Positions 1-64,000 of a DNA stretch of 64,000 bases are shown here, in pieces. The stretch is from contig CAMAQM010000006.1 of NCBI GenBank assembly GCA_945860545.1, forward strand, positions 1 through 64,000, given 5' to 3'. Position numbers and translations under genes: made by a program. The notes beneath the pieces were generated by a model. It was not told the DNA's origin. It did not search any database and worked only from the letters and a program-made list of their open reading frames with translations. This DNA comes from Bifidobacterium breve. GTDB taxonomy: Bacteria > Actinomycetota > Acidimicrobiia > Acidimicrobiales > Acidimicrobilacustridaceae. Positions within the stretch are counted from its first letter, which is position 1, and the number at the start of each line of letters is the position of its first letter.

Positions 1-885
1 GTACGTGTGCAGCTGATACCCCTGGGCGCGGATCCACAGGTCGGTCACGGCATCGGCGAGTGCGGTGTCGGCGGGGTCGGCGTGCAGCCGCCACAACGCC
101 ACGAGACGGTCGGCGGCGGTGGTGAACCGGGCGGGGCTGCGCAAACTGACCCCGCGCTCGAACCCGGCGGTCGCCATCGCCACCCGCCACCCGCCGTTGA
201 CGTCGCCGAGGGTGCAGTCGAGTGGGACGCGCACGTCGTCGAAGAAGATCTCGGCGAACCCCGGTTCGCCGTCGAGCTGGGCGATGGGTCGCACCGTGAC
301 ACCAGGTGTGTCGAGTGGGCACAGGATGAAGGTGAGGCCCCGGTGACGTTGCGCCTCGGGATCGGTGCGGAACATGCCGAAGCACCAGTCGGCGAACGCC
401 GCCCGGCTGGCCCAGATCTTTGAACCGTTGAGCACCCAGTGATCGCCGTCGAGGGTTGCACGGGCGCTGATGGCGGCCATGTCGCTCCCGGCGTCAGGTT
501 CGCTCCACGCCTGAGCCCACACGATGTCGCTGGACGCCATGGTGGGCAGGAAGCGGGCCTTTTGCTCCTCGGTGCCCACCTCCATGATGGTGGGACCCAA
601 CAAGAAGATGCCGTTCTGGTTGACCCGGCCGGGGGCGCCCGAGCGCCAGTACTCCTCTTCGAACACCAGCCACTCGATGTAGCCCGCCCCTCGCCCGCCG
701 TACTCGGTGGGCCAACTCACGGCTGAGAAGCGGCCGTCGTGAAGGGTGCGTTCCCACCGCCGGTGGGCCTCGAACCCTTCGGCGGTGTCGAAACTCGGTA
801 GCGGCGTCGTGGGGACGTGTTGGGCGAGCCACTGGCGTGCCTCGGAACGGAACGCCTGCTGTTCGTCGGTGTAGCGCAGGTCCAT
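1..885 (-). CDS. acyl-CoA dehydrogenase, C-terminus cut by window edge
   Basis: FAD-dependent alpha,beta-dehydrogenation of an acyl-CoA, probably a steroid side-chain or ring thioester. 295 codons are visible, beginning MDLRYTDEQQAF at the ATG at 885, and the frame runs off the left edge. The usual family landmarks are present: an N-terminal helical domain, the central TYGGRGAG-like loop (TEYGGRGAG), the flavin-side SEPDAGSDMA segment, and WVLNGSKIW in the middle domain. The C-terminal helical domain is entered (NGGWRVAMATAGFERG) but not finished. A TACGCT box about 9 nt before the ATG suggests a leaderless start. It is divergent from the OB-fold gene at 926 and shares the operator at 916-934. 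The family is certain; the substrate is inferred from context only. Confidence 0.9.
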   Translation of the reverse strand, partial: MDLRYTDEQQAFRSEARQWLAQHVPTTPLPSFDTAEGFEAHRRWERTLHDGRFSAVSWPTEYGGRGAGYIEWLVFEEEYWRSGAPGRVNQNGIFLLGPTIMEVGTEEQKARFLPTMASSDIVWAQAWSEPDAGSDMAAISARATLDGDHWVLNGSKIWASRAAFADWCFGMFRTDPEAQRHRGLTFILCPLDTPGVTVRPIAQLDGEPGFAEIFFDDVRVPLDCTLGDVNGGWRVAMATAGFERGVSLRSPARFTTAADRLVALWRLHADPADTALADAVTDLWIRAQGYQLHTY

Positions 886-915
886 GGGCGCAGGAGCGTA
901 CACGGGTGTGGTCTA

Positions 916-934
916 ACCTGACGGCGTGTCAGAT
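916..934. promoter_or_regulatory. island operator, copy 1
   Basis: ACCTGACG-GCG-TGTCAGAT, matching WTCTGACGnnnCGTCAGAW with one mismatch in each half. It overlaps a possible -10 box TAACCT (914-919) and the GTG start at 926 of the rightward gene. A bound regulator would therefore cover both the promoter and the start of a leaderless message, while lying about 15 nt upstream of the leftward gene's -10. Confidence 0.65.
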
Positions 935-1423
935 TTGAGCGGTGACACCACCGCATCGGCAGGGGCGGCCCAACCCGCCATCGACGGCTGGTTCACCCTT
1001 GGAGGACCGGACCTCGGCGACGGCCCCCGACTGATCGGATCGAAGTGTGCGGGCTGTGGCACCTACGCCTTCCCGCCCCGCAGCGGCGCCTGCCCGAACC
1101 CGTCGTGTGTGTCCGACACGCTCGAACCAGTCGAGTTGTCGGCCACGGGAACACTGTGGAGTTTCGCCGAGAACCACTACGCCCCGCCGGCGCCTTACGT
1201 GGCCGCCGAACCGTTCGAGCCGTACGCCCTCGCCGCCGTCGAACTCGAACGTGAGGGCATGGTGGTGCTCGGCCAGGCAGCGAAAGGTGTGCGGGTTGCG
1301 GACCTGCGGGTCGGCATGCCGATGAAGCTCGCCATCGACGTCCTGTTCACCGGTGACGACGGGGTCGACCGGCTGATCTGGGTGTGGGAACCCGTCGAAG
1401 AGGAGGGCACCGATGTCGGCTGA
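926..1423 (+). CDS. zinc-ribbon OB-fold (DUF35) acyl-CoA-binding protein
   Basis: 165 aa. DUF35 proteins pair with thiolase-fold enzymes and help them bind CoA substrates; in mycobacteria the DUF35 domain of ChsH2 is needed by the steroid retro-aldolase Ltp2. The zinc ribbon is intact: C41-x2-C44-x11-C56-x4-C61, followed by the OB-fold beta-barrel (TGTLWSFAENH onward). The GTG at 926 is chosen because TAACCT lies 6 nt upstream and the protein aligns from there. The end overlaps the thiolase-like gene by 11 bases, so the two are probably translated together and act as one complex. The specific aldolase role is inferred. Confidence 0.85.
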   Translation: MSDLSGDTTASAGAAQPAIDGWFTLGGPDLGDGPRLIGSKCAGCGTYAFPPRSGACPNPSCVSDTLEPVELSATGTLWSFAENHYAPPAPYVAAEPFEPYALAAVELEREGMVVLGQAAKGVRVADLRVGMPMKLAIDVLFTGDDGVDRLIWVWEPVEEEGTDVG

Positions 1424-2612
1424 CGATGTCGCCATTCTCGGCGTCGGCATGCACCCATGGGGCAAGTGGGGTCGGGACTTCACCGAGTACGGCATGGTCG
1501 CCGCCCGGGCCGCGCTCGACGACGCCGGCCTGGCGTGGACCGACATTGAGCACGTCGCCGGCGCCGAGACGATCCGCAACGGCTACCCCGGGTTCGTGTC
1601 CGGATCGACGTTCGCCCAGAAGCTCGGCTGGACCGGGGTGACGGTCTCGTCGAGTTACGCCGCCTGTGCGTCGGGTGCCCAGGCGCTCCAGGCGGCGCGG
1701 GCCAACATCCTCGCCGGGTTCTGCGACGTGGCACTCGTGATCGGTGCCGACACCACCCCCAAAGGGTTCTTCGCTCCTGTCGGGGGGGAACGACGTGACG
1801 ACCCCGACTGGTTGCGGTTCCACCTGCTCGGCGCCACCAACCCCGTGTACTTCGCGTTGGCGGCGCGTCGCCGCATGGACCTGTGGGGCGCCACGGCTGA
1901 GGACTTCGCCATGGTGAAGGTGAAAAACGCCCGGCACGGCCTCGGGAACCCCAACGCCCGATACCGCAAGGAAGTCGGTATCGAGGAAGTGGTGTCGAGC
2001 CCCATCGTGTCGGACCCGTTGCGTCTGCTCGACATCTGCGCCACGTCCGACGGAGCGGCCGCGCTCGTGGTGACCAGCGCCGATTTCGCCCGCAAACATC
2101 TCGGTTCACTCGACGGAGTGGCTCGGGTGCGAGCCGTCAGCACCGCCACACCCACCTACCCACAGACGTTCCTCGAACTGCCCGACTTCGCCACCGATTC
2201 ACACGCTGTCGTGTCGCCGCCGGCGCTCGGGTTCAAGGCGTCTGTGGTGCACCGCGCCTATGAGGAGGCGGGGGTGGGTCCCGACGACATCGACCTCGCC
2301 GAGGTGTACGACCTGTCGACCGCCATGGAACTCGACTGGTACGAACACCTCGGGTTGTGCGAGGTGGGTGGTGCCGAAGAACTGCTGCGCTCGGGGGCGA
2401 CCACGATCGGTGGTCGGGTGCCGGTCAACGCGTCGGGTGGTCTCGCCAGTTTCGGGGAGGCGATTCCCGCCCAGGCCATCGCCCAGGTGTGCGAACTGAC
2501 CTGGCAGGTGCGTGGCCAGGCCACCGGCCGTCAGGTGGAGGGGGCCCGAGTGGGGGTCACCGCCAACCAGGGACTGTTCGGTCACGGCTCGTCGGTCGTG
2601 GTCGGCATCTGA
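1413..2612 (+). CDS. thiolase-fold protein, Ltp2-like candidate retro-aldolase
   Basis: 399 aa, SCP-x/lipid-transfer-protein branch of the thiolase superfamily. The nucleophile region SYAACASGAQ keeps Cys85. The C-terminal segment that normally reads GGxxxxGHPxGASG instead reads NASGGLASFGEAIPA (about residues 338-352), so the catalytic His of a true thiolase is missing. Ltp2-type aldolases of steroid side-chain degradation also do not use thiolase chemistry and need a DUF35 partner, which here is the overlapping upstream gene. I infer carbon-carbon cleavage of a C17-hydroxylated three-carbon side-chain CoA ester; a degenerate thiolase with another role is possible. Confidence 0.75.
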   Translation: MSADDVAILGVGMHPWGKWGRDFTEYGMVAARAALDDAGLAWTDIEHVAGAETIRNGYPGFVSGSTFAQKLGWTGVTVSSSYAACASGAQALQAARANILAGFCDVALVIGADTTPKGFFAPVGGERRDDPDWLRFHLLGATNPVYFALAARRRMDLWGATAEDFAMVKVKNARHGLGNPNARYRKEVGIEEVVSSPIVSDPLRLLDICATSDGAAALVVTSADFARKHLGSLDGVARVRAVSTATPTYPQTFLELPDFATDSHAVVSPPALGFKASVVHRAYEEAGVGPDDIDLAEVYDLSTAMELDWYEHLGLCEVGGAEELLRSGATTIGGRVPVNASGGLASFGEAIPAQAIAQVCELTWQVRGQATGRQVEGARVGVTANQGLFGHGSSVVVGI

Positions 2613-2643
2613 AACCGTCATCTGCTGTGAAAGGAACCGTCCG

Positions 2644-3807
2644 ATGACCTCCTCCGCCGTGTCGTCCGCCTGGATCGTCGACGCCGTGCGCACCCCGGTG
2701 GGTCGCCGAGGGGGCGGCCTGTCGGACATGCATCCCGCCGACCTCGGGGCGGCGAGCATTTCCGCTCTCATGGATCGAACCGGAGTGGACCCCGCCGCCG
2801 TCGACGACGTCGTATTCGGCAACGTGGATTCCATCGGCGCTCAGGCGGGGTGCATTGCCCGCACCTGCTGGCTGGTGGCCGGGATGCCCGAACACGTGCC
2901 GGGAACCACGGTGGACCGCCAGTGCGGGTCGGGTCAGCAGGCCGTGCACTTCGCCGCCCAAGCGGTGATGAGCGGCACCATGGACCTGGTGGTGGCCGGC
3001 GGTGTGCAGCAGATGTCGGCGATCCCCATCTCGGCGGCGATGCTCGCCGGGCAGGCCTACGGGTTCGACGACCCGTTCACCGGGTCACCGGGGTGGGTGG
3101 CCCGTTACGGGCCGGGCGCCGTCGACCAGTTCCTCGGGGCGGAATCCATGGCCACCCGATGGGACATCAGTCGTGACGACATGGAGGCCTTCGCCGTCGC
3201 ATCCCACGAGCGGGCACTGGCCGCCCGCGCCGAGGGACGGTTCGAGGCCGAGATCGTCGCCACGAACGGTCTCGACCACGACGAGGGACCCCGCCAGCCC
3301 GACTGGGACAAGATTCGTTCGTTGCGCACCCTCGTCGAAGACGGTCGCATGACCGCGGCGGTGGCCAGCCAGATCTCCGACGCCTCCGCCGCACTGCTCA
3401 TTGCCAACGACGCCGCTGTCGCGACCCACAACCTCACGCCGCGGGCCCGAATCCATCACCTCAGCGTCATGGCCGACGACCCGGTCATGATGCTGTCGGC
3501 GCCCATTCCCGCCACCAAACGGGCGCTCGAGCGCACCGGGCTCACCCCCGACGACATCGACCTCGTGGAAATCAACGAGGCGTTCGCCCCGGTGGTGCTG
3601 GCATGGCTGAAAGAAACCGGGTTCGATCCGGGCAAGGTGAACGTGAACGGTGGTGCGATCGCGCTGGGTCACCCACTCGGTGCCACCGGTGCCCGGCTCA
3701 TGACGACGCTGCTCCACGAACTCGACCGGACCGGCGGCCGCTATGGCCTGCAGACCATGTGTGAAGGTGGCGGTCAGGCCAACGTGACCATCATCGAACG
3801 GGTCTGA
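2644..3807 (+). CDS. acetyl-CoA acyltransferase (thiolase)
   Basis: 387 aa with all thiolase landmarks: nucleophile Cys94 in RQCGSGQQA, NEAFAPV, GHPLGATG (His about 343) and the second catalytic Cys in CEGGGQAN (about 373). It should release acetyl- or propionyl-CoA from a 3-oxoacyl-CoA, the last step of a beta-oxidation round. The ATG at 2644 is chosen over an upstream in-frame start because AAAGGAA precedes it and the conserved AWIVDAVRTPVG begins right after. It lies 31 bases behind the Ltp2-like gene, in the same apparent operon. Its end is 4 bases from the convergent sulfatase. A FadA6- or FadA5-like steroid role is inferred from context. Confidence 0.9.
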   Translation: MTSSAVSSAWIVDAVRTPVGRRGGGLSDMHPADLGAASISALMDRTGVDPAAVDDVVFGNVDSIGAQAGCIARTCWLVAGMPEHVPGTTVDRQCGSGQQAVHFAAQAVMSGTMDLVVAGGVQQMSAIPISAAMLAGQAYGFDDPFTGSPGWVARYGPGAVDQFLGAESMATRWDISRDDMEAFAVASHERALAARAEGRFEAEIVATNGLDHDEGPRQPDWDKIRSLRTLVEDGRMTAAVASQISDASAALLIANDAAVATHNLTPRARIHHLSVMADDPVMMLSAPIPATKRALERTGLTPDDIDLVEINEAFAPVVLAWLKETGFDPGKVNVNGGAIALGHPLGATGARLMTTLLHELDRTGGRYGLQTMCEGGGQANVTIIERV

Positions 3808-3810
3808 CCA

Positions 3811-6102
3811 CTACTCGTAGGAGCGCCCGATCTGGCGGGTGAGGTCGAGGAACGACTCGGGGTGGTCGGGTGCTGGTGCCCCCGGGGTGTAGCGCACCCG
3901 ATGCAACGTCCCGGTGAACGGGTACGAACCGTGTGTTTCGTGAAGGTCCCAGTGCACCGGTGAACGCGGGTCGCGCCCGACCGAGATGCCCTCGAACGGG
4001 GCGAGCGGGAACAGCATCGGCAGGTCGTCGAGGCGGGAGCGTTCCTCGTCGTCGACGAACACCGCAAGGTTCGTGCGCCACCCCCCAGGAGCCTCGATGC
4101 GCAACCGGACCGACACCGCACCGTCGGGCAGGGCGCCACCGTCCAATTCGTGGAGGTGGCCCTGGCCGTCGTTAAACGCCACCCGCAGGCTGTTGTCGGC
4201 CACCCACACCACGTACCCGCCGCCCTGGTCCCCGTGGGCGACGAGTACCCCCTCGTCACCGACGCGGAGGTCGATGTCGACGTCGACGTCGCAGGTGCGT
4301 TGCCAGATGAGGCGGGAACTGCGCCAGTGGTCGAGGCTCGGGGTGCCAGGGAACAACACGACGGGCTGTTCGTGCACCTTGTCCTCGGGCCGTCGGACGA
4401 TCCAGCGCCACTGGCTGCCCTCATCGAGGGGGTAGACGTCCCCGCTGCGAGCGAGCTGATCCCAGCGCGCGGCGAGCGCACTGACCCGCTCAGGCGATTC
4501 AGCGGCGAGGTCGTGCGTCTCGGTGGGGTCGACGGCGAGGTGGTAGAGCTCCCATTCGCCGTCGTGGAACGGGCCCGGTCCGCCCCGCCGGGTCACGACC
4601 TCCCAGCCGTCGCGGTACAGACCCCGATGACCGGCGAGTTCGTAGAGCTGTTCTGTGCGGACCTCGGGATGGGAGGGGTCGGCGAGGACGTCGACGAGCG
4701 GGACCCCGTCAGGGCTGCGAAGCGGGCGACCGTTGCGCTCGCGTGGCTGGGTGACCCCGACGAGTTGGGCAATGGTGGGCCACAGGTCGCTGCAGTGGGC
4801 GTACTGGTGGCGCAACCCCGTCACGACCTCCCGGTCACCGCGCACGTCGTCGCCGACGTGGACGATGCAGGGGACCTGATGGCCGCCGGCGTGGGTGTTG
4901 CGCTTGTAGAGCCGGAACGGGGTGTTGGACGCCATGGCCCAGCCCCGGGGGTAGTGGCTCATGGTCCGTGGGCCACCGATGAGGTCGATGCGGGCAAGGT
5001 CGTCGGCAAGATCGGCACCCTCGGCCCCGACCTGGGTGGCGAGATGGTTGTAGTAGTTGGTGGTGCCGGTGGCCTCACCTTCACGGCTGGCACCGTTGTC
5101 GGACATGAACACCACCACGGTGTTGTCCCACTCGCCGAGTTCCTCGAGCGCGGCGCGTACCTCTCCCACGCTGCGGTCGAGATGGGTGACCATGGCGGCG
5201 TAGGTCGCCATGTAGGTGGCGAACAGTCGGCGGGTGTCGTCGTCGAGGTCGTCCCAGGCCGCAACCTCGTCACCGGGTTCGGCGTTGCGTGGCGGCAGGG
5301 TGGCATCGGCGGACACGACGCCGAGTTCGACCTGGCGGGCGTGGCGGCGGGCCCGGATCTCGTCCCATCCACAGTCGTACACCGTGGCGAATTGCGCCAC
5401 GTCCTCGGCGCGGGCGTGCAGCGGTGCGTGGGCGGCGGGGTGGGCGAGGTACAACAGGAACGGCTGGTCGGGACGTACCGCTTTGCGTTGACGGACCATG
5501 GCGATGGCGGTTGCGGTCAGGTCGTCGGTGAGGTGGTAGCCCTCGGGGTACGTGTCGATGTCGAGGTGGGTGTTGTCGGCGACCAACTGGTGGGGGTGGT
5601 GCAGGTTGGTGAACGCGTCGAGGATCCCGTAGAAGCGTTCGAACCCCCGTTGGCACGGCCACGAGTGCATCGGTCCGGCCGCCGACGTGTCGGCGTCACG
5701 GCACAGGTGCCACTTGCCGACACACAACGTCGCCCACCCGGCGTCCCTGAGCGCCTCGGCCATGGTCACCACGTCGTCAGCGAGTTCGGCACGGTACCCG
5801 GGGAACCCGGGGTCGTCCTGGGCGACGTGGCCCACCCCGGCCCGGTGGGGGAGGAGTCCGGTGAGCAGGGCGGCACGCGTGGGCGAACACATCGGGGTCG
5901 AGTGGAAGTTGGTGAACTGCACCCCTTCGGCGGCCAACCGATCGAGGTTCGGGGTGGGGATCTCCGACCCCTGACACCCGAGGTCGGCGTACCCGACGTC
6001 GTCGACGAGGATCACCACGACGTTTGGGGCGCCCTCCGGGGCGGTGGGCCGTTGCGGCCACTGCGGATCCGAGGCCGCCATGGTGGTTCCGATGTGTTGC
6101 AT
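3811..6102 (-). CDS. type I sulfatase (arylsulfatase family)
   Basis: 763 aa. Hydrolyses sulfate esters using a formylglycine made from the Cys of C-x-P-x-R; here C72-S-P-T-R76 followed by ALLTG. Metal-binding Asp34-Asp35 sit in VDDVGYADLG, and MSDNGASREG supplies the Asp-Asn pair. I see no signal peptide (it starts MQHIGTTMAASDPQW), so it is probably cytoplasmic and works on imported sulfate esters. GAGGGGGTGAA before the ATG supports the start. It faces the thiolase gene and is divergent from the amidohydrolase, sharing the operator at 6189-6207. In a steroid island a steryl- or bile-acid-sulfate substrate is plausible but not shown. No formylglycine-generating enzyme gene is in the window. 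Confidence 0.92.
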   Translation of the reverse strand: MQHIGTTMAASDPQWPQRPTAPEGAPNVVVILVDDVGYADLGCQGSEIPTPNLDRLAAEGVQFTNFHSTPMCSPTRAALLTGLLPHRAGVGHVAQDDPGFPGYRAELADDVVTMAEALRDAGWATLCVGKWHLCRDADTSAAGPMHSWPCQRGFERFYGILDAFTNLHHPHQLVADNTHLDIDTYPEGYHLTDDLTATAIAMVRQRKAVRPDQPFLLYLAHPAAHAPLHARAEDVAQFATVYDCGWDEIRARRHARQVELGVVSADATLPPRNAEPGDEVAAWDDLDDDTRRLFATYMATYAAMVTHLDRSVGEVRAALEELGEWDNTVVVFMSDNGASREGEATGTTNYYNHLATQVGAEGADLADDLARIDLIGGPRTMSHYPRGWAMASNTPFRLYKRNTHAGGHQVPCIVHVGDDVRGDREVVTGLRHQYAHCSDLWPTIAQLVGVTQPRERNGRPLRSPDGVPLVDVLADPSHPEVRTEQLYELAGHRGLYRDGWEVVTRRGGPGPFHDGEWELYHLAVDPTETHDLAAESPERVSALAARWDQLARSGDVYPLDEGSQWRWIVRRPEDKVHEQPVVLFPGTPSLDHWRSSRLIWQRTCDVDVDIDLRVGDEGVLVAHGDQGGGYVVWVADNSLRVAFNDGQGHLHELDGGALPDGAVSVRLRIEAPGGWRTNLAVFVDDEERSRLDDLPMLFPLAPFEGISVGRDPRSPVHWDLHETHGSYPFTGTLHRVRYTPGAPAPDHPESFLDLTRQIGRSYE

Positions 6103-6188
6103 TTCACCCCCTCGGGCATCGTCATCTGTTCGTCATGACCCCGCTCGGCGACCCGGATTCGCCCCCCTCGCCATCGGTGCCGTCGAAG

Positions 6189-6207
6189 ATCTAACGTAGC
6201 GTCAGAT
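6189..6207. promoter_or_regulatory. island operator, copy 2
   Basis: ATCTAACG-TAG-CGTCAGAT, one mismatch from the consensus. The mismatch creates TAACGT (6192-6197), a likely -10 box for the amidohydrolase gene at 6228, so operator and promoter coincide. A Shine-Dalgarno-like AAGGGGA lies before the ATG at 6228. The site also lies 87 nt upstream of the sulfatase start at 6102. Confidence 0.65.
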
Positions 6208-6227
6208 TCCGAGACCAAGGGGACGAC

Positions 6228-7433
6228 ATGGCCGGAGATGCACAGTCCGTGGTGGCCGAACTCGGTTACCGACCGTTCGACTGCGACAACCACTACTACG
6301 AGGCGCTTGACGCTTTCACCCGTCACCTCGACCCCGCACTCGGGCAACGCTGCGTGCAGTGGTGCGACATCGACGGCCGCAAGTACCAGGTGGTGGGTGG
6401 CCGGGTGTTCCGCGGTGTGGTCAACCCCACGTTCGATCCCGTCGCCCCCGCCGGCGCGCTCCACGACTACTTCCGGGGCAACCCCGAAGGCCGTCAACCA
6501 TGGGAGTTCCTCGCCGCCCGGGAGCGCATCAACCCCGCCTACCGGAATCGTGAGGCCCGCATCGCCACCCTCGACGAGCACGGCCTCGAAGGTGTCTGGC
6601 TGTTCCCGACGCTGGGCATGCTGTACGAGGAAGCGCTGAAGCACGACCCCGAAGCGGTGGCGCTGACCTTCACGGCGTTCAACCGGTGGTTGCTCGAAGA
6701 CTGGGGCTTCGGTGCGGACGGACGGATCTTCGCTGGGCCGTACCTGAGTCTCGCCGACGTCGACTGGGCGTGCGCCGAACTCGACTGGGCGCTCGACAAC
6801 GGTGCGCACGTCGTCGTGATGCGGGCCGCCGCCCCCATCACCGCCACCGGTCAACGCTCACCGTTCGACCCGTCGTTCGATCCGTTCTGGGCTCGTCTCA
6901 ACGAGGCAGGCATCCCGGTGGTCATCCACGCCGGAGACAGCGGGTACAGCTCGCACGGTTACGCCGACGACGGGTTCTCCTCGGCGCTGTCGGGCGGGTG
7001 GGGCCCGTCGATCAAGGCGTTCGCCATCGAGCGGGCAGCGGGCGACTTCATCATCAGTTCGGTGTTCGCCAAACTCTTCGACCGGTTCCCGAACCTGCGC
7101 ATGGCGTCGGTGGAGAACGGCTCGGGTTTCCTTCCCGACATGGTCAAGAAGCTCTCATCCACCCACCACAAGATGCCCGGGTTCTTTGGGACCCACCCCG
7201 TTGAGGTGCTCCGAAACCACTGGTGGATCAACCCGTTCTGGGAGGACGACGCCGCTGAGGTGGTTGAGATCATGGGGGCGGACCGGGTCATCTTCGGCAG
7301 TGACTGGCCCCACATCGAAGGCATGCCCGAACCGCTCGTGTACGTCGATGAACTCAAGGCGTTCGACGACGCCACGAAGCGACGCATCCTTCGCGACAAC
7401 GTCCTCGAACTCAACACCCCGCGACCGATCTGA
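6228..7433 (+). CDS. amidohydrolase-2 family TIM-barrel hydrolase/decarboxylase
   Basis: 401 aa, ACMSD-like amidohydrolase family. Members are metal-dependent hydrolases or decarboxylases with a TIM barrel. Visible landmarks: an N-terminal FDCDNHYYE instead of the classical HxH, a central VVIHAGDSGYSSHG holding the metal-binding His, ASVENGSGF, and a late FGSDWPHIEGM with the catalytic Asp. Relatives lie in many actinobacterial lipid- and steroid-degradation clusters without an assigned substrate. It heads a run of four rightward genes (to 11143) behind operator copy 2. The family is clear. The altered metal motif means that hydrolysis of a ring or ester, rather than decarboxylation, cannot be decided from sequence. 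Confidence 0.85.
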   Translation: MAGDAQSVVAELGYRPFDCDNHYYEALDAFTRHLDPALGQRCVQWCDIDGRKYQVVGGRVFRGVVNPTFDPVAPAGALHDYFRGNPEGRQPWEFLAARERINPAYRNREARIATLDEHGLEGVWLFPTLGMLYEEALKHDPEAVALTFTAFNRWLLEDWGFGADGRIFAGPYLSLADVDWACAELDWALDNGAHVVVMRAAAPITATGQRSPFDPSFDPFWARLNEAGIPVVIHAGDSGYSSHGYADDGFSSALSGGWGPSIKAFAIERAAGDFIISSVFAKLFDRFPNLRMASVENGSGFLPDMVKKLSSTHHKMPGFFGTHPVEVLRNHWWINPFWEDDAAEVVEIMGADRVIFGSDWPHIEGMPEPLVYVDELKAFDDATKRRILRDNVLELNTPRPI

Positions 7434-7438
7434 CCGCC

Positions 7439-8353
7439 GTGTTCACCATTGGCCCCAACCAGCGGGTCGTCGGGTTGCAACTTCCCGTGCAGGCGCGCAG
7501 CACCTACTTCGTCGCCGACTGGGAACGCACCGCCGGTCCGCTCGAGATGGCGGCGGTTGCCAAGGCAGCGGACGCGGCCGGGTACGCGTATGTCGGGGTG
7601 TGCGACCACGTGGCGTTGCCCGAGGCGGTGGCGGATTCCATGGGGTACCACTGGGTGGACCCCATCGCCACGCTTGGCTGGCTCGCCGCCCAGACCACCG
7701 AGGTGCGCCTGCTCACCCACGTCTACGTCCTGCCCTACCGACACCCCCGTCTCGCAGCCAAACAGTTCGCCACCCTCGATGACCTCTCCGGCGGCCGGGC
7801 GATCTGTGGAGTGGGAGCGGGGCACGTCGAAGCCGAGTTCGATCTGCTCGACGTCGATTTCGCCGGGCGGGGAGCGGCGATGGACCACGGCGTGACCGAA
7901 CTCGCAGAGGTCCTCGCCAACGAAGTGGTCGACGGGTTCGGGGCCCTGCCCCGACCGGTGCAGACCCCCCGCCCACCGATCTGGCTGGCCGGGTCGTCCG
8001 CACCGGCGATCCGGCGTGCCGCCCGTCTCGGTGACGGTTGGCTTCCCCAGGGTCCGGCCACGCCGGAGGCGGTGACGTTGCTCACCGCCGAACGTGAGCG
8101 TCACGGTCGTGGCGGTGAACCGTTCGCCGTGGGCACCATCACCCCGTTCCTCTATGTGGGTGAACCCTCGTGGGAGGTCCCTTCCGACACGTTGAGCGGG
8201 TCGCCCGACGACCTCGCCGAGCGGTTGGTGGCGCTGATCCCCCAAGGGGTCAACCAGATCCAGGTCCGTTTCCGGGCCCGTCACGTCGACGAAATGTGTG
8301 AACAGGTGGCGGCATTCGGACACGGGGTGCTGCCGGCACTGGCCACGAAGTGA
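7439..8353 (+). CDS. LLM-class F420-dependent oxidoreductase
   Basis: 304 aa, luciferase-like TIM-barrel family that uses reduced F420 or flavin. Conserved features: the DHVALPE loop, RLLTHVYVLPYRHP, LDDLSGGRAICGVGAG, and PPIWLAGSSAPAIRRAARLGDGW near the substrate side. GTG start at 7439, five bases behind the amidohydrolase stop, so cotranscribed. It is the second of four genes of the run and one of three LLM-family genes in the window (others at 14174 and 32985). Substrate unknown; a steroid-ring ketone or double bond is an inference from neighbourhood. Confidence 0.85.
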   Translation: MFTIGPNQRVVGLQLPVQARSTYFVADWERTAGPLEMAAVAKAADAAGYAYVGVCDHVALPEAVADSMGYHWVDPIATLGWLAAQTTEVRLLTHVYVLPYRHPRLAAKQFATLDDLSGGRAICGVGAGHVEAEFDLLDVDFAGRGAAMDHGVTELAEVLANEVVDGFGALPRPVQTPRPPIWLAGSSAPAIRRAARLGDGWLPQGPATPEAVTLLTAERERHGRGGEPFAVGTITPFLYVGEPSWEVPSDTLSGSPDDLAERLVALIPQGVNQIQVRFRARHVDEMCEQVAAFGHGVLPALATK

Positions 8354-8402
8354 GGTCACCGGCTGGGGGGCCGGTGACACCGAACAACAACACGGGGGAC
8401 TC

Positions 8403-9563
8403 ATGGCACACGACACATCACCGCTGAGCGCACTGGACGACTATCCGCTGCACCAGGTGGCCCAACCCATGCGGCACGTCGGGACCAGCGACCGCAACTT
8501 CTACGACCGCTACTACTTCAACGGGTTCTCCCACGACGGGTCGGCCATGTTCATCATGGGTCTGGGGGTGTACCCCAACCTCGGGGTGATGGACTCGTTC
8601 CTCGTCGTGCTCGTCGACGGCCAGCACCGGGTGGTGCGTTCGTCACGGGAACTCGACGGTGCCGACCGTCTCGCCCCATCGGTGGGACCCCTGTCCGTCG
8701 AGGTGATCGAACCGTTGCGACGTCTGCGGGTGCGGTGTGCCCCCAACGAGTGGGGGGTGGACCTCGACGCCACATGGACCGGGTCCATTCCGGCCCACCC
8801 CGAACCCGCCCACCAGATGCGCGAGTACGGCCGCGCCATCTTCGACACCTATCGCATGGCCCAAACAGGCGGGTGGGACGGCACGCTGACCACTCCGGAA
8901 GGCACGTTCAACCTGACCGACGCCACGTGGTGGGGGACCCGGGACCGTTCGTGGGGGGTGCGCCCCGTCGGGGAGGCGGAACCTCCCGGCATCAGGGCCC
9001 AGGACCCGCCGTCATGGTTCTGGATCTACGCCCCGATCCGGTTCGCCGACCACTCGATCATCCTCATCATGCAGGAGACCGCCGACGGGACGAGGATCCT
9101 TGAAGAAGCGGTGCGCATCGACGCCGACGGCACCACCCGTCACCTGGGCCGTCCCGACCACGACCTTACGTTCGCCCCCGGGACACGTCGGGCGACGGGA
9201 GGCACCTTGACGACGTCGGGTGACCCGCTTGAGGGAACCGCCGGGGTGGAGATCACCGCCGAGGCGCTCATCCCGCTCTACGTGGGGATCGGTACCGGGT
9301 ACGGCTTCGACGCCGATTGGCGTCACGGCATGTGGCACGGGCCTCAGGTCACCCAGGGCGTCCACATCGACACCACCACCCCCGACGGGGCGGCGCGACT
9401 TATGGGCATCGTCGACAGCGGTGCCCGCTTCACCTACCACGACGGGAACCGGGACCAGGTGGGCTACGGCCTGTTTGAAACCATGGTCATCGGGCCCCAC
9501 GACCGCTACGGCTTCGCCGACCTGCTCGACGGCTGGGGCGACGCCACCACGGAGGCATCATGA
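8403..9563 (+). CDS. conserved protein, possible lipocalin-like (CrtC/AttH) fold
   Basis: 386 aa, no catalytic motif that I can name. The sequence is rich in short beta segments with conserved-looking aromatic turns (FYDRYYFNGFS, TWWGTRDRSWGVRP, WFWIYAPIRF, GYGFDADWRHGMWHG). This looks like a two-lobed beta-barrel such as the hydroxyneurosporene-synthase/AttH group, which binds apolar ligands; that assignment is tentative. The ATG at 8403 is chosen because the upstream extension in frame runs through the previous gene's end and lacks family character. The stop overlaps the next gene (ATGA at 9560-9563), tying it to the acyl-CoA ligase. It may bind or isomerise a hydrophobic intermediate. Confidence 0.7.
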   Translation: MAHDTSPLSALDDYPLHQVAQPMRHVGTSDRNFYDRYYFNGFSHDGSAMFIMGLGVYPNLGVMDSFLVVLVDGQHRVVRSSRELDGADRLAPSVGPLSVEVIEPLRRLRVRCAPNEWGVDLDATWTGSIPAHPEPAHQMREYGRAIFDTYRMAQTGGWDGTLTTPEGTFNLTDATWWGTRDRSWGVRPVGEAEPPGIRAQDPPSWFWIYAPIRFADHSIILIMQETADGTRILEEAVRIDADGTTRHLGRPDHDLTFAPGTRRATGGTLTTSGDPLEGTAGVEITAEALIPLYVGIGTGYGFDADWRHGMWHGPQVTQGVHIDTTTPDGAARLMGIVDSGARFTYHDGNRDQVGYGLFETMVIGPHDRYGFADLLDGWGDATTEAS

Positions 9564-11143
9564 CCACCCGCACGTTCCAGCTCGCCGACGTCATCGAACT
9601 GATGGCGGACACGGTTCCCGACCGTGAGGCGCTCGTGACCGACACGCAATCGATCACCTACGCCGAACTCGACGAGCGCACCACCCGTCTCGCCAACCAC
9701 CTCGCATCACTCGGTGTGGGCCGAGGAGACCGCGTCGGCATCCACGCCATGAACTGTCCCGAATGGGTGGAGGCGTTCTACGGCGCCATGAAGATCGGGG
9801 CGGTGCCGGTCAACGTGAACTTCCGGTACGTGGCTGAGGAGTTGCGCTACCTCTACGCCGACGCCGGGTGTGTGGCCACCGTGGTCGCCCCCGAGTACGA
9901 GGCGGTGCTCGACGAGATCGCCGGGGGCCTGCCGGATCTCGCCCATCGCATCGTGCTCGGCGAGCCGTACGAACAGGCGTTGGCTGCAGCCTCGCCCGAG
10001 CGGGCCTTCGACCCGCGTTCACCCGACGACCTGTACCTCATCTACACCGGTGGCACCACGGGGATGCCCAAGGGGGTCATGTGGCGTCACGAGGACCTGA
10101 TCTTTGGTGCCATGAACGCGTCGCGACTCAAGATGCCCGCCGACAGCCCCGAACAGTTCGCCCGTGAGGCAGCCGCCAACCCCGGTGCGCTTCGGCTGAT
10201 GGCGCTCGGGCCGATGATGCACGGCGGTGGGCAGTGGGTGATGGGAAACGCCCACGTGGCTGGCGGCACCCTGGTGCTCTACTGCGGTCGACGCTTCGAT
10301 CCTGAAGCGGTGTGGGACCTTGTGGAGGCCGCCGGGGTGCATTCGGTGGGCACCATCGGGGACGCCATGGCCCGCCCGCTCGCTGAAGCGTTGGCGAATC
10401 CCAGCCGTGAGCGCGACCTGTCGTCGATGATCAGCATCGGCAACGGTGGGGCGCCGCTCACCGCCAAGGTCCGTGAACAGCTCCGGGCGGTGCTGCCGCC
10501 CAACGTCATCATTCTCGACAGTTACGGGGCGTCGGAGACCGGTGCGGCCACCGCCCGCTACGACACCGGCGAGGGGCACTCGGCCCCGCGGTTCGACGCC
10601 AACCCCGAGACGAGCGTGCTCGACCCCGAGGGTCGGGTGTGCGCCGTTGGCGAGGTCGGCATGCTGGCCCGCCGCGGGAACATCCCGCTCGGCTACTGGA
10701 ACGATCCGGTCAAGACGGCGGCGACGTTCACCGAGGTGGACGGGGTCCGTTGGGTCATCCCCGGTGACTACGCCCGCTTCGAGGACGACGGATCGATTTC
10801 CCTGTTGGGGCGTGGTTCGGTGTCGATCAACACCGGCGGGGAGAAGGTCTACCCCGAGGAGGTGGAGGCCGCCCTCATGCATCACCCGGCCGTGTTCGAC
10901 GCCGTCGTGGTCGGCACCCCGTCGGAGCGCTGGGGGGAACAGGTCACCGCTCTGGTGCAGTTGCGCCAGGGTCACGAGGCCGACGTCGAGAACATCCGTG
11001 ACGAATGCCGGAGCCATGTCGCCGACTACAAGGTCCCCAAGGACATCCTCGTCGTCGACGCCGTGACCCGCACGCCGGTGGGCAAAGCCGATTACGTCTG
11101 GGCCAAGCGCACCGCTGCGGAGTTGCTCAACCTCGACGTCTGA
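9560..11143 (+). CDS. acyl-CoA synthetase, FadD19-like paralogue
   Basis: 527 aa AMP-forming ligase. The ATP-binding loop is YTGGTTGMPKG (162-172). The adenylate-forming hinge region is LLGRGSVSINTGGEKVYPEEVE, and the C-terminal domain carries the lysine loop DYKVPKDI and TPVGKADYVWAK. It converts a carboxylic acid, ATP and CoA to the acyl-CoA. It shares long motifs with the ligase at 25030 (GGTTGMPKGV.WRHED, GRGSVSINTGGEK), so the two are paralogues in one island. It overlaps the upstream gene by ATGA and is the last gene of the 6228-11143 run. Its end overlaps the convergent DUF2889 gene by 17 bases. The likely substrate is a steroid side-chain acid different in length from that of the other copy. 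Confidence 0.9.
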   Translation: MTTRTFQLADVIELMADTVPDREALVTDTQSITYAELDERTTRLANHLASLGVGRGDRVGIHAMNCPEWVEAFYGAMKIGAVPVNVNFRYVAEELRYLYADAGCVATVVAPEYEAVLDEIAGGLPDLAHRIVLGEPYEQALAAASPERAFDPRSPDDLYLIYTGGTTGMPKGVMWRHEDLIFGAMNASRLKMPADSPEQFAREAAANPGALRLMALGPMMHGGGQWVMGNAHVAGGTLVLYCGRRFDPEAVWDLVEAAGVHSVGTIGDAMARPLAEALANPSRERDLSSMISIGNGGAPLTAKVREQLRAVLPPNVIILDSYGASETGAATARYDTGEGHSAPRFDANPETSVLDPEGRVCAVGEVGMLARRGNIPLGYWNDPVKTAATFTEVDGVRWVIPGDYARFEDDGSISLLGRGSVSINTGGEKVYPEEVEAALMHHPAVFDAVVVGTPSERWGEQVTALVQLRQGHEADVENIRDECRSHVADYKVPKDILVVDAVTRTPVGKADYVWAKRTAAELLNLDV

Positions 11144-11783
11144 ACCACTCCGAGGGGTCCCGGTCGAGTTCACGAAGGCGTCGCGACACCTGCACCGGCA
11201 TCTCGATGTCCTCGCCTCTGCGGATCTTGCCCACGAACGCTGACTCTTCGTCCCACACGTGGCAGGTGTTGAGGTTCGGGGCGATCATCATCTCGCGTAT
11301 CTCTGCGGTGATCTCGCCGCGGGGCGGGTCACCGAGTTCGCGGGACTTGGCTACACGCATCGACCAGTTGCACTGAATGGCCACCGGTGCCATGGCGGCG
11401 AGCAGCGCGGTGATGTGCGTGCACCCGCGAGGCCCACCGAAGAGTTCACGGACCCGGTTGTTGAAGCCCCGGGCGATGGAGATGCCGACGAGTCGGTCGT
11501 AGGCGGGGGCGATGTCGGGACACATGGATTGGGGGTGGACCTCAAAGACCGCCTTGGCGTCGGTGATCTCAAGACTCGGCCACGCCACGGTGATGTCCAC
11601 CACCATGTGGTGGATGGGGAGGGGTTCGGGGTCGTCGTCGATGTAGAGGCCCGGCGGCTTGGTGTCGCGCACCGCCCCTCGCAACAGGATCGTGCCGTCG
11701 TCGATCTTGAACGCCCGCACCTGGTAGTCCCGCGTGTGCAGCGGAACGAGGTCAGGGTCGGCGGGCAGGAGGTCGTCGTCCAT
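11127..11783 (-). CDS. DUF2889 family protein
   Basis: 218 aa. The middle part fits DUF2889: PAYDRLVGISIARGF, then GCTHITALLAAMAPVAIQ. Proteins of this family are found beside beta-oxidation and steroid genes but have no assigned reaction. The start at 11783 (MDDDLLPADPDLVP) is chosen because the longer upstream frame is an out-of-frame shadow of the dehydrogenase gene, low-complexity and Arg/Pro-rich. It may be the last gene of the leftward unit that begins at 14087 (gap of 49 bases). Its 3' end overlaps the convergent ligase gene by 17 bases, so the two genes share terminal DNA. Confidence 0.8.
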   Translation of the reverse strand: MDDDLLPADPDLVPLHTRDYQVRAFKIDDGTILLRGAVRDTKPPGLYIDDDPEPLPIHHMVVDITVAWPSLEITDAKAVFEVHPQSMCPDIAPAYDRLVGISIARGFNNRVRELFGGPRGCTHITALLAAMAPVAIQCNWSMRVAKSRELGDPPRGEITAEIREMMIAPNLNTCHVWDEESAFVGKIRRGEDIEMPVQVSRRLRELDRDPSEWFRRRG

Positions 11784-11832
11784 CACAACACCGTAGGCGT
11801 CCGGTCGCCGGGTTCGATGCCGGGTCGGGCGG

Positions 11833-12882
11833 CTAGATGTCGGCGAGCAACCGGCCGAGGTGGGCGAGCGACGGTGTGCCCGAACCGAGCTGTAACTCGA
11901 GTTGCTTGTGCAACAAGAAGAACCGGTGCAGCGGATAGTCGCGGTCCACGCCGAATCCGCCGTGGAGGTGGTGGGCGGCGTGCACGACCCGCCAACCGGC
12001 CTCGGCTGCCTGGTACTTGGCGGCGAGCAGTTGCTCTTCGCACGGCAGGCCCTCGGACATGCGCCAGGCGGCCTGCCAGGCGGTGAGGCGGATCGCTTCG
12101 GTGTCGATGTAGGCGTCACCGGTGCGCTGGCTGACCGCCTGCAGTGAGGCGATGGGTTTGCCGAACTGGTGGCGTTCCACGGTGTACGACGCAGTGAGGG
12201 CCAGTGCTGCGGCGCACGCCCCCGACGTCATCACACACGCCGCCGAGATGCCTCGCCACAGCAACGCCTCGACCGCCTCGGGTCCACCGAGGGGGACGCC
12301 GGGGGCGTTGTCGAAGGTGACCCTGGCTTCGGGGACCTTGGTGGTGGTGTCGGCCCGCTCGACGGTGACGCCATCTGCGGTCGCCTCCACGAGGTAGAGC
12401 CCGTCGGCGGTGGTCACCACGAACGCACTGGCGATGGTGCCCGACGGCACGCACACCTTCACACCGCTGACCCGGTCTGCGGTGGCGGTGGCCGTCGGGG
12501 CGAACGGGTCGCCCACCGGTTCGTGCACCGCAGCGGTCACCACCGTTGTGCCATCGGTGACCGCTCGTTGCAGTTCGGGTTGGCCTTCGAGCGCCGGTCC
12601 GGCGAGAGCCATGACGGCCAGCGCCGGAACGGCGGCGGCGGTGCGGCCCACTTCTTCGAGCACCACGCAGGTCTCCAGCCAGCCGAACCCGCCGCCGCCC
12701 ACCGACTCGGGGAACGAGATCCCCACCAGTCCGGCAGTGGCGAGTGCCGCCCACAGTTCCATGTCGACGCCGTCGTCACTGGCGGTGACGGCTTTGGCCC
12801 GCTCTGGGGTGGTGGCATCACCTGCGATGCGCGCCGCCAGTTCGCGGAGGTCGGTTTGTTCAGGGGTGAATGAGAAATCCAT
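11833..12882 (-). CDS. acyl-CoA dehydrogenase, smaller subunit (FadE29-like)
   Basis: 349 aa, shorter than the 380-400 aa usual for the family. It begins MDFSFTPEQTDLRELA and keeps the N-terminal helical domain and the C-terminal RHQFGKPIASLQAVS and HLHGGFGVDRDYPLHRFF. The middle beta domain is reduced and lacks a normal xEPxAGSD segment (it reads VHEPVGDPFAPTATA). It starts inside the stop of the next gene upstream (TGATG, one-base overlap). Unequal pairs of this kind in steroid catabolism (FadE28/FadE29, also called ChsE1/ChsE2) form alpha2-beta2 enzymes that oxidise the three-carbon side-chain CoA. I infer the same here. Confidence 0.85.
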   Translation of the reverse strand: MDFSFTPEQTDLRELAARIAGDATTPERAKAVTASDDGVDMELWAALATAGLVGISFPESVGGGGFGWLETCVVLEEVGRTAAAVPALAVMALAGPALEGQPELQRAVTDGTTVVTAAVHEPVGDPFAPTATATADRVSGVKVCVPSGTIASAFVVTTADGLYLVEATADGVTVERADTTTKVPEARVTFDNAPGVPLGGPEAVEALLWRGISAACVMTSGACAAALALTASYTVERHQFGKPIASLQAVSQRTGDAYIDTEAIRLTAWQAAWRMSEGLPCEEQLLAAKYQAAEAGWRVVHAAHHLHGGFGVDRDYPLHRFFLLHKQLELQLGSGTPSLAHLGRLLADI

Positions 12883-14087
12883 CAGCGGGCCGCCCGTGGG
12901 AATCCGAGGGAGAACATGGTGATCAGGTCGCGTTGCAATTCGTTGGTGCCGCCACCGAAGGTGAGGATGAGCATGCCCCGGTAGAGCATCTCGAGCCGGG
13001 AGGCCAGCACTGCGCCGGGTGTTCCCTCCTCGAGGTACGCAACGGGACCGAGGATCTCCATAAGCAGGCGGAACGCCTCGAGGTAGTACTCGGTGCCGAA
13101 CACCTTGATGGCTGAGCAGTGACCCACGTCGAGGACGCCTTGGGTGGCCTCCCATGACACCTGCCAGTTCATGAGGCGCAGAACTTCAAGGTCACTGAAC
13201 ACCCTGGCCAGGTTCAGCTGCACCCAGTCCTGGTCGATGATGCGGCGACCGTCGGGTAGACGGGTGTCGGCTGCCCACTGGCGGATGTCGGTGAACGCCC
13301 GCTCCACCACGCCCGTCGAGCACAGCGTCACCCGCTCGTGGTTCAACTGGTTGGTGATCAGCGTCCACCCGTTGTTCTCGCCACCCACACAGTTGGCCAC
13401 CGGGACGCGGACGCTGTCGAAGTAGACGGCGTTGATGTCGTGCTCACCAATGAGGTGCAGCGGGGACACCGTGATTCCCGGTGAATCCATGGGAACGATC
13501 AGGATGGAGATGCCCTTGTGCTTCTTCCACGGCTCGCCGGCAGCTTCCGCCTCGGCCTCGGTCGGCCCGGTGCGCACCGCCAGCCAGCAGTAGTCGGCGT
13601 CGCTCGACAGCGACGTCCACATCTTCTGACCGGTCACCACGTACTCGTCGCCGTCACGCACCGCCCGGGTGGCCAGCGCGGCGAGGTCGCTGCCGGCCTG
13701 GGGTTCGCTATAGCCGATGCAGAAGTGGATGTCGCCGGCGAGGATGCGGGGCAGGAACTCGGCGCGCTGGTCGTCGTTGCCGAAATTCATGATGGTGGGG
13801 CCCACCGTGTTGATGGTCAGCATCGGCACCGGGGCACCGGCGCGCATCGATTCGTCGAAGAAGATGAACTGCTCGATGGCGCTCAGACCCTTGCCGCCGT
13901 ACTGGGTGGGCCACCCCACCCCGGCCCAGCCGTCGGCGCACATCTGCTTCCACACGCCCCGCATGACCGGCCCGACACCGTGGGCGTCGGCGAGGTCGGC
14001 GCGGGTCCGGGCGTCGAGCAGTTGTTCGTAATAGGTGCGCAACTCGGTGCGCATGGCCTGCTGCTCGGTGGTGTAGCCGAGTTCCAT
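12882..14087 (-). CDS. acyl-CoA dehydrogenase, larger subunit (FadE28-like)
   Basis: 401 aa with full family landmarks: MELGYTTEQQAMRTELRTYY, WPTQYGGKGLSAIEQFIFFDE, GYSEPQAGSDLAALATRAV, MWTSLSSDADYCWLAVRTG, and a C-terminal TFGGGTNELQRDLI. Starts at the ATG at 14087 behind CCAGGGGGATCAGG. Translationally coupled to the smaller subunit, so a heterotetramer is likely. The operator at 14113-14131 lies directly upstream and is shared with the F420-type gene at 14174. The role, dehydrogenation of a steroid side-chain CoA ester, is inferred from pairing and neighbourhood. Confidence 0.88.
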   Translation of the reverse strand: MELGYTTEQQAMRTELRTYYEQLLDARTRADLADAHGVGPVMRGVWKQMCADGWAGVGWPTQYGGKGLSAIEQFIFFDESMRAGAPVPMLTINTVGPTIMNFGNDDQRAEFLPRILAGDIHFCIGYSEPQAGSDLAALATRAVRDGDEYVVTGQKMWTSLSSDADYCWLAVRTGPTEAEAEAAGEPWKKHKGISILIVPMDSPGITVSPLHLIGEHDINAVYFDSVRVPVANCVGGENNGWTLITNQLNHERVTLCSTGVVERAFTDIRQWAADTRLPDGRRIIDQDWVQLNLARVFSDLEVLRLMNWQVSWEATQGVLDVGHCSAIKVFGTEYYLEAFRLLMEILGPVAYLEEGTPGAVLASRLEMLYRGMLILTFGGGTNELQRDLITMFSLGFPRAAR

Positions 14088-14112
14088 CCTGATCCCCCTG
14101 GCATCGTCCCGT

Positions 14113-14131
14113 TTCTGACGGAGCGTCAGAA
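14113..14131. promoter_or_regulatory. island operator, copy 3
   Basis: TTCTGACG-GAG-CGTCAGAA, a perfect 8+3+8 inverted repeat. A TAGGGT box (14160-14165) lies 28 nt downstream and 8 nt before the ATG at 14174, which fits a leaderless rightward message. The site also lies 25 nt upstream of the leftward start at 14087. Confidence 0.75.
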
Positions 14132-14173
14132 CCCTAGCGCGGCGTCCGGGGCCGGCGGTTAGGGTGACGGCCC

Positions 14174-15211
14174 ATGGGGGATCTGAAACTGGGTTGGCAC
14201 ATCGGGTACTGGGGTCGGTCCATGCCGGTGGGGGTCGAGGACACCATCGTGGAGGTCGAACAACTCGGGTTCGACTCGGCGTGGACCGCCGAATCGTGGG
14301 GGTCGGATGTGATCTCCCCGCTGGCGTGGTGGGGGTCGCGCACCACCAAGCTGCGGCTCGGGACCAACGTCATGCAGCTCTCGGCCCGCACCCCTGCCGC
14401 CGCAGCGATGGCAGCGGTCACCATGGACCACCTCTCAGGTGGCCGGTTCTGCCTCGGCCTCGGGGTCAGCGGCCCCCAGGTGGTGGAGGGTTGGTACGGG
14501 CAACGGTTCAACCGGCCGCTGGCCCGCACCCGGGAGTACATCGACATCATCCGGCGAATCCTCGAGCGCAACGAGCGCATCACCAACGACGGTCCCGAGT
14601 ACCCGATTCCTGCGGTGGGGGGTACGGGTCTTGGCAAGGCGCTCAACATCATGACCCACCCGGTGCGCGCCGACCTTCCGATCTTCATGGGGGCCGAAGG
14701 CCCCAAGAACGTGGCGTTGGCCGCTGAGATCGCCGACGGCTGGTTCCCGATCTTCTACGCACCCCGGCACGAGGAGCTCTACGCCCCGCACCTCGCCGAG
14801 GGGTTCGCCCGACCCACGGCCCGTCGCACCCCCGACGACTTCGAGGTGTTGGCCATGGTCAACGTGGTGGTCAACGACGACCTCGCCGCCGCCTATGACG
14901 CCATGCGCCCCATCCTCGCCCTGTACGTCGGAGGCATGGGGGCCAAGGAGGCGAACTTCCACGCCGACGTGTTCCGCCGCCTCGGTTACGGCGAGGCCGT
15001 CGACAAGATTCAGGACCTCTACCTCGCCGGCCACCAGACTGACGCCGTGGCAGCGGTACCTGACGCCATGGTTGACGAGATCTGCCTGGTCGGCCCGGCG
15101 GCCAAGATCCGCGACGACCTCGAAGCGTGGCGGGAGAGTCGGGTCACCACGATGCTCGTCGGTGGCCCGCCCGCCACGTTGCGACAGGTCGCCGAACTGG
15201 TGCTCGGCTGA
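14174..15211 (+). CDS. LLM-class F420-dependent oxidoreductase, Rv3520c-like
   Basis: 345 aa luciferase-like barrel. Motifs: GWHIGYWGRSMP, DSAWTAESWGSD, KLRLGTNVMQLSARTP, TMDHLSGGRFCLGLGVSGPQVVEGWYG, and LPIFMGAEGPKNVALAAEIADGWFP. In M. tuberculosis a gene of this class, Rv3520c, lies beside a DUF35 gene and ltp4/ltp3. Here the corresponding genes lie at 20889-24098, with the importer operon inserted between them. The TAGGGT box 8 nt upstream suggests a leaderless ATG start. Cofactor F420 and a steroid substrate are family-based and context-based inferences. Confidence 0.85.
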   Translation: MGDLKLGWHIGYWGRSMPVGVEDTIVEVEQLGFDSAWTAESWGSDVISPLAWWGSRTTKLRLGTNVMQLSARTPAAAAMAAVTMDHLSGGRFCLGLGVSGPQVVEGWYGQRFNRPLARTREYIDIIRRILERNERITNDGPEYPIPAVGGTGLGKALNIMTHPVRADLPIFMGAEGPKNVALAAEIADGWFPIFYAPRHEELYAPHLAEGFARPTARRTPDDFEVLAMVNVVVNDDLAAAYDAMRPILALYVGGMGAKEANFHADVFRRLGYGEAVDKIQDLYLAGHQTDAVAAVPDAMVDEICLVGPAAKIRDDLEAWRESRVTTMLVGGPPATLRQVAELVLG

Positions 15212-15238
15212 ACGTCTGCCACGCCAGGTCGGCGGCGC

Positions 15239-15607
15239 TCAGTCCTTGTCGGTGGAGCGCAGGGACTCGATGGCGGCGATCAACCGGTCGGTCTCGGTGC
15301 GTTGTTCGTGGACGATGCGCACCAGCCAGAAGCGGAGCATCCGTCCGACCGAGTAGCGGATGAACAGGGCCGCTCCGGCGATCAACAGCGCCAACCCGAT
15401 GTAGCTGCCGGTGGCGATCGCCGCCGTCTGGTCGGCGGGGACCGCACTGCCCGACGCCGAGATGCCACCGGCGATGGTCAGCACGATCCCGGCGACGAGC
15501 GCCACCGTGCCAACGGCCAGCAACAGTCGTTCCCGGTCACCCCGGCCGGCCCGCAACTGCAACTGACCCACCTCGGTGGTGAATTCGTTGATGCGTTCGT
15601 CGTTCAT
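15239..15607 (-). CDS. small membrane protein with two TM segments
   Basis: 122 aa, no family that I recognise. Two hydrophobic stretches are visible, LLLAVGTVALVAGIVLTIAG (about 27-46) and YIGLALLIAGAALFI (about 69-83), with a charged N-terminus and a C-terminal helix of heptad character (HEQRTETDRLIAAIESLRS). The start overlaps the LivF stop (ATGA, 15604-15607), so it is the last gene of the importer operon. It could stabilise or localise the transporter, but nothing in the sequence proves this. Confidence 0.7.
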   Translation of the reverse strand: MNDERINEFTTEVGQLQLRAGRGDRERLLLAVGTVALVAGIVLTIAGGISASGSAVPADQTAAIATGSYIGLALLIAGAALFIRYSVGRMLRFWLVRIVHEQRTETDRLIAAIESLRSTDKD

Positions 15608-16356
15608 GGTCCCCCCAGGTAGGTGGTGGTCAACAGATCATCGTCGAGGTCGCCCGCCGGCCCCGACCATTGCACGGTTCCATGCGCCATGACCACCGCG
15701 TGGTCGGCGACCCCAAGGACCGAGCGGGCAAACTGCTCCACGACGAGTACCGACACACCCTCAGCGGCGATGGCGGCGACCTGTTCGTAGAGCTGGCTCA
15801 CGATCTTTGGGGCAAGGCCCATGGACAGTTCATCGAGCATGAGCACAACGGGGTCGGTGCCCAGTGCCCGGGCCATGGCCAGCATCTGCTGCTCGCCACC
15901 GGACATGGTCCCGGCCAGCTGGTTGCGCCGTTCGGCGAGCCGGGGGAAGCGTGCGAAGGCCACGTCTCGGATCTCTGCGCGTGGCACTCCGGTGTAGCTG
16001 GCCATCAGCAGGTTTTCGCTCACCGTCAGGTTCGGGAACACCCCGCGACCCTCCGGGACCGTGCACACACCGGCCCGGGCCAGCTCGGTGGCGCCGACAC
16101 CCGTCACGTCCCGGCCGGCGATCTCGAGCGCTCCACCGCTTACGGGCATGAGTCCGCTGGCCACGCTGATGGTCGTGGTCTTGCCGGCACCGTTTGGTCC
16201 CAGCAGCGCCACCACCGATCCAGTGGGCACCTCGACGGTGATGCCGTGGAGCACCTCGATGGCGCCGTAGGCGGCGCGCACGTCACGCAACGCCACGATG
16301 ACCGGCACGTCGGGGTCGCCCCCAGGGGCAGGGACCGTCGTCACGAGGTCACTCAT
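15604..16356 (-). CDS. livF: branched-chain-type ABC importer ATPase (LivF-like)
   Basis: 250 aa. Walker A LLGPNGAGKTTT, signature MSGGEQQMLAMARAL, Walker B VLMLDELSMGLAP and the switch His in a VLVVEQFA context. It powers uptake with LivG on the inner membrane face. Its start overlaps the LivG stop by four bases. It belongs to the leftward operon of binding protein, fused permease, LivG, LivF and small membrane protein. Liv-type systems carry branched amino acids but also aromatic and apolar carboxylates. The place inside a steroid island and the operator in front of the operon suggest a steroid-derived acid. Confidence 0.92.
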   Translation of the reverse strand: MSDLVTTVPAPGGDPDVPVIVALRDVRAAYGAIEVLHGITVEVPTGSVVALLGPNGAGKTTTISVASGLMPVSGGALEIAGRDVTGVGATELARAGVCTVPEGRGVFPNLTVSENLLMASYTGVPRAEIRDVAFARFPRLAERRNQLAGTMSGGEQQMLAMARALGTDPVVLMLDELSMGLAPKIVSQLYEQVAAIAAEGVSVLVVEQFARSVLGVADHAVVMAHGTVQWSGPAGDLDDDLLTTTYLGGP

Positions 16357-17063
16357 GCCGCACCCAGGTAGGCCTCGATGACCAACGGGTGTGCCCGGAC
16401 CTCAGCGGGCGGCCCACTGGCGATGATCCGGCCGAGATCGAGGACCGAGACGGTGTCGCAAATCTCCATGACGAGGCTCATGTCGTGTTCGACGAGCAGC
16501 ACGGCGAGGCCTTCGGCTGCCAGGCCCCGCAACAAGACCCCCAACTGCCGGGTCTCGGCCTCGTCGAGGCCCGACGCCGGCTCGTCCAACAACAACACCT
16601 TGGGTTCGCACGCCAGAGCCCGGGCCACCTCAACCAGACGGGCCGAGCCGGTGGGGAGGCTGCCGGCCTGCTCGTCGGCGAGGTGAGCCACCCCCACCCG
16701 TTCGAGGACGGTGCGTGCCGTGTCGGCGGGGGAGGGATCCCCGGCCTGTTCGGCGGCGACCATGACGTTGTCGAGCACGCTGAGCGTCCAGAACAACTCG
16801 AGACGTTGGAACGTCCGGGCCATGCCCAGTCGGGCCCGCTTGTAGGTGGGAAGCCGGGAGACGTCGTTGCCGCTGAGGGTGACCGTTCCCGTCGAGGCGG
16901 GCTGCACCCCGGTGATGACGTTGAACAGCGTGGTCTTGCCCGCACCGTTGGGACCGATGAGCCCCGTCACCGAGCCAGCGTCAGCGCTCACGTGGGCGTC
17001 GTCGACGGCGGTGACCCCACCGAAGTGAACGGACACACCACTGACGTCAAGGGTTGCGCTCAT
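16353..17063 (-). CDS. livG: branched-chain-type ABC importer ATPase (LivG-like)
   Basis: 236 aa. Walker A GLIGPNGAGKTTLFN, a LivG-type RLGMARTFQRLELFW segment, signature LPTGSARLVEVARAL, in which the usual LSGGQ is changed to LPTGS, and Walker B VLLLDEPASGLDEAE. The ATG at 17063 overlaps the permease stop (ATGA). An upstream extension of the frame lies inside the permease gene and is a shadow. It works as a heterodimer with the adjacent LivF. The altered signature sequence is unusual but in this class does not by itself mean inactivity. Confidence 0.9.
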   Translation of the reverse strand: MSATLDVSGVSVHFGGVTAVDDAHVSADAGSVTGLIGPNGAGKTTLFNVITGVQPASTGTVTLSGNDVSRLPTYKRARLGMARTFQRLELFWTLSVLDNVMVAAEQAGDPSPADTARTVLERVGVAHLADEQAGSLPTGSARLVEVARALACEPKVLLLDEPASGLDEAETRQLGVLLRGLAAEGLAVLLVEHDMSLVMEICDTVSVLDLGRIIASGPPAEVRAHPLVIEAYLGAA

Positions 17064-19336
17064 CGCACCGCCCCCACGGCCCGTTCCGATTCGAGAATCT
17101 CTGCGGGGGTGAATGGCCGGTCCATGCCGACGAGATCGGGTGAGATGGCTGGGGTGCGCACGGTGGTGTCGAGCGCCGAGCGGGCGGTGGGCCCCGCCAC
17201 CGCCACGATGAGCACAATCATGAGGAGACGCCATCCGCTGGCGTTGAGCAGCGTCGACCAGTCGAGACCCGCAGCGACGAGCATCACGACAGCGAGCCCG
17301 GCAGCGACGGTGAGGCGACGGGTAGGGGATGCCGAACCGGTGAGGATGGCCGGAAGGTTGGGTACGACGGCGAGCACCCACACGGCGAGGCCCACCGCGA
17401 ACGACCAGTTGCCGATGATCTCAAGACCGGTGAGGACCCGCAGCACCACGGCACCGGCGATGGCCACCACGACCGATGGCACGTGACGGCCGACCGGGGC
17501 GAACGTTTCCTCGATCTGGGGGACGGCGCCGTCGGGGTTGCGGCCCAAGCTGATGCCGGCGAGGCCAGGCAGCACCTTTGTGACGTTTGAGAGTGTCGGC
17601 ACAATGGCGGCCAACAGGGCGTTGGCGCCGAGCAGCACACCACCGAACAGGGCGCCACTGATGGCGCTCACCCCTCCGACAACGACCAGCAGCACCAGGG
17701 GCAGGCTCTGGTCGAAGGCGTAGAGGTCGGCGGTGACCTTGCCGGTGTTGAGCGCCCCGGCGAACGCAGCGATGCCTGCCGAGAGGGCGAACGCCGCCAG
17801 CTTCGTGCCCGTGAGGTTCATGCCGATGGTGGCCCCCGCCAGTGGGGAGTCCTTCATGGCCACCATGCGACGACCGAGTTTGCTTCGACGCACCGCCACC
17901 ACGACGAGTGCGAGCACCGAGAACGCCACCGACAGGAAGATTGCTTTCTGGGCGGGGTCGGCGAGGTCAAGCCCCGGGATCTGCAGTGGGGGAACGTCAA
18001 CGGCGCCGTTGGTGAACACGTTGGACTGGTTGAAGATCAGTGTGGTGACCATGATGGCGAACGCCCCGGTGGCGAGTGCCAGGTAGATCCCTTGGAGGCG
18101 CAGGGCGGGTAGCGCCACCAGTGCCCCGATGGCAGCCACGATGGCCACGGTGACGATCAGGGCCAGCACGCTTCCGTTCCATGGGAGCTTGGCCATGATC
18201 ACCGCCCCGAGCCCGGCGAAGGTGAGCGGTGCGAGAGAGAGTTGTCCGGCGTAACCGGTGAGCGGCACCAGCGAGAGCGCGGCGATGGCGAACACGAGGC
18301 CGTTGGAGAGTTGCAGCGTGTTGGCCCGCGTCAACAGGCCCACGAGTGATGCCACGAACACGATGAGCAACCCGGTGCCGAGTAGCGACATCGACCATGA
18401 CGGCACCACGGCACGTTCGCGAATGCGGACGACTCCTGCGCGAAGCCGAGCCTGGGGGAGCGCGATGAGTACGACGAACAGGAAGATCGTCGGGAGTGCC
18501 CCCCGCAGACCAGAGGTGGAAAAGCCGGCGATTTCCCGCGGGAACCAGCTCGATCCGTTGGCCCACAGGGTGTACGCCTCCAACAGCCCCAAGATGAGAG
18601 CACCGACGAACGTCCACGGAAGGCTGCGCAGACGGCCCACGATGGCCGCCGAGTAGGCACTCACAACGAGCAGGGTCAACGGCACCACGTTGAGTCCGAC
18701 CTCGGCGGCCAACAGGATGCCGGCGAGGCCGGCCAGCGATGCGCTGCCAGCCCACGCCACCATCGACGCAAACCCGGGACGGGCCCCGTTCAACTCGGCG
18801 AGGTTGCGGTCGTCCACCGCAGCGCGCATGGCGATGCCGAGGCGGGTGCGGTAGAGCAGCAGTCGAAGACCGACGGCTACGGCGATGGCGCAACCGAAGG
18901 CGATCAGCTTGTGCCAGCTGACGTTGACCCCGAACAGTTCGACGCTGTTGCCGTCGAAAAACCCCTTGAACCGCTCCCGATTGGCCGGAGGCCACAGCCA
19001 GGTGGCGAGACCGATCATGGCCACCATCAGACCGACAGTCACGGTCACCTTGATCACCTCGGTCGTGTCGCGCAGGTTGCGCAACACGACACGTTCGACG
19101 AGTGCCCCGAACAGGGGGGCGATCACCCCGAGGACGACGAGGAGCGCCAGTGGGGCAGGCCACCCCCACGCGTAACGGAACTGCCAGTACGTGAACGCCG
19201 CCAGCATCCCGGTGGCTCCGTGGGCGAAGTTGAAGATGCCCGACGTCGTGTAGGTGACGACCAGTCCGCTCGCGGCGACGGCGTAGATGGCGCCGGTGGT
19301 CAGACCGATGATGGTGTAGGCGATCAGCTGCTGCAC
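17060..19336 (-). CDS. fused LivH-LivM-type ABC permease
   Basis: 758 aa, about the length of LivH (290) plus LivM and an extra C-terminal membrane segment. The N-terminal half is LivH-like (AYTIIGLTTGAIYAVAASGL, TSGIFNFAHGATGMLAA, MRAAVDDRNLAELNG). The C-terminal half is LivM-like (LALATGAFAIMVTTLIF, LVVVGGVSAISGALFGG), with further hydrophobic helices after about residue 590. A single chain thus supplies both halves of the channel. It lies 46 bases behind the binding-protein gene and overlaps LivG. Substrate not deducible from the sequence. Confidence 0.9.
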   Translation of the reverse strand: MQQLIAYTIIGLTTGAIYAVAASGLVVTYTTSGIFNFAHGATGMLAAFTYWQFRYAWGWPAPLALLVVLGVIAPLFGALVERVVLRNLRDTTEVIKVTVTVGLMVAMIGLATWLWPPANRERFKGFFDGNSVELFGVNVSWHKLIAFGCAIAVAVGLRLLLYRTRLGIAMRAAVDDRNLAELNGARPGFASMVAWAGSASLAGLAGILLAAEVGLNVVPLTLLVVSAYSAAIVGRLRSLPWTFVGALILGLLEAYTLWANGSSWFPREIAGFSTSGLRGALPTIFLFVVLIALPQARLRAGVVRIRERAVVPSWSMSLLGTGLLIVFVASLVGLLTRANTLQLSNGLVFAIAALSLVPLTGYAGQLSLAPLTFAGLGAVIMAKLPWNGSVLALIVTVAIVAAIGALVALPALRLQGIYLALATGAFAIMVTTLIFNQSNVFTNGAVDVPPLQIPGLDLADPAQKAIFLSVAFSVLALVVVAVRRSKLGRRMVAMKDSPLAGATIGMNLTGTKLAAFALSAGIAAFAGALNTGKVTADLYAFDQSLPLVLLVVVGGVSAISGALFGGVLLGANALLAAIVPTLSNVTKVLPGLAGISLGRNPDGAVPQIEETFAPVGRHVPSVVVAIAGAVVLRVLTGLEIIGNWSFAVGLAVWVLAVVPNLPAILTGSASPTRRLTVAAGLAVVMLVAAGLDWSTLLNASGWRLLMIVLIVAVAGPTARSALDTTVRTPAISPDLVGMDRPFTPAEILESERAVGAVR

Positions 19337-19382
19337 GTCACAGCTCCCAGCGCGTCATGGGCGTGACCACCGCCAGGCTGAT

Positions 19383-20786
19383 TCAGCGGTTGGGGTCGAC
19401 GCCGGCGTTCACGTCGCCGTAGTCCCCGGTCAGCTCCACCACGTTGTTGTCGCGGCAGTGCCAACCGCCACCGCCACCGCTGTTGTCGTCGCCGCTGCCT
19501 CGCTGGGGGAACAGGCGCGTGAACTTGCCGTCCTTGACCTCGAGGAGCATCTCGCAGTTCGGCGGACGGTTGGATGCCGGGTTGGAGGGCGAGTGGAGCC
19601 CGCCGGCATCCCACTCGGAGATGGACTTGGCTGCATCGAGCACGCACTCGCGTTCGAGGACCCCGTTGTTGGAATCCGCACACTTGTTGGCTGCGGTGAC
19701 GAACAGCAGGTACGCCGAGGTGGCTTGCAGGCCCAGTCCGGCGATCTTGCCACCCGGGTTGTACTTGGCCATGTTGTCGAGGTAGCGGCGCATCGCCGGG
19801 TTCACATCACCGTCCTCAAACGGTGTGTAGAAGGTGCGCACCAGCACACCGTCGGCGAGCGGGCCGGCACCCTCGGTGAGGACTTCGTCGTAGAAGTTCG
19901 ACTGCTGGATGATGGTGTTGGGTCGGTACCCGATCTCGTCCATGGCTCGAAGCAGGTTCACCAGGTTGGCCGGCTGACCGACGAAGTCGAGCAGGGTGAC
20001 GTTGGCGTCCTTGAGCTGCTGGGCGAACGGGGCCCAGTTGGCTTCACCGGCCGGGTTGTACACCGGGGTGGCGACGATCTCGTACCCACCGACCTTCTCC
20101 ATCGTCTCGATGTCCTGTTTGGCCACCGTCTCGATGCTCGAAACCGCCCCGTACATCACCGCGGTGCGCTTGACGTCCTCGGGACGGTTCTCCGCCGCCC
20201 AACGCAACCAGCCGGTGGGCTTGGCGTTGGAGGGGTTGGGGAGCGGCTGGGCCATGCCCGACGACATGGCTTTGGTGGTGGTCACCGAATAGCCGGCGAT
20301 GTCGATCATTCCGCACTCGTTGAAACGGGGGAACTCCTGGTCGTCGAGCACCACACCGCCGCCCACCATGGCGAACACCTCGTCACAGGCCTGTTCCATC
20401 ATGGCGGACACGTTGAAGTAGGCGGCGTCGAGCTCGACGAGGTTCAGGGGCAGGCCTTTGACTCCGCCCTGCTCGTTGCACCATGCGATGAACGCCTTGG
20501 CGGCGTCCTCCATCTCGATGTTGAGACCGGGGACGACCTGGAAGCCTTTGTCAGTTGCGGTACCGACGTTGATGACGTCGGTGGCGCCTGCGTTCTGGGC
20601 GGCGTCAATGGTGGCGTCGCCAGGACCGCACGGGGACTCCAGGTTGCCGAAGGAGGCACTGTCACCTGCAGCCGCGGTGGTCGGGGTCGTCGTTGAGGTG
20701 GCGCCCTCGGTGGCGCCCCGACTGGAGCACGCTCCGAGCACCAACGCGCTCACGGCCAGCATTGCGATCAACGAACGCTTCGACAT
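19383..20786 (-). CDS. substrate-binding lipoprotein of the Liv-type importer
   Basis: 467 aa. The N-terminus is a lipoprotein signal: MSKRS, a hydrophobic stretch, then the lipobox LGAC with Cys20 as the lipidated residue, followed by a Ser/Thr/Ala-rich linker. The rest is a type I periplasmic-binding fold (ASFGNLESPCGPGDATIDA, YVEVAAYFNV-like segments, VVLDDQEFPRFNECGMIDIAG). It captures the substrate outside the membrane and delivers it to the fused permease. The ATG at 20786 is chosen over the GTG just before it. It is the first gene of the importer operon, with operator copy 4 about 55 nt upstream. Confidence 0.9.
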   Translation of the reverse strand: MSKRSLIAMLAVSALVLGACSSRGATEGATSTTTPTTAAAGDSASFGNLESPCGPGDATIDAAQNAGATDVINVGTATDKGFQVVPGLNIEMEDAAKAFIAWCNEQGGVKGLPLNLVELDAAYFNVSAMMEQACDEVFAMVGGGVVLDDQEFPRFNECGMIDIAGYSVTTTKAMSSGMAQPLPNPSNAKPTGWLRWAAENRPEDVKRTAVMYGAVSSIETVAKQDIETMEKVGGYEIVATPVYNPAGEANWAPFAQQLKDANVTLLDFVGQPANLVNLLRAMDEIGYRPNTIIQQSNFYDEVLTEGAGPLADGVLVRTFYTPFEDGDVNPAMRRYLDNMAKYNPGGKIAGLGLQATSAYLLFVTAANKCADSNNGVLERECVLDAAKSISEWDAGGLHSPSNPASNRPPNCEMLLEVKDGKFTRLFPQRGSGDDNSGGGGGWHCRDNNVVELTGDYGDVNAGVDPNR

Positions 20787-20840
20787 CACGACCCCCTGTG
20801 GTCAGGCCCCCCCGGGCAGTACGGGCACCCTAGCAAACTG

Positions 20841-20859
20841 ATCTGACGCCCCGTCAGGA
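20841..20859. promoter_or_regulatory. island operator, copy 4
   Basis: ATCTGACG-CCC-CGTCAGGA, one mismatch in the outer position of the right half. It lies between the importer operon (leftward) and the OB-fold gene at 20889. Possible -10 boxes are TAGGGT on the minus strand (complement of 20828-20833) and TAGGAA at 20876-20881 on the plus strand, the latter ending 7 nt before the GTG at 20889. Confidence 0.7.
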
Positions 20860-20888
20860 AACCGCCTTGGTGTGCTAGGAACGGGGCT

Positions 20889-21383
20889 GTGACAGACGAG
20901 ACGGCTGACGGCCCGGGTTACGCGATTGCCGAGGACGGTTCGTTCACGGCACCGCTGACCCTGGCATACCCCTACGCCCGCACCGTGGGCCCGACCTACG
21001 GGACGTTCCTCACCGGCCTGGCCGCCGGCAAGGTCCACGCCACGGTTTCCGCGGACGGCACCGTGTTCGTCCCACCCGCCGAGTTCCACGCTTCCACTGG
21101 TGAGGCACTGACACAGTGGGTGGAGGTCGCCAGTGAAGGTGAGGTGGTGTCGTGGTCATGGGAGTCCGCCCCCGGTAACGCCCAACCGTTCGATCGCCCG
21201 TTCGCCTGGGTGCTGGTGTGTCTCGACGGTGCAGGCACCTCGATGCTGCACGCCCTCGACGTCACCGACCCCTCCGAGGTCCGCACCGGCATGCGGGTCC
21301 GGGTCCGCTGGGCGGCCGACGCCGAGCCGGGCATCGGGGCCATCACCTGTTTCGAACCGGTCACCACGGGAGGTGCGTCGTGA
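20889..21383 (+). CDS. OB-fold (DUF35) protein with lost zinc ribbon
   Basis: 164 aa. It aligns with the next gene over the ribbon and OB-fold, using VFVPP and VYFPP as anchors. The four zinc ligands of the neighbour (C44, C47, C59, C62) correspond here to Val53, Asp56, Ala68 and Gly71, so no zinc can be held in the usual way. The OB barrel remains (EVVSWSWESAPG, PFAWVLVCLDGAGTSMLHALD). It starts at the GTG at 20889, probably leaderless, and overlaps the next gene by GTGA. It is likely to form one assembly with the next three proteins. Mycobacterial Rv3521 may correspond to a fusion of these two small proteins; this needs alignment. Confidence 0.8.
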   Translation: MTDETADGPGYAIAEDGSFTAPLTLAYPYARTVGPTYGTFLTGLAAGKVHATVSADGTVFVPPAEFHASTGEALTQWVEVASEGEVVSWSWESAPGNAQPFDRPFAWVLVCLDGAGTSMLHALDVTDPSEVRTGMRVRVRWAADAEPGIGAITCFEPVTTGGAS

Positions 21384-21883
21384 GCAACGAAGCCGAAGAC
21401 GTCCTGCGTATCCGCACCCCCATCGGGGTGGATTACGCCTGGTCGGCGGGTCGGCGCTCGTCGGCGTACCTCAACGGTTTGCTCGAGGGTCGGCTCATCG
21501 GCAAGCGCTGTCCGTCGTGCACCCGGGTGTACTTCCCGCCTCGTAACGGCAACTGTCCGATGTGTGGAGTGTTGTTGGTCGACGACGACGTCGAGGTCGG
21601 ACCGAACGGCACGGTCACGACCTTCTGTGTCGTCAACGTGCCGTTCCTCGGACAGAAGATCACCCCGCCCTACGTCGCCGCCACCATCCTTCTCGACGGT
21701 GCCGACATCGGGATGCAGCACCTGCTCCAAGAGGTGGACGCCGCCGACGTCCGTATGGGGATGCGCGTCGAACCGGTGTGGGCGCCACGTGAGGACTGGG
21801 GACCGACTATGGAAAACATCACCCACTTCCGTCCGTCGGGCGAACCTGACGTGGATTTCACCGACTACGCGGGGCAGCTGTGA
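21380..21883 (+). CDS. zinc-ribbon OB-fold (DUF35) protein
   Basis: 167 aa with an intact ribbon C44-P-S-C47 and C59-P-M-C62, then the OB-fold (GTVTTFCVVNVPF, PPYVAATILLDGADIGMQHLL). DUF35 proteins present CoA esters to thiolase-fold partners. The GTG at 21380 overlaps the previous stop, and its own stop overlaps the ATG of the thiolase-fold gene at 21883. This arrangement of two OB-fold genes followed by two thiolase-fold genes is tightly coupled and resembles the Rv3521-ltp4-ltp3 order of M. tuberculosis. Confidence 0.85.
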   Translation: MSNEAEDVLRIRTPIGVDYAWSAGRRSSAYLNGLLEGRLIGKRCPSCTRVYFPPRNGNCPMCGVLLVDDDVEVGPNGTVTTFCVVNVPFLGQKITPPYVAATILLDGADIGMQHLLQEVDAADVRMGMRVEPVWAPREDWGPTMENITHFRPSGEPDVDFTDYAGQL

Positions 21884-22935
21884 TGCGCGACGTGGCGGTG
21901 GTTGCGAGCGCCCACAGCGCCGTGTCGGCAACGACCGACACCCCCATCGAACTCCTGATCCCGGTCATCAACGAGGCGTTGGCCAACGCCGGTCTCGAGC
22001 GCCGAGAGGTGGATTTTTGGTGTCACGGAAGTTGTGACTACCTCGTCGGCCAGCCCTTCAGCTTCGTCTCGGCCGTGGACGCCCTCGGTGCGTGGCCGCC
22101 GATCGTGGAAAGTCACGTGGAGATGGACGGCGCGTGGGCGCTGTACGAAGCGTGGATCAAGATCCAGACCGGTGAGGCAGACACCGCGCTCGTGTTCGGC
22201 AACGGCAAGTCGTCGGTGGCCGACATGTTCCGGGTCATGGCGCTCCAACTCGACCCGTACGTCGAAGCACCCCTCGGGACCGACCAGATTGCGCTGGCCG
22301 GGTTGCAGGCCCGCATGGCACTCGACGCCGGAGTCATCACAGAACGTGACATGGCCGAGGTAGCCGCCCGTTCCCGACGTGACGCCCTGGCCAACCCGGT
22401 GGCACTCGTGTCCGGTGAGGTGAGCGTGGATGATCTGCTGGCGGCAGACAAGGTGCGTGACCCGCTGCGGGCACACGACATCCCCGCCATGGGTGACGGA
22501 GTGACCGCCGTGGTCATCGCCGCCGGCGACCGGGCGCGATCGCTCGCCTCCCGTCCGGCGTGGATCCGTGCCATCGACCACCGCATCGACGCCCAACGCA
22601 TCGGAGGCCGTGACCTCATCGGTGTGCCGTCTGCGGTCGCCGCCGCCGAACGCTGTGGTGTGGGTGGTGACCGCATCGACGTCGCCGAGATCCACGCCCC
22701 GTTCACCCATGAGGAATTGCTCGTGGGCAGGGCGCTCGGCATTGACGCCGCCACCACCCGAATCAACCCCAGTGGTGGCGCGCTGGTGTCCAACGTATTG
22801 ATGGCCGCAGGACTCGCCCGTATCGCCCGGGCGGCGGAGACGGTGCTCGACGGCACCGCTGACCGGGTGATCGGTCACGCCACCCAGGGGCCGTGTCTGC
22901 AACAGAACCTCGTCTGTGTCATGGAGGGTGCGTGA
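21883..22935 (+). CDS. thiolase-fold protein without catalytic Cys (Ltp4-like)
   Basis: 350 aa. Thiolase superfamily by overall pattern: MRDVAVVASAHSAVS, VDFWCHGSCDYLVG, GDGVTAVVIAAGD, DVAEIHAPFTHEELLVGRALG and TRINPSGGALVSNVL. At the place where thiolases have the nucleophile (CASG) it reads HVEMDGAWALYEA, with no Cys. The GHPxG loop is also absent (NPSGGALVSNVLMAAG). It can hardly be a classical thiolase. I infer a structural or CoA-binding partner of the protein at 22935 and the OB-fold proteins, or an aldolase-type activity. Confidence 0.8.
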   Translation: MRDVAVVASAHSAVSATTDTPIELLIPVINEALANAGLERREVDFWCHGSCDYLVGQPFSFVSAVDALGAWPPIVESHVEMDGAWALYEAWIKIQTGEADTALVFGNGKSSVADMFRVMALQLDPYVEAPLGTDQIALAGLQARMALDAGVITERDMAEVAARSRRDALANPVALVSGEVSVDDLLAADKVRDPLRAHDIPAMGDGVTAVVIAAGDRARSLASRPAWIRAIDHRIDAQRIGGRDLIGVPSAVAAAERCGVGGDRIDVAEIHAPFTHEELLVGRALGIDAATTRINPSGGALVSNVLMAAGLARIARAAETVLDGTADRVIGHATQGPCLQQNLVCVMEGA

Positions 22936-24098
22936 TGGGTGCCGTGCGTTGTGCCGTCGTCGGGGTCGGCCAGACCCATCACACGAGTTGCCGGGCGGAC
23001 GTCTCGATCGCCGGACTGGTCCGCGAAGCCGCCGATCGGGCGCTCGCCGACGCCGGGATGACCATGGATGACATTGACGCCGTGGTCATCGGCAAGGCAC
23101 CCGACATGCTCGAGGGTGTGATGATGCCCGAGTTGTGGCTGGCTGAGGCGCTCGCTGCTGCGGGCAAGCCGGTGTTCCGGGTGCACACGGCCGGCAGTGT
23201 GGGCGGCTCAACCGCCATCGTCGCCGCCCAGCACGTGATGTCGGGTGTCCACAAACGGGTCCTGGCCGTGGCGTTCGAAAAGCAGAGTGATGGCAATGCC
23301 ATGTGGGCGTTGTCGGTGCCGGTGCCCTTCAGCATGCCGGTGCACGCCGGGGCCGGCGGCTACTTCGCCCCCCACGTGCGGGCCTACATCCGTCGCAGCG
23401 AGGCCCCGGGCTACATCGGTGCGATGGTGGCGGTCAAGGACCGCACCAACGCCTGTGCCAACCCCTACGCCCACCTCCACGAACCGGACTGGACGCTTGA
23501 GGCGGCCATGGAGTCCCCGATGTTGTGGGATCCGATCCGTTTCGTGGAGACGTGTCCGTCGAGTGACGGTGCGGCGGCACTGGTCATCGCAGCCGAGGAT
23601 GTCGCTGACGCCCTGCCGGGACCCAAGGCGTGGATCCGGGCGACGTCGATGCGGTCGGAGCCGACGATGTTCGCCGGCCGCAACCAGGTCAGCCCCCAGG
23701 CCGGCAAGGACTGTTCGGCTGAGTTGTGGCGCAAGGCCGGCATCACCGATCCGCTCCGGGAGGTGGATGTTGCTGAGATCTACGTCCCGTTCTCGTGGTT
23801 TGAGCCCATGTGGTTGGAGAACCTCGGGTTCGCCGAACGCAACGAAGGCTGGCGACTGGTGGAGGACGGGGTCACCGACCTGCGGGGTGGCTCGTTGCCG
23901 ATCAACCCCTCGGGAGGCGTGCTGTCGTCGAACCCGATCGGTGCCAGCGGCATGATCCGTTTCGGCGAGGCGGCCATGCAGGTGATGGGTAACGCCGGCG
24001 ACCATCAGGTGGACGGGGCCCGCACGGCGGTGGGCCATGCCTACGGCGGTGGTTCGCAGTTCTTCGCCATGTGGGTGGTCGGCGCCGAGAAGCCCTGA
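22935..24098 (+). CDS. thiolase-fold protein with Cys replaced (Ltp3-like)
   Basis: 387 aa. Begins MGAVRCAVVGVGQTHH and keeps the SCP-x thiolase order. The nucleophile region reads VHTAGSVGGSTAIVAA, where alignment with AACASGAQAL of the gene at 1413 puts Ser in place of Cys. The GHP motif is NPIGASG, so its His is Asn. Still, FRVHTAGSVGGS, ETCPSSDGAAALVIAAEDVA and a long C-terminus (YGGGSQFFAMWVVG) are well formed, so the gene is not decaying. It starts within the previous stop (TGATG). It is the last gene of the four-gene block, with its end facing the echA19-like gene. Confidence 0.8.
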   Translation: MGAVRCAVVGVGQTHHTSCRADVSIAGLVREAADRALADAGMTMDDIDAVVIGKAPDMLEGVMMPELWLAEALAAAGKPVFRVHTAGSVGGSTAIVAAQHVMSGVHKRVLAVAFEKQSDGNAMWALSVPVPFSMPVHAGAGGYFAPHVRAYIRRSEAPGYIGAMVAVKDRTNACANPYAHLHEPDWTLEAAMESPMLWDPIRFVETCPSSDGAAALVIAAEDVADALPGPKAWIRATSMRSEPTMFAGRNQVSPQAGKDCSAELWRKAGITDPLREVDVAEIYVPFSWFEPMWLENLGFAERNEGWRLVEDGVTDLRGGSLPINPSGGVLSSNPIGASGMIRFGEAAMQVMGNAGDHQVDGARTAVGHAYGGGSQFFAMWVVGAEKP

Positions 24099-24114
24099 GC
24101 GGCGCCCGACACGT

Positions 24115-24912
24115 TTACTTGCGCTGCCAGACCGGGTCGCGCTTTTCGGCGAACGCCCGCGGGCCTTCCTTTGAGTCCTCGGTGGCGAAGATGGGCCAAC
24201 CGATCTCGAACTCTCGGGCGAGGCCGTCGTGCTCGTTCATGGCGAGGGTTTCCTGCACGCTGCGCAGGATGGCCTCGACTGCCAGTGGGCCGTTGGCGGC
24301 GACGAGACGGGCCAGCTCCATCGCCTTGTCGAGGGCGGTGCCGTCGGGGACGACGTGGCCGACGAGACCCATGGCGAGGGCTTCCTGGGCGGTGTAGGAG
24401 CGGGCGGTGAGCAGCATCTCGAGGGCGTGGGTGTAGGGCACCTGACGGGCCAGTCGCACCGTCGAACCGCCCACGGGAAACAGGCCGCGTCGCGCCTCAA
24501 ACAGTCCGAACGTGGCGCTCTCGGCGGCCACCCGAATGTGGGTGGCCTGGAGGATCTCGGTTCCGCCGGCGACGGCGTAACCCTCCACTGCGGCGATGAG
24601 CGGTTTGGTGAGGGTGACGCTGCGCAGCAGTCCCTTCCAGTGAAGGTCAGGGTCCTCGGCCCAGCGGTCGGCGTAGGGGTTCGGGCCGTCACCGGACGCT
24701 CGCGCCTTGAGATCCATGCCGGTGCAGAACGAGCCGCCCGCCCCGGTGATCACCGCGCACCGCAGGTCGTCGTTGGTGTTGAGCTCGGCCCAGGCGTCGG
24801 CCATGCCGACCAGCATGCCGGGGCTGAGGGCGTTCTTTGCTTCGGGCCGGTTCATGGTGACCACGAGGATGTGGTCGGTTCGCTCGACGATGAGGTCCTC
24901 AGTGCCGGACAC
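24115..24912 (-). CDS. echA19: enoyl-CoA hydratase, EchA19-like
   Basis: 265 aa crotonase. The oxyanion-hole segments are FCTGMDLKARA and VEGYAVAGGTEILQATH. The two Glu positions of hydratases are present, in GGTEIL and in FEARRGLFPVGG. EchA19 of M. tuberculosis hydrates the delta-22 enoyl-CoA of the cholesterol side chain, and there too its gene (Rv3516) lies divergent from fadD19 (Rv3515c). The same pair is seen here. GTG start at 24912 behind AGGAGC. The operator at 24942-24960 is between the two. The hydratase identity is firm; the exact substrate rests on synteny. Confidence 0.85.
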   Translation of the reverse strand: MSGTEDLIVERTDHILVVTMNRPEAKNALSPGMLVGMADAWAELNTNDDLRCAVITGAGGSFCTGMDLKARASGDGPNPYADRWAEDPDLHWKGLLRSVTLTKPLIAAVEGYAVAGGTEILQATHIRVAAESATFGLFEARRGLFPVGGSTVRLARQVPYTHALEMLLTARSYTAQEALAMGLVGHVVPDGTALDKAMELARLVAANGPLAVEAILRSVQETLAMNEHDGLAREFEIGWPIFATEDSKEGPRAFAEKRDPVWQRK

Positions 24913-24941
24913 GTTTGCGCTCCTAGGATCTGTCGGTCACC

Positions 24942-24960
24942 ATCTGACGGTTCGTCAGAT
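24942..24960. promoter_or_regulatory. island operator, copy 5
   Basis: ATCTGACG-GTT-CGTCAGAT, a perfect inverted repeat. It lies 30 nt upstream of the echA19-like start and 70 nt upstream of the fadD19-like ATG at 25030. A weak CAGGGT box (24983-24988) lies 22 nt downstream. Confidence 0.75.
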
Positions 24961-25029
24961 TCGTGGTGAGTCTGACACAGCGCAGGGTGCCGGGTCCGCA
25001 GTCCGGTACGACACCAGTACGGGGGAGAC

Positions 25030-26592
25030 ATGTTCAACATCGCCGACCTGTTCGAGCAGTCCGTGGACGCCTGGGGGGACCGGGAGTACCTGGTGGACGA
25101 GCGGGTGCGTCGCACGTTCGCCGAGGTGGACGCCCGGGCCAACCAGCTCGCCCACCACCTCGCTTCGTGCGGTGTCGGTCCCGGGGACCACGTCGGGATC
25201 TACGCCTACAACCGGGCCGAGTGGGTCGAGACGTTGTTCGCCGTGTTCAAACTTCGCGCCGTGTGGATCAACATCAACTACCGCTACGTCGAGGACGAAC
25301 TCGCCTACCTGTTCGACAACGCCGATCTGGTTCACCTCGTGGTCGAGCCCGAGTTCGTCGAGCGTGCCGCCAAGGTTGCCCCCGGGTTGCCCATGACGGT
25401 GATCGGTGACGAGTTCGAGGCGGCGCTCGCCGCCCAGAGCCCCGAACGTGACTTCGCCCCCCGATCGGGCGATGACCGCTACATCCTGTTCACCGGCGGC
25501 ACCACCGGGATGCCCAAGGGCGTCGTGTGGCGACACGAGGACGTCGTGTACGCCCTCGGTGGCGGCATCGACATCATCAGCGGTCAACGACTTGAGGCTG
25601 ACGCCGACTTTGTGGCCAAGGGCGACGCCGGATTTCCGCTTGCGATCCACCCGCTGCCACCACTGATGCACGGCGCCAGCCAGTGGGCGGTGATGGGTCA
25701 GAGTTTCCTCGGCAACCGCATCGTGTTGCGCGAACGGTTCGACGCCGCCGGAGCGTGGCGAACCGTCGCCGACGAGGGAGCGAACCTCATCATGATCACC
25801 GGGGACGCCATGGCGCGTCCCTTGCTCGACGAACTCGATGTCAACGCCGACGCCTACGACCTGTCGTCGTTGTTCGCCGTGAGCTCGAGTGCGGTGCTGT
25901 TCTCCCAGACGTGCAAGGACGCGTTCCTGGACTACTTCCCGAACCTGGTCATCACCGACGCCATCGGTTCGTCCGAAGGCGGCGCCAACGGGGTGGCCAT
26001 GGTGTCAAAGGGTGTGACGATGAAGGGCGGGCCCACGGTCACGCCGGCTCGTGACGCCGTGGTCCTCGACGACGACCTGCGCCCCGTCGAACCCGGTTCC
26101 GGTCAGGTCGGACGTCTGGCCCGGTTCGGCAACGTTCCCATCGGCTACCACAAGGATCCCGAAAAGACGGCAGCCACGTTCGTCACCGGTCCCGACGGGG
26201 TCCGCTACGTCATTCCCGGCGACTTCGCCACCATCGAGGCGGACGGGTCGATCACGATGCTCGGGCGCGGGTCGGTGTCGATCAACACCGGTGGCGAGAA
26301 AGTGTTCCCCGAGGAAGTGGAGAACGCCCTCAAGGGTCACAAGTCCGTGTTCGACGCAACCGTGGTGGGCGTCCCCGACGAACGCTGGGGTGAACGGATC
26401 GTGGCCGTGGTGCAGGCCCGTGAGGGGACGACGCCGCAACTCGACGACATTCAGGACCACTGCCGCAACCACATTGCCGGCTACAAGTTGCCCCGGGATC
26501 TCGTGCTGGTCGACCAGATCGTGCGCTCCCCGGCCGGCAAGCCCGACTACCGCTGGGCCAAGGCCACCGCCATCGAGGCCCTCGGGGAGTGA
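25030..26592 (+). CDS. fadD19: steroid side-chain acyl-CoA ligase, FadD19-like
   Basis: 520 aa AMP-forming ligase. N-terminal DLFEQSVDAWGDREYLVD, ATP loop FTGGTTGMPKGVVWRHED, the TDAIGSSEGG motif, hinge LGRGSVSINTGGEKVFPEEVE, and C-terminal AGYKLPRDLVLVDQI with PAGKPDYRWAK. FadD19 activates C26/C27 or C24-branched steroid side-chain acids with CoA. The assignment rests on these motifs and on the divergent echA19 neighbour, as in mycobacteria. GGGGGAG before the ATG supports the start. The stop overlaps the racemase GTG (GTGA), so ligation and C25 epimerisation are coupled in one unit. Confidence 0.88.
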   Translation: MFNIADLFEQSVDAWGDREYLVDERVRRTFAEVDARANQLAHHLASCGVGPGDHVGIYAYNRAEWVETLFAVFKLRAVWININYRYVEDELAYLFDNADLVHLVVEPEFVERAAKVAPGLPMTVIGDEFEAALAAQSPERDFAPRSGDDRYILFTGGTTGMPKGVVWRHEDVVYALGGGIDIISGQRLEADADFVAKGDAGFPLAIHPLPPLMHGASQWAVMGQSFLGNRIVLRERFDAAGAWRTVADEGANLIMITGDAMARPLLDELDVNADAYDLSSLFAVSSSAVLFSQTCKDAFLDYFPNLVITDAIGSSEGGANGVAMVSKGVTMKGGPTVTPARDAVVLDDDLRPVEPGSGQVGRLARFGNVPIGYHKDPEKTAATFVTGPDGVRYVIPGDFATIEADGSITMLGRGSVSINTGGEKVFPEEVENALKGHKSVFDATVVGVPDERWGERIVAVVQAREGTTPQLDDIQDHCRNHIAGYKLPRDLVLVDQIVRSPAGKPDYRWAKATAIEALGE

Positions 26593-27710
26593 GCGTTCCC
26601 GACGCCGCTCCCACCGACCGCAGCGGTCCGCTTCGGGGGGTGCGGGTGGTCGAACTCGGGGGAATCGGGCCCGGCCCGCACGGCTGCGCCCTTCTCGCCG
26701 ACCTCGGCTGCGACGTCGTCACCATCGCCTCGCCGTCACAGGTCACCGGCGTCGACGTCTCACGTGAGGCCACCAACCCGTTGAGTCGCGGCAAGCGGTC
26801 CGTCGAGGTCGACCTCAAGACCGACAGCGGGGTGGCGGCGGTGCTCGAGTTGTGCGACCGCGCTGACGTGCTCGTCGATCCGTTTCGGCCAGGGGTGTGC
26901 GAGCGTCTCGGCATCGGCCCCGACGTGGTGTGCGCCCGCAACCCGCGACTGATCTTCGCCCGGCTCACCGGCTGGGGCCAGCACGGCCCCTACGCCCAAC
27001 AGGTCGGCCACGACATCAACTACCTCGCAACCAGTGGGGTGTTGTCGATGCTGGGCAACGAACCAGACGGGCCACCGACCGTGCCGTTGAACCTGCTCGC
27101 CGATTTCGCCGGGGGTGGGATGCTGCTGGCGCTCGGGGTGTCCGCCGCGCTGGCCGAACGGGCGTCGAGCGGTCGCGGCCAGGTGCTGGACGTGGCCATG
27201 GTGGACGGCCTCGCCGCCATCGCCGGGCCCTTCTTCCACGCGGTGGTCTCGGGAGCGTGGGGGCCTCGGGGCACCAACCTGCTCGACGGTGGCGCCCACT
27301 TCTACACGACCTACCGCACCGCTGATGATCGCTGGATGGCCGTTGGTGCCATCGAACCGCAGTTCTACGCCGCGCTCCTCGACGTGCTCGGTCTCCACGA
27401 CGACCCACCGCAGTGGGATCGTTCTGGGTGGCCGCAGTGGCGGGATCGTCTCGGCACAGTGTTCGCAGGTGAGACCCGTGACCACTGGGTCGACCGGTTC
27501 AGCGGGACGGACGCCTGTGTCAGTCCGGTCCTCGATCCGACAGAGGCGGTCGTCGACGCCCATCTGCGGGAGCGGCAGACCATTGTGGATGTCGGAGGGG
27601 TGCCCCAGTGGGGGCCGGCCCCCAGGTTCGGGCGGACACCTGGCGGGTCCGGTGCGGCGGTGCACCCCGGTGCCACCCCACTTGCCGAGGTGGTCGATTC
27701 CTGGGGGTGA
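26589..27710 (+). CDS. alpha-methylacyl-CoA racemase (CaiB/BaiF fold)
   Basis: 373 aa. It epimerises 2-methyl branched acyl-CoAs, so that the 25R form made by side-chain oxidation can enter beta-oxidation as 25S. Family landmarks: VVELGGIGPGPHGCALLADLG, LTGWGQHGPYAQQVGHDINYLA with the catalytic His in GHDINY, LNLLADFAGGG with the catalytic Asp, and GAIEPQFYA with the Glu seen in mycobacterial MCR. CoA transferases of this fold lack that set, so racemase is preferred. GTG start inside the FadD19-like stop. The downstream convergent gene is 21 bases away. Confidence 0.88.
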   Translation: MSVPDAAPTDRSGPLRGVRVVELGGIGPGPHGCALLADLGCDVVTIASPSQVTGVDVSREATNPLSRGKRSVEVDLKTDSGVAAVLELCDRADVLVDPFRPGVCERLGIGPDVVCARNPRLIFARLTGWGQHGPYAQQVGHDINYLATSGVLSMLGNEPDGPPTVPLNLLADFAGGGMLLALGVSAALAERASSGRGQVLDVAMVDGLAAIAGPFFHAVVSGAWGPRGTNLLDGGAHFYTTYRTADDRWMAVGAIEPQFYAALLDVLGLHDDPPQWDRSGWPQWRDRLGTVFAGETRDHWVDRFSGTDACVSPVLDPTEAVVDAHLRERQTIVDVGGVPQWGPAPRFGRTPGGSGAAVHPGATPLAEVVDSWG

Positions 27711-27731
27711 ACGGCCCGTCGAGGGCGATGA

Positions 27732-28451
27732 CTACAGCAGCTGTCCCGTCACGACCGGGCTGAGTTCGTAGGCCACCATCAGTTTCGACCGCCAGTCACA
27801 CACGAGATCCCCGGTGCGTTCCCTCCACGCCGCCACCCCGGGGTGTCGCGCGTCGCCCGGCGTCTGTGCAGACTCCCAGCGGGCCCAGTGCTCCCAGGTC
27901 GGGATCGACCACACCAGCACTGCTTCGGAATCGTTGACCAAGGCGGTGCGCCACGCCCCGAGCGTTGACCAGCCGAACTCGGTGGCGAGGGCCTGGCGGT
28001 GCTCGGCCACGAGCGCGAGGTACTCGGGCGCCGCCCCGGGCCGCAGCGCCACGAGCTCGTGGTAGTGGCATTCGGCCGGTTTCGGGTCGGCGAGCAGGTC
28101 GGCGAGCGTGGGGGAGTGGTCGGCTGCGACGAGCAGACGGTCGTATCCGCCGCTTCGGTAACTGGCCGCCTCGGCCCACCACGGTTCGAGGCTGGCGTCC
28201 TGGTGCTGGGGTCGGGCGAACTCGTGACGGAAATTGGCGGCCACCCCGTCCCAGCCTCCGGTGAACTCCCACAGGTTCATCGTCTGGGGCCAGCGTTCAG
28301 TGGAACCCACGGTGGAGAACACCCCGACGCACAACAATCCGCGTTCCTCTCGGGCTATCCGACCGAAGTTGGCGGTCATGTGGTGGTTGTAGGCGGCGCG
28401 GTTCGCTCCGAGGATGTCGATGGTTTCGTGCAGGTACAGCCGCTCGGTCAT
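27732..28451 (-). CDS. NIPSNAP-like tandem ferredoxin-barrel protein
   Basis: 239 aa. No catalytic motif. The pattern of two repeated alpha/beta units, each beginning with a strand followed by a long helix (LYLHETIDILGANRAAYNHHM and the later CHYHELVALRPGAAPEYLALV), fits the NIPSNAP/dimeric alpha-beta-barrel type. The second half includes LVWSIPTWEHWARWES. Such proteins bind small apolar ligands or act as non-redox mono-oxygenase-like catalysts, but none has a proven role in steroid breakdown. It lies 10 bases behind the SDR gene at 28462 and is probably cotranscribed with it. The family call is moderate. Confidence 0.6.
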   Translation of the reverse strand: MTERLYLHETIDILGANRAAYNHHMTANFGRIAREERGLLCVGVFSTVGSTERWPQTMNLWEFTGGWDGVAANFRHEFARPQHQDASLEPWWAEAASYRSGGYDRLLVAADHSPTLADLLADPKPAECHYHELVALRPGAAPEYLALVAEHRQALATEFGWSTLGAWRTALVNDSEAVLVWSIPTWEHWARWESAQTPGDARHPGVAAWRERTGDLVCDWRSKLMVAYELSPVVTGQLL

Positions 28452-28461
28452 GGTGTCCCCC

Positions 28462-29262
28462 TCACCGGCACACGGTGGCGCCGTCGACCATCAGTGACTC
28501 TCCGTTGACAAACGAGGCCCGGTCGCTGCACAACCACACGGCTGCCTGGGCGACCTCATCGGGCTGTCCGAGCGAGCCGCGCCCGACGCTGTTCACGATG
28601 AACTTGGCCGCACCGGGGTTGGCGTCCATGAACCCGCGGATCATGGGGGTGTCGGTGGTGCCGGGGCAGATGGCGTTGACCCGCACCCCGCTGCGGGCAT
28701 GTTCAATGGCAGCGCTCTTGGTGAGGCCCAACACCCCGTGCTTGGCTGCGGCGTAGTGGCCGAGACCTGCCACGCCGACGACGCCGGCCCCCGACGAGGT
28801 GTTCACAATTGCGCCCCGACCGGCTGGAGCCATGTGGCGCAGTTCGTGTTTGCAGCACAGGAACACCCCGGTGAGGTTCACCGCCAGCATGTGGTCCCAC
28901 TCGACGCGGCTCAGTTCGCTCAGCGGGGTCATGTCCCCACTGATGCCGGCGTTGTTGTGGGCGGCGTCGATCCGACCCCAGCGTGCCACCACCGTGTCGA
29001 CGAGCGCGGCGACGGCGTCCTCGTCGGTGACATCGAGGGTTGCCGCCTCGGCCCGTCCGCCACCGGCGACGATGCCGGCGGCCACCGCCTCAGCGGCCTC
29101 GGCGTTGGCGTCAGCAACCACCACGACCTCGGCGCCTTCGGTGGCGAAGAGTTCCGCACTCGCCGCCCCGATGCCGCCTCCGCCACCGGTGACAAGCACC
29201 ACGAAGCCGTCGGCCATGGCGGACCGTGGAGGTGCTGGGGGACGTGGATCGGGTGAAGCCAT
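28462..29262 (-). CDS. short-chain dehydrogenase/reductase
   Basis: 266 aa. Rossmann glycine motif VLVTGGGGGIGAASAELFA, NNAGISGDMTPLS, catalytic Ser in NTSSGAGVVG, YAAAKHGVLG (Tyr-x3-Lys), and NAICPGTTDTPMI. An Asp after the second strand (VVVADANAEAAE) points to NAD(H). The start at 29262 is chosen because a TACTGT box lies 6 nt before the ATG, the leaderless pattern used elsewhere in the window; the internal ATG at 29217 is the alternative. It is the first gene of a short leftward pair. This is the one divergent region of the island without the 19-bp operator. Substrate unknown. Confidence 0.85.
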   Translation of the reverse strand: MASPDPRPPAPPRSAMADGFVVLVTGGGGGIGAASAELFATEGAEVVVVADANAEAAEAVAAGIVAGGGRAEAATLDVTDEDAVAALVDTVVARWGRIDAAHNNAGISGDMTPLSELSRVEWDHMLAVNLTGVFLCCKHELRHMAPAGRGAIVNTSSGAGVVGVAGLGHYAAAKHGVLGLTKSAAIEHARSGVRVNAICPGTTDTPMIRGFMDANPGAAKFIVNSVGRGSLGQPDEVAQAAVWLCSDRASFVNGESLMVDGATVCR

Positions 29263-29328
29263 GGCCGCACAGTATCGGGTGGGGCATCATGGTCGCCGTC
29301 CGTCCACGCCGACACAGGGGGTCACGCC

Positions 29329-29676
29329 GTGGTCACACTCATCAGTCTTCTCCGCCGCAAGACCGGTCTCACCCACGAGGAGTTCCTCACCTACTGGCGC
29401 AACAACCACGGTCCGCTCATCGCCGCAAGCTCTGCGGCTCGTTACGCCCGGCGCTACACCCAGCACCCCCGGGCGGCGGGTCTCGGTGACGAAACGTGGG
29501 ACGGGGTGACCATTCAGGAGTTCGACTCGGTTGAGGCGTTCCACGCCCACATGGCCGAGGACGACTTCGGCGCCATGATGGCCGACCTCGAGAACTTCCT
29601 CGACACGTCGGCCATCGAGTGGGTGGTGTGTGACGAACCGGTCGTGGTGCTCGATGGAGACGGCGACCCGAGGTGA
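29329..29676 (+). CDS. EthD-domain protein
   Basis: 115 aa. Fits the EthD/dimeric alpha-beta-barrel family: VTLISLLRRKTGLTHEEFLTYWRNNHGPLI, with the conserved W-x-x-x-H-G at the end of the first helix, followed by ARRYTQHP and a second helix. EthD proteins accompany oxidative degradation systems, and their function is not settled. GTG start at 29329 behind ACAGGGGG. Its stop overlaps the GTG of the next gene by GTGA, so the two are coupled. It is one of three ferredoxin-like-barrel genes within 5 kb. Confidence 0.75.
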   Translation: MVTLISLLRRKTGLTHEEFLTYWRNNHGPLIAASSAARYARRYTQHPRAAGLGDETWDGVTIQEFDSVEAFHAHMAEDDFGAMMADLENFLDTSAIEWVVCDEPVVVLDGDGDPR

Positions 29677-30506
29677 ATCGTTGTGTGCTGGTCGCCGGTG
29701 GTGGGGTGCCGGGCACACCGGGAGCGATCGAGACGCTGGTGGCGTTGGCGAAACGTACCCGCACCGGGGTCCTCAACACGTTCCTCGCCAAAGGACTGTT
29801 CCGCTTCGACGACCCCGCCCACCTCGGCACCATCGGGTTGCAGCGTGACGACCTCCGCCTCGCCCGCGTTGACGTGCCCGGTGAGTTCACGGTGGTGGTG
29901 ACCGGCGTCGACGATGACGAGATCCCCGGCGGCATCCCCGACCACTGGGAACGGGTGGACCCCGGCGACCTCGGTTCGCTGCACCTGCCCGACGCGCCGT
30001 CGTTTCCCGGGCGGCCTGAGTTGTATGGGGTGATCGCCGCGGTGTGCGGTCCGCTCTACGGCGACGACCGGGTGCCGTTGTCACCGGTGCGTGCCGCAGG
30101 GGATCTCGCTTCGGCGTTGGGTACCGAAACCGTCGTCACTGCCAACGCCGGGCTGGCCGGTTTCTGGTTGGGCCGAACGTTCCCGACCCGTCACCCCGGT
30201 TCTGTGCGCCTCCCGGCTCGCGCCGGTCACGACGTGGTGGCCGAGGTGCTCGCATCGGAACCGGCGGTTGTCGTCGTGTGCGGTCCGGACGACGAGGTTC
30301 CCGAATTCGCCCCGACGGGGGGAGTGGTGGTCGTCGAGCACTGGTCGCCGACTGGCCCGCCGACCACCCCCGCCGACCGGGTGGCAGCGTTGACCAGGGC
30401 GTTGGGCATCGCGGGGGTGCATCACCTCGAGGTCGGGGTGGCCGTTGGCGACGTCGCCGATCTCGTGGCGGTGGCCGGGCCGATCGTGGCGTGGGGGCTC
30501 CGTTAG
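29673..30506 (+). CDS. degenerate ThDP-enzyme central-domain-like protein
   Basis: 277 aa, not firmly recognised. The segment RTGVLNTFLAKGLFRFDDPAHLGTIGLQ resembles the middle domain of acetolactate-synthase-type ThDP enzymes, which reads like TTLMAKG..P..HP..LG..G. A second Rossmann-like stretch is AGHDVVAEVLASEPAVVVVCGPDDEVPEF. The ThDP-binding GDG...N motif is missing, so no ThDP catalysis is expected. It starts at the GTG at 29673 inside the EthD stop. It could be a ligand-binding remnant or a half-enzyme needing a partner not in the window. Confidence 0.5.
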   Translation: MNRCVLVAGGGVPGTPGAIETLVALAKRTRTGVLNTFLAKGLFRFDDPAHLGTIGLQRDDLRLARVDVPGEFTVVVTGVDDDEIPGGIPDHWERVDPGDLGSLHLPDAPSFPGRPELYGVIAAVCGPLYGDDRVPLSPVRAAGDLASALGTETVVTANAGLAGFWLGRTFPTRHPGSVRLPARAGHDVVAEVLASEPAVVVVCGPDDEVPEFAPTGGVVVVEHWSPTGPPTTPADRVAALTRALGIAGVHHLEVGVAVGDVADLVAVAGPIVAWGLR

Positions 30507-30526
30507 GGCGTTGCCCGGCAGAGCAT

Positions 30527-31129
30527 TCAGGACCAGGCGGTGAGGAGTTCGTCGGTGGTGGTGAGCGTGGCGATGTACGCCAGCGCGTTGCGCAGCACGT
30601 CGTCACCGAAACTCGCCGGGATCCCGACCACGGCGTCGGTGACGACGACGGCGTCGAAACCTTCACCCACCGCCTCGATGACGAGACCGGGGATACCGAT
30701 GTTGAGTGACACGCCGGTGGCCACGACGGTCGTGACGCCGCGTTGGCGCAACTGATCGGCGAGGTCGGTGCCGGTGAAGGGGGTCAGGCCGTGGTGCCGT
30801 TCACTCACGATGTCCCCCGGTTCCGGCCCGAGGCCCCCGAGGAGTTCCGTCGACGGATCCCCGACACGCAACAGCGTGGGGTGCTCCGCAGCGGCGGCCA
30901 TGACCGGGAGGTCGAGGCGCGCCCCCGCACCGTCGGGGAGGATCGAGAACGTGCAGTGCACCACCGTCACCCCGTGGTTGCGTGCCGCGGCGAGGAGGGT
31001 CCGCACCCGGGTGTCGACACCGGCGGCGGCCACGGCATCGGTGAGGTAGCGGGAAGGGGCGAGGTCGCCGCACACGCCCCGCTGAAGTTCCATGGTGACG
31101 AGCGCCACCGAGGCCGTATCGGGAGTCAC
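30527..31129 (-). CDS. isochorismatase-family protein lacking catalytic Cys
   Basis: 200 aa. The fold is that of cysteine hydrolases: VALVTMELQRGVCGDLAP at the start, GVTVVHCTFSIL in the middle, and VVATGVSLNIGIPGLVIEAV near the end. The nucleophile position, normally TGVATNVCV, reads TGVSLNIGI, so Cys is replaced by Gly, and the first Asp of the triad is Glu in MELQRG. It is probably not an amidase of the usual kind. It lies divergent from the gene at 31238 with operator copy 6 between them. It may bind a ligand or have changed chemistry. Confidence 0.75.
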   Translation of the reverse strand: MTPDTASVALVTMELQRGVCGDLAPSRYLTDAVAAAGVDTRVRTLLAAARNHGVTVVHCTFSILPDGAGARLDLPVMAAAAEHPTLLRVGDPSTELLGGLGPEPGDIVSERHHGLTPFTGTDLADQLRQRGVTTVVATGVSLNIGIPGLVIEAVGEGFDAVVVTDAVVGIPASFGDDVLRNALAYIATLTTTDELLTAWS

Positions 31130-31159
31130 ACCGTGACGCTAGCCCGGCCGCCAACCCGC

Positions 31160-31178
31160 ATCTGATGGACCGTCAGAT
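31160..31178. promoter_or_regulatory. island operator, copy 6
   Basis: ATCTGATG-GAC-CGTCAGAT, one mismatch (C to T) in the left half. A TACGGT box (31185-31190) follows 6 nt downstream and would serve the gene at 31238. The site is 30 nt upstream of the leftward start at 31129. Confidence 0.7.
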
Positions 31179-31237
31179 ACGCGCTACGGTCCCCTGTCGG
31201 GCAGGTGTCGGCAGGCACCGCGAGGCGAGGGGGGTTC

Positions 31238-32032
31238 ATGGGCGACAAGGGCATCGAGTTGGGAACGTTGCTGTTCACCATGGTCGAACCCGACAAGGGC
31301 CACGAGGTGGAGTACAACCGCTGGTACGAGCGGGACCACTTCTACGCCGGCTGCATGGTGGGGGCGTACAACTTCGCCGGCGACCGGTTCGTGGCCACCG
31401 CCCGGCACAAGGCGTTGCGCTACCCGCTGGACTCGCCAATGACCCCGGACCCCGCATCGGGGTCGTATCTCGCCATCTACTGGGTCCTCGCCGGCCACCA
31501 CGACGAGTGGAACCGCTGGAGTGTCGACAACGTGCAGTGGTTGCACGCCAACGGCCGCATGTTCCCCAACCGCACCCACATCCACACCGTGCTCTACGAC
31601 CATGCCTGGTCCCTGCAGGCCACCGCCGACGGCACGCCCGTCGAACTCGCCCTCGACCGCGACTACCCGGGCCTTGTGGTCAACGTCGGGGAACTCGTGG
31701 GTGACGCCACCCACGCCGACATCGAGGAGTGGACCCGCGACGAGTGGGCGCCGCCGGCGATGATCTCCCCGTGGGGCCCGGACCTGATCGCGTCGTCCAC
31801 CCCGCTGCCGTTGTTGGACGATGCTCCAGCTGACGTGCCGCGGGTGGCCAACGCCGACCGGCGGTTCCTCCAGTTGCACTTCTGCACCTCCGATCCCGCT
31901 GACACGTGGGACGAGGGGTACGGCCGCTTCGGCGCCGAACTCGAAGCGTCGGGGCTCGCCACCCACCTGTGGTCGGCGCCGTTCATCCAGACGGTGTTCG
32001 GCACCGACACCTACACGGACCAGTTGTGGTGA
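31238..32032 (+). CDS. uncharacterised protein, possible dimeric alpha-beta-barrel duplication
   Basis: 264 aa, function not recognised. The N-terminal part (GTLLFTMVEPDKGHEVEYNRWYERDHFYAGCMVG) looks like a ferredoxin-like barrel unit with a conserved EYNRWYERDHF helix. A second unit may be FLQLHFCTSDPADTWDEGYGRFGAELEASG near the C-terminus. Trp and His are plentiful (YWVLAGHHDEWNRWSVDNVQWLH). The ATG at 31238 is chosen because GAGGGGGGTT precedes it. It is the first gene of a coupled rightward unit (31238-34365) behind operator copy 6, so it belongs to the island. Confidence 0.65.
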   Translation: MGDKGIELGTLLFTMVEPDKGHEVEYNRWYERDHFYAGCMVGAYNFAGDRFVATARHKALRYPLDSPMTPDPASGSYLAIYWVLAGHHDEWNRWSVDNVQWLHANGRMFPNRTHIHTVLYDHAWSLQATADGTPVELALDRDYPGLVVNVGELVGDATHADIEEWTRDEWAPPAMISPWGPDLIASSTPLPLLDDAPADVPRVANADRRFLQLHFCTSDPADTWDEGYGRFGAELEASGLATHLWSAPFIQTVFGTDTYTDQLW

Positions 32033-32976
32033 GCACGGCGGTGGCGCCCGTGGCGGGCAAACGGATCCTGGTCACCGGGGTGACCGGTTGGGTGGCCGGT
32101 CCGTTGGCGCGTGCGCTCGCCGCTGCGGGCAACGAGGTGTTCGGTGCGGCCCGGTTCCGCGACGAGGCGGCCCGCCATGCCCTCGCCGTCGACGGCGTGC
32201 AGCCGGTGCGCATTGACCTTGCCCGCTCCGACCTTGACGAGGTGCCCGCAGATCTCGACATCGTGTTGCACCTGGCGGTGGCCAAGGTCGACAGCTTCCC
32301 GTTGGCCATGGCGGTCAACGCCGAAGGATCCGCCGACCTCATGGAGGTGGCGGCGTCACGCAGCGACCGGTTGTCTGGGTTCCTGCACTGTTCGTCAACG
32401 GCGGTGTACCAGCCCCGCGACCATGATCGGCTCGTGGAGGGCGACGCGCTCGGTGACAGTCACCGGCCGATGCCGGGGATGCCGACGTACTCGATCTCAA
32501 AGATTGCCGCTGAGGTGCTGGTGGGCCATACCGCCAAACGGCTGGGGGTGCCGACGGTGGTGGCACGACTCAACGTCCCCTACGGCGACACCTGGGGGTG
32601 GCCGTTGTTCCACCTGTTGCTCATGGAACAGGGCTCACCGGTGCCGGTGCACGTGAACGCCCCCACCAGTTACACCCCCATCCACGCCGACGACATCGCG
32701 GCGTCCATCCCGTACCTGCTGACGCTGGCCTCGACGCCGGCGACCACCGTCAACTGGGGTGGGGACGAGGTGGTGTCCATTGAGGACTGGTGCACCGAGA
32801 TGGGTGCCCTCACCGGTTTGACCCCCACGTTTGCACCCACCGAGGCCACCATCGCCGCCATCGTTCCCGACCTGTCCCGCCTCCACGCCACCGGGTTCCA
32901 CACCCGCGTCGGGTGGCGAGAGGGGATTCGACGGCTCGTCACGGCGTCCCGCCCGGACCTGTTGGTGGCGGGGTAG
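32029..32976 (+). CDS. NAD-dependent epimerase/dehydratase (extended SDR)
   Basis: 315 aa. Extended-SDR pattern: ILVTGVTGWVAGPLARALAA at the N-terminus, DIVLHLAVAKVD, FLHCSSTAVYQP with the catalytic Ser, and TYSISKIAAEVLV (Tyr-x3-Lys). A substrate-side TSYTPIHADDIAAS follows. The GTG at 32029 overlaps the previous stop (TGGTGA). In steroid degraders this family includes 3-beta-hydroxysteroid dehydrogenase/isomerases, but the sequence does not decide between a steroid and a sugar or polyketide substrate. It is cotranscribed with the F420-type gene 8 bases downstream. Confidence 0.8.
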   Translation: MSTAVAPVAGKRILVTGVTGWVAGPLARALAAAGNEVFGAARFRDEAARHALAVDGVQPVRIDLARSDLDEVPADLDIVLHLAVAKVDSFPLAMAVNAEGSADLMEVAASRSDRLSGFLHCSSTAVYQPRDHDRLVEGDALGDSHRPMPGMPTYSISKIAAEVLVGHTAKRLGVPTVVARLNVPYGDTWGWPLFHLLLMEQGSPVPVHVNAPTSYTPIHADDIAASIPYLLTLASTPATTVNWGGDEVVSIEDWCTEMGALTGLTPTFAPTEATIAAIVPDLSRLHATGFHTRVGWREGIRRLVTASRPDLLVAG

Positions 32977-32984
32977 GGGACGTC

Positions 32985-33836
32985 ATGCGTATCGGCATCA
33001 CCATCTTCGCAACCGACCGCACCGTCGGCCCCGCCGAGTTGGCCGTCGCCGCCGAGGAACGCGGGTTCGGGTCGTTGTACGTTCCCGAGCACACTCACAT
33101 CCCCACCAGTCGCCTCACGCCGCCTCCCTCGGGTGACGACGTCCTCGCCGACGAGTACAGCCGCACCCTTGATCCGATGGTCGCCCTGTCTGCTGCGGCG
33201 ACGGTGACGGACCGGCTGCTGGTGGGCACCGGTGTGGCGCTCGTCGCCCAACACGACCCGATCGCCTACGCCAAAGCGTGGGCCACCCTTGACCGCCTCA
33301 GCGGCGGCCGGGCGGTGCTCGGGGTGGGATTCGGGTGGAACGTCGAGGAGATGGCTGATCACGGGGTGGCGGCCGCCACCCGACGTGAACAGGTGGCTGA
33401 ACACGTCGAGGCCATGCGACGCCTGTGGACCGAGGAGGAAGCCTCCTACGACGGCGAGTTCGTGCAGTTCTCCCCTTCGTGGTCGTGGCCCAAACCCCAC
33501 GGGGAGCGCCCTCTGCCGGTGCTCATCGGTGGAGGGGCCGGACCCAAACTGCTGTCCCACGTCGCAGCGTGGGCTGACGGGTGGATGCCCATCGGCTCGT
33601 CGGGTCTCGCAGAGGCGGTGCCGAGGCTGCACGAGGCCTGGGCGGCAGCCGGTCGTACCGGCGCCCCGCGGGTTGTGCCCTTCGGGGTGGTCCCCACCCC
33701 CGGGAAGCTCGAACGGATCGCCGAACTGGGGTGCGACGAGGTGGTGGTGCGGGTGCCGTCCGCCGCCGCACCAGAGGTCCTCGCCGCGCTCGACGACCTG
33801 CAGTGGGTCGTGGAGCAGTTCGCCACCACCACGTGA
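32985..33836 (+). CDS. LLM-class F420-dependent oxidoreductase
   Basis: 283 aa luciferase-like barrel: RIGITIFATDRTVGPAEL, GFGSLYVPEHTHIP, VGTGVALVAQHDPIAYAKAW, TLDRLSGGRAVLGVGFGWNVEE and LPVLIGGGAGPKLLSHVAAWADGW. The SGGR..LGVG.GWN pattern is the class signature. ATG start at 32985 behind GTAGGGGACGTC. It belongs to the 31238-34365 unit. It is the third LLM-family gene in the window and more like TIGR03619-type members, having the PEHTHIP loop. Role unknown. Confidence 0.85.
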   Translation: MRIGITIFATDRTVGPAELAVAAEERGFGSLYVPEHTHIPTSRLTPPPSGDDVLADEYSRTLDPMVALSAAATVTDRLLVGTGVALVAQHDPIAYAKAWATLDRLSGGRAVLGVGFGWNVEEMADHGVAAATRREQVAEHVEAMRRLWTEEEASYDGEFVQFSPSWSWPKPHGERPLPVLIGGGAGPKLLSHVAAWADGWMPIGSSGLAEAVPRLHEAWAAAGRTGAPRVVPFGVVPTPGKLERIAELGCDEVVVRVPSAAAPEVLAALDDLQWVVEQFATTT

Positions 33837-33846
33837 GCGTGCACCG

Positions 33847-34365
33847 GTGACCAAGCTGTCCGTGTTCATCGCCACGAGCATCGATGGGTTCATCGCAACA
33901 CCCGATGGGCGGCTCGACTGGCTCGAGGACGCCGCCGGCACCGACGACGACTACGGCTGGGACGCGTTCCTCGCCGAGGTCGATGCGCTGGCCATGGGTC
34001 GTGGGACGTGGGACCACATCGCGCACCTTGACGAACTCCCGTTCGGAGATCGCCCCGTGTACGTCTTCACCCACCGCCCACTCGCCACCGACCACGATGT
34101 GAGCACCTGGTCGTGTTCCCCCCGCGAGGCGCTTGAGGCCTGGCGTCAGCGGGGACTGGAACGTGTCTACGTCGACGGCGGTCAACTCATCAGCGCTTTT
34201 GTCGCCGACGGTCTCATTGACGACATGACGATCCTCACCGCGCCGGTGCTGCTCGGTTCGGGCATCCCGTTGTTCAGTGCGAACACCACCGCCTCGGCGT
34301 TCACGCTCGAGGGCGTCGGGTCGTGGCCGAGTGGGTTCGTCGGGCGCCGCTACGTGCGTCGGTGA
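33847..34365 (+). CDS. RibD C-terminal / dihydrofolate-reductase-like protein
   Basis: 172 aa. Pattern of the RibD_C/DHFR-like family: KLSVFIATSIDGFIATPDGRLDWL, FLAEVDALAMGRGTWDHI, RPVYVFTHRPL, ERVYVDGGQLISAFVADGLIDDMTILTAPVLLGSGIPLF. Members bind NADPH and reduce pterin- or pyrimidine-like or unrelated substrates. The GTG at 33847 is chosen because the frame upstream overlaps the previous gene and is a shadow. It is the last gene of the 31238 unit. I see no direct link to steroids. Confidence 0.82.
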   Translation: MTKLSVFIATSIDGFIATPDGRLDWLEDAAGTDDDYGWDAFLAEVDALAMGRGTWDHIAHLDELPFGDRPVYVFTHRPLATDHDVSTWSCSPREALEAWRQRGLERVYVDGGQLISAFVADGLIDDMTILTAPVLLGSGIPLFSANTTASAFTLEGVGSWPSGFVGRRYVRR

Positions 34366-34409
34366 GTGTCGGCGGCGGTGGTGAGGGGCAGCGTCGGTTG
34401 GTGGCCCGC

Positions 34410-34826
34410 TCAGGTGGGCCGCACGTACAGCATCTGCTCGTAGCGATCGGCGATTCGCCAACCTTGCGGTGTGCGTTCGAACCGGTCGCGGTACCAGCCG
34501 CTGGCCTCGAGGTAGGTCGGGGTGTCCCCGGGGATGCGCATGATCATCCGGTACAGCGAGCGGAAGGTGGCGGTGTCCCCATCGTCGGACTCCAACACGA
34601 TGTCACCCACCAGTGATGCGGTGACGTCGAAGCCGGACATGGTCGTCTCCAACCACGCCATGGCCTCATCGGCTGTGCCCGCCACCCCTCCGGCGGTGGT
34701 GTAGTCCACGGTGGCGTCCGCGGTCAGGGTCGCCCGCCACGCCGTCCAGTCCTTGTCGGCCATGGCCCAGGCGTAACGGGACATGACGTCGGATATTTCG
34801 ATGCGGTCCTCAGCAGTGATGGCCAC
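34410..34826 (-). CDS. SnoaL/NTF2-like protein
   Basis: 138 aa. Cone-shaped NTF2-like fold of the SnoaL_4 type: EISDVMSRYAWAMADKDWTAWRATLTADATVDY, then FRSLYRMIMRIPGD and ASGWYRDRFERTPQGWRIADRYEQM. This is the fold of ketosteroid isomerase and related polyketide cyclases. The GTG at 34826 is chosen because AAGGAG lies 5 nt before it; an ATG eight codons upstream is possible but has no such site. It is followed in the same direction by no gene before the convergent end at 34365. A delta-5 isomerase role is possible, but the catalytic Tyr/Asp set is not verifiable here. Confidence 0.75.
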   Translation of the reverse strand: MAITAEDRIEISDVMSRYAWAMADKDWTAWRATLTADATVDYTTAGGVAGTADEAMAWLETTMSGFDVTASLVGDIVLESDDGDTATFRSLYRMIMRIPGDTPTYLEASGWYRDRFERTPQGWRIADRYEQMLYVRPT

Positions 34827-34873
34827 GGGTGCTCCTTGGGTTGTCGCCACCCGGTCGTCGCCGGGTGCACGGG

Positions 34874-36073
34874 TCAGTCGAGTTCGGTACCGACGATTGA
34901 GACGAAACTCACCATCTCACCGGGGTAGCCACCGAGGTTGTGGGTGAGCGCCCGCGTCCGGCCGGCACCCACGGTGCTGATCGCTCGTTCGGCGGGGGCC
35001 TCGCCGCGCAACTGCAGCCACGCCTCGTACAACATGCGCAGACCTGACGCACCCACCGGGTGGCCGAAGGATTTCAGGCCACCATCGGGGTTGATTGGGA
35101 GGTCACCGTCACGGTCGAACCGCCCGTCGAGCAGGTCGCGCCACGCCGTGCCCCGCTCACTGAACCCGAGGTCCTCGGCGAGCACGAGTTCAGTGATGGT
35201 GAAACAGTCGTGCACCTCGGCCATGGCGAGCTGGGCCCCGGGGTTCGTGATGCCGGCCTGGCGGTAGGCGTCGGCGGCGGTGGCCGCCACCTCGGGGAAC
35301 GTCGTGTAGTCGTAGTCGGGATCGCCGAGTCCGCCACCGTTGCCGGCCACGAACGACAACGCCTTGACATACAGCGGCTTGTCGGTGAATCGGTGGGCGT
35401 CCTCGGCGCGGCACACGATCGCCGCTGCGGCACCGTCGGCCACCCCGGCGCAGTCGAACACGCCGAGGTCGCCGGCCACCACCGGGGCGTTGCACACCTG
35501 TTCGGCGGACACCTCGCGCCGGAACTGGGCCCGGGGGTTGCGGGCCCCGTTGGCGTGGTTCTTGGTCGCCACCCTGGCCATGGCGGCGCGCAACTCGGTG
35601 GGGTCGACGCCGTAGCGGCGGGCGTAGGCGGGAGCGACCATGGAGAACATGGCGGCCGCCGTGAGGGTGCGTGCCGTGCCGTCGTTGGGGGGCGGTACGG
35701 CGTTGAGGCCCTGGTAACCGGAGTCCTTCACCTTTTCCACACCGACGGCCATGGCGACGTCGTAGGCCCCGGCGGCCACGGCGTACACCGCCTGACGAAG
35801 CGCTTCTGACCCGGTGGCGCAGTAGTTCTCCACGCGGGTCACCGGCTTGTTGTGCAACTGCAGGGGCCGGGCGAGCGTGATGCCGCTCATGCCGCCCTGG
35901 GCGGTGCCTAGCCAGTAGGCGTCAATGTCGTTGGTGGTCAGTCCGGTGCCCGAAAGGCAGTCCACCACGGCGTCCACGGCGAGATCGTCGAGGCCTTTGT
36001 CCCAATGTTCGACGAAGGGTGTGCACCCCATGGCCACGATCGCCACCTGGTCACGAAGGGAGTGTGACGCCAT
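34874..36073 (-). CDS. SCP-x-type thiolase
   Basis: 399 aa. Complete catalytic set for this branch: nucleophile Cys85 in VENYCATGSEAL, and GHPVGASGLRM with the catalytic His. Also EVHDCFTITELVLAEDLG and the terminal GAGRTRALTHNLGG. It should cleave a 3-oxoacyl-CoA with CoA, giving propionyl- or acetyl-CoA. Its ATG lies two bases behind the stop of the fused OB-fold protein, whose C-terminal DUF35 domain probably serves as its partner. The internal GGAGG before the ATG supports coupled translation. This is the only lipid-transfer-type thiolase here with both Cys and His. Confidence 0.87.
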   Translation of the reverse strand: MASHSLRDQVAIVAMGCTPFVEHWDKGLDDLAVDAVVDCLSGTGLTTNDIDAYWLGTAQGGMSGITLARPLQLHNKPVTRVENYCATGSEALRQAVYAVAAGAYDVAMAVGVEKVKDSGYQGLNAVPPPNDGTARTLTAAAMFSMVAPAYARRYGVDPTELRAAMARVATKNHANGARNPRAQFRREVSAEQVCNAPVVAGDLGVFDCAGVADGAAAAIVCRAEDAHRFTDKPLYVKALSFVAGNGGGLGDPDYDYTTFPEVAATAADAYRQAGITNPGAQLAMAEVHDCFTITELVLAEDLGFSERGTAWRDLLDGRFDRDGDLPINPDGGLKSFGHPVGASGLRMLYEAWLQLRGEAPAERAISTVGAGRTRALTHNLGGYPGEMVSFVSIVGTELD

Positions 36074-36075
36074 CC

Positions 36076-37515
36076 TCAGGCCTCCTTGCCGTCGCCGGGG
36101 GGCGGTTGGCGCACGAGCCGCGCTTTCCAGAAGTAGTTGGGGATGCCGTCGGCGGCGTGCAGCCGTCGGAACGTCAACGCCACCCGCGACCCAATGGTCA
36201 CCTCGTCAGGGCCGAGGTCACACAACTCGACGGGGAAGCGACCACCACCGTCGAAGTCGACCACGGCGAAGATGATGGGAGGACTCGGCGAGTACGCCAC
36301 CCGGTCCACGGTGAACGTGGCCACCGTCCCCTCGGCGCTCGCCAGGCTCACCGGTTCCATCTCGTCGGTGCGGGTGCCGTCGGCGGACACCCGGGCCGGC
36401 GGCAGGTGCACGCTTCCCGATGTCGTGTCGCGCGACCCGCTGAAGGCGTACTTCCAGTTCGCCGCCCGCCACGCCGCAGGTGCGGACACCCGCTGGGGTT
36501 CGGGGCGCCGCGGGGGTTCGACGTCGAGCATGCCGCGCCACGACAGGTACCGCCCGTAGGCAACGGCGCCACCGGTGGCCAACTGGTCGGCGACGGTGGC
36601 GTCCACCCGGTGGTGACCCAGCGCCGCGGTGGTGCGCAACAAGACCACGTCGGCGCCGTCGCCGGCGTGTACGAGCGCCACCACGGTGCCGCCCGGGTCA
36701 CCCGCAGCGGCGAGTCGCTCGAGTTCGTTGACCAGGCAGAGCAACGGGTGGGCGGCGCCGGTGATGCCGACGGTGGCCGAGAGGTCATCGGCGGTGCGTT
36801 GCGCGCCAACCACCCGGGCCAACGCTGCGCCGATGCGGGCGCTGGGAGCGTCGACGACGGCAACCGCCACGTCCGCCGGCTCGATCCCCGCGGTCGTGAG
36901 CGCCCGGTTGAGGGCATCTGCCACCAACGGTCGCAGGGCAACCTCGGTGAACTTCTCATCCCAGGTGCGGCTCACCGCCTCCCCGGGGATTCGCCAACGG
37001 TCAAGAACCTCGCCGGTGGCGCTGGCGTGGGCCAGCACCTCGGCCACCACCACATCGTGCCCGCCGTCGCTTCCGATCACGACACACGCACCGGCGTCAC
37101 CACCGCCGGACTCCTCGGCGGACCCGGCCCGGCCGGTTCGCAGATCCGCAGCGGTCAGCGCCACCGTGTCGGTGGTGCTCGCCGCCATGAGGAACCCGCC
37201 GACCACCGAGCGGACGCTGGCCCCGAGATCCATGGCCGCCACACCGGCGGGCAGGCCGAGGGCGGCGTGGACCACCGAGGCGTTGGTGTGGTCCATCACC
37301 GGGGGGGCCACCGTGCCGAACAACAGCATGTCGGGGACCAGGCCGCCGGCCAACGCCGACCGGGCGGCTTCGGTGGCGAGGGTGACGGCGTCCTGATCGA
37401 ACGAGGCCACGGTCCGTGTGCCACGTCCACCGCCCCCACCGGCCACCGGGGCGATGGTGCTGCGGTCGAGGCGCCAGTGGGGCATCGACGTTCCCCAGGA
37501 GATGATGCCGCGCAT
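36076..37515 (-). CDS. KAS III/HMG-CoA-synthase-like domain fused to OB-fold (DUF35)
   Basis: 479 aa. The N-terminal ~330 residues follow the thiolase/KAS III layout (ISWGTSMPHWRLDRSTIAP, VASFDQDAVTLATEAARSAL, DMLLFGTVAPPVMDHTNAS, GAAHPLLCLVNELERL). The nucleophile segment DLGASVRSVVGGFLMAA has no Cys. The last ~140 residues form a DUF35-like OB-fold without a zinc ribbon (GTVATFTVDRVAYSPSPPIIFAVVDFDGGG). The ATG at 37515 has TAGTGT 6 nt upstream, a leaderless arrangement, and operator copy 7 is 18 nt further up. It probably forms a complex with the thiolase at 34874. Confidence 0.8.
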   Translation of the reverse strand: MRGIISWGTSMPHWRLDRSTIAPVAGGGGGRGTRTVASFDQDAVTLATEAARSALAGGLVPDMLLFGTVAPPVMDHTNASVVHAALGLPAGVAAMDLGASVRSVVGGFLMAASTTDTVALTAADLRTGRAGSAEESGGGDAGACVVIGSDGGHDVVVAEVLAHASATGEVLDRWRIPGEAVSRTWDEKFTEVALRPLVADALNRALTTAGIEPADVAVAVVDAPSARIGAALARVVGAQRTADDLSATVGITGAAHPLLCLVNELERLAAAGDPGGTVVALVHAGDGADVVLLRTTAALGHHRVDATVADQLATGGAVAYGRYLSWRGMLDVEPPRRPEPQRVSAPAAWRAANWKYAFSGSRDTTSGSVHLPPARVSADGTRTDEMEPVSLASAEGTVATFTVDRVAYSPSPPIIFAVVDFDGGGRFPVELCDLGPDEVTIGSRVALTFRRLHAADGIPNYFWKARLVRQPPPGDGKEA

Positions 37516-37545
37516 GGCGGCACACTACCGCCTGAGGTCCCCCGC

Positions 37546-37564
37546 TTCTGACGCCCCGTCAGAT
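37546..37564. promoter_or_regulatory. island operator, copy 7, between two leaderless promoters
   Basis: TTCTGACG-CCC-CGTCAGAT, an almost perfect repeat. Leftward -10 box TAGTGT (complement of 37522-37527) and rightward -10 box TAGGGT (37578-37583) each sit 13-18 nt away and each 6 nt before a start codon (37515 and 37590). The operator therefore covers the expected -35 zones of both divergent promoters. Confidence 0.75.
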
Positions 37565-37589
37565 CCCGGTGGGCCGGTAGGGTGGCGCC

Positions 37590-38807
37590 GTGACCGACAC
37601 CGTGCTCCCGTTGAGTGGCGTCCGGGTGCTCGCCCTCGAACAGATGCAGGCGTTGCCTTTCGCCACCCAGCTGCTCGCCCGTCTCGGTGCCGAGGTCGTC
37701 AAGGTCGAACACCCCCGCTCCGGTGATCTCGGACGGGGGTCACTACCGGCCATGCCCGGTCCCGACGGCGCGCCGATGGGGGCGACGTTCGTGCGCAACA
37801 ACCTTGGAAAGCGCAGCGTCGCCATCGACTTCGGCACCCCGGCGGGACGTGATCTCGTGTTGCAGCTCGCCCCGCACTTCGACGTGGTGTGCGAGAACTT
37901 CAAGTCGGGATCGCTCGCCGCCAAGGGTCTCGGGTTCGACGACGTGACGGCCGTCCACCCCAGCGTCGTGTACCTGTCGGTCTCGGGGTTCGGCAACACC
38001 ACCGACACCCCCTATGCCGGGTGGCCGGCGTACGCAGCGGTGGCCGAGGCCATGAGCGGCCTCTACGACTGGAAACGTCACCCCGACGAACCCCCGGTGG
38101 CGTCCCCGGTGGGAGCGCTCGGAGACATCGGCACCGCCCTGTACGGCGTGATCGGGGTGCTGGCCGGCCTGCGTCAACGTGACCTGACCGGTGCGGCCCA
38201 GTACGTCGACGTCGCCATGTTCGACGCCATGGTCACCTTCGCCGACGTGGTGGTGAACTGGTGGTCGATGGGCATGCGCCCCGACCCGGGGGCGGGGCTC
38301 GCCATGATCCTCGACGGGTTCCGCGCCGACGACGGCTGGTTCGTGGTCCAGGTGGGACGTGAGCACGAGTTCGCCCGGCTCGCTGAACTGGTGGGGGAAC
38401 CCGGCTGGGTCGACGACCCCCGTTTCGCCACCCGGGCGTTGTGGCGCACCAACATCGACGACATCCGGTCATCGGTGAACGCGTGGGCGTCGGGCAGGAC
38501 CAGTGTCGAGGCGTGCCACGCCCTCGCCGGGGCGGGCATCGCCGCCGGCCCGGTGTTCAGCGCGCCGCAGGTCCTCGCCGACCCGCACCTCGCCACGCGC
38601 AACATGCTGGTGGAACTGGCACGACCCGACGGCGGTGAACCGGCGGTGGTGCCGGGTAACCCGGTGAAGATCTCGTCGGTTCCCGACGGCACACCCGAGA
38701 CGCCACCCCCGGCGCTCGGGGCCGACACCGACGAGGTGCTCGGAAGCGAACTCGGTCTCGGCGAGGAAGAACTGGTGGCGTTGCGTGACGCCGGCGTGAT
38801 CCGCTGA
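37590..38807 (+). CDS. CaiB/BaiF family CoA-transferase
   Basis: 405 aa, type III CoA-transferase family: GVRVLALEQMQALPFATQLLARLGAEVVKVEHP, then NLGKRSVAIDFGTPAGRDL, SVSGFGNTTDTPYAG, and GALGDIGTALYGVIGVL with the Asp that forms the acyl intermediate. It moves CoA between carboxylates, so it can activate an acid at no ATP cost. GTG start at 37590, 6 nt after TAGGGT. It differs from the racemase at 26589 by lacking GHDINY and GAIEP. It is single-gene, ending 18 bases before a convergent SDR gene. Substrate unknown. Confidence 0.87.
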   Translation: MTDTVLPLSGVRVLALEQMQALPFATQLLARLGAEVVKVEHPRSGDLGRGSLPAMPGPDGAPMGATFVRNNLGKRSVAIDFGTPAGRDLVLQLAPHFDVVCENFKSGSLAAKGLGFDDVTAVHPSVVYLSVSGFGNTTDTPYAGWPAYAAVAEAMSGLYDWKRHPDEPPVASPVGALGDIGTALYGVIGVLAGLRQRDLTGAAQYVDVAMFDAMVTFADVVVNWWSMGMRPDPGAGLAMILDGFRADDGWFVVQVGREHEFARLAELVGEPGWVDDPRFATRALWRTNIDDIRSSVNAWASGRTSVEACHALAGAGIAAGPVFSAPQVLADPHLATRNMLVELARPDGGEPAVVPGNPVKISSVPDGTPETPPPALGADTDEVLGSELGLGEEELVALRDAGVIR

Positions 38808-38810
38808 GTC

Positions 38811-38825
38811 ACCGTCCCCGACGGT
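38811..38825. terminator. short hairpin between convergent genes
   Basis: ACCGTC-CCC-GACGGT, a 6-bp perfect stem with a 3-nt loop in the 18-base gap between the convergent genes ending at 38807 and 38826. No T-run follows on either strand. It may slow or end transcription both ways, but a stem this short can also be chance. Confidence 0.3.
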
Positions 38826-39617
38826 TCACAGATCAGGCAGACCCAGATCGAAGTTCGGGGCGGTGAGGCCGCCGTCCACGGCGAGAATCTGTCCGGTCAC
38901 GTACGACGAGGCGTCCGATGCCAGGTACAGCACCGCCGCCGCGATGTCGTCGGGGTCACCGATGCGTCGCATCGGGGTGCGCGACTCAATGGCTGACCGG
39001 GTCGCCTCGTCTTCGGCCACGAACGCCAGTGCCTCGGTCAGCACCGCCCCGGGGGCCACAGCGTTCACCCGGATGCGGGGGCTGAGATCGGCGGCCAGCA
39101 TCCGTACCGACTGGTCGACGGCGGCCTTGGCGGTGCCGTAGGCGAGGTACCCGCGTCCAACGACGTGTCCCACGGCGCTCGAGATCATCACGATGGACCC
39201 GCCACCGGTGGCGAGCAGGTGCGGCACCGCGGCGCGCGCCAGCCGCAGACCGGTCACCACGTTGTGGTCGAACGCGGCGCTGAGGTGGCGGTCCTTGGTG
39301 GCGAGCGCCGGACGGGGCATGGCACCCCCCACCACGTTCACCACCACATCGAGACGACCCATGACCCCCACGGCGTCAGCCACACCGGCCTCGACGGCGT
39401 CGGGGTCACCGGCGTCAACGACGGCGGCGTGGGATCGCACCCCCATTGACCGTAACGCCGTGGCGACGTCCTCAACCTGTTCGAGGGTGCGTGACCACAC
39501 CACCACGTCCGCCCCGGCCTCAGCGAGGGCCGCCGCGCTCGCCGCACCGATGCCACGGCCACCACCAGACACCAGGGCCACCTTGCCGTCGAGACGGAAC
39601 CGTTCGGTCACTCCCAT
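38826..39617 (-). CDS. short-chain dehydrogenase/reductase
   Basis: 263 aa. VALVSGGGRGIGAASAAALAEAG for cofactor, an unusual NVVGGAMPRP in place of NNAG, catalytic Ser in ISSAVGHVVG, YGTAKAAVDQ (Tyr-x3-Lys), and NAVAPGAVLTEA. Begins at the ATG at 39617 behind GAGGAGGGTGAC. It lies 25 bases behind the MaoC gene and looks like the last gene of the echA20-ipdABC operon, so it probably reduces or oxidises a hydroxyl/keto group of a C/D-ring CoA intermediate or of its ring-opened product. The family is certain; the role is inferred. Confidence 0.85.
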   Translation of the reverse strand: MGVTERFRLDGKVALVSGGGRGIGAASAAALAEAGADVVVWSRTLEQVEDVATALRSMGVRSHAAVVDAGDPDAVEAGVADAVGVMGRLDVVVNVVGGAMPRPALATKDRHLSAAFDHNVVTGLRLARAAVPHLLATGGGSIVMISSAVGHVVGRGYLAYGTAKAAVDQSVRMLAADLSPRIRVNAVAPGAVLTEALAFVAEDEATRSAIESRTPMRRIGDPDDIAAAVLYLASDASSYVTGQILAVDGGLTAPNFDLGLPDL

Positions 39618-39642
39618 GTCACCCTCCTCGGTGTCTCGTGTC

Positions 39643-40110
39643 TCAGACCAACCACCGTGACAGTGCATCGACCACGCATACCGGGCGGTCGGTGGCGTCA
39701 CACTCCACGGTGATGCGCATCGTCGTCTGCAACCCTCCGGGCACCTCGTCGGCGGCGAGCAGTTCGACAGTGGCTCGCAGTCGGGAACCCACCGGTACCG
39801 CAGCGGGGAACCGCACCCGGTCCACGCCGTAGTTCACCCCGGCGGAAAACCCCCGCACCTCCACGACGCGTGGCAGGAACCAGTTGGTGAGCGACAAGGT
39901 GAGATATCCGTGGGCGATGGTGCCGCCGTAGGGGCCGCCGGCGGCCCGGTCGGGATCGGTGTGGATCCACTGGTGGTCGCCGGTGGCGTCGGCGAACAGG
40001 TCGACCCGGGCCTGATCCACCTCGAGCCAGTCGCTGACTCCCAGAGTCGACCCCACCGCGGCCACCAAGGCGTCGGGTCCGTCGATCACGACCGGTTCCG
40101 GTGCGCTCAC
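39643..40110 (-). CDS. MaoC-like (R)-enoyl-CoA hydratase
   Basis: 155 aa hot-dog fold. The hydratase-2 pattern is clear: FADATGDHQWIHTDPDRAAGGPYGGTIAHGYLTLSL, with Asp and His of the D-x4-H active site and the GxxAHGxL helix. It adds water to a 2-enoyl-CoA. The GTG at 40110 overlaps the ipdC stop (GTGA), so it is part of the coupled ring-degradation operon; the longer upstream frame is a shadow. It may hydrate an unsaturated intermediate after ring C opening. MaoC genes are not always part of the ipd operon in mycobacteria, so this is a local feature. Confidence 0.85.
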   Translation of the reverse strand: MSAPEPVVIDGPDALVAAVGSTLGVSDWLEVDQARVDLFADATGDHQWIHTDPDRAAGGPYGGTIAHGYLTLSLTNWFLPRVVEVRGFSAGVNYGVDRVRFPAAVPVGSRLRATVELLAADEVPGGLQTTMRITVECDATDRPVCVVDALSRWLV

Positions 40111-41222
40111 GACTCGTCTCCCTTCGTGCGAACGGCGCCCAGTGCATCGAGCACGGCGCCCGCCTCGTCCACGATTCGTTCGACGAGTTCCCCACAACTC
40201 GGGAGGTCGTCGATCACCCCGACCACCTGCCCGCTGGCCATGACCCCCGACGCGGTCTTGCCATCGACCAACGAGGCCTTGAGCAGCATCGGGGTGTTGG
40301 CCGCCATGAGCATCTGGGTCCACGTCAGATCCATCGACGCCCGCATGGCCCGGCCCTCACGGATCATCTGGCGTAGCGACAGGCCGGTCATGGAACGGAA
40401 CCGCAGGGCGTTGATCACCGCCCGGGGCAGCGCCAGGAGTCGGCCCCGTCCACTTTCGAGCGTGTCGACGAGGTCGGTGCGCAACACCCGGTGGGGGACG
40501 CCGTCGACCTGGGTGGTGACCACCGTCTCGGTGACGGACCGGGCCAGGTAGAACTGCTTGACGGTGTCGGGCACCGTCGAGTCCGAGGTGAGCAGGAAAC
40601 GGGTGCCCATGGCGATGCCATCCGCGCCCCACGCCAGCGCGGCGACGAGTCCACGACCGTCGAAGAAGCCGCCGGCGGCGATGACCGGCACCCGTCCGTC
40701 CACCACGTCGACCACCTGGGGCAACAACACCGTGGTCGGCACGCTGCCGGTGTGCCCGCCGCCCTCGCCGCCCTGGACCAGCACCGCGTCGACACCCCAG
40801 TCGAGCACCTTCTCGGCGTGGCGTCGCGCCCCAACCGACGGGATCACCACCACACCGGCATCCTTGAGTCGGCTGATGAGGTGGGGTTTGGGAGCCTGGG
40901 CGAAACTCGCCACCCGGACGCCTTCGTTGATGATGAGGTCCAACCGGGCGTCAATGTCGGACGAGTCGGCCCGCAGGTTCACCCCGAAAGGCCGGGTGGT
41001 GCGCGACTTCACGGCAGCGATCGCCGTCGTCAACTCGTCGAGGTCCATGGTGGCACTCGCCAGAATGCCGAGCGCTCCGGCTTCGGCGGTGGCCGACACC
41101 AGTCGGGCACCGGCCACCCAGCCCATGCCGGTCTGCACCACCGGGACCTCGACCCCCACGAGGTCACACAACGAGGTGTGCAACCTCGGGTGCAGCCCGG
41201 GGTGGCGCGACGGACTCATCAC
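40107..41222 (-). CDS. ipdC: IpdC-like flavin-dependent C/D-ring enzyme (nitronate-monooxygenase fold)
   Basis: 371 aa FMN TIM barrel of the 2-nitropropane-dioxygenase class: VEVPVVQTGMGWVAGARLVSA, GVNLRADSSD, VVIPSVGARRHAEKVLDWGVDAV, VQGGEGGGHTG and IAAGGFFDGRGLVAALAWGADGIAMGTRF. In M. tuberculosis IpdC (Rv3553) follows ipdA and ipdB and acts on the hydroxylated/oxo C/D-ring CoA before EchA20 opens ring D. Same order here, with the ATG at 41222 overlapping the ipdB stop (ATGA). Confidence comes from synteny plus family. Confidence 0.85.
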   Translation of the reverse strand: MMSPSRHPGLHPRLHTSLCDLVGVEVPVVQTGMGWVAGARLVSATAEAGALGILASATMDLDELTTAIAAVKSRTTRPFGVNLRADSSDIDARLDLIINEGVRVASFAQAPKPHLISRLKDAGVVVIPSVGARRHAEKVLDWGVDAVLVQGGEGGGHTGSVPTTVLLPQVVDVVDGRVPVIAAGGFFDGRGLVAALAWGADGIAMGTRFLLTSDSTVPDTVKQFYLARSVTETVVTTQVDGVPHRVLRTDLVDTLESGRGRLLALPRAVINALRFRSMTGLSLRQMIREGRAMRASMDLTWTQMLMAANTPMLLKASLVDGKTASGVMASGQVVGVIDDLPSCGELVERIVDEAGAVLDALGAVRTKGDES

Positions 41223-41998
41223 GACGCTTTCGGCAGTTCGCGGTGGCGCAGGCCACGCGGGTCGAGACGTTCGATGGCGGCGGCCTCCGCGGCGTCGGGG
41301 CCACGGGACACCGGGGTGTCCTCGGCCACCACCAACTCAAACCCGGTGTTGGCCACCACCTCGTCGACGCTCACCCCCGGGTGCACGCTCACGAGACGCA
41401 TCCGGTGGTCGGGGGTGTCGAAGTCGAGCACGGCGAGGTTGGTGATCACCCGGGCCAGTCGGTGGTTGGCACGGGCGTTGGGGTGGAGTCGGGCCGCCCG
41501 GTCGTACCCGATGCCGCTCACCATGTCGACGTCGGGGGTGAACACCCTGGTGCTGTGGCGGGGGATGAAGAAACTCGTGGCGTGGTTGATGGTGTTGCCC
41601 GGCCCGCCCCGAACCCCCAACAGCTGGGCCGACGGTCGTTCCCACGGGCCGATGTTGGCGATGTTGGAGTTGCCGTAGACGTCCATCTGCGACGCCCCCA
41701 TCATCACGTGGCGTCGGCCACCCCACAACAGGTCGAACACCGATCGGAACGGGATCCAGCCCTCAATGCCGGCGTCGTCGGTGGTGGCCACCGATGCCCC
41801 GACGGGCAGGTCACCGTCAACGAAGAACGCTTCGCCGTCGCTGACCAACAGGTCGGGGGAGAAGGTGGCCCGAGCCAGCCGGGCACCGAGCATCGGCATG
41901 ACTCCCATACCCGAGGCGAAGATCTCGCCGTCTCCCCGAAAAGCCTCGGCGCAGGCCACCGCCACCACGTCAGCGAGTTGCACGTCGTCACCGTTCAC
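41219..41998 (-). CDS. ipdB: IpdB, beta subunit of ring-C-opening hydrolase
   Basis: 259 aa, close to the 250 aa of mycobacterial IpdB. CoA-transferase family I fold, beta-like: MPMLGARLARATFSPDLLVSDGEAFFVD, FDLLWGGRRHVMMGASQMDVYGNSNIANIGPWE and PGNTINHATSFFIPRHSTRVF. IpdAB hydrolyses the cyclic 1,3-diketone of COCHEA-CoA, the last intact ring of the steroid nucleus; it does not transfer CoA. GTG start at 41998 overlaps the ipdA stop (GTGA), so subunits are made in step. Identification rests on fold, length and the echA20-ipdA-ipdB-ipdC order. Confidence 0.88.
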   Translation of the reverse strand: MNGDDVQLADVVAVACAEAFRGDGEIFASGMGVMPMLGARLARATFSPDLLVSDGEAFFVDGDLPVGASVATTDDAGIEGWIPFRSVFDLLWGGRRHVMMGASQMDVYGNSNIANIGPWERPSAQLLGVRGGPGNTINHATSFFIPRHSTRVFTPDVDMVSGIGYDRAARLHPNARANHRLARVITNLAVLDFDTPDHRMRLVSVHPGVSVDEVVANTGFELVVAEDTPVSRGPDAAEAAAIERLDPRGLRHRELPKAS

Positions 41999-42876
41999 GG
42001 CGCCGCCACCTCCTCACGCCACGCGGCCACAGCGGCCTGGTAGGCGGTTTCGTCGCCGCTGAGGAACCGCTCGGCGAACGCCGCCCACGTGTCTGGGTCC
42101 GCGGCGGCCTCCACGTAGGCCTTCTGGAACTTCTCGTCGCGCCCGTAGTCAGGTTCGCAGGTGGTGAAGTGGGCGCCTCCGGGCGCTTCGATCACGCCGT
42201 CGACCATGGACCGGTTGATCCGCAACGTCTGGAAGGGCCCTGCGGCCACCATCTCGGCGGTCGTCACCACCTGTTCGCACGACACGAACCGTCGACCTGG
42301 TTCGCACGCCGACAGGAACAAGTCGTCGAAGTACAGGTCGGGACCGAGGTACTGGGCGTTGCCGCGCTGGTCGGCCCGGTTCAGATGGACGAAGGCGGCG
42401 TCGAGACGGATGGCGGGAACGGCGAGCAACTCCTCGCCGTCCTCGTAGGGGGATTGCACGGTGCGCAGTCCCGGGTTCACGTCGGTGACGCCGCTGGCGA
42501 GACCTGACCGTGTCGGCAGGAACGGCAGTCGCAGCGACCCGGCGTACAGCGCCCACTGCAGCATGCCCTCGTCGTACTCGACCGGTTCGGCGATGGTGCC
42601 GTTTTGGCGTGCGGCCCGGAAGTGCGGTTCGAGAGGGATCGAGTCGAGGGACACGAACCCGTAGATGAGACGTTTCACCTTGCCCGCCGCGCACAACAGC
42701 CCGACGTCAGGCCCTCCGTAGGAGACCACGGTGAGGTCGGTTACGTCGGTGCGCAACAGGGCCCGAACCAGCGCCATCGGTTTGCGCCGGCTGCCCCAAC
42801 CGCCGATTCCCAACGTCATGCCGGAGTCGATGGTGGCGGCCGCCTCGTCGGCGGTGATCCGCTTGTCGGCGGTCAC
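41995..42876 (-). CDS. ipdA: IpdA, alpha subunit of ring-C-opening hydrolase
   Basis: 293 aa, the length of mycobacterial IpdA (292). CoA-transferase I alpha-like pattern: TIDSGMTLGIGGWGSRRKPMALVRALL, VVSYGGPDVGLLCAAGKVKRL, EPVEYDEGMLQWALYAGSLRLPFLP, and FVHLNRADQRGNAQYLGPDLYFDD. The YDEGM stretch (about 101-105) carries the Glu expected to be the catalytic base in this hydrolase. GTG start at 42876 overlaps the echA20 stop. With IpdB it forms the heterotetramer that opens ring C, feeding central metabolism with succinyl-, propionyl- and acetyl-CoA. Confidence 0.9.
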   Translation of the reverse strand: MTADKRITADEAAATIDSGMTLGIGGWGSRRKPMALVRALLRTDVTDLTVVSYGGPDVGLLCAAGKVKRLIYGFVSLDSIPLEPHFRAARQNGTIAEPVEYDEGMLQWALYAGSLRLPFLPTRSGLASGVTDVNPGLRTVQSPYEDGEELLAVPAIRLDAAFVHLNRADQRGNAQYLGPDLYFDDLFLSACEPGRRFVSCEQVVTTAEMVAAGPFQTLRINRSMVDGVIEAPGGAHFTTCEPDYGRDEKFQKAYVEAAADPDTWAAFAERFLSGDETAYQAAVAAWREEVAAP

Positions 42877-43649
42877 GTGTTGCTTCCCTCGGCGCCGCCT
42901 GCGGATTTGTCGGTGCCGGCGAACTCGTCACGGAGCTCGTCGCTGACCCCGCTCAGGTTCAGCTCGAAAGTGAACCCCTGCTCGAACCGGTAACTGCGTT
43001 TGGGGTCCCAGGGGTCGATGCCGTTGAGGCATTCCTTGGCGGCGCGGATCACCGTTGGGGACTTGTCGGCGATCTGTTCGGCGAGTCGCACCGCTGCGTC
43101 GCGCAACTCGTCGCGGGGGACGACGTCCCACACGCTGCCCCAGGCGTGCAGTTCGGCGGCGGTGGCGCGTGTGGCGGTGTACACCATGGCCCGCATCTTG
43201 TGTTGGGGGACGAGGCGGGCGAGGTGGGTGGCGGCGCCGAGTGCGCCGCGTTCAACCTCGGGGAGGGCGAACCAGGCGTCGTCTGAGGCGATCACGGCGT
43301 CGCTGTTGCCGACGAGGCCGATGCCGCCACCGACGCAGAATCCCGCCACGGCGCTGATGACGGGCACCGGGCAGTCGTACACGGCGGTGAACGCTGCCGC
43401 GCACCCACGGTTGGCGCCGAGCAGGGCGTCGAACCCGTCGGTGTGCTGCATCTCCTTGATGTCCACGCCGGCGTTGAACCCCTTGCCCTCGGCCCGCAGG
43501 ATGACGACCCGGGTCTGGGGGTTGGCCCCCGCTGCGGTGATGGCGTCGGCCAACCCGAACCACTCGTCAACGGTGAGTGCGTTCACCGGCGGGCAGTTCA
43601 TGACCACCTCGGTGATGCCGTGTGCGTTCTGGTGCGTTTCGATCCCCAC
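42873..43649 (-). CDS. echA20: EchA20, ring-D-opening crotonase hydrolase
   Basis: 258 aa crotonase: VMNCPPVNALTVDEW, GKGFNAGVDIKEMQHTDG, VISAVAGFCVGGGIGLVGNSD, and ALPEVERGALGAATHLARLVP. EchA20 of M. tuberculosis hydrolyses ring D of the HIEC-CoA intermediate, just before IpdAB. It is the first gene of the coupled operon echA20-ipdA-ipdB-ipdC-maoC, and it faces an SDR gene away at 43730 as Rv3550 faces Rv3549c. GTG start at 43649; a TAGGCT box (complement of 43659-43664) lies 9 nt upstream, with operator copy 8 just behind it. The long C-terminus (DPWDPKRSYRFEQGFTFELNLSGVSDELRDEFAG) is consistent with this group. Confidence 0.87.
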   Translation of the reverse strand: MGIETHQNAHGITEVVMNCPPVNALTVDEWFGLADAITAAGANPQTRVVILRAEGKGFNAGVDIKEMQHTDGFDALLGANRGCAAAFTAVYDCPVPVISAVAGFCVGGGIGLVGNSDAVIASDDAWFALPEVERGALGAATHLARLVPQHKMRAMVYTATRATAAELHAWGSVWDVVPRDELRDAAVRLAEQIADKSPTVIRAAKECLNGIDPWDPKRSYRFEQGFTFELNLSGVSDELRDEFAGTDKSAGGAEGSNT

Positions 43650-43670
43650 GAGGCGGGGAGCCTACCCGTG

Positions 43671-43689
43671 ATCTGACACTCCGTCAGAT
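43671..43689. promoter_or_regulatory. island operator, copy 8, in front of the ring C/D operon
   Basis: ATCTGACA-CTC-CGTCAGAT, one mismatch in the left half. It touches the leftward promoter (TAGGCT at the complement of 43659-43664, 6 nt away) and lies 27 nt before the rightward TAGCGT box (43717-43722), which is 7 nt before the ATG at 43730. Control of ring degradation by the same regulator as the side-chain genes is implied. Confidence 0.75.
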
Positions 43690-43729
43690 GCCCGGGAGCG
43701 GGAGGAGACCCGGGACTAGCGTGGCCGCC

Positions 43730-44485
43730 ATGGGAGTCACGATTGATCTCACCGGCCAGGTCGTCCTCATCACGGGAGGGACCCGTGGGGTGGGCCGGGG
43801 AATCGCTCAGCGGTTCGCCGACGCGGGGGCGACGGTGGCCGTCGTGGCACGCACCGCTGTTGACGACCTGCCGAAGGGCTGGTCGATGCACACCGCCGAT
43901 CTGCGCGACGGTGACATGGCATCTGCCGCAGTGGACGAGGTCGTCGCCACCCACGGCCGTATCGACGCACTGGTCAACAACGCCGGCGGTTCACCCCCGG
44001 CGGACACCGCGTCCGCCTCACCAAGGTTCACTGAACGCATCGTGGCGTTGAACCTGCTGTCGGCGATGTACTGCGCCCAGCGCGCCAACCACCACATGCA
44101 GGCTGGCGACGGTGGGGCAATCGTGAACGTGGCGAGCGTGGCCGGTCTGCGTCCCGCCCCGACCGTGGCCGCCTACGGTGCGGCCAAGGCCGGCCTGTTG
44201 TCGTTCACCGCCACCGCCGGGCAGGAGTGGCTGCCCAAGGTGCGGGTCAACGCGGTGACGTGCGGGATGGTGCTCACCGAGCAGGCCGCCTTGCACTACG
44301 GGGACGAGGCGGCGTTGGCCAGGGTGGCGGACACCATCCCGATGGGGCGACTGGCCGCACCCGAAGACATCGGCGACGTGTGCGTCTGGCTGGCCTCACC
44401 ACAGTCGTCCTACGTCAGTGGGGCCAACGTGGTCGCACACGGTGGCGGGGACCGGCCGCCGTTCCTCGACGCCGCTTCGGGGTGA
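43730..44485 (+). CDS. short-chain dehydrogenase/reductase, Rv3549c-like
   Basis: 251 aa. VVLITGGTRGVGRGIAQRFADAG for cofactor, with an Arg-containing VVARTAVDDLPKG, which may favour NADP(H). Then NNAGGSPPADT, NVASVAGLRPAP with Ser, YGAAKAGLLS, and a C-terminal YVSGANVVAHGGGDRPPF. It sits alone, divergent from echA20, as Rv3549c does in M. tuberculosis. The ATG at 43730 is 7 nt after TAGCGT, a leaderless arrangement, and the frame upstream crosses the operator. The reaction in ring C/D breakdown is not established for this homologue. Confidence 0.85.
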   Translation: MGVTIDLTGQVVLITGGTRGVGRGIAQRFADAGATVAVVARTAVDDLPKGWSMHTADLRDGDMASAAVDEVVATHGRIDALVNNAGGSPPADTASASPRFTERIVALNLLSAMYCAQRANHHMQAGDGGAIVNVASVAGLRPAPTVAAYGAAKAGLLSFTATAGQEWLPKVRVNAVTCGMVLTEQAALHYGDEAALARVADTIPMGRLAAPEDIGDVCVWLASPQSSYVSGANVVAHGGGDRPPFLDAASG

Positions 44486-44496
44486 CCCGGGCGTCC

Positions 44497-45576
44497 TCAG
44501 GGCGCAGACGGTGGGGTGCGCATAAGCGCACCGACCTCGGTGGCGATGGCGTCGGCTGCAGCGGCCGCGTCGTCGAGGACGAGCATGGCGTGGAACCCGT
44601 GGATCATGTCGTCGTAGCACCGGTAGGTGGTCGGGACCCCGGCGGCGGCCAGTGCGTCGGCGTACGCCCGACCGTCGTCTCGCAGCACGTCGAACCCGGC
44701 GGTGATCACCAGCGCGGGAGCGAGTCCACCGAACTCGCCGGCGAAGATGGGGGAGACCCGAGGGTCGTCCCACAATTCTGGGGAGGGGACGTACGTGTCG
44801 CGGAACACGCCGACCCCTTCGGCGGTGAGACCGAACCCCTCGGAGAAGATTTCATAGGACGGGGTGCGCATCCCCACGTCGGCGAGTGGGTAGACGAGAC
44901 ACTGCATGCGCGGCTGGGTCAGGCCCAGCCGACGGGCCTCAAGACACACCACAGCCGACAGTGTCGCCCCCGCCGAGTCACCCATCACCCCGACCGCTCC
45001 TGGTTCGATGCCGAGGTCCTCGGGGTGGTCGAGCACCCACCGGTACGCCGCCACGCAGTCGTCGACGGCGGCGGGGAACACGTGCTCGGGGGCGAGGCGG
45101 TAGTCGACGGACACCACGACACACCCGCTGCGTTCAGCGAGGACCCGACAGCTCGGGTCGTGGGTGTCGAGGTCCCCGACGCAGAATCCGCCTCCGTGGA
45201 GGTACACCACCGCCGGAACCGGACCGACCGCCGACGCCGGCCGGTAGACACGGACGGGGATCGGACCGTCGTCGCCGGGCAGGTGACGGTCGGTGGCCAA
45301 CACGCCGGCGCGTACCGGTGACGACAGTCGCACCATGGTGCGCATCTCTTTGCGTGCCTTGGCCCAGTCGGTGTCCGCCGTGGTGGCGGCGCGACGCGCA
45401 CCTGTGGCCAACAGCAGCTGCAGACCCGGGTGGAGACGTCGCCCGTCGCGCCACAGCGGTTCCCGCTGGCCCAAGAGCCGCAACCCGGGGCGGGGGTGGG
45501 CCAACAGCCAGTGGGCGATGCGGGCGGTGAGGGAGCGCCGGTTCACGGGTGTTGGGGTCACGGGCGTTGGGGTCAT
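44497..45576 (-). CDS. alpha/beta hydrolase, HSL/LipN-like esterase
   Basis: 359 aa, hormone-sensitive-lipase type. VVYLHGGGFCVGDLDTHD carries the oxyanion HGGG, MGDSAGATLSAVV is the nucleophile elbow with catalytic Ser, ITAGFDVLRDDGRAYADAL holds the acid, and YDDMIHGFHAM the His. It should cleave short-chain esters or lactones. The start overlaps the ipdF stop (ATGA), so it is the fourth gene of the 48444-44497 operon. A role in releasing an ester or lactone during ring breakdown is inferred from the operon only. Confidence 0.88.
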   Translation of the reverse strand: MTPTPVTPTPVNRRSLTARIAHWLLAHPRPGLRLLGQREPLWRDGRRLHPGLQLLLATGARRAATTADTDWAKARKEMRTMVRLSSPVRAGVLATDRHLPGDDGPIPVRVYRPASAVGPVPAVVYLHGGGFCVGDLDTHDPSCRVLAERSGCVVVSVDYRLAPEHVFPAAVDDCVAAYRWVLDHPEDLGIEPGAVGVMGDSAGATLSAVVCLEARRLGLTQPRMQCLVYPLADVGMRTPSYEIFSEGFGLTAEGVGVFRDTYVPSPELWDDPRVSPIFAGEFGGLAPALVITAGFDVLRDDGRAYADALAAAGVPTTYRCYDDMIHGFHAMLVLDDAAAAADAIATEVGALMRTPPSAP

Positions 45577-46337
45577 GGGTGCTGGGAACTGGCGCTGATG
45601 ACCTCACCGGTGAGGTACGAGCTGTACGGCGAAGCGAGGAACACGATGATGTTGGCGATCTCCCACGGTTCGGCGGCCCGACCGAACGCCTCACGGGAGG
45701 TGAGCTCGTCGAGGAGTTCGTCGCTGGTGACCTTGGCGAGGTTGGCGTGCATGGCCAGCGACGGGGCGACGGCGTTCACCCGCACCCCATGGGGCGCTGC
45801 TTCCACCGCGGTACAGCGGGTCAGCGCCATCACCCCGGCCTTGGCCGCCGCGTAGTGCGCCTGGCCCCGCTGGGCGCGCCAACCGAGCACCGAGGCGTTG
45901 TTGACGATCACCCCGCTGCCGCGGGCATACATGTGGCCGAGTGCGGCGCGGGTGGCCTGAAACGTGCCGGTGAGGGTGACCCCCAACACGGCGTTCCACT
46001 GTTCGTCAGTCATCTCGTGGACCTCGGCGGTGCCGCCAAGGCCGGCGTTGTTGACCAGCACGTCGATGCCTCCGAGCTCGGCGGCGGCTTGGTCCATGAG
46101 TGCCCGCACACTGGCATCGTCGGTGACGTCACAGGGGATGCCGGTCACGCCGAGCTCGGCGGCGGTCTCGGCGAGTCGACGTTCGTGACGGTCCGAGATC
46201 ACCACCCGGGCACCCTCTTCGAGGCAGCGTCGTGCGGTGGATGAACCGATACCTGATCCCGCTGCGGCGGTGACGACCACGCCGAGTCCGTCGAGCAGGC
46301 CGTGTCCCGACACGTAGTCGGGTGGGTTCGTCGTCAT
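45573..46337 (-). CDS. ipdF: SDR, IpdF-like
   Basis: 254 aa. GVVVTAAAGSGIGSSTARRCLEEG (a TAAAGSGIG form of the glycine motif), VVISDRHERR, NNAGLGGTAEVHE, NNASVLGWRAQ with Ser, YAAAKAGVMAL, and AKVTSDELLDELTSREAFGRAAEPWEIA. In M. tuberculosis fadE30 (Rv3560c) is followed by ipdF (Rv3559c), the dehydrogenase of the 5-hydroxy C/D-ring CoA. Here it directly follows a FadE gene with an ATGA overlap, giving the same order. Identification is by family plus synteny. Confidence 0.8.
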   Translation of the reverse strand: MTTNPPDYVSGHGLLDGLGVVVTAAAGSGIGSSTARRCLEEGARVVISDRHERRLAETAAELGVTGIPCDVTDDASVRALMDQAAAELGGIDVLVNNAGLGGTAEVHEMTDEQWNAVLGVTLTGTFQATRAALGHMYARGSGVIVNNASVLGWRAQRGQAHYAAAKAGVMALTRCTAVEAAPHGVRVNAVAPSLAMHANLAKVTSDELLDELTSREAFGRAAEPWEIANIIVFLASPYSSYLTGEVISASSQHP

Positions 46338-47536
46338 CGGGGCTCCCGGGGTAGGCCGAGGACACGCTCGGCGAGGATGTTGCGCTGGATCTCGTTGGAA
46401 CCGCCGTAGATGGTGTCAGCCCGCGTGAACAGGAACAGCCGTTGGGCGTGGGTGAGTTCGTAGGGGAACCCGTCGGCCACCGTGCCCGCCATCCCCTCAA
46501 TGTCCACCAGTAGCTCGCCGAGATCCCGGTGCCAGGTCCCCCAGAACAACTTTGAGATGCTGGCCTCGGGTCCGGGCACCCCGCCCGACATGGAGCGCAG
46601 CGCGTTCCATCGCATCAACTGCAGCCCCGTGTGGGCCGCTGCGAGACGCTGACGCATCAGCGGATCTGAGGTCAGGCCGCGCTGGCGTGCGGCATGAAGC
46701 GCAGAGTCGTACTCCCGGGCGAACCCGACCTGCTGGGCGAGGGTGGACACGCCACGCTCGAGTGCGAGCAGGCCCATCGCCACCCGCCAGCCGTCACCAG
46801 GTTCGCCAACGACGAGGTCGGCGTCGGTGCGGGCGTCGGTGAAGAAGGTCTCGTTGAACTCGCCGCCCCCGGTGATCTGTTCGATGGCGCGCACCTCGAC
46901 ACCGGGTTGATCCATGGGGACCAACAAGAAGCTGAGGCCCCGGTTGCGCTGGGACCCTTTCTCGCTTCGGGCCACCACGAAACACCACTGGCTGACGTGG
47001 GCGAGCGAGGTCCACACCTTCTGCCCGTTGATCACCCAGCTGTCCCCGACGAGATCGGCCCGTGTCGCCACCGCGGCGAGGTCGCTGCCCGCTCCGGGTT
47101 CGCTGTAGCCCTGGCACCACCGTTCGGCGCCGTTGAGGATGCCGGGGAGGAACCGCTGACGCTGGTCCTCGGTGCCGTACTCGATGAGGGTCGGGCCGAG
47201 CAGGTGCTCACCCATGTGGTTCACCCGACCGGGGGCGTTGGCTTTGGTGTACTCCTCTGCCCAGATCACCTGTTGGGAAATGCTGGCGCCACGGCCCCCG
47301 TGCTCGACCGGCCAGCCCAGACCGATCCACCCCGCCGCACCGAGGACCTGTTCCCACACCACCCGGGTCTCAAAGCCGAACTCTTCGTCGGCAGGTCCGC
47401 CCCGACCACCGAGTTCGGCGAACTCGCCGACGACGTTGGCCGACAGCCACTGCTGACACTGGGCGCGGAAGTCGTCGGGGTTGGTGGCCAGCTCGGCGGG
47501 GGCGCGGCTGGTGTCGGCGCCGGCCGGAGTGGTCAT
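46334..47536 (-). CDS. fadE30: acyl-CoA dehydrogenase, FadE30-like
   Basis: 400 aa. Full set of landmarks: WPVEHGGRGASISQQVIWAEE, GYSEPGAGSDLAAVATRADL, VWTSLAHVSQWCFVVARSE, EFNETFFTDARTDADLVVG, and the terminal YGGSNEIQRNILAERVLGL. FadE30 oxidises the propionate side chain left on rings C/D after ring B loss (HIP-CoA derivative). The gene is followed by an IpdF-like SDR, as in M. tuberculosis. Its ATG overlaps the stop of the SDR at 47533 (ATGA). The side-chain-like dehydrogenases elsewhere in the window are less similar. Confidence 0.82.
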   Translation of the reverse strand: MTTPAGADTSRAPAELATNPDDFRAQCQQWLSANVVGEFAELGGRGGPADEEFGFETRVVWEQVLGAAGWIGLGWPVEHGGRGASISQQVIWAEEYTKANAPGRVNHMGEHLLGPTLIEYGTEDQRQRFLPGILNGAERWCQGYSEPGAGSDLAAVATRADLVGDSWVINGQKVWTSLAHVSQWCFVVARSEKGSQRNRGLSFLLVPMDQPGVEVRAIEQITGGGEFNETFFTDARTDADLVVGEPGDGWRVAMGLLALERGVSTLAQQVGFAREYDSALHAARQRGLTSDPLMRQRLAAAHTGLQLMRWNALRSMSGGVPGPEASISKLFWGTWHRDLGELLVDIEGMAGTVADGFPYELTHAQRLFLFTRADTIYGGSNEIQRNILAERVLGLPREPR

Positions 47537-48444
47537 GCGTTGGGTTTGTCCCCCGACGCCGCGGCCTCACGCATCTTGGCCACCATGTCGAGCATGGGGA
47601 GGCGTTCGGTGCCGACCTGGGTGGGGAGTCGCTCGGCGATCTCCTCGGGGGTCCAGCGGTGCCCGGCCCACATGGCCCGCACCTCGCGAGGCTGGCTCCA
47701 CACGGCGATCTTGTCGCCCACCACCGTGTACACCTGACCGGTGACCTCACGGGCGGCGTCGGACACGAGGTACACCGCCATTGGCGCAACGTCTTCGGCG
47801 TCGCCGATCTCAGCGAGTGACGACGGCACGTTGGCGCTCATGCGGGTGCGTGCCACCGGGGCGATCACGTTGGCGCGTACGCCGTAGCGTTCGAGCGCCA
47901 CCGCGGCGGAGTACGACAGCGACACGATGCCACCCTTGGCGGCGGCGTAGTTGGCCTGGGCGGTCGACCCCAACGCCCACACCCCGGAGGTGAACGCCAC
48001 GAGGGCGCCGCCACCTTCCTGCTTGCGCATCACGGCCGCAGCCGCCCGGTACACGGTGAACGTCCCCTTGAGGTGGACGCGCACGACGTCGTCCCACTCT
48101 TCTTCGGACATGTTGAACAGCATCCGTTCCCGCAGGATGCCTGCCACGCACACGGCGCCGTCGATACGACCCCAGGTGTCCATCGCGGCGGTGACCACGC
48201 CGGCACCACCGTCCATGGTGGACACGTCACCGGCCACCGCGACGGCTTCGCCGCCTGCGCCGGTGATCTCGGCGACGACTCCAGCAGCAACCTCGCTCGA
48301 GGGCTCTGCCCCGTCCATGGCCACACCGAAGTCGGCCACGACGACGCGCGCCCCTTCGGCGGCACAGGCCAGGGCCACGGCCCGGCCGATACCCCGGCCT
48401 GCTCCGGTGACGGCAACCACCTTGTCCTGCAGGAATCCGCTCAA
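47533..48444 (-). CDS. SDR of ~300 aa, Rv3548c-like
   Basis: 303 aa, longer than a classical SDR, with a C-terminal tail after the core (QVYTVVGDKIAVWSQPREVRAMW and RWTPEEIAERLPTQVG). Core: KVVAVTGAGRGIGRAVALACAAEG, VVVADFGVAMDG, a CVAGILRERMLFNMSEEEWD loop, FTSGVWALGSTAQANYAAAKGG with Ser, Tyr and Lys. This length and tail match mycobacterial Rv3548c and the dehydrogenase domain of 17-beta-HSD4, which oxidise hydroxyacyl-CoA. TTG start at 48444 behind GGGGGACGAG. First gene of the coupled operon (SDR, fadE30, ipdF, esterase). Confidence 0.82.
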   Translation of the reverse strand: MSGFLQDKVVAVTGAGRGIGRAVALACAAEGARVVVADFGVAMDGAEPSSEVAAGVVAEITGAGGEAVAVAGDVSTMDGGAGVVTAAMDTWGRIDGAVCVAGILRERMLFNMSEEEWDDVVRVHLKGTFTVYRAAAAVMRKQEGGGALVAFTSGVWALGSTAQANYAAAKGGIVSLSYSAAVALERYGVRANVIAPVARTRMSANVPSSLAEIGDAEDVAPMAVYLVSDAAREVTGQVYTVVGDKIAVWSQPREVRAMWAGHRWTPEEIAERLPTQVGTERLPMLDMVAKMREAAASGDKPNA

Positions 48445-48525
48445 CTCGTCCCCCGTGGGTCACAGCGGCTCGACTGCCGCCCCGTCGATGCGCCCATGTC
48501 GGGCACGGATTTCGTCCCGACCCGT

Positions 48526-48544
48526 ATCTGATGGGCCGTCAGAA
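48526..48544. promoter_or_regulatory. island operator, copy 9 (first of a pair)
   Basis: ATCTGATG-GGC-CGTCAGAA, one mismatch. A TATCCT box (48570-48575) lies 25 nt downstream, so this site is upstream of the rightward promoter. Its centre is 59 bp from that of copy 10. Confidence 0.7.
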
Positions 48545-48584
48545 CCTAGCATGAGGCCTTCCGGCGGCTTATCCTGCCGGACAG

Positions 48585-48603
48585 ATCTGACGCAGCGTCA
48601 GAT
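48585..48603. promoter_or_regulatory. island operator, copy 10 (second of a pair)
   Basis: ATCTGACG-CAG-CGTCAGAT, perfect; the symmetry continues one base further on each side (G and C). It starts 9 nt after TATCCT, so it covers the expected transcription start and the first bases of the message for the dehydrogenase gene at 48654. Confidence 0.8.
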
Positions 48604-48653
48604 CCCGCATCCGGGCCCCGGATTTTGCTGGGGCGGGCGAGACGGAGGACGAG

Positions 48654-49835
48654 ATGTATCTGGCTGAGACACCCGAACAGCAGGGACTCCGCAAGGAACT
48701 GCGCGAGTACTTCGCGGCGCTCCTCACCCCTGAGGTGCGCGCCGAGATCGGTGCCGGGGGAGAGGGCAGTGACCTGTTCCGTCAGGTCTGTCGCCAGATG
48801 GGTGCCGACGGTTGGCTGGGGTTGGGCTGGCCCGTCGAGTTCGGCGGCCAGGGTCGTCCCGCCACCGACCAGTTCATCTTCTTCGACGAGGTGCAGCGGG
48901 CGCACGCACCGTTCCCGTTCGTGACCGTCAACACCGTCGGCCCTGCCCTGATGGCCCACGGCACCGAGGAGCAGAAGGTCACCTACCTGCCCAAGATCCT
49001 CAACGGTGAGGTGAACTTCGCCATCGGGTACACCGAACCCGAAGCCGGTACCGACCTCGCCTCGCTTCGCACCTCAGCGGTGCTCGACGGTGACGAGTGG
49101 GTCATCAACGGCAACAAGGTGTACACGTCGGGTGCCAACCAGGCCGACTACGTCTGGCTGGCGTGTCGCACCGACGTCGAGGCCCCCAAGCACCAGGGCA
49201 TCTCCATCATCATCGTTCCGACCGACACCCCGGGCTTCTCGTGGACGCCGATCGTGACGGTGGGTGACGTCATGACCACCGCCACCTATTACACCGACGT
49301 TCGTGTCCCCAAGGAGAACGTCGTCGGTGAACTCAACGCCGGGTGGAAGCTCATCACCATGCAGCTGAACCACGAACGGGTCGGCCTCGCTGCGCTGTCG
49401 GGCCTCACCGAGCGACTCCTCGACGATGTGACCGACTGGGCCAAGGTGACCCCCACCGGCGACGGTGCGGGATGCGTCATTGACGTCCCGTGGGTCCAAG
49501 CTGACCTCGCCCGCTGCCGGGCCCTGCTCGATGCCACCCGGCTGATGACCTGGAAACTGGTCAAGGCCGTCAGCGACAACACCCTCGGCCCCGCCGAGGC
49601 GTCCGGGGTGAAGGTGTTCGGCACCGAGTCCGCCGTTGAGGTGTACCGCCTCCTCCAAGGTGTCCTCGGCGCCTCGGCCCACCTGCGTGACGGTTCACCG
49701 GGTGCGGTGCTCCACGGTGAGGTCGAGCGCGCCGCCCGGGCGGCACAGATCAACACGTTCGGTGGCGGCGTGAACGAGATCCAGCGGGAACTCGTGGCCA
49801 CTGCCGGCCTGGGCCTGGCGCGCGGACGACGCTGA
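48654..49835 (+). CDS. acyl-CoA dehydrogenase
   Basis: 393 aa. MYLAETPEQQGLRKELREYF, WPVEFGGQGRPATDQFIFFDE, GYTEPEAGTDLASLRTSAV, VYTSGANQADYVWLACRTD, and TFGGGVNEIQRELVA. It is similar over its length to the larger subunit at 12882 (same MADG-like WLGLGWPVEFGG and TNEIQR end) and may also be half of a heteromer, but no small partner gene adjoins it. ATG at 48654 with ACGGAGGACGAG upstream. It is a single gene behind two operators. Probably the first oxidation of a side-chain round; which round is unclear. Confidence 0.87.
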   Translation: MYLAETPEQQGLRKELREYFAALLTPEVRAEIGAGGEGSDLFRQVCRQMGADGWLGLGWPVEFGGQGRPATDQFIFFDEVQRAHAPFPFVTVNTVGPALMAHGTEEQKVTYLPKILNGEVNFAIGYTEPEAGTDLASLRTSAVLDGDEWVINGNKVYTSGANQADYVWLACRTDVEAPKHQGISIIIVPTDTPGFSWTPIVTVGDVMTTATYYTDVRVPKENVVGELNAGWKLITMQLNHERVGLAALSGLTERLLDDVTDWAKVTPTGDGAGCVIDVPWVQADLARCRALLDATRLMTWKLVKAVSDNTLGPAEASGVKVFGTESAVEVYRLLQGVLGASAHLRDGSPGAVLHGEVERAARAAQINTFGGGVNEIQRELVATAGLGLARGRR

Positions 49836-49857
49836 ACGCGTCGAACCGCTCCGGCGC

Positions 49858-52147
<2,290 letters not shown>

Positions 52148-52234
52148 GGTGGTCCCCCTCGTGTGGTCGGTTGCCGGTTGTGGCGACGGTCCGTCAAGCG
52201 TCCGGTCGCAGCGGTGCAACACTACGCCATCGGC

Positions 52235-52253
52235 ACCTGACGCGGCGTCAGAA
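52235..52253. promoter_or_regulatory. island operator, copy 11
   Basis: ACCTGACG-CGG-CGTCAGAA, one mismatch. A TAGCGT box (52281-52286) lies 27 nt downstream, the same distance as at copies 3 and 8. The rightward message then has a leader of about 70 nt before the GTG at 52364. The site is 88 nt upstream of the alcohol dehydrogenase start at 52147. Confidence 0.7.
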
Positions 52254-52363
52254 TCGCTTGCCACCGGCAGGTGCGGCACCTAGCGTCAGCCGGCGGCGGG
52301 TCCCATGGGCCCACCGAGGGGTTCACAGTTGCCGGTCGTGCCGACCGGCGGAGGGGGAGAGCA

Positions 52364-53821
52364 GTGTCAGACGTGGAGATGGTGAGAACCGACCTGTTCA
52401 TCGGTGGTGGATGGGTTGCCCCCGAATCCACCGAGGTCATCGAGGTGGTGTCGCCGGCGACCGAAGAGGTCATCGGCCGTGCCCCCCATGCCGGCACCGC
52501 TGACGTGGACCGGGCGGTGGCGGCGGCTCGCGCAGCGCTGGTGGACGGGCCGTGGCCGGCCATGTCGCCCGGTGAGCGCGCCGACGTCATGGCGGCGCTG
52601 TCGGCACAACTGCAGGCCCGCAGCATGGAGATCGCCGATCTGATCACGGCGGAGAACGGCTCGCCGGCCTCGTTCTCACTCATGGGTCAGGTCTTCGCTT
52701 CGACGATGGTGCTCGACTACTACACCGAGCTCGCTCGGACGTTTGCGTTCACCGACGAGCGCACCGGGATCATGGGACCGGTCACGGTCCGGCGCGAACC
52801 GGTTGGTGTGGTGGGGGCCATCGTCCCGTGGAACGTGCCGCTGTTCACCACCATGCTCAAGCTCGCTCCCGCCATGGCCGCCGGCTGCACGGTGGTGCTC
52901 AAGCCCGCCCCCGAGACCCCGCTTGACGCGTACCTCCTCGCCGAGGCCGCCGAGGCTGCGGGGGTACCTGCGGGGGTGCTCAACATCGTCGCCGCGGGTC
53001 GCGAGGTTGGCGAGCACCTCGTCACCCATCCCGGGGTGGACAAGATCGCCTTCACCGGGAGTACGGAGGCGGGTCGGGCCATCGCCGCGCTGTGCGGTCG
53101 GTTGCTGCGCCGCTGCACGCTCGAGTTGGGTGGGAAGTCGGCGGCGGTGATCTGTGACGACGCCGACGTGGAGACGACCATCGCCGGACTGTTGCCGGCG
53201 TCGACGATGAACAACGGTCAGGCCTGTGTGGCCCAGACCCGGCTTCTGGTGCCCAACAGCCGCAAGGCCGAGTTCACCGACGCCATCGCCGCAGCGGTCG
53301 GGGCCCTCGTGGTGGGCGATCCCGCCGACCCGGCCACCCAGGTCGGTCCGCTCACGAGCGCCCGCCAGCGTGAACGGGTTGAGGGGTACATCGCTGCGGG
53401 CCGGGACCAGGGTGCCACCGTCGCCGTCGGCGGTGGTCGACCCGCCGGGTTCGATCGTGGGTGGTATGTCGAACCGACAGTGTTCGCCGACGTCGACAAC
53501 GGCATGCGCATCGCCCAGGAGGAGATCTTCGGCCCGGTGTTGGCCGTGATCGGGTACGACGACGTCGACGACGCCGTGGCCATCGCCAACGACTCCGAGT
53601 ACGGGCTGTCGGGTTCGGTGTGGTCCGCCGATGTGGAGCGGGCCACCGCCATTGCCAACCGCATGCAGACCGGCACGGTGAGCGTGAACGGTTTCATGAT
53701 CGAGTTCTGTGCCCCCTTCGGCGGGTTCAAGAACTCGGGTCTGGGTCGGGAGCTTGGCCCTGAGGGCCTCGCCCACTACCTCGAGTACAAGACCGTGATG
53801 TACCCCACCGGAGGTATGTGA
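52364..53821 (+). CDS. NAD(P)-dependent aldehyde dehydrogenase
   Basis: 485 aa. VVGAIVPWNVPLFTTMLK, FTGSTEAGRAIAALCG, LELGGKSAAVICDDADVE with the general-base Glu, NNGQACVAQTRLLVP with the catalytic Cys, and EEIFGPVLAVIGYDDVDDAV. It oxidises an aldehyde to the acid. The start is the GTG at 52364 (SDVEMVRTDLFIGGGW) behind GGAGGGGGAGAG; the ATG at 52271 would read through the promoter. Its stop overlaps the ATG of the acyl-CoA ligase (TGATG). Together with the divergent alcohol dehydrogenase it makes an alcohol, aldehyde, acid, acyl-CoA route. Confidence 0.92.
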   Translation: MSDVEMVRTDLFIGGGWVAPESTEVIEVVSPATEEVIGRAPHAGTADVDRAVAAARAALVDGPWPAMSPGERADVMAALSAQLQARSMEIADLITAENGSPASFSLMGQVFASTMVLDYYTELARTFAFTDERTGIMGPVTVRREPVGVVGAIVPWNVPLFTTMLKLAPAMAAGCTVVLKPAPETPLDAYLLAEAAEAAGVPAGVLNIVAAGREVGEHLVTHPGVDKIAFTGSTEAGRAIAALCGRLLRRCTLELGGKSAAVICDDADVETTIAGLLPASTMNNGQACVAQTRLLVPNSRKAEFTDAIAAAVGALVVGDPADPATQVGPLTSARQRERVEGYIAAGRDQGATVAVGGGRPAGFDRGWYVEPTVFADVDNGMRIAQEEIFGPVLAVIGYDDVDDAVAIANDSEYGLSGSVWSADVERATAIANRMQTGTVSVNGFMIEFCAPFGGFKNSGLGRELGPEGLAHYLEYKTVMYPTGGM

Positions 53822-55368
53822 TGCCCGGTTTCTGGCAGGACGCCGTCGAAGACCCCGGCCGTCTCGCCGTCGTCGACCCCGACGGACGCGAGATCAGTGC
53901 CGGGGACCTGTTGTCACTGTGCAACCGGTTGGTGCACGGGTTGCGGGACATGGGTCTTGGTGAAGGTGACGGCATTGCCGTGGTGATGCCCAACAGCATT
54001 GAGATGCTGGCGTTGTACTTCGCCGCCATGCAGGCGGGTTGGTACCTCACGCCCATCAACCATCACCTCGTGGGACCCGAGATCGCCTACATCGTTGACG
54101 ACTGCGACGCCAAGGTGTTCGTGGGGCATGAGCGCTTCGCCGAGGCGTGTGCCAACGCCGCCGGCGAGTTCGCCCTGGGGGCCGATCGTTGCTTCGCCAT
54201 TGGGGACGTGCCGGGGTTCCGACCCTTCGACGATCTTGTGGCAGGCCAGCCCGACACCGCACCGGAGCATCGGACGGCCGGACAGCCGATGCACTACACG
54301 TCGGGCACCACCGGTCGGCCCAAGGGGGTGCGTCGTCAGTTGTCGGGTCTCGTACCCGACGACGCCGGCATGCTGTTCACCTTCCTGCTCCAGATGTTCG
54401 GCATTCAGCCCGGTGACGGCCACGTGCACATCTGCGGTTCGCCGCTGTATCACACCGCCGTGTTGGCCTTTGCGTCGTCGTCGGTGCATCTGGGCCACCC
54501 GGTGGTACTGATGGACAAGTGGACGCCGGAGGGGATGTTGGCGTCCATCGACCGTTACGGCGTGACCCACAGCCACATGGTGCCCACCCAGTTCAACCGG
54601 TTGCTGGCCCTCCCCGTCGAGGTCCGCGACCGCTACGACGTGTCGTCGCTGCGCAACATGATCCACGCTGCGGCCCCGTGCCCCGTCGAGGTCAAGCGGC
54701 AGATGCTCGAGTGGTGGGGTCCGGTGATCTACGAGTACTACGCCGCCACCGAGGGTGGTGGCACGCTTGTCAGTTCAGAGGAATGGCTCGAGCGACCGGG
54801 CACGGTGGGCAAGGCCTGGCCGTCGTCGGAGATCCGGATCCTCGATGACGACGGCAACGACGTTCCGACCGGTGAGACCGGCACTGTCTACATGAAGTTG
54901 GCTTCGGCGGCGTTCGAGTACCACAAGAACGCCGAGAGCACGGCGGCGAGCCGCCGTGAGGGGTTCTTCACCGTTGGCGACATCGGGTACCTCGACGAGG
55001 GCGGGTATTTGTTCCTGTGCGACCGGAAGTCCGACATGATCATCTCGGGTGGGGTGAACATCTACCCCGCCGAGATCGAGGGTGAACTCCACGCCCACCC
55101 CAAGGTGGCCGACGTCGCCGTGTTCGGCATCCCACACCCTGACTGGGGTGAGGAGGTCAAGGCGGTGGTCCAGCCTGTCGACGGGGTGGAACCGGGCGAC
55201 GAGTTCGCCGCCGAGCTCGCCGAGTGGTGTTCGACCCGGCTGGCCAAGTTCAAGATTCCCCGCACTTTCGACTTCTCCGAGGAGTTGCCGCGGGACCCCA
55301 ACGGCAAGTTGTACAAGCGCCGGCTGCGTGACCCCTACTGGGAAGGTCACGACAAGGCCATCATCTAG
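53821..55368 (+). CDS. acyl-CoA synthetase
   Basis: 515 aa AMP-forming ligase: ATP loop HYTSGTTGRPKGVRR, YEYYAATEGGG, FFTVGDIGYLDEGGYLFLCDR, and a C-terminal ISGGVNIYPAEIEGEL and lysine region DPNGKLYKRRLRDPYW. It is of a different subgroup from the two FadD19-like ligases (TSGTTGRPKG and not TGGTTGMPKG). The ATG at 53821 overlaps the aldehyde dehydrogenase stop, so it likely uses the acid made there. The RDPYWEGHDKAII tail is shared with mycobacterial medium- and long-chain ligases. Last gene of the steroid island. Confidence 0.9.
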   Translation: MPGFWQDAVEDPGRLAVVDPDGREISAGDLLSLCNRLVHGLRDMGLGEGDGIAVVMPNSIEMLALYFAAMQAGWYLTPINHHLVGPEIAYIVDDCDAKVFVGHERFAEACANAAGEFALGADRCFAIGDVPGFRPFDDLVAGQPDTAPEHRTAGQPMHYTSGTTGRPKGVRRQLSGLVPDDAGMLFTFLLQMFGIQPGDGHVHICGSPLYHTAVLAFASSSVHLGHPVVLMDKWTPEGMLASIDRYGVTHSHMVPTQFNRLLALPVEVRDRYDVSSLRNMIHAAAPCPVEVKRQMLEWWGPVIYEYYAATEGGGTLVSSEEWLERPGTVGKAWPSSEIRILDDDGNDVPTGETGTVYMKLASAAFEYHKNAESTAASRREGFFTVGDIGYLDEGGYLFLCDRKSDMIISGGVNIYPAEIEGELHAHPKVADVAVFGIPHPDWGEEVKAVVQPVDGVEPGDEFAAELAEWCSTRLAKFKIPRTFDFSEELPRDPNGKLYKRRLRDPYWEGHDKAII

Positions 55369-55399
55369 CCGGGCCGGTTCAGGCCGGGGCTCGGCCGCA

Positions 55400-55429
55400 T
55401 TGCAGGATATTTCGACGTCGAAGTATCTT
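55400..55429 (+). promoter_or_regulatory. icmF promoter with palindromic operator in its spacer
   Basis: -35 TTGCAG (55400-55405), an 18-nt spacer, -10 TATCTT (55424-55429), and the GTG start at 55436 about 6 nt downstream, so the message is probably leaderless. Positions 55406-55427 form a palindrome, GATA-n-TTCGACGTCGAA-n-TATC, that fills the spacer and enters the -10 box. The likely binder is the MarR protein encoded at 58648. It is unrelated to the 19-bp island operator. Confidence 0.7.
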
Positions 55430-55435
55430 CACGGC

Positions 55436-58400
55436 GTGCACCACGACCTTCATGTTCCCGTCCACCCGATCCGGGTGGTGACGGCGACCTCGTTGTTTGA
55501 CGGCCACGACGCCGCCATCAACATCATGCGCAGGATCCTCCAGGCCCAAGGAGCCGAGGTCATCCATCTCGGCCACAACCGGTCGGTCGCCGAGATCGTC
55601 GAGGCCGCCATCCACGAGGACGTCCACGCCGTGGCGGTCAGCTCCTACCAGGGCGGCCACGTCGAGTACTTCACCTACCTCGTCGACCTTCTTGCCGAGC
55701 GAGGAGCCGGGCACGTGCGTGTCTACGGCGGCGGGGGAGGGGTCATCACCCCCGATGAGATCGAGGTGCTGCACGGCCGCGGGGTGACCCGCATCTTCTC
55801 GCCCGAGGACGGCGCGGCAATGGGTCTCGCCGCCATGGTCAACACCATCATCAGGGACTGCGACACACCGCCGATGTCGGTGGGGCCGGCGGTGTCCCTC
55901 GAGGGGATCGCAACCGGCGACACCGCAGCGGTGGCCAGGGCCATCACCGCCATCGAATCCGACGCGCTCGGGGCCGCTGACCTCGACCAGATCCGTCAGC
56001 GTGCCGCCACTGTGGCGGTACCGGTGTTGGGCATCACCGGGACCGGAGGCTCGGGCAAGTCGTCGCTCACCGACGAGCTGGTCCGCCGCTTCCGTGTCGA
56101 CCAGGCTGACAAGCTCCGCCTCGCCATCATCGCCGTCGACCCAACCCGACGCCGCAGCGGCGGCGCCCTGTTGGGGGACCGGATCCGCATGAACGCGCTT
56201 GGTGAGCCGGCAGTGTTCTTCAGGTCGCTCGCCACCCGGACCACCACCGGTGAGATCCCCGATCACCTCGACGACGTGGTCGCCGTGTGCAAAGCGGCAG
56301 GGTTCGACCTGGTGATCGTGGAGACCCCTGGGATCGGGCAGGGGGACGCCGGCATTGTCGGTCACGTCGACGTGTCCATGTACGTCATGACCCCCGAGTT
56401 CGGAGCGGCCAGCCAGCTCGAGAAGATCGACATGTTGGACCTCGCCGAGGTGGTGGTGATCAACAAGGCGGACCGCCGGGGGGGCGCTGACGCGTTGCGT
56501 GACGTGCGCCGCCAGTTCATCCGCAACCGGGACCTCTACGACGCCGAACCCGCGTCACTTCCGGTGTTCGCCACCATCGCCTCCCGGTTTGCCGACGACG
56601 GGGTGAGTGCGTTGTATGGCCATGTGCGCGACGTGCTCGCCGGGCGCGGGCTCCGGGTCGGACAGGGCCAACTCGAGGCGGTGTCAGGTCGTGAGTCCAC
56701 CGGGGCCACCCACATCGTTCCCCCTGGGCGGGCCCGGTACCTCTCGGAGGTGGCCGACACCGTGCGCGGCTTCCACGACCGCACCGCCCGCCTCGCCGGG
56801 TTGGCCCGCACCGCCCAACGACTCGACACGGCACTCACCCATCTCGACGGACTCGGCGCTGCGACGGGTGACCTGCCTGCGGTGGTGGCCGACGCCCGAC
56901 GAGACGTCCCCGCTGACGTCCAGCGCCTCATCGACACGTGGCCTGAGGTGGCCGCCACCTACCGCAACGACGAGATCCCCGGCGGCGCGACGGTGGAGTC
57001 GTTGTCGGGCACGCGTATCCCGCGGGTGGCGGTCCCGTCGTTCGCCGACGACGGCGATCTCGTCACGTTCCTGCGAAGCGAGAACCTGCCCGGACGGTTC
57101 CCGTTCACCGCCGGGGTGTTTCCCTTCAAGCGCACCGGTGAGGACCCGACGCGCATGTTCGCCGGTGAGGGAGACGCCTTCCGCACGAACCGGAGGTTTC
57201 ACCTGCTGTCAGCGGAGATGCCCGCCACCCGACTGTCCACGGCGTTCGACTCGGTGACGCTGTACGGGTTCGATCCGGCGGAGCGGCCCGACATCTACGG
57301 CAAGGTCGGCAACGCCGGAGTGTCGATCTGCACCCTCGACGACATGGAAGCCCTCTACGACGGGTTCAACCTGTGTGACCCATCCACGTCGGTGTCGATG
57401 ACCATCAACGGACCGGCCCCCGCCGTGCTCGCCATGTTCCTCAACACGGTCATCGACCAGCAGATGGACCGGTTCGCCGCCGAGCACGGTCGCGCTGCCA
57501 CTCCCGAGGAGGCGGCCGGGGTCACCGCTTCGGCGTTGCGCAACGTGCGCGGCACCGTGCAGGCCGACGTGCTCAAGGAAGACCAGGGTCAGAACACCTG
57601 CATCCTGTCGACCGAGTTCGCCCTGCGGATGATGGCCGACGTCCAGGAATGGTTCGTCGCCCACGAGGTCCGCAACTTCTATTCGGTGTCCATCTCCGGA
57701 TATCACATCGCCGAAGCAGGCGCGAACCCCATCTCCCAGTTGGCCTTCACGCTCGCCAACGGCTTCACCTACGTCGAGGCGTACCTCGCCCGCGGCATGG
57801 ACATCGACGACTTCGCCCCCAACCTGTCGTTCTTCTTTTCCAACGGCATGGACCCCGAGTACACCGTGCTCGGCCGGGTGGCGCGCCGCATCTGGGCGGT
57901 GGCGATGGCCGAACGGTACGGCGCCGATGAGCGCTCCCAGAAGCTCAAGTACCACGTGCAGACCTCAGGCCGGTCGCTGCACGCCCAGGAGATGGCGTTC
58001 AACGACATCCGAACCACCCTGCAGGCACTCATCGCCATCTACGACAACTGCAACTCGTTGCACACCAACGCCTTCGACGAGGCCGTGACCACCCCGACGG
58101 AGGACTCGGTGCGGCGGGCGCTGGCCATCCAGATGATCATCAACCGGGAGTGGGGTCTGGCCCGCAACGAGAACCCGAACCAGGGGGCGTTCATCCTGTC
58201 GGAGTTGACCGACCTCGTGGAGGCCGCGGTGCTCGCCGAGTTCGATCGGCTCAGTGAGCGTGGCGGGGTGCTCGGGGCGATGGAACTCGGCTACCAGCGG
58301 GGCCGGATCCAAGACGAGTCGATGTTGTACGAGCAGCGCAAGCACGACGGCACGCTCCCCATCGTCGGGGTCAACACCATGGTGCGCCCCGGCGGCGAGA

Positions 58401-58651
58401 CGCTGGAGCGGCCCGAGACCGAGCTGGCCCGGTCCACCGACGCCGAGAAGCGCAGCCAACTCGACCGGCTGGCGGCGTTCAAGGTGGCCCACGCCGACCA
58501 GCGGCCTGCGGCGCTGGCCCGGCTCCGTGAGGTCGCCACCTCTGGGGGAAACACCTTCGAGGTGCTCATGGACGCCGTGCGGTGCTGCAGCCTCGGGGAG
58601 ATCACCGACGCGCTCTTCGACGTGGGTGGCCGCTACCGGAGGACGATGTGA
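55436..58651 (+). CDS. icmF: IcmF, fused isobutyryl-CoA mutase
   Basis: 1071 aa, the size of IcmF. Order: N-terminal B12-binding domain with the cobalt His in FDGHDAAINI (about residues 21-30) and the RSVAEIVEAA helix; central GTPase chaperone with P-loop GITGTGGSGKSS (about 199-210) and VDPTRRRSGGALLGDR; C-terminal mutase barrel (PFTAGVFPFKRTGEDPTRMFAG, YGFDPAERPDIYGKVGN, VGVNTMVRPGG). It interconverts isobutyryl-CoA and n-butyryl-CoA with adenosylcobalamin; some homologues also take pivalyl- or isovaleryl-CoA. GTG start at 55436 fixed by the promoter. It overlaps the MarR gene by GTGA. Confidence 0.93.
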   Translation: MHHDLHVPVHPIRVVTATSLFDGHDAAINIMRRILQAQGAEVIHLGHNRSVAEIVEAAIHEDVHAVAVSSYQGGHVEYFTYLVDLLAERGAGHVRVYGGGGGVITPDEIEVLHGRGVTRIFSPEDGAAMGLAAMVNTIIRDCDTPPMSVGPAVSLEGIATGDTAAVARAITAIESDALGAADLDQIRQRAATVAVPVLGITGTGGSGKSSLTDELVRRFRVDQADKLRLAIIAVDPTRRRSGGALLGDRIRMNALGEPAVFFRSLATRTTTGEIPDHLDDVVAVCKAAGFDLVIVETPGIGQGDAGIVGHVDVSMYVMTPEFGAASQLEKIDMLDLAEVVVINKADRRGGADALRDVRRQFIRNRDLYDAEPASLPVFATIASRFADDGVSALYGHVRDVLAGRGLRVGQGQLEAVSGRESTGATHIVPPGRARYLSEVADTVRGFHDRTARLAGLARTAQRLDTALTHLDGLGAATGDLPAVVADARRDVPADVQRLIDTWPEVAATYRNDEIPGGATVESLSGTRIPRVAVPSFADDGDLVTFLRSENLPGRFPFTAGVFPFKRTGEDPTRMFAGEGDAFRTNRRFHLLSAEMPATRLSTAFDSVTLYGFDPAERPDIYGKVGNAGVSICTLDDMEALYDGFNLCDPSTSVSMTINGPAPAVLAMFLNTVIDQQMDRFAAEHGRAATPEEAAGVTASALRNVRGTVQADVLKEDQGQNTCILSTEFALRMMADVQEWFVAHEVRNFYSVSISGYHIAEAGANPISQLAFTLANGFTYVEAYLARGMDIDDFAPNLSFFFSNGMDPEYTVLGRVARRIWAVAMAERYGADERSQKLKYHVQTSGRSLHAQEMAFNDIRTTLQALIAIYDNCNSLHTNAFDEAVTTPTEDSVRRALAIQMIINREWGLARNENPNQGAFILSELTDLVEAAVLAEFDRLSERGGVLGAMELGYQRGRIQDESMLYEQRKHDGTLPIVGVNTMVRPGGETLERPETELARSTDAEKRSQLDRLAAFKVAHADQRPAALARLREVATSGGNTFEVLMDAVRCCSLGEITDALFDVGGRYRRTM

Positions 58652-59151
58652 CCTCGCCGTCGGGGTCCGACCCGATCGCTGCGGCGTCGGCCAACTGGGT
58701 GCGGCGCGACGTGGTCGACGCCATGGCGGCCGCCACGTCGATCATGCGGGCCCAACAGATCGTGCTCGCAGCCGTTGACGCCGAGCTGCGTCCGCTCGGA
58801 CTCACGTTCGCCCGATTCGAAGTGCTCCGGTTGTTGGCGTTCACCCGTCGGGGTGAACTGCCCATGGGCAAGATCGGGGAGCGCCTCATGGTGCAGCCCG
58901 CCACCGTCACCAACTCGGTGAATCGTCTCGAGTCCGACGGGCTCGTGGAGCGTCGTGCCCACCCCACCGACCGCCGCGCCACGCTGGCGTGCATCACCGC
59001 TCGTGGGCGGCGACTCGCCGAACGCGCCACCGACACGCTCGATGCGATGCGTTACGGACTCGCCGATCTCGACGACGCCGACCTCCGCACCCTCACGGCC
59101 GTGATCGGGACGCTTCGCCGGGCCGTCGGCGACTTCGACGACGCCGCCTAG
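58648..59151 (+). CDS. MarR-family transcriptional regulator
   Basis: 167 aa winged helix-turn-helix. LRPLGLTFARFEVLRLLAFT, recognition helix MVQPATVTNSVNRLESDGLVERRAHPTDRRATLACIT with the wing DRR, and a C-terminal dimer helix. GTG start at 58648 overlaps the icmF stop. It most likely controls icmF and itself through the palindrome at 55406-55427, the commonest arrangement for MarR genes; ligand perhaps an acyl-CoA. It has no clear connection to the 19-bp operator, since MarR sites are not usually of that form, but this is not excluded. Confidence 0.85.
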   Translation: MTSPSGSDPIAAASANWVRRDVVDAMAAATSIMRAQQIVLAAVDAELRPLGLTFARFEVLRLLAFTRRGELPMGKIGERLMVQPATVTNSVNRLESDGLVERRAHPTDRRATLACITARGRRLAERATDTLDAMRYGLADLDDADLRTLTAVIGTLRRAVGDFDDAA

Positions 59152-59152
59152 G

Positions 59153-59166
59153 CCCACTGCGGTGGG
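59153..59166. terminator. short hairpin after the MarR gene
   Basis: CCCAC-TGCG-GTGGG, a 5-bp stem with a 4-nt loop in the 17-base gap between the convergent MarR and FkbM genes. No T-run. Weak candidate for a bidirectional terminator. Confidence 0.25.
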
Positions 59167-59168
59167 GT

Positions 59169-60008
59169 TCACCCCCGTCGGGCGTGGACCAGGTCCCCGT
59201 GGCGGATGATGCGCAGCCCGGCGTGGGTCATGGCGGACTCGATGGTCTCAAGCCGTTCCTTCCAGCCGGGGATCCGGTGTCGCTCGAACACGATGAGGTC
59301 GCACGCGGCGTACACCTCGGGGGTGGCACCGTCGAAGATGTCGTACTCGGCCCCCTCACAGTCGACCTTGAGCAGGTCCACGTGGCCGCCGGCCCGTTCC
59401 ACGATCTCGGGCAAGGTGTCACACGGAAACGTTCGCCTGTGGGCGGCGGGGTCGTCGCCGTACCACTGGCTGCTGACGTGCACCTCGTTGCCGTGCACCA
59501 CCACGTTGGCCTGCACCTCGTCCGTTGACGCCACGCCACGCTGCACGGCGGTGATCCGTTCGGCGAGGTCCGGGTTCAACCCGAGGTTGCGGGTCAGCAT
59601 CGCCCAGTTCTCAGCGGCGGGTTCGTACACGATGACCTGAGCGTCAAGGGTCGCCGCGCACCACACCGTGAAGTCCCCGATGTACCCGCCGATGTCGACC
59701 ACGACGGGTCGACGACCCTCAGGGGCGGTGAAGTGACGCACGTAGTCACACGTGATGAACTGCTCGCCGACGATCATGGCGTCGTAACGGTTGTGACGCA
59801 CGGCGATCCGCACTCCTGCGTGGGTGCGCAGGACCGTCTCGCCGTCGTCGGTACGTCGCAGGGCCGAACGGAACTCCTGCCAGTTTTCGAAGGCGGTCTG
59901 CTGATTCGCTCGTCGACCGGCGGGGGAGACCCGGTGAACCAGTCGATGTTTGGCGGCGCCAGCGGTGCGCACCAGGTTGGCCAGCGGATTGGCGGCAGGT
60001 CGGGACAC
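59169..60008 (-). CDS. FkbM-family methyltransferase
   Basis: 279 aa. S-adenosylmethionine site VVVDIGGYIGDFTVWCAA, acidic strand VIVYEPAAENWAML, then LLKVDCEGAEYDIFDG, the FkbM signature (KxDxEGxE), and DLIVFERHRIPG. It methylates a hydroxyl of a sugar or polyketide; the acceptor is unknown. The GTG at 60008 is chosen because TAGCGT (complement of 60017-60022) lies 8 nt before it; a TTG at 60017 overlaps that box. It does not belong to the steroid island and has no operator nearby. Confidence 0.87.
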   Translation of the reverse strand: MSRPAANPLANLVRTAGAAKHRLVHRVSPAGRRANQQTAFENWQEFRSALRRTDDGETVLRTHAGVRIAVRHNRYDAMIVGEQFITCDYVRHFTAPEGRRPVVVDIGGYIGDFTVWCAATLDAQVIVYEPAAENWAMLTRNLGLNPDLAERITAVQRGVASTDEVQANVVVHGNEVHVSSQWYGDDPAAHRRTFPCDTLPEIVERAGGHVDLLKVDCEGAEYDIFDGATPEVYAACDLIVFERHRIPGWKERLETIESAMTHAGLRIIRHGDLVHARRG

Positions 60009-60034
60009 GGAACGCAACGCTAACAGCGGGCCGG

Positions 60035-60763
60035 TCAGCGTCCGCTGAGCCGGTCAGTGAGGAACGCCACCGCCTCTTTCGGGTCGTCGGTGATGTGGAA
60101 CAGTCGGGTGTCGATGGGGTCGATCGTTCCGGCGGCGACCATGGTGTCGTTCACCGTGCGTTCGATCTGTTCCCAGTAGGCGCGGTCCAACCCGACGACG
60201 GGAAACCCGGCGATGGTGGCGGTCTGGATGAGTGTGGCCGTTTCGAACACCTCGTCGAGCGTGCCGAACCCACCGGGGAGGAACACGAACGCCTCGGAGT
60301 ACTTCACCAACATGACTTTGCGAACGAAGAAGTAGCGAAAGTGGACTTGTTGGTCGAGGTACGGGTTGGGCCGCTGTTCGCGCGGGAGCTCGATGGTGCA
60401 GCCCACCGACAAGGCCCCGACGTCGCGCGCTCCACGGTTGGCGGCCTCCATCACCCCCGGCCCGCCGCCGGTCATCACGGCGAAACCCTCGTTGCCGAGC
60501 AGGCGACCCACCTCCCGGGCCGTGCGGTACCAGCGGTGCTGTTCGTCGACCCGGGCCGAACCGAACACCGTGACGCACAACCCGACCTTGCGGAGCCGCC
60601 AGAATCCCCGCAGGAACTCCCGCCAGATGCGCACCGATCGGCTCAGGTCACCGCTGAAACCTTCGGGGCCCGACAGCAGCACCCGGTCCGCAGCGCCATC
60701 GACCGACGGGTCGTGTGGGGGACGCTCACCACCGTTCACCCACCCGACGGTAGTGGGCAACAC
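60035..60763 (-). CDS. LOG-family (TIGR00730) Rossmann protein
   Basis: 242 aa. Nucleotide-binding pattern of the lysine-decarboxylase-like family: VTVFGSARVDEQHRWYRTA, VMTGGGPGVMEAANRGA, and the diagnostic FLPGGFGTLDEVFE. Members act as cytokinin-nucleotide phosphoribohydrolases, or on purine nucleotides generally, in the cytoplasm. It lies 11 bases behind the helicase stop. The start is uncertain: GTG at 60763, or GTG at 60739 that follows a TACCGT box by 7 nt. The first ~60 residues are outside the usual domain, which may favour a later start. Confidence 0.85.
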   Translation of the reverse strand: MLPTTVGWVNGGERPPHDPSVDGAADRVLLSGPEGFSGDLSRSVRIWREFLRGFWRLRKVGLCVTVFGSARVDEQHRWYRTAREVGRLLGNEGFAVMTGGGPGVMEAANRGARDVGALSVGCTIELPREQRPNPYLDQQVHFRYFFVRKVMLVKYSEAFVFLPGGFGTLDEVFETATLIQTATIAGFPVVGLDRAYWEQIERTVNDTMVAAGTIDPIDTRLFHITDDPKEAVAFLTDRLSGR

Positions 60764-60774
60764 TCCGGTGACGG

Positions 60775-62694
60775 TCAGGTCGAGCGCAACAGGGCCGCCA
60801 CCTCGTCAGGGTCGACGCTGCGTCGCAGGTCCGGCAGTGCGGCGAGCAGGTGGCTGCGCCAGCGTGCGGTGGCAAGCCGGGTGTCGAGGATGGCCACGAC
60901 GCCGCGGTCGTCGGTCGAACGAATCAGACGTCCGACCCCCTGAGCCAGTTGCGTGGCGGCGGCGGGAACGTCGACCGACAGGAAGGCGTTCGCCCCCCGG
61001 GATTCCGCGGCGCGTCGGCGCGCCGCCATGAGCGGATCGTCGGGGCGGGGGAAGGGGAGACGGTCGATGGCCACGACCACACAGGCATCCCCGGGGATGT
61101 CGATACCGGTCCAAAACGACCGGGTGGCGCACACCACCACCCCCGGCCGGGACGACATGGCGTCGATGAGTCGTTGCCGGGAGGCATCCCACTGGGTGAA
61201 CACCTCGAGTTTGGCGCCCGCACTCGTCGAGGGGGCCGAGTCGACGCGGGCGCGCAGGGCCGCGGTCGCTGACTCGGTGGCGGAGCGCGACGTGAACAAG
61301 GCCAGGGTCCTCCCACCCGCTGCGCACGCCAGTGTCCACAGTTCGTCAACCACCCCCTCGGCCCAGCCCGGTTCCTTGGGTGAGGGGATTCGGCCCTTGG
61401 GGACGTAGAGGATGCCTTGGTTGCGGTAGTCAAATGGTGAGTCGACGCTCAGCGTCCGGGTCGTTGATGGTGCGCCAAGCGCACGAAGCAACGGTGTGAA
61501 GCTGGGCTGACCCGACGGGTCGGCGCCGCGCAGCGTGGCCGAGGTGCACACCACGGTGCGCGCCGGCCACAGCAGTTGGCGGGTGAGCTGGTCGGCCTCC
61601 ACCGGTGCGCACTGCAACGCCTCGTCGCTGTCGATCCACACCACCCGGTCGAGGCCATCCCCTTCGAGCAGCAGTTCGAGATCGTCGGCGAGGTTGCCTG
61701 CGGTGGCGGCGGCTTGGAGTGCTTCGTCGCTGCCGTCGGTGGTGGCCACCCGGGCGATGTCACGAGCGGCGGCCCGGGCATCGGCGAGGTACACGGCGAG
61801 ATCTCCGTCGGTGGGGTCCGTCTCCCCTTCGCCACCCTCGAGCACCCCCCGCAGCCCATCGGCGGCGCGCTGGAGGCGGTCGCCTGACCCGTCTCCGCCC
61901 CAGGCGCGGGTCATGCGCTCGATGGCCCGCAGCCTCCCGGCGGTGACCCGCACCGAGGCGGCGTCGATGACAATGTCGGCGAGGGCGTGGGCCTCATCGA
62001 TGATGACGGCGTCATGGTCGGGCACCACGGCACCGTCCGCCATCAGGTTGGCGGCGTACAGGGCCGTGTTGACCACCACCACGTCAGAGCTGGCGGCCCG
62101 CCGACGTGCGACTTCGGCCCAGCAGCGTTCGCCCACCGAACACGACTTCGCCCCGGGGCACTCGTCGGAACTGACCGACAACATCCGCCAGGTGGGGTCG
62201 TCGGTGTCGGGGAGGCGACTGCGTTCGCCGTCGTCGAGCGTGGTGGCGGCCTCGATCATCTCGGCGGCGGTGCGCCGGTCCTCGTCGAGCAGGGCACCGG
62301 ACGCCTCTGCGGCCCGGGCCAGACACAGGTAGTTGCTGCGACCTTTGAGCAACGAGAAGCTGAACCCCGCACCATGTTCGTCGCACACGGCGGCCACGGT
62401 GGGCAGGTCGTGGTCGACGAGTTGGTCCTGGAGGGCCCGGGTGGCGGTGGCGACCACCACACGTGGAGGCCCGGGATCATCATCGGGGTCGACACCGGTT
62501 CGAAGTTCGCCGTTGAGGTGGGCGAGGCGGGCAGCACCCAGCCACGACGCGACGGCCACCGCAACGGCGTAACTCTTGCCGATCCCGGTTGGCGCTTCCA
62601 CCACGAGGTGGTGACCGCCGTCGAGCGCGTCGGCCACGGCGTCACACATCTCGGCCTGTCCCGGCCGGTGCTCGCCGCCGGTGGCGTCCACCAC
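60775..62694 (-). CDS. DinG/XPD-like ATP-dependent DNA helicase
   Basis: 639 aa superfamily 2 helicase. Walker A EAPTGIGKSYAVAVAVA, a cysteine set around the iron-sulfur position (YLCLARAAEAS, then CPGAKSCSVGERCW), DEAH box as IIDEAHALADIV, LFTSRSATESATAAL, and the C-terminal motifs FWTGIDIPGDACVVVAIDRLPFP and QGVGRLIRSTDDRG. It unwinds 5'-tailed or R-loop DNA during repair. GTG start at 62694, 34 bases behind the IF-1 gene stop. No link to the catabolic island. Confidence 0.9.
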   Translation of the reverse strand: MVDATGGEHRPGQAEMCDAVADALDGGHHLVVEAPTGIGKSYAVAVAVASWLGAARLAHLNGELRTGVDPDDDPGPPRVVVATATRALQDQLVDHDLPTVAAVCDEHGAGFSFSLLKGRSNYLCLARAAEASGALLDEDRRTAAEMIEAATTLDDGERSRLPDTDDPTWRMLSVSSDECPGAKSCSVGERCWAEVARRRAASSDVVVVNTALYAANLMADGAVVPDHDAVIIDEAHALADIVIDAASVRVTAGRLRAIERMTRAWGGDGSGDRLQRAADGLRGVLEGGEGETDPTDGDLAVYLADARAAARDIARVATTDGSDEALQAAATAGNLADDLELLLEGDGLDRVVWIDSDEALQCAPVEADQLTRQLLWPARTVVCTSATLRGADPSGQPSFTPLLRALGAPSTTRTLSVDSPFDYRNQGILYVPKGRIPSPKEPGWAEGVVDELWTLACAAGGRTLALFTSRSATESATAALRARVDSAPSTSAGAKLEVFTQWDASRQRLIDAMSSRPGVVVCATRSFWTGIDIPGDACVVVAIDRLPFPRPDDPLMAARRRAAESRGANAFLSVDVPAAATQLAQGVGRLIRSTDDRGVVAILDTRLATARWRSHLLAALPDLRRSVDPDEVAALLRST

Positions 62695-62728
62695 GGCGTC
62701 GAGCAGGTCAGCTGCTCGAGAGCTCAGA

Positions 62729-62953
62729 TCACTTCCAGCGGTAGACGAGACGGCCGCGGGTCAGGTCGTACGGTGAGAGTTCGACCTGGACGCGGTCACC
62801 GATCAGCACACGGATGCGGGCACGCCGCATCTTGCCGGAGAGGTGGGCGAGGACCTCGTGCCCGTTGTCGAGCGTCACCTTGAAGTTGCTCGACCGCAGG
62901 GCCTCGGTCACGACGCCCTGGAACACGATGACATCAGATCCTGCTGTTGGCAT
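62729..62953 (-). CDS. infA: translation initiation factor IF-1
   Basis: 74 aa, near the usual 72. The OB-fold is clear: [63 protein letters not shown]. The ATG at 62953 is chosen because AAGGAAG precedes it; a longer frame starting with GTG at 62992 overlaps a TAGCGT box (complement of 62991-62996) and is unlikely. In most actinobacteria infA stands beside rpmJ and rpsM. Here it stands alone between a helicase and a monooxygenase, so it may be a second copy or a relocated single gene. Confidence 0.92.
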
Positions 62954-63007
62954 GACTTCCTTGGGTCGCTTGCTGGATGGTCCGGTGCTCACGCTATCGC
63001 CCGGACA

Positions 63008-63037
63008 GGGAGGTGGTGCCCTCGGGCACGACCTCCC
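63008..63037 (-). other. strong inverted repeat upstream of infA
   Basis: Two 14-base arms (63008-63021 and 63024-63037) are complementary at 13 positions, with a 2-base loop. GGGAGG and CCTCCC close the base of the stem. On the minus strand it follows the monooxygenase stop by 90 nt and precedes the infA promoter box at 62991-62996. It could be the terminator of the upstream transcript (no T-run is seen) or a protein-binding site. Confidence 0.55.
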
Positions 63038-63127
63038 TAGCCTTGCACAACAGCGGTGTCCGGATGGTATTTCCGCACCCGGCGTGATGTGACCGTGGCC
63101 ACGTCACCGGGGTGGTTGGTGGGGTGG

Positions 63128-64000
63128 TCAGCGGATTTCGTAGCTGGTCACGTCGAAGCGTCGCAGTCGTTTGCGGTACGCCCACGCCGTATCGGGCCAC
63201 AGCGTCGTGTTTCGGCCGTGGTCGTCGAGGTACCACGAGGCGCACCGGCCGGTCGTCCACACGGTGGATTCCATGCGGGCAGCGAGCGCATCGTTGGAAC
63301 CACGTTGGGCGTCGTCGCGCACCTCAAGGGCAAGGGCGCCCCGGTCACCGATGGTGTGTAACGCGCCGGTGATGTACGGGTACTGCGATTCCATCATGAA
63401 CACCATGGACGTGTGGCCCACCCCGGTGTTCGGCCCGGTCACGAGAAACAGGTTGGGGAAGCCGGCCACGGTGGTGCCGAGGTGGGCGGCCATGCCGTTG
63501 GCTGACCACTGCGTGCCGAGCGAGGTTCCGTGGCGTCCGATGATCGAACTGAACATGGGGTGGTGGGTGACGTTGAAGCCGGTTCCCAAGATGAGCACGT
63601 CGGCGGGGTGGAACTCACCTGCGGCGTCGACCACCCCGTCGGCGACCACGTGGTCCACCGACCGGTCAACGAGCGAGACGTTGTCGCGTTGCAGCGCCGG
63701 GTACCAGTCGTCAGAAAGCAGGACCCGTTTGCACCCCAGCGCGTAGTCGGGGGTGAGGCGTCGACGAAGTGCCGGGTCGGAAACCTGTGCCTCAAGGTGC
63801 CGTCGGGCGAGTTGTTCGCCTCGCGCCAACCAGTCGGTTCGTCTCGTCATCGCCACAGCGAGGACCTCGCGGGTCCAAAACGTTCGGGCCCGCTGGAGTC
63901 GTTGCGTCACACCAAACCGGCGGTACCAGTACCGCCGGGTTGCCGAGACGGGGGGGTTGGTGCGCGGCACGATCCACGGGGGGGTTCGCTGGAACACGGT
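63128..64000 (-). CDS. Baeyer-Villiger/flavin-containing monooxygenase, C-terminal part
   Basis: The last 290 residues, with the N-terminal FAD domain beyond the right edge. The visible part begins TVFQRTPPWIVPR, the segment that in class B monooxygenases follows the NADPH domain. It continues to LSDDWYPALQRDNVSLVDRSVDHV, DVLILGTGFNVTHHPMFSS, FPNLFLVTGPNTGVGHTSMVFM and a C-terminal WPDTAWAYRKRLRRFD. These enzymes insert oxygen next to a ketone or hydroxylate with NADPH. Whether it belongs to steroid breakdown cannot be told; it has no 19-bp operator within the window. Confidence 0.88.
   Translation of the reverse strand, partial: TVFQRTPPWIVPRTNPPVSATRRYWYRRFGVTQRLQRARTFWTREVLAVAMTRRTDWLARGEQLARRHLEAQVSDPALRRRLTPDYALGCKRVLLSDDWYPALQRDNVSLVDRSVDHVVADGVVDAAGEFHPADVLILGTGFNVTHHPMFSSIIGRHGTSLGTQWSANGMAAHLGTTVAGFPNLFLVTGPNTGVGHTSMVFMMESQYPYITGALHTIGDRGALALEVRDDAQRGSNDALAARMESTVWTTGRCASWYLDDHGRNTTLWPDTAWAYRKRLRRFDVTSYEIR

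Follow-up and report, generated by a model that had tools for sequence, protein, structure and literature searches.

A thiolase-like protein and its DUF35 partner in Acidimicrobiia probably form a carbon–carbon-cleaving enzyme of HIP catabolism

Introduction

Carbon–carbon lyases that combine a thiolase fold with a DUF35 partner include two solved aldolase systems, TcLtp2–ChsH2(DUF35) (6ok1) and CtSal–CtShy(DUF35) (9myr). As described in the available sections of PMC12329534, TcLtp2 catalysis involves Tyr294 of a YDHF motif together with Tyr344, and CtSal catalysis involves Tyr302 and Cys304 of a YDCY motif, with Gln352 at the place of Tyr344.

HIP is the bicyclic C/D-ring remnant of steroid degradation. 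In the accessible text of Crowe et al. (PMC5380842), the route from 5-OH-HIC-CoA to MOODA-CoA was rebuilt in vitro with only IpdF, IpdC, EchA20, IpdAB and FadA6; the fate past MOODA-CoA is described there as unclear, with 2-methyl-β-ketoadipyl-CoA as the proposed last intermediate. In Comamonas, the removal of the HIP side chain has been given to the thiolase ScdF (PMC13101464, in part).

The Mycobacterium tuberculosis protein Rv1627c appears in several surveys: two list it with a predicted requirement on cholesterol (PMC6429209, PMC8856561), one has it as raised in the phagosome (PMC6254974) and one as changed in a transcript table (PMC7771538). The accessible portions of the literature found by its locus name give no reaction for it. 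Here we analyse a gene pair of the same type in the window, by which we mean the whole 64,000-nt stretch of acidimicrobial DNA.

Results

A conserved gene pair of the PRK06059 family

Near its start the window carries a DUF35 gene and a thiolase-like gene in overlapping frames (Table 1). The thiolase-like protein matches Thiolase_N and Thiolase_C_1 of Pfam; its partner matches zf-ChsH2 (PF12172) and OB_ChsH2_C (PF01796), and the Pfam scan found no MaoC domain in it, in contrast to ChsH2, whose DUF35 domain is part of a MaoC fusion. The first-pass annotation had described a protein that keeps Cys85 and loses the thiolase histidine, its GHP loop replaced by FGEAIPA, and that overlaps by 11 bases an intact zinc-ribbon OB-fold gene standing alone; this description was accurate in each respect.

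Table 1. Positions of the gene pair, its sequence motifs and the HIP-pathway genes in the window
Feature	Positions	Strand	Remarks
Thiolase-like gene, PRK06059 family, Rv1627c-type	1413..2612	+	ATG start, 399 aa, open frame
DUF35 partner gene, Rv1628c-type, stand-alone zinc ribbon + OB-fold	926..1423	+	GTG start, 165 aa, open frame
Overlap of DUF35 and thiolase-like frames, 11 nt	1413..1423	+	Common to both ORFs
DUF35 zinc-ribbon cysteines C41, C44, C56, C61	1046..1108	+	CxxC-x11-CxxxxC
Cys85, thiolase nucleophile position	1665..1667	+	101/101 aligned members
Y299-D300-L301-S302, place of HDCF / YDHF / YDCY	2307..2318	+	Y and L in 100, D and S in 101 of 101
FGEAIPA loop, residues 347-353	2451..2471	+	Glu349 (2457-2459) at thiolase GHP His place
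FadA6 orthologue, ordinary thiolase (HIP pathway)	2644..3807	+	PRK07801, 654 bits
EchA20 orthologue (ring D hydrolase)	42873..43649	-	PRK07938, 412 bits; gene order in L126
IpdA orthologue	41995..42876	-	CoA_trans; gene order in L126, L127
IpdB orthologue	41219..41998	-	CoA_trans; gene order
IpdC orthologue (FabK-like)	40107..41222	-	TIGR03151, 233 bits, under its cut-off; gene order

The arrangement extends well past this locus. In 100 of 100 relatives (the 80 best and 20 further neighbourhoods) a DUF35 gene lies immediately upstream, within 100 nt and on the same strand. All four zinc-ribbon cysteines are kept in 97 of 101 DUF35 homologues, one of those outside this count being truncated (L069); in L106, L109 and L110 three or four of the cysteines are gone from the partner and the gene pair is retained. 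The conserved features of the pair are not due to chance: it belongs to a large conserved family and is not a local oddity. Genome contigs hold at least 588 related stretches, the best 80 of which are 77–81% identical and mostly mycobacterial, and the PRK06059 thiolase-like enzyme and its partner are very widespread.

The thiolase-like protein scores 739 bits against NCBIfam PRK06059 (NF004715), over the cut-off of 424, and 145 bits against PRK07855, under the cut-off of 469; we take PRK07855 as the Ltp2 model because a relative of TcLtp2 on contig C15 of the same genome reaches 690 bits. The best solved relatives are SCP2-thiolases (6hsj, 168 bits) and BbsB of the benzoylsuccinyl-CoA thiolase BbsAB (7pxp, 153 bits), with TcLtp2 at 97 bits and Sal at 86 bits; BbsA is a weak match of the window DUF35 protein. 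In a tree of thiolase-fold proteins, which contains long branches (tool warning), the window family, the divergent protein L123 and a Sphingopyxis protein form one clade sharing FGEA (support 99/99), and Ltp2, Sal and one PRK06158 protein form a separate clade (100/99). The thiolase-like protein is thus a member of PRK06059 and lies outside the Ltp2/Sal aldolase clade.

The Sphingopyxis protein is one of two matches from a plasmid search (42% identical); it groups with L123, and its neighbours are genes for a MaoC protein and an OB-fold protein, not annotated HIP genes. The other match is on a Nonomuraea plasmid whose record bears no annotation around it. An AlphaFold2 model built with 20 close homologues had a mean pLDDT of 44.9, too low for the model to be used.

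An unusual catalytic site

Cys85, Asp300, Ser302, Glu349 and Gln354 are invariant in all 101 aligned family members, and Tyr299 and Leu301 have one exception each; L123 has P and N at these two places. The SCP2-thiolase and BbsAB structures share the nucleophile cysteine and keep the GHP histidine and the HD of HDCF/HDAF, whereas the window protein lacks the histidine and the HDCF motif and has Glu349 and YDLS instead. In Ltp2 and Sal, by contrast, the place of Cys85 is taken by glycine.

The window protein resembles the two aldolases in its DUF35 partner and at the YDHF position: TcLtp2 Tyr294 aligns with Tyr299, with Leu replacing the oxyanion His296 of Ltp2. For the catalytic loop the alignments differ. 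L-INS-i aligns Glu349 with the thiolase GHP histidine, CtSal Gln352 and TcLtp2 Tyr344, and MAFFT auto places Ile351 opposite Tyr344 by matching the letters GEA that occur in both Ltp2 and the window protein; we prefer the former because at this point the window protein and Sal align ungapped on a common SFG. With either alignment the window protein has no tyrosine at the Tyr344 position, so that the comparison with Ltp2 proposed in the first-pass annotation finds one catalytic tyrosine (Tyr299) and in place of the other Glu349 or Ile351. CtSal shares the SFG and the position of the tyrosine base, but differs in having Gln352, YDCY and no equivalent of Cys85.

Judged from these alignments, the site is a hybrid, with the nucleophile of thiolases, the tyrosine of aldolases and a glutamate found in neither. 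The invariance of its residues suggests that the site is functional. A protein that binds lipids or has no catalytic role, in line with the family name "lipid-transfer protein", is consistent with the loss of the thiolase histidine and with the absence of an activity from the accessible literature on the locus, but the five invariant residues argue against it and we consider it very improbable.

The mycobacterial orthologue

Of four mycobacterial loci that were read, L016 and L052 have the full gene order polA, DUF35, LTP (the thiolase-like gene), pdtaR, and L015 and L033 have a partly different order. We take polA to be Rv1629. The order in L016 and L052 fits Rv1629-Rv1628c-Rv1627c-Rv1626 as named in the available parts of PMC1995591 and PMC8856561. 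By this synteny the window pair is orthologous to M. tuberculosis Rv1627c and its DUF35 partner Rv1628c, the Rv numbers being assigned from gene order and these papers and not from a sequence comparison with Rv1627c. We had also considered Ltp1 (Rv2790c) and Ltp3 (Rv3523) as the M. tuberculosis orthologue and set both aside, since the gene order in L016 and L052 leads to Rv1627c; Ltp3 is further excluded since the Ltp3/Ltp4-type proteins are other genes of the window. The mycobacterial and acidimicrobial versions are alike in family and gene pair and differ in setting: the former lies between polA and pdtaR, the latter in or near HIP operons.

Of 57 named mycobacterial loci, 55 carry a KstR-type motif (TNNAACNNGTTNNA, with one mismatch allowed) ahead of the pair, in a 250-nt stretch that takes in the DUF35 start and the sequence before it; the background is 3.9% of random stretches. 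One frequent form, TGCAACACGTTTCA, when reverse-complemented, equals part of the motif given in print for Rv1628c/Rv1629, for which Kendall 2007, in the part available, lists a motif of this type; our assignment is to the KstR type and does not extend to KstR2. In the window no such motif (at most one mismatch) lies upstream of position 926; the whole window holds 13 matches at that stringency against 5.6 expected.

Steroid genes of the window and its genome

FadA6 is the next gene after the thiolase-like gene (60–62% identical to the FadA6 proteins of M. simulans and M. uberis, and 39% identical to FadA5). The pair lies 40 kb from EchA20 and on the opposite strand. The window's steroid genes were named from the gene order in M. 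simulans (L126) and M. uberis (L127) and from a table in PMC5380842, which was available in part. The window also encodes a FadA5-type thiolase. Ltp4- and Ltp3-type genes, as we presume the corresponding profile models should be named, lie at 21–24 kb, preceded by DUF35 genes, and with these DUF35 genes they form a cluster of their own in the window and in L128 and L129. The DUF35-type genes stand there in tandem (20889-21383 and 21218-21883, plus strand), the first having no clear zinc ribbon; L128 has a similar doublet.

Elsewhere in the same genome, contig C15 encodes a true Ltp2 (610 bits to TcLtp2, 6ok1) that bears YDHF and GEAY, together with a ChsH2-like MaoC–DUF35 fusion, a ChsH1-like MaoC protein, two acyl-CoA dehydrogenases and P450s. 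KshA_C (PF19298) has no match in this genome, whose assembly is 89.6% complete and contains genes for side-chain and C/D-ring breakdown, and matches in only 16 of 296 genomes. Its absence here may reflect an assembly gap or a different ring-opening enzyme; we dropped it as a marker because of the completeness of this metagenome-assembled genome and because many genomes with other steroid genes lack a match.

Further thiolase-fold genes with DUF35 domains were seen. An HMG-CoA-synthase-like gene with a DUF35 OB-fold domain (36076-37515, minus strand; NF003274, 96 bits, under the cut-off) directly precedes a PRK06157 thiolase gene (34874-36073, minus strand), a pair that resembles the archaeal thiolase/HMG-CoA synthase/DUF35 complex; in L113 such genes come after the LTP–FadA6 pair. 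On contig C6, past the window, L097 (17498-19222, minus strand) encodes a 574-aa fusion of a DUF35 protein (zinc ribbon and OB-fold) with a PRK06158-type thiolase, the thiolase part of which falls with Ltp2 and Sal in the phylogeny. A gene for a 763-aa sulfatase (3811-6102, minus strand) neighbours the pair and other catabolic genes, and L044 too has a 55% relative close to its pair. The sulfatase might take sulfated steroids as substrate.

Linkage to HIP genes

Among 237 genomes of the class, the window-type protein occurs in 77, EchA20 in 73 and both in 69. In these 69 the two genes lie on the same contig in 50 cases and on different contigs in 19, with a gap of at most 10 kb in 42 and at most 5 kb in 35. 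Across 296 sampled genomes of Actinomycetota, the protein is over its cut-off in 25 and EchA20 in 26, with 25 shared. The Fisher p for co-occurrence is 3e-45, a value that ignores shared ancestry and is therefore no true probability. EchA20 occurs without the protein over cut-off in one genome of the phylum sample (G288) and four of the class sample (G384, G393, G446, G478), and the reverse, the protein with no EchA20, is seen in eight genomes of the class; some of the discordant genomes are incomplete, and G513 is given as 100% complete.

The gene order is more telling. From the 50 genomes with both genes on one contig we fetched 16 stretches, chosen for small gaps. In all 16 a single strand carries EchA20, DUF35 and LTP, and IpdA/B or IpdA/B/C accompany them in 13. 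The order is EchA20-DUF35-LTP-IpdA-IpdB-IpdC in five (L132, L133, L135, L136, L137), EchA20-IpdA-IpdB-IpdC-DUF35-LTP in seven and DUF35-LTP-EchA20 in two; in the remaining two it is EchA20-DUF35-LTP, and in one of these IpdA/B lie past another gene. L106 has the order EchA20-IpdA-IpdB-IpdC-DUF35-LTP with overlaps of 4–8 nt from IpdA to DUF35. In many Acidimicrobiia, then, the pair sits inside a HIP catabolism operon, a location reported here as new, and its operon partners are EchA20 and IpdA/B/C, not ChsE/ChsH.

Beyond the class, EchA20, Ipd or FadA6-type genes are near the pair in 12 of 20 phylum-wide neighbourhoods, and in the other eight, from families f31, f36 and f38, no HIP genes were found near it. 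Among the 80 best relatives we picked 24 named genomes, and in 22 EchA20 is over its cut-off; both misses (L020, L039) are metagenome-assembled. M. uberis, with a reduced genome that keeps the pair and an EchA20 match flagged with one TGA, was considered as a counter-case and rejected; its FadA6, IpdC/B/A, EchA20, FadA5, P450, ChsH1 and the start of Ltp2 show no stops in the matched stretches.

Co-occurrence by itself would fit other steroid functions equally well. In a control, the genomes with Ltp3 over its cut-off (26 of 296) were exactly those with EchA20, 25 of them shared with the window-type protein, so the profile does not single out HIP and we rely on linkage. The same 25 of 26, and the KstR-type motif in mycobacteria, would also fit another sterol side-chain enzyme, such as a thiolase of the first cycle or an Ltp3/Ltp4-like aldolase of the C24 branch. 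We regard such a role as unlikely, because the operon partners are HIP genes and the Ltp3/Ltp4-type genes already have their own DUF35 genes and cluster.

The first-pass annotation had read the protein as Ltp2-like and suggested that it completes side-chain removal, a retro-aldol cleavage of 17-hydroxy-pregnene-carboxyl-CoA to a 17-ketone and propionyl-CoA. Part of the likeness stands: the protein is of the thiolase superfamily, with a DUF35 gene adjacent, altered catalytic residues, the tyrosine of the YDHF motif kept and steroid genes around it. Family score, tree and Tyr344 position nevertheless place it outside Ltp2. In the phylum sample, 25 genomes have Ltp2 over cut-off and 22 of these also have the window-type protein, which leaves three of the 25 genomes with that protein and no Ltp2 over cut-off. 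Given these genomes, the true Ltp2 operon on C15 and the EchA20/IpdA/B/C partners of the pair, the 17-ketone role is highly unlikely.

Discussion

We suggest that the pair, the acidimicrobial Rv1628c–Rv1627c, is probably a DUF35-dependent, carbon–carbon-cleaving enzyme of the thiolase superfamily that works in HIP catabolism. The assignment to the HIP pathway, for which the operons argue, is the firmest part of this proposal and we hold it very likely; against the proposal as a whole stand the distance and opposite strand of EchA20 relative to the pair in the window, the lack of a KstR-type motif upstream of that pair, the neighbourhoods and genomes that depart from the pattern, and the loss of zinc cysteines in three homologues. 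The pair would cleave a carbon–carbon bond of a CoA thioester derived from HIP. By analogy with Ltp2 and Sal, the DUF35 protein would form part of the substrate pocket; Cys85 would be the nucleophile, and Tyr299 and Glu349 may supply the acid and base groups. Between cleavage based on Cys85 and a pure retro-aldol reaction we lean slightly to the former.

Since the route from 5-OH-HIC-CoA to MOODA-CoA was rebuilt without the pair, its step should lie outside that segment, which leaves either an earlier step, in which HIP loses its side chain, or a reaction after MOODA-CoA. In the earlier slot the enzyme would take the propionyl side chain off HIP-CoA, giving 5-OH-HIC-CoA and acetyl-CoA; in favour of this, the bulky bicyclic substrate would suit a pocket built with DUF35, and Cys85 is invariant. 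That step has a thiolase in Comamonas, however, namely ScdF, and the accessible text of PMC5380842 equates FadA6 with gene 1283 of C. testosteroni CNB-2, which would be ScdF. We therefore think the earlier slot rather unlikely and favour a step after MOODA-CoA, to which we give a little less than an even chance. SCP2-type thiolases often take α-methyl-branched substrates, a preference that would fit 2-methyl-β-ketoadipyl-CoA.

The catalytic layouts described for this fold are Tyr-Tyr in Ltp2, Tyr-Cys in Sal and Cys-His-Cys in thiolases. Tentatively, and with more doubt than confidence, we propose that Cys85-Tyr299-Glu349 is a third layout among the DUF35-partnered thiolase-fold lyases, used for post-MOODA-CoA cleavage in M. 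tuberculosis and Acidimicrobiia. The operons of Acidimicrobiia assign Rv1627c/Rv1628c a pathway, and a named open step of that pathway becomes directly testable; if the proposal is true, the Cys-Tyr-Glu site would be a third design among the DUF35-partnered carbon–carbon lyases of the thiolase fold.
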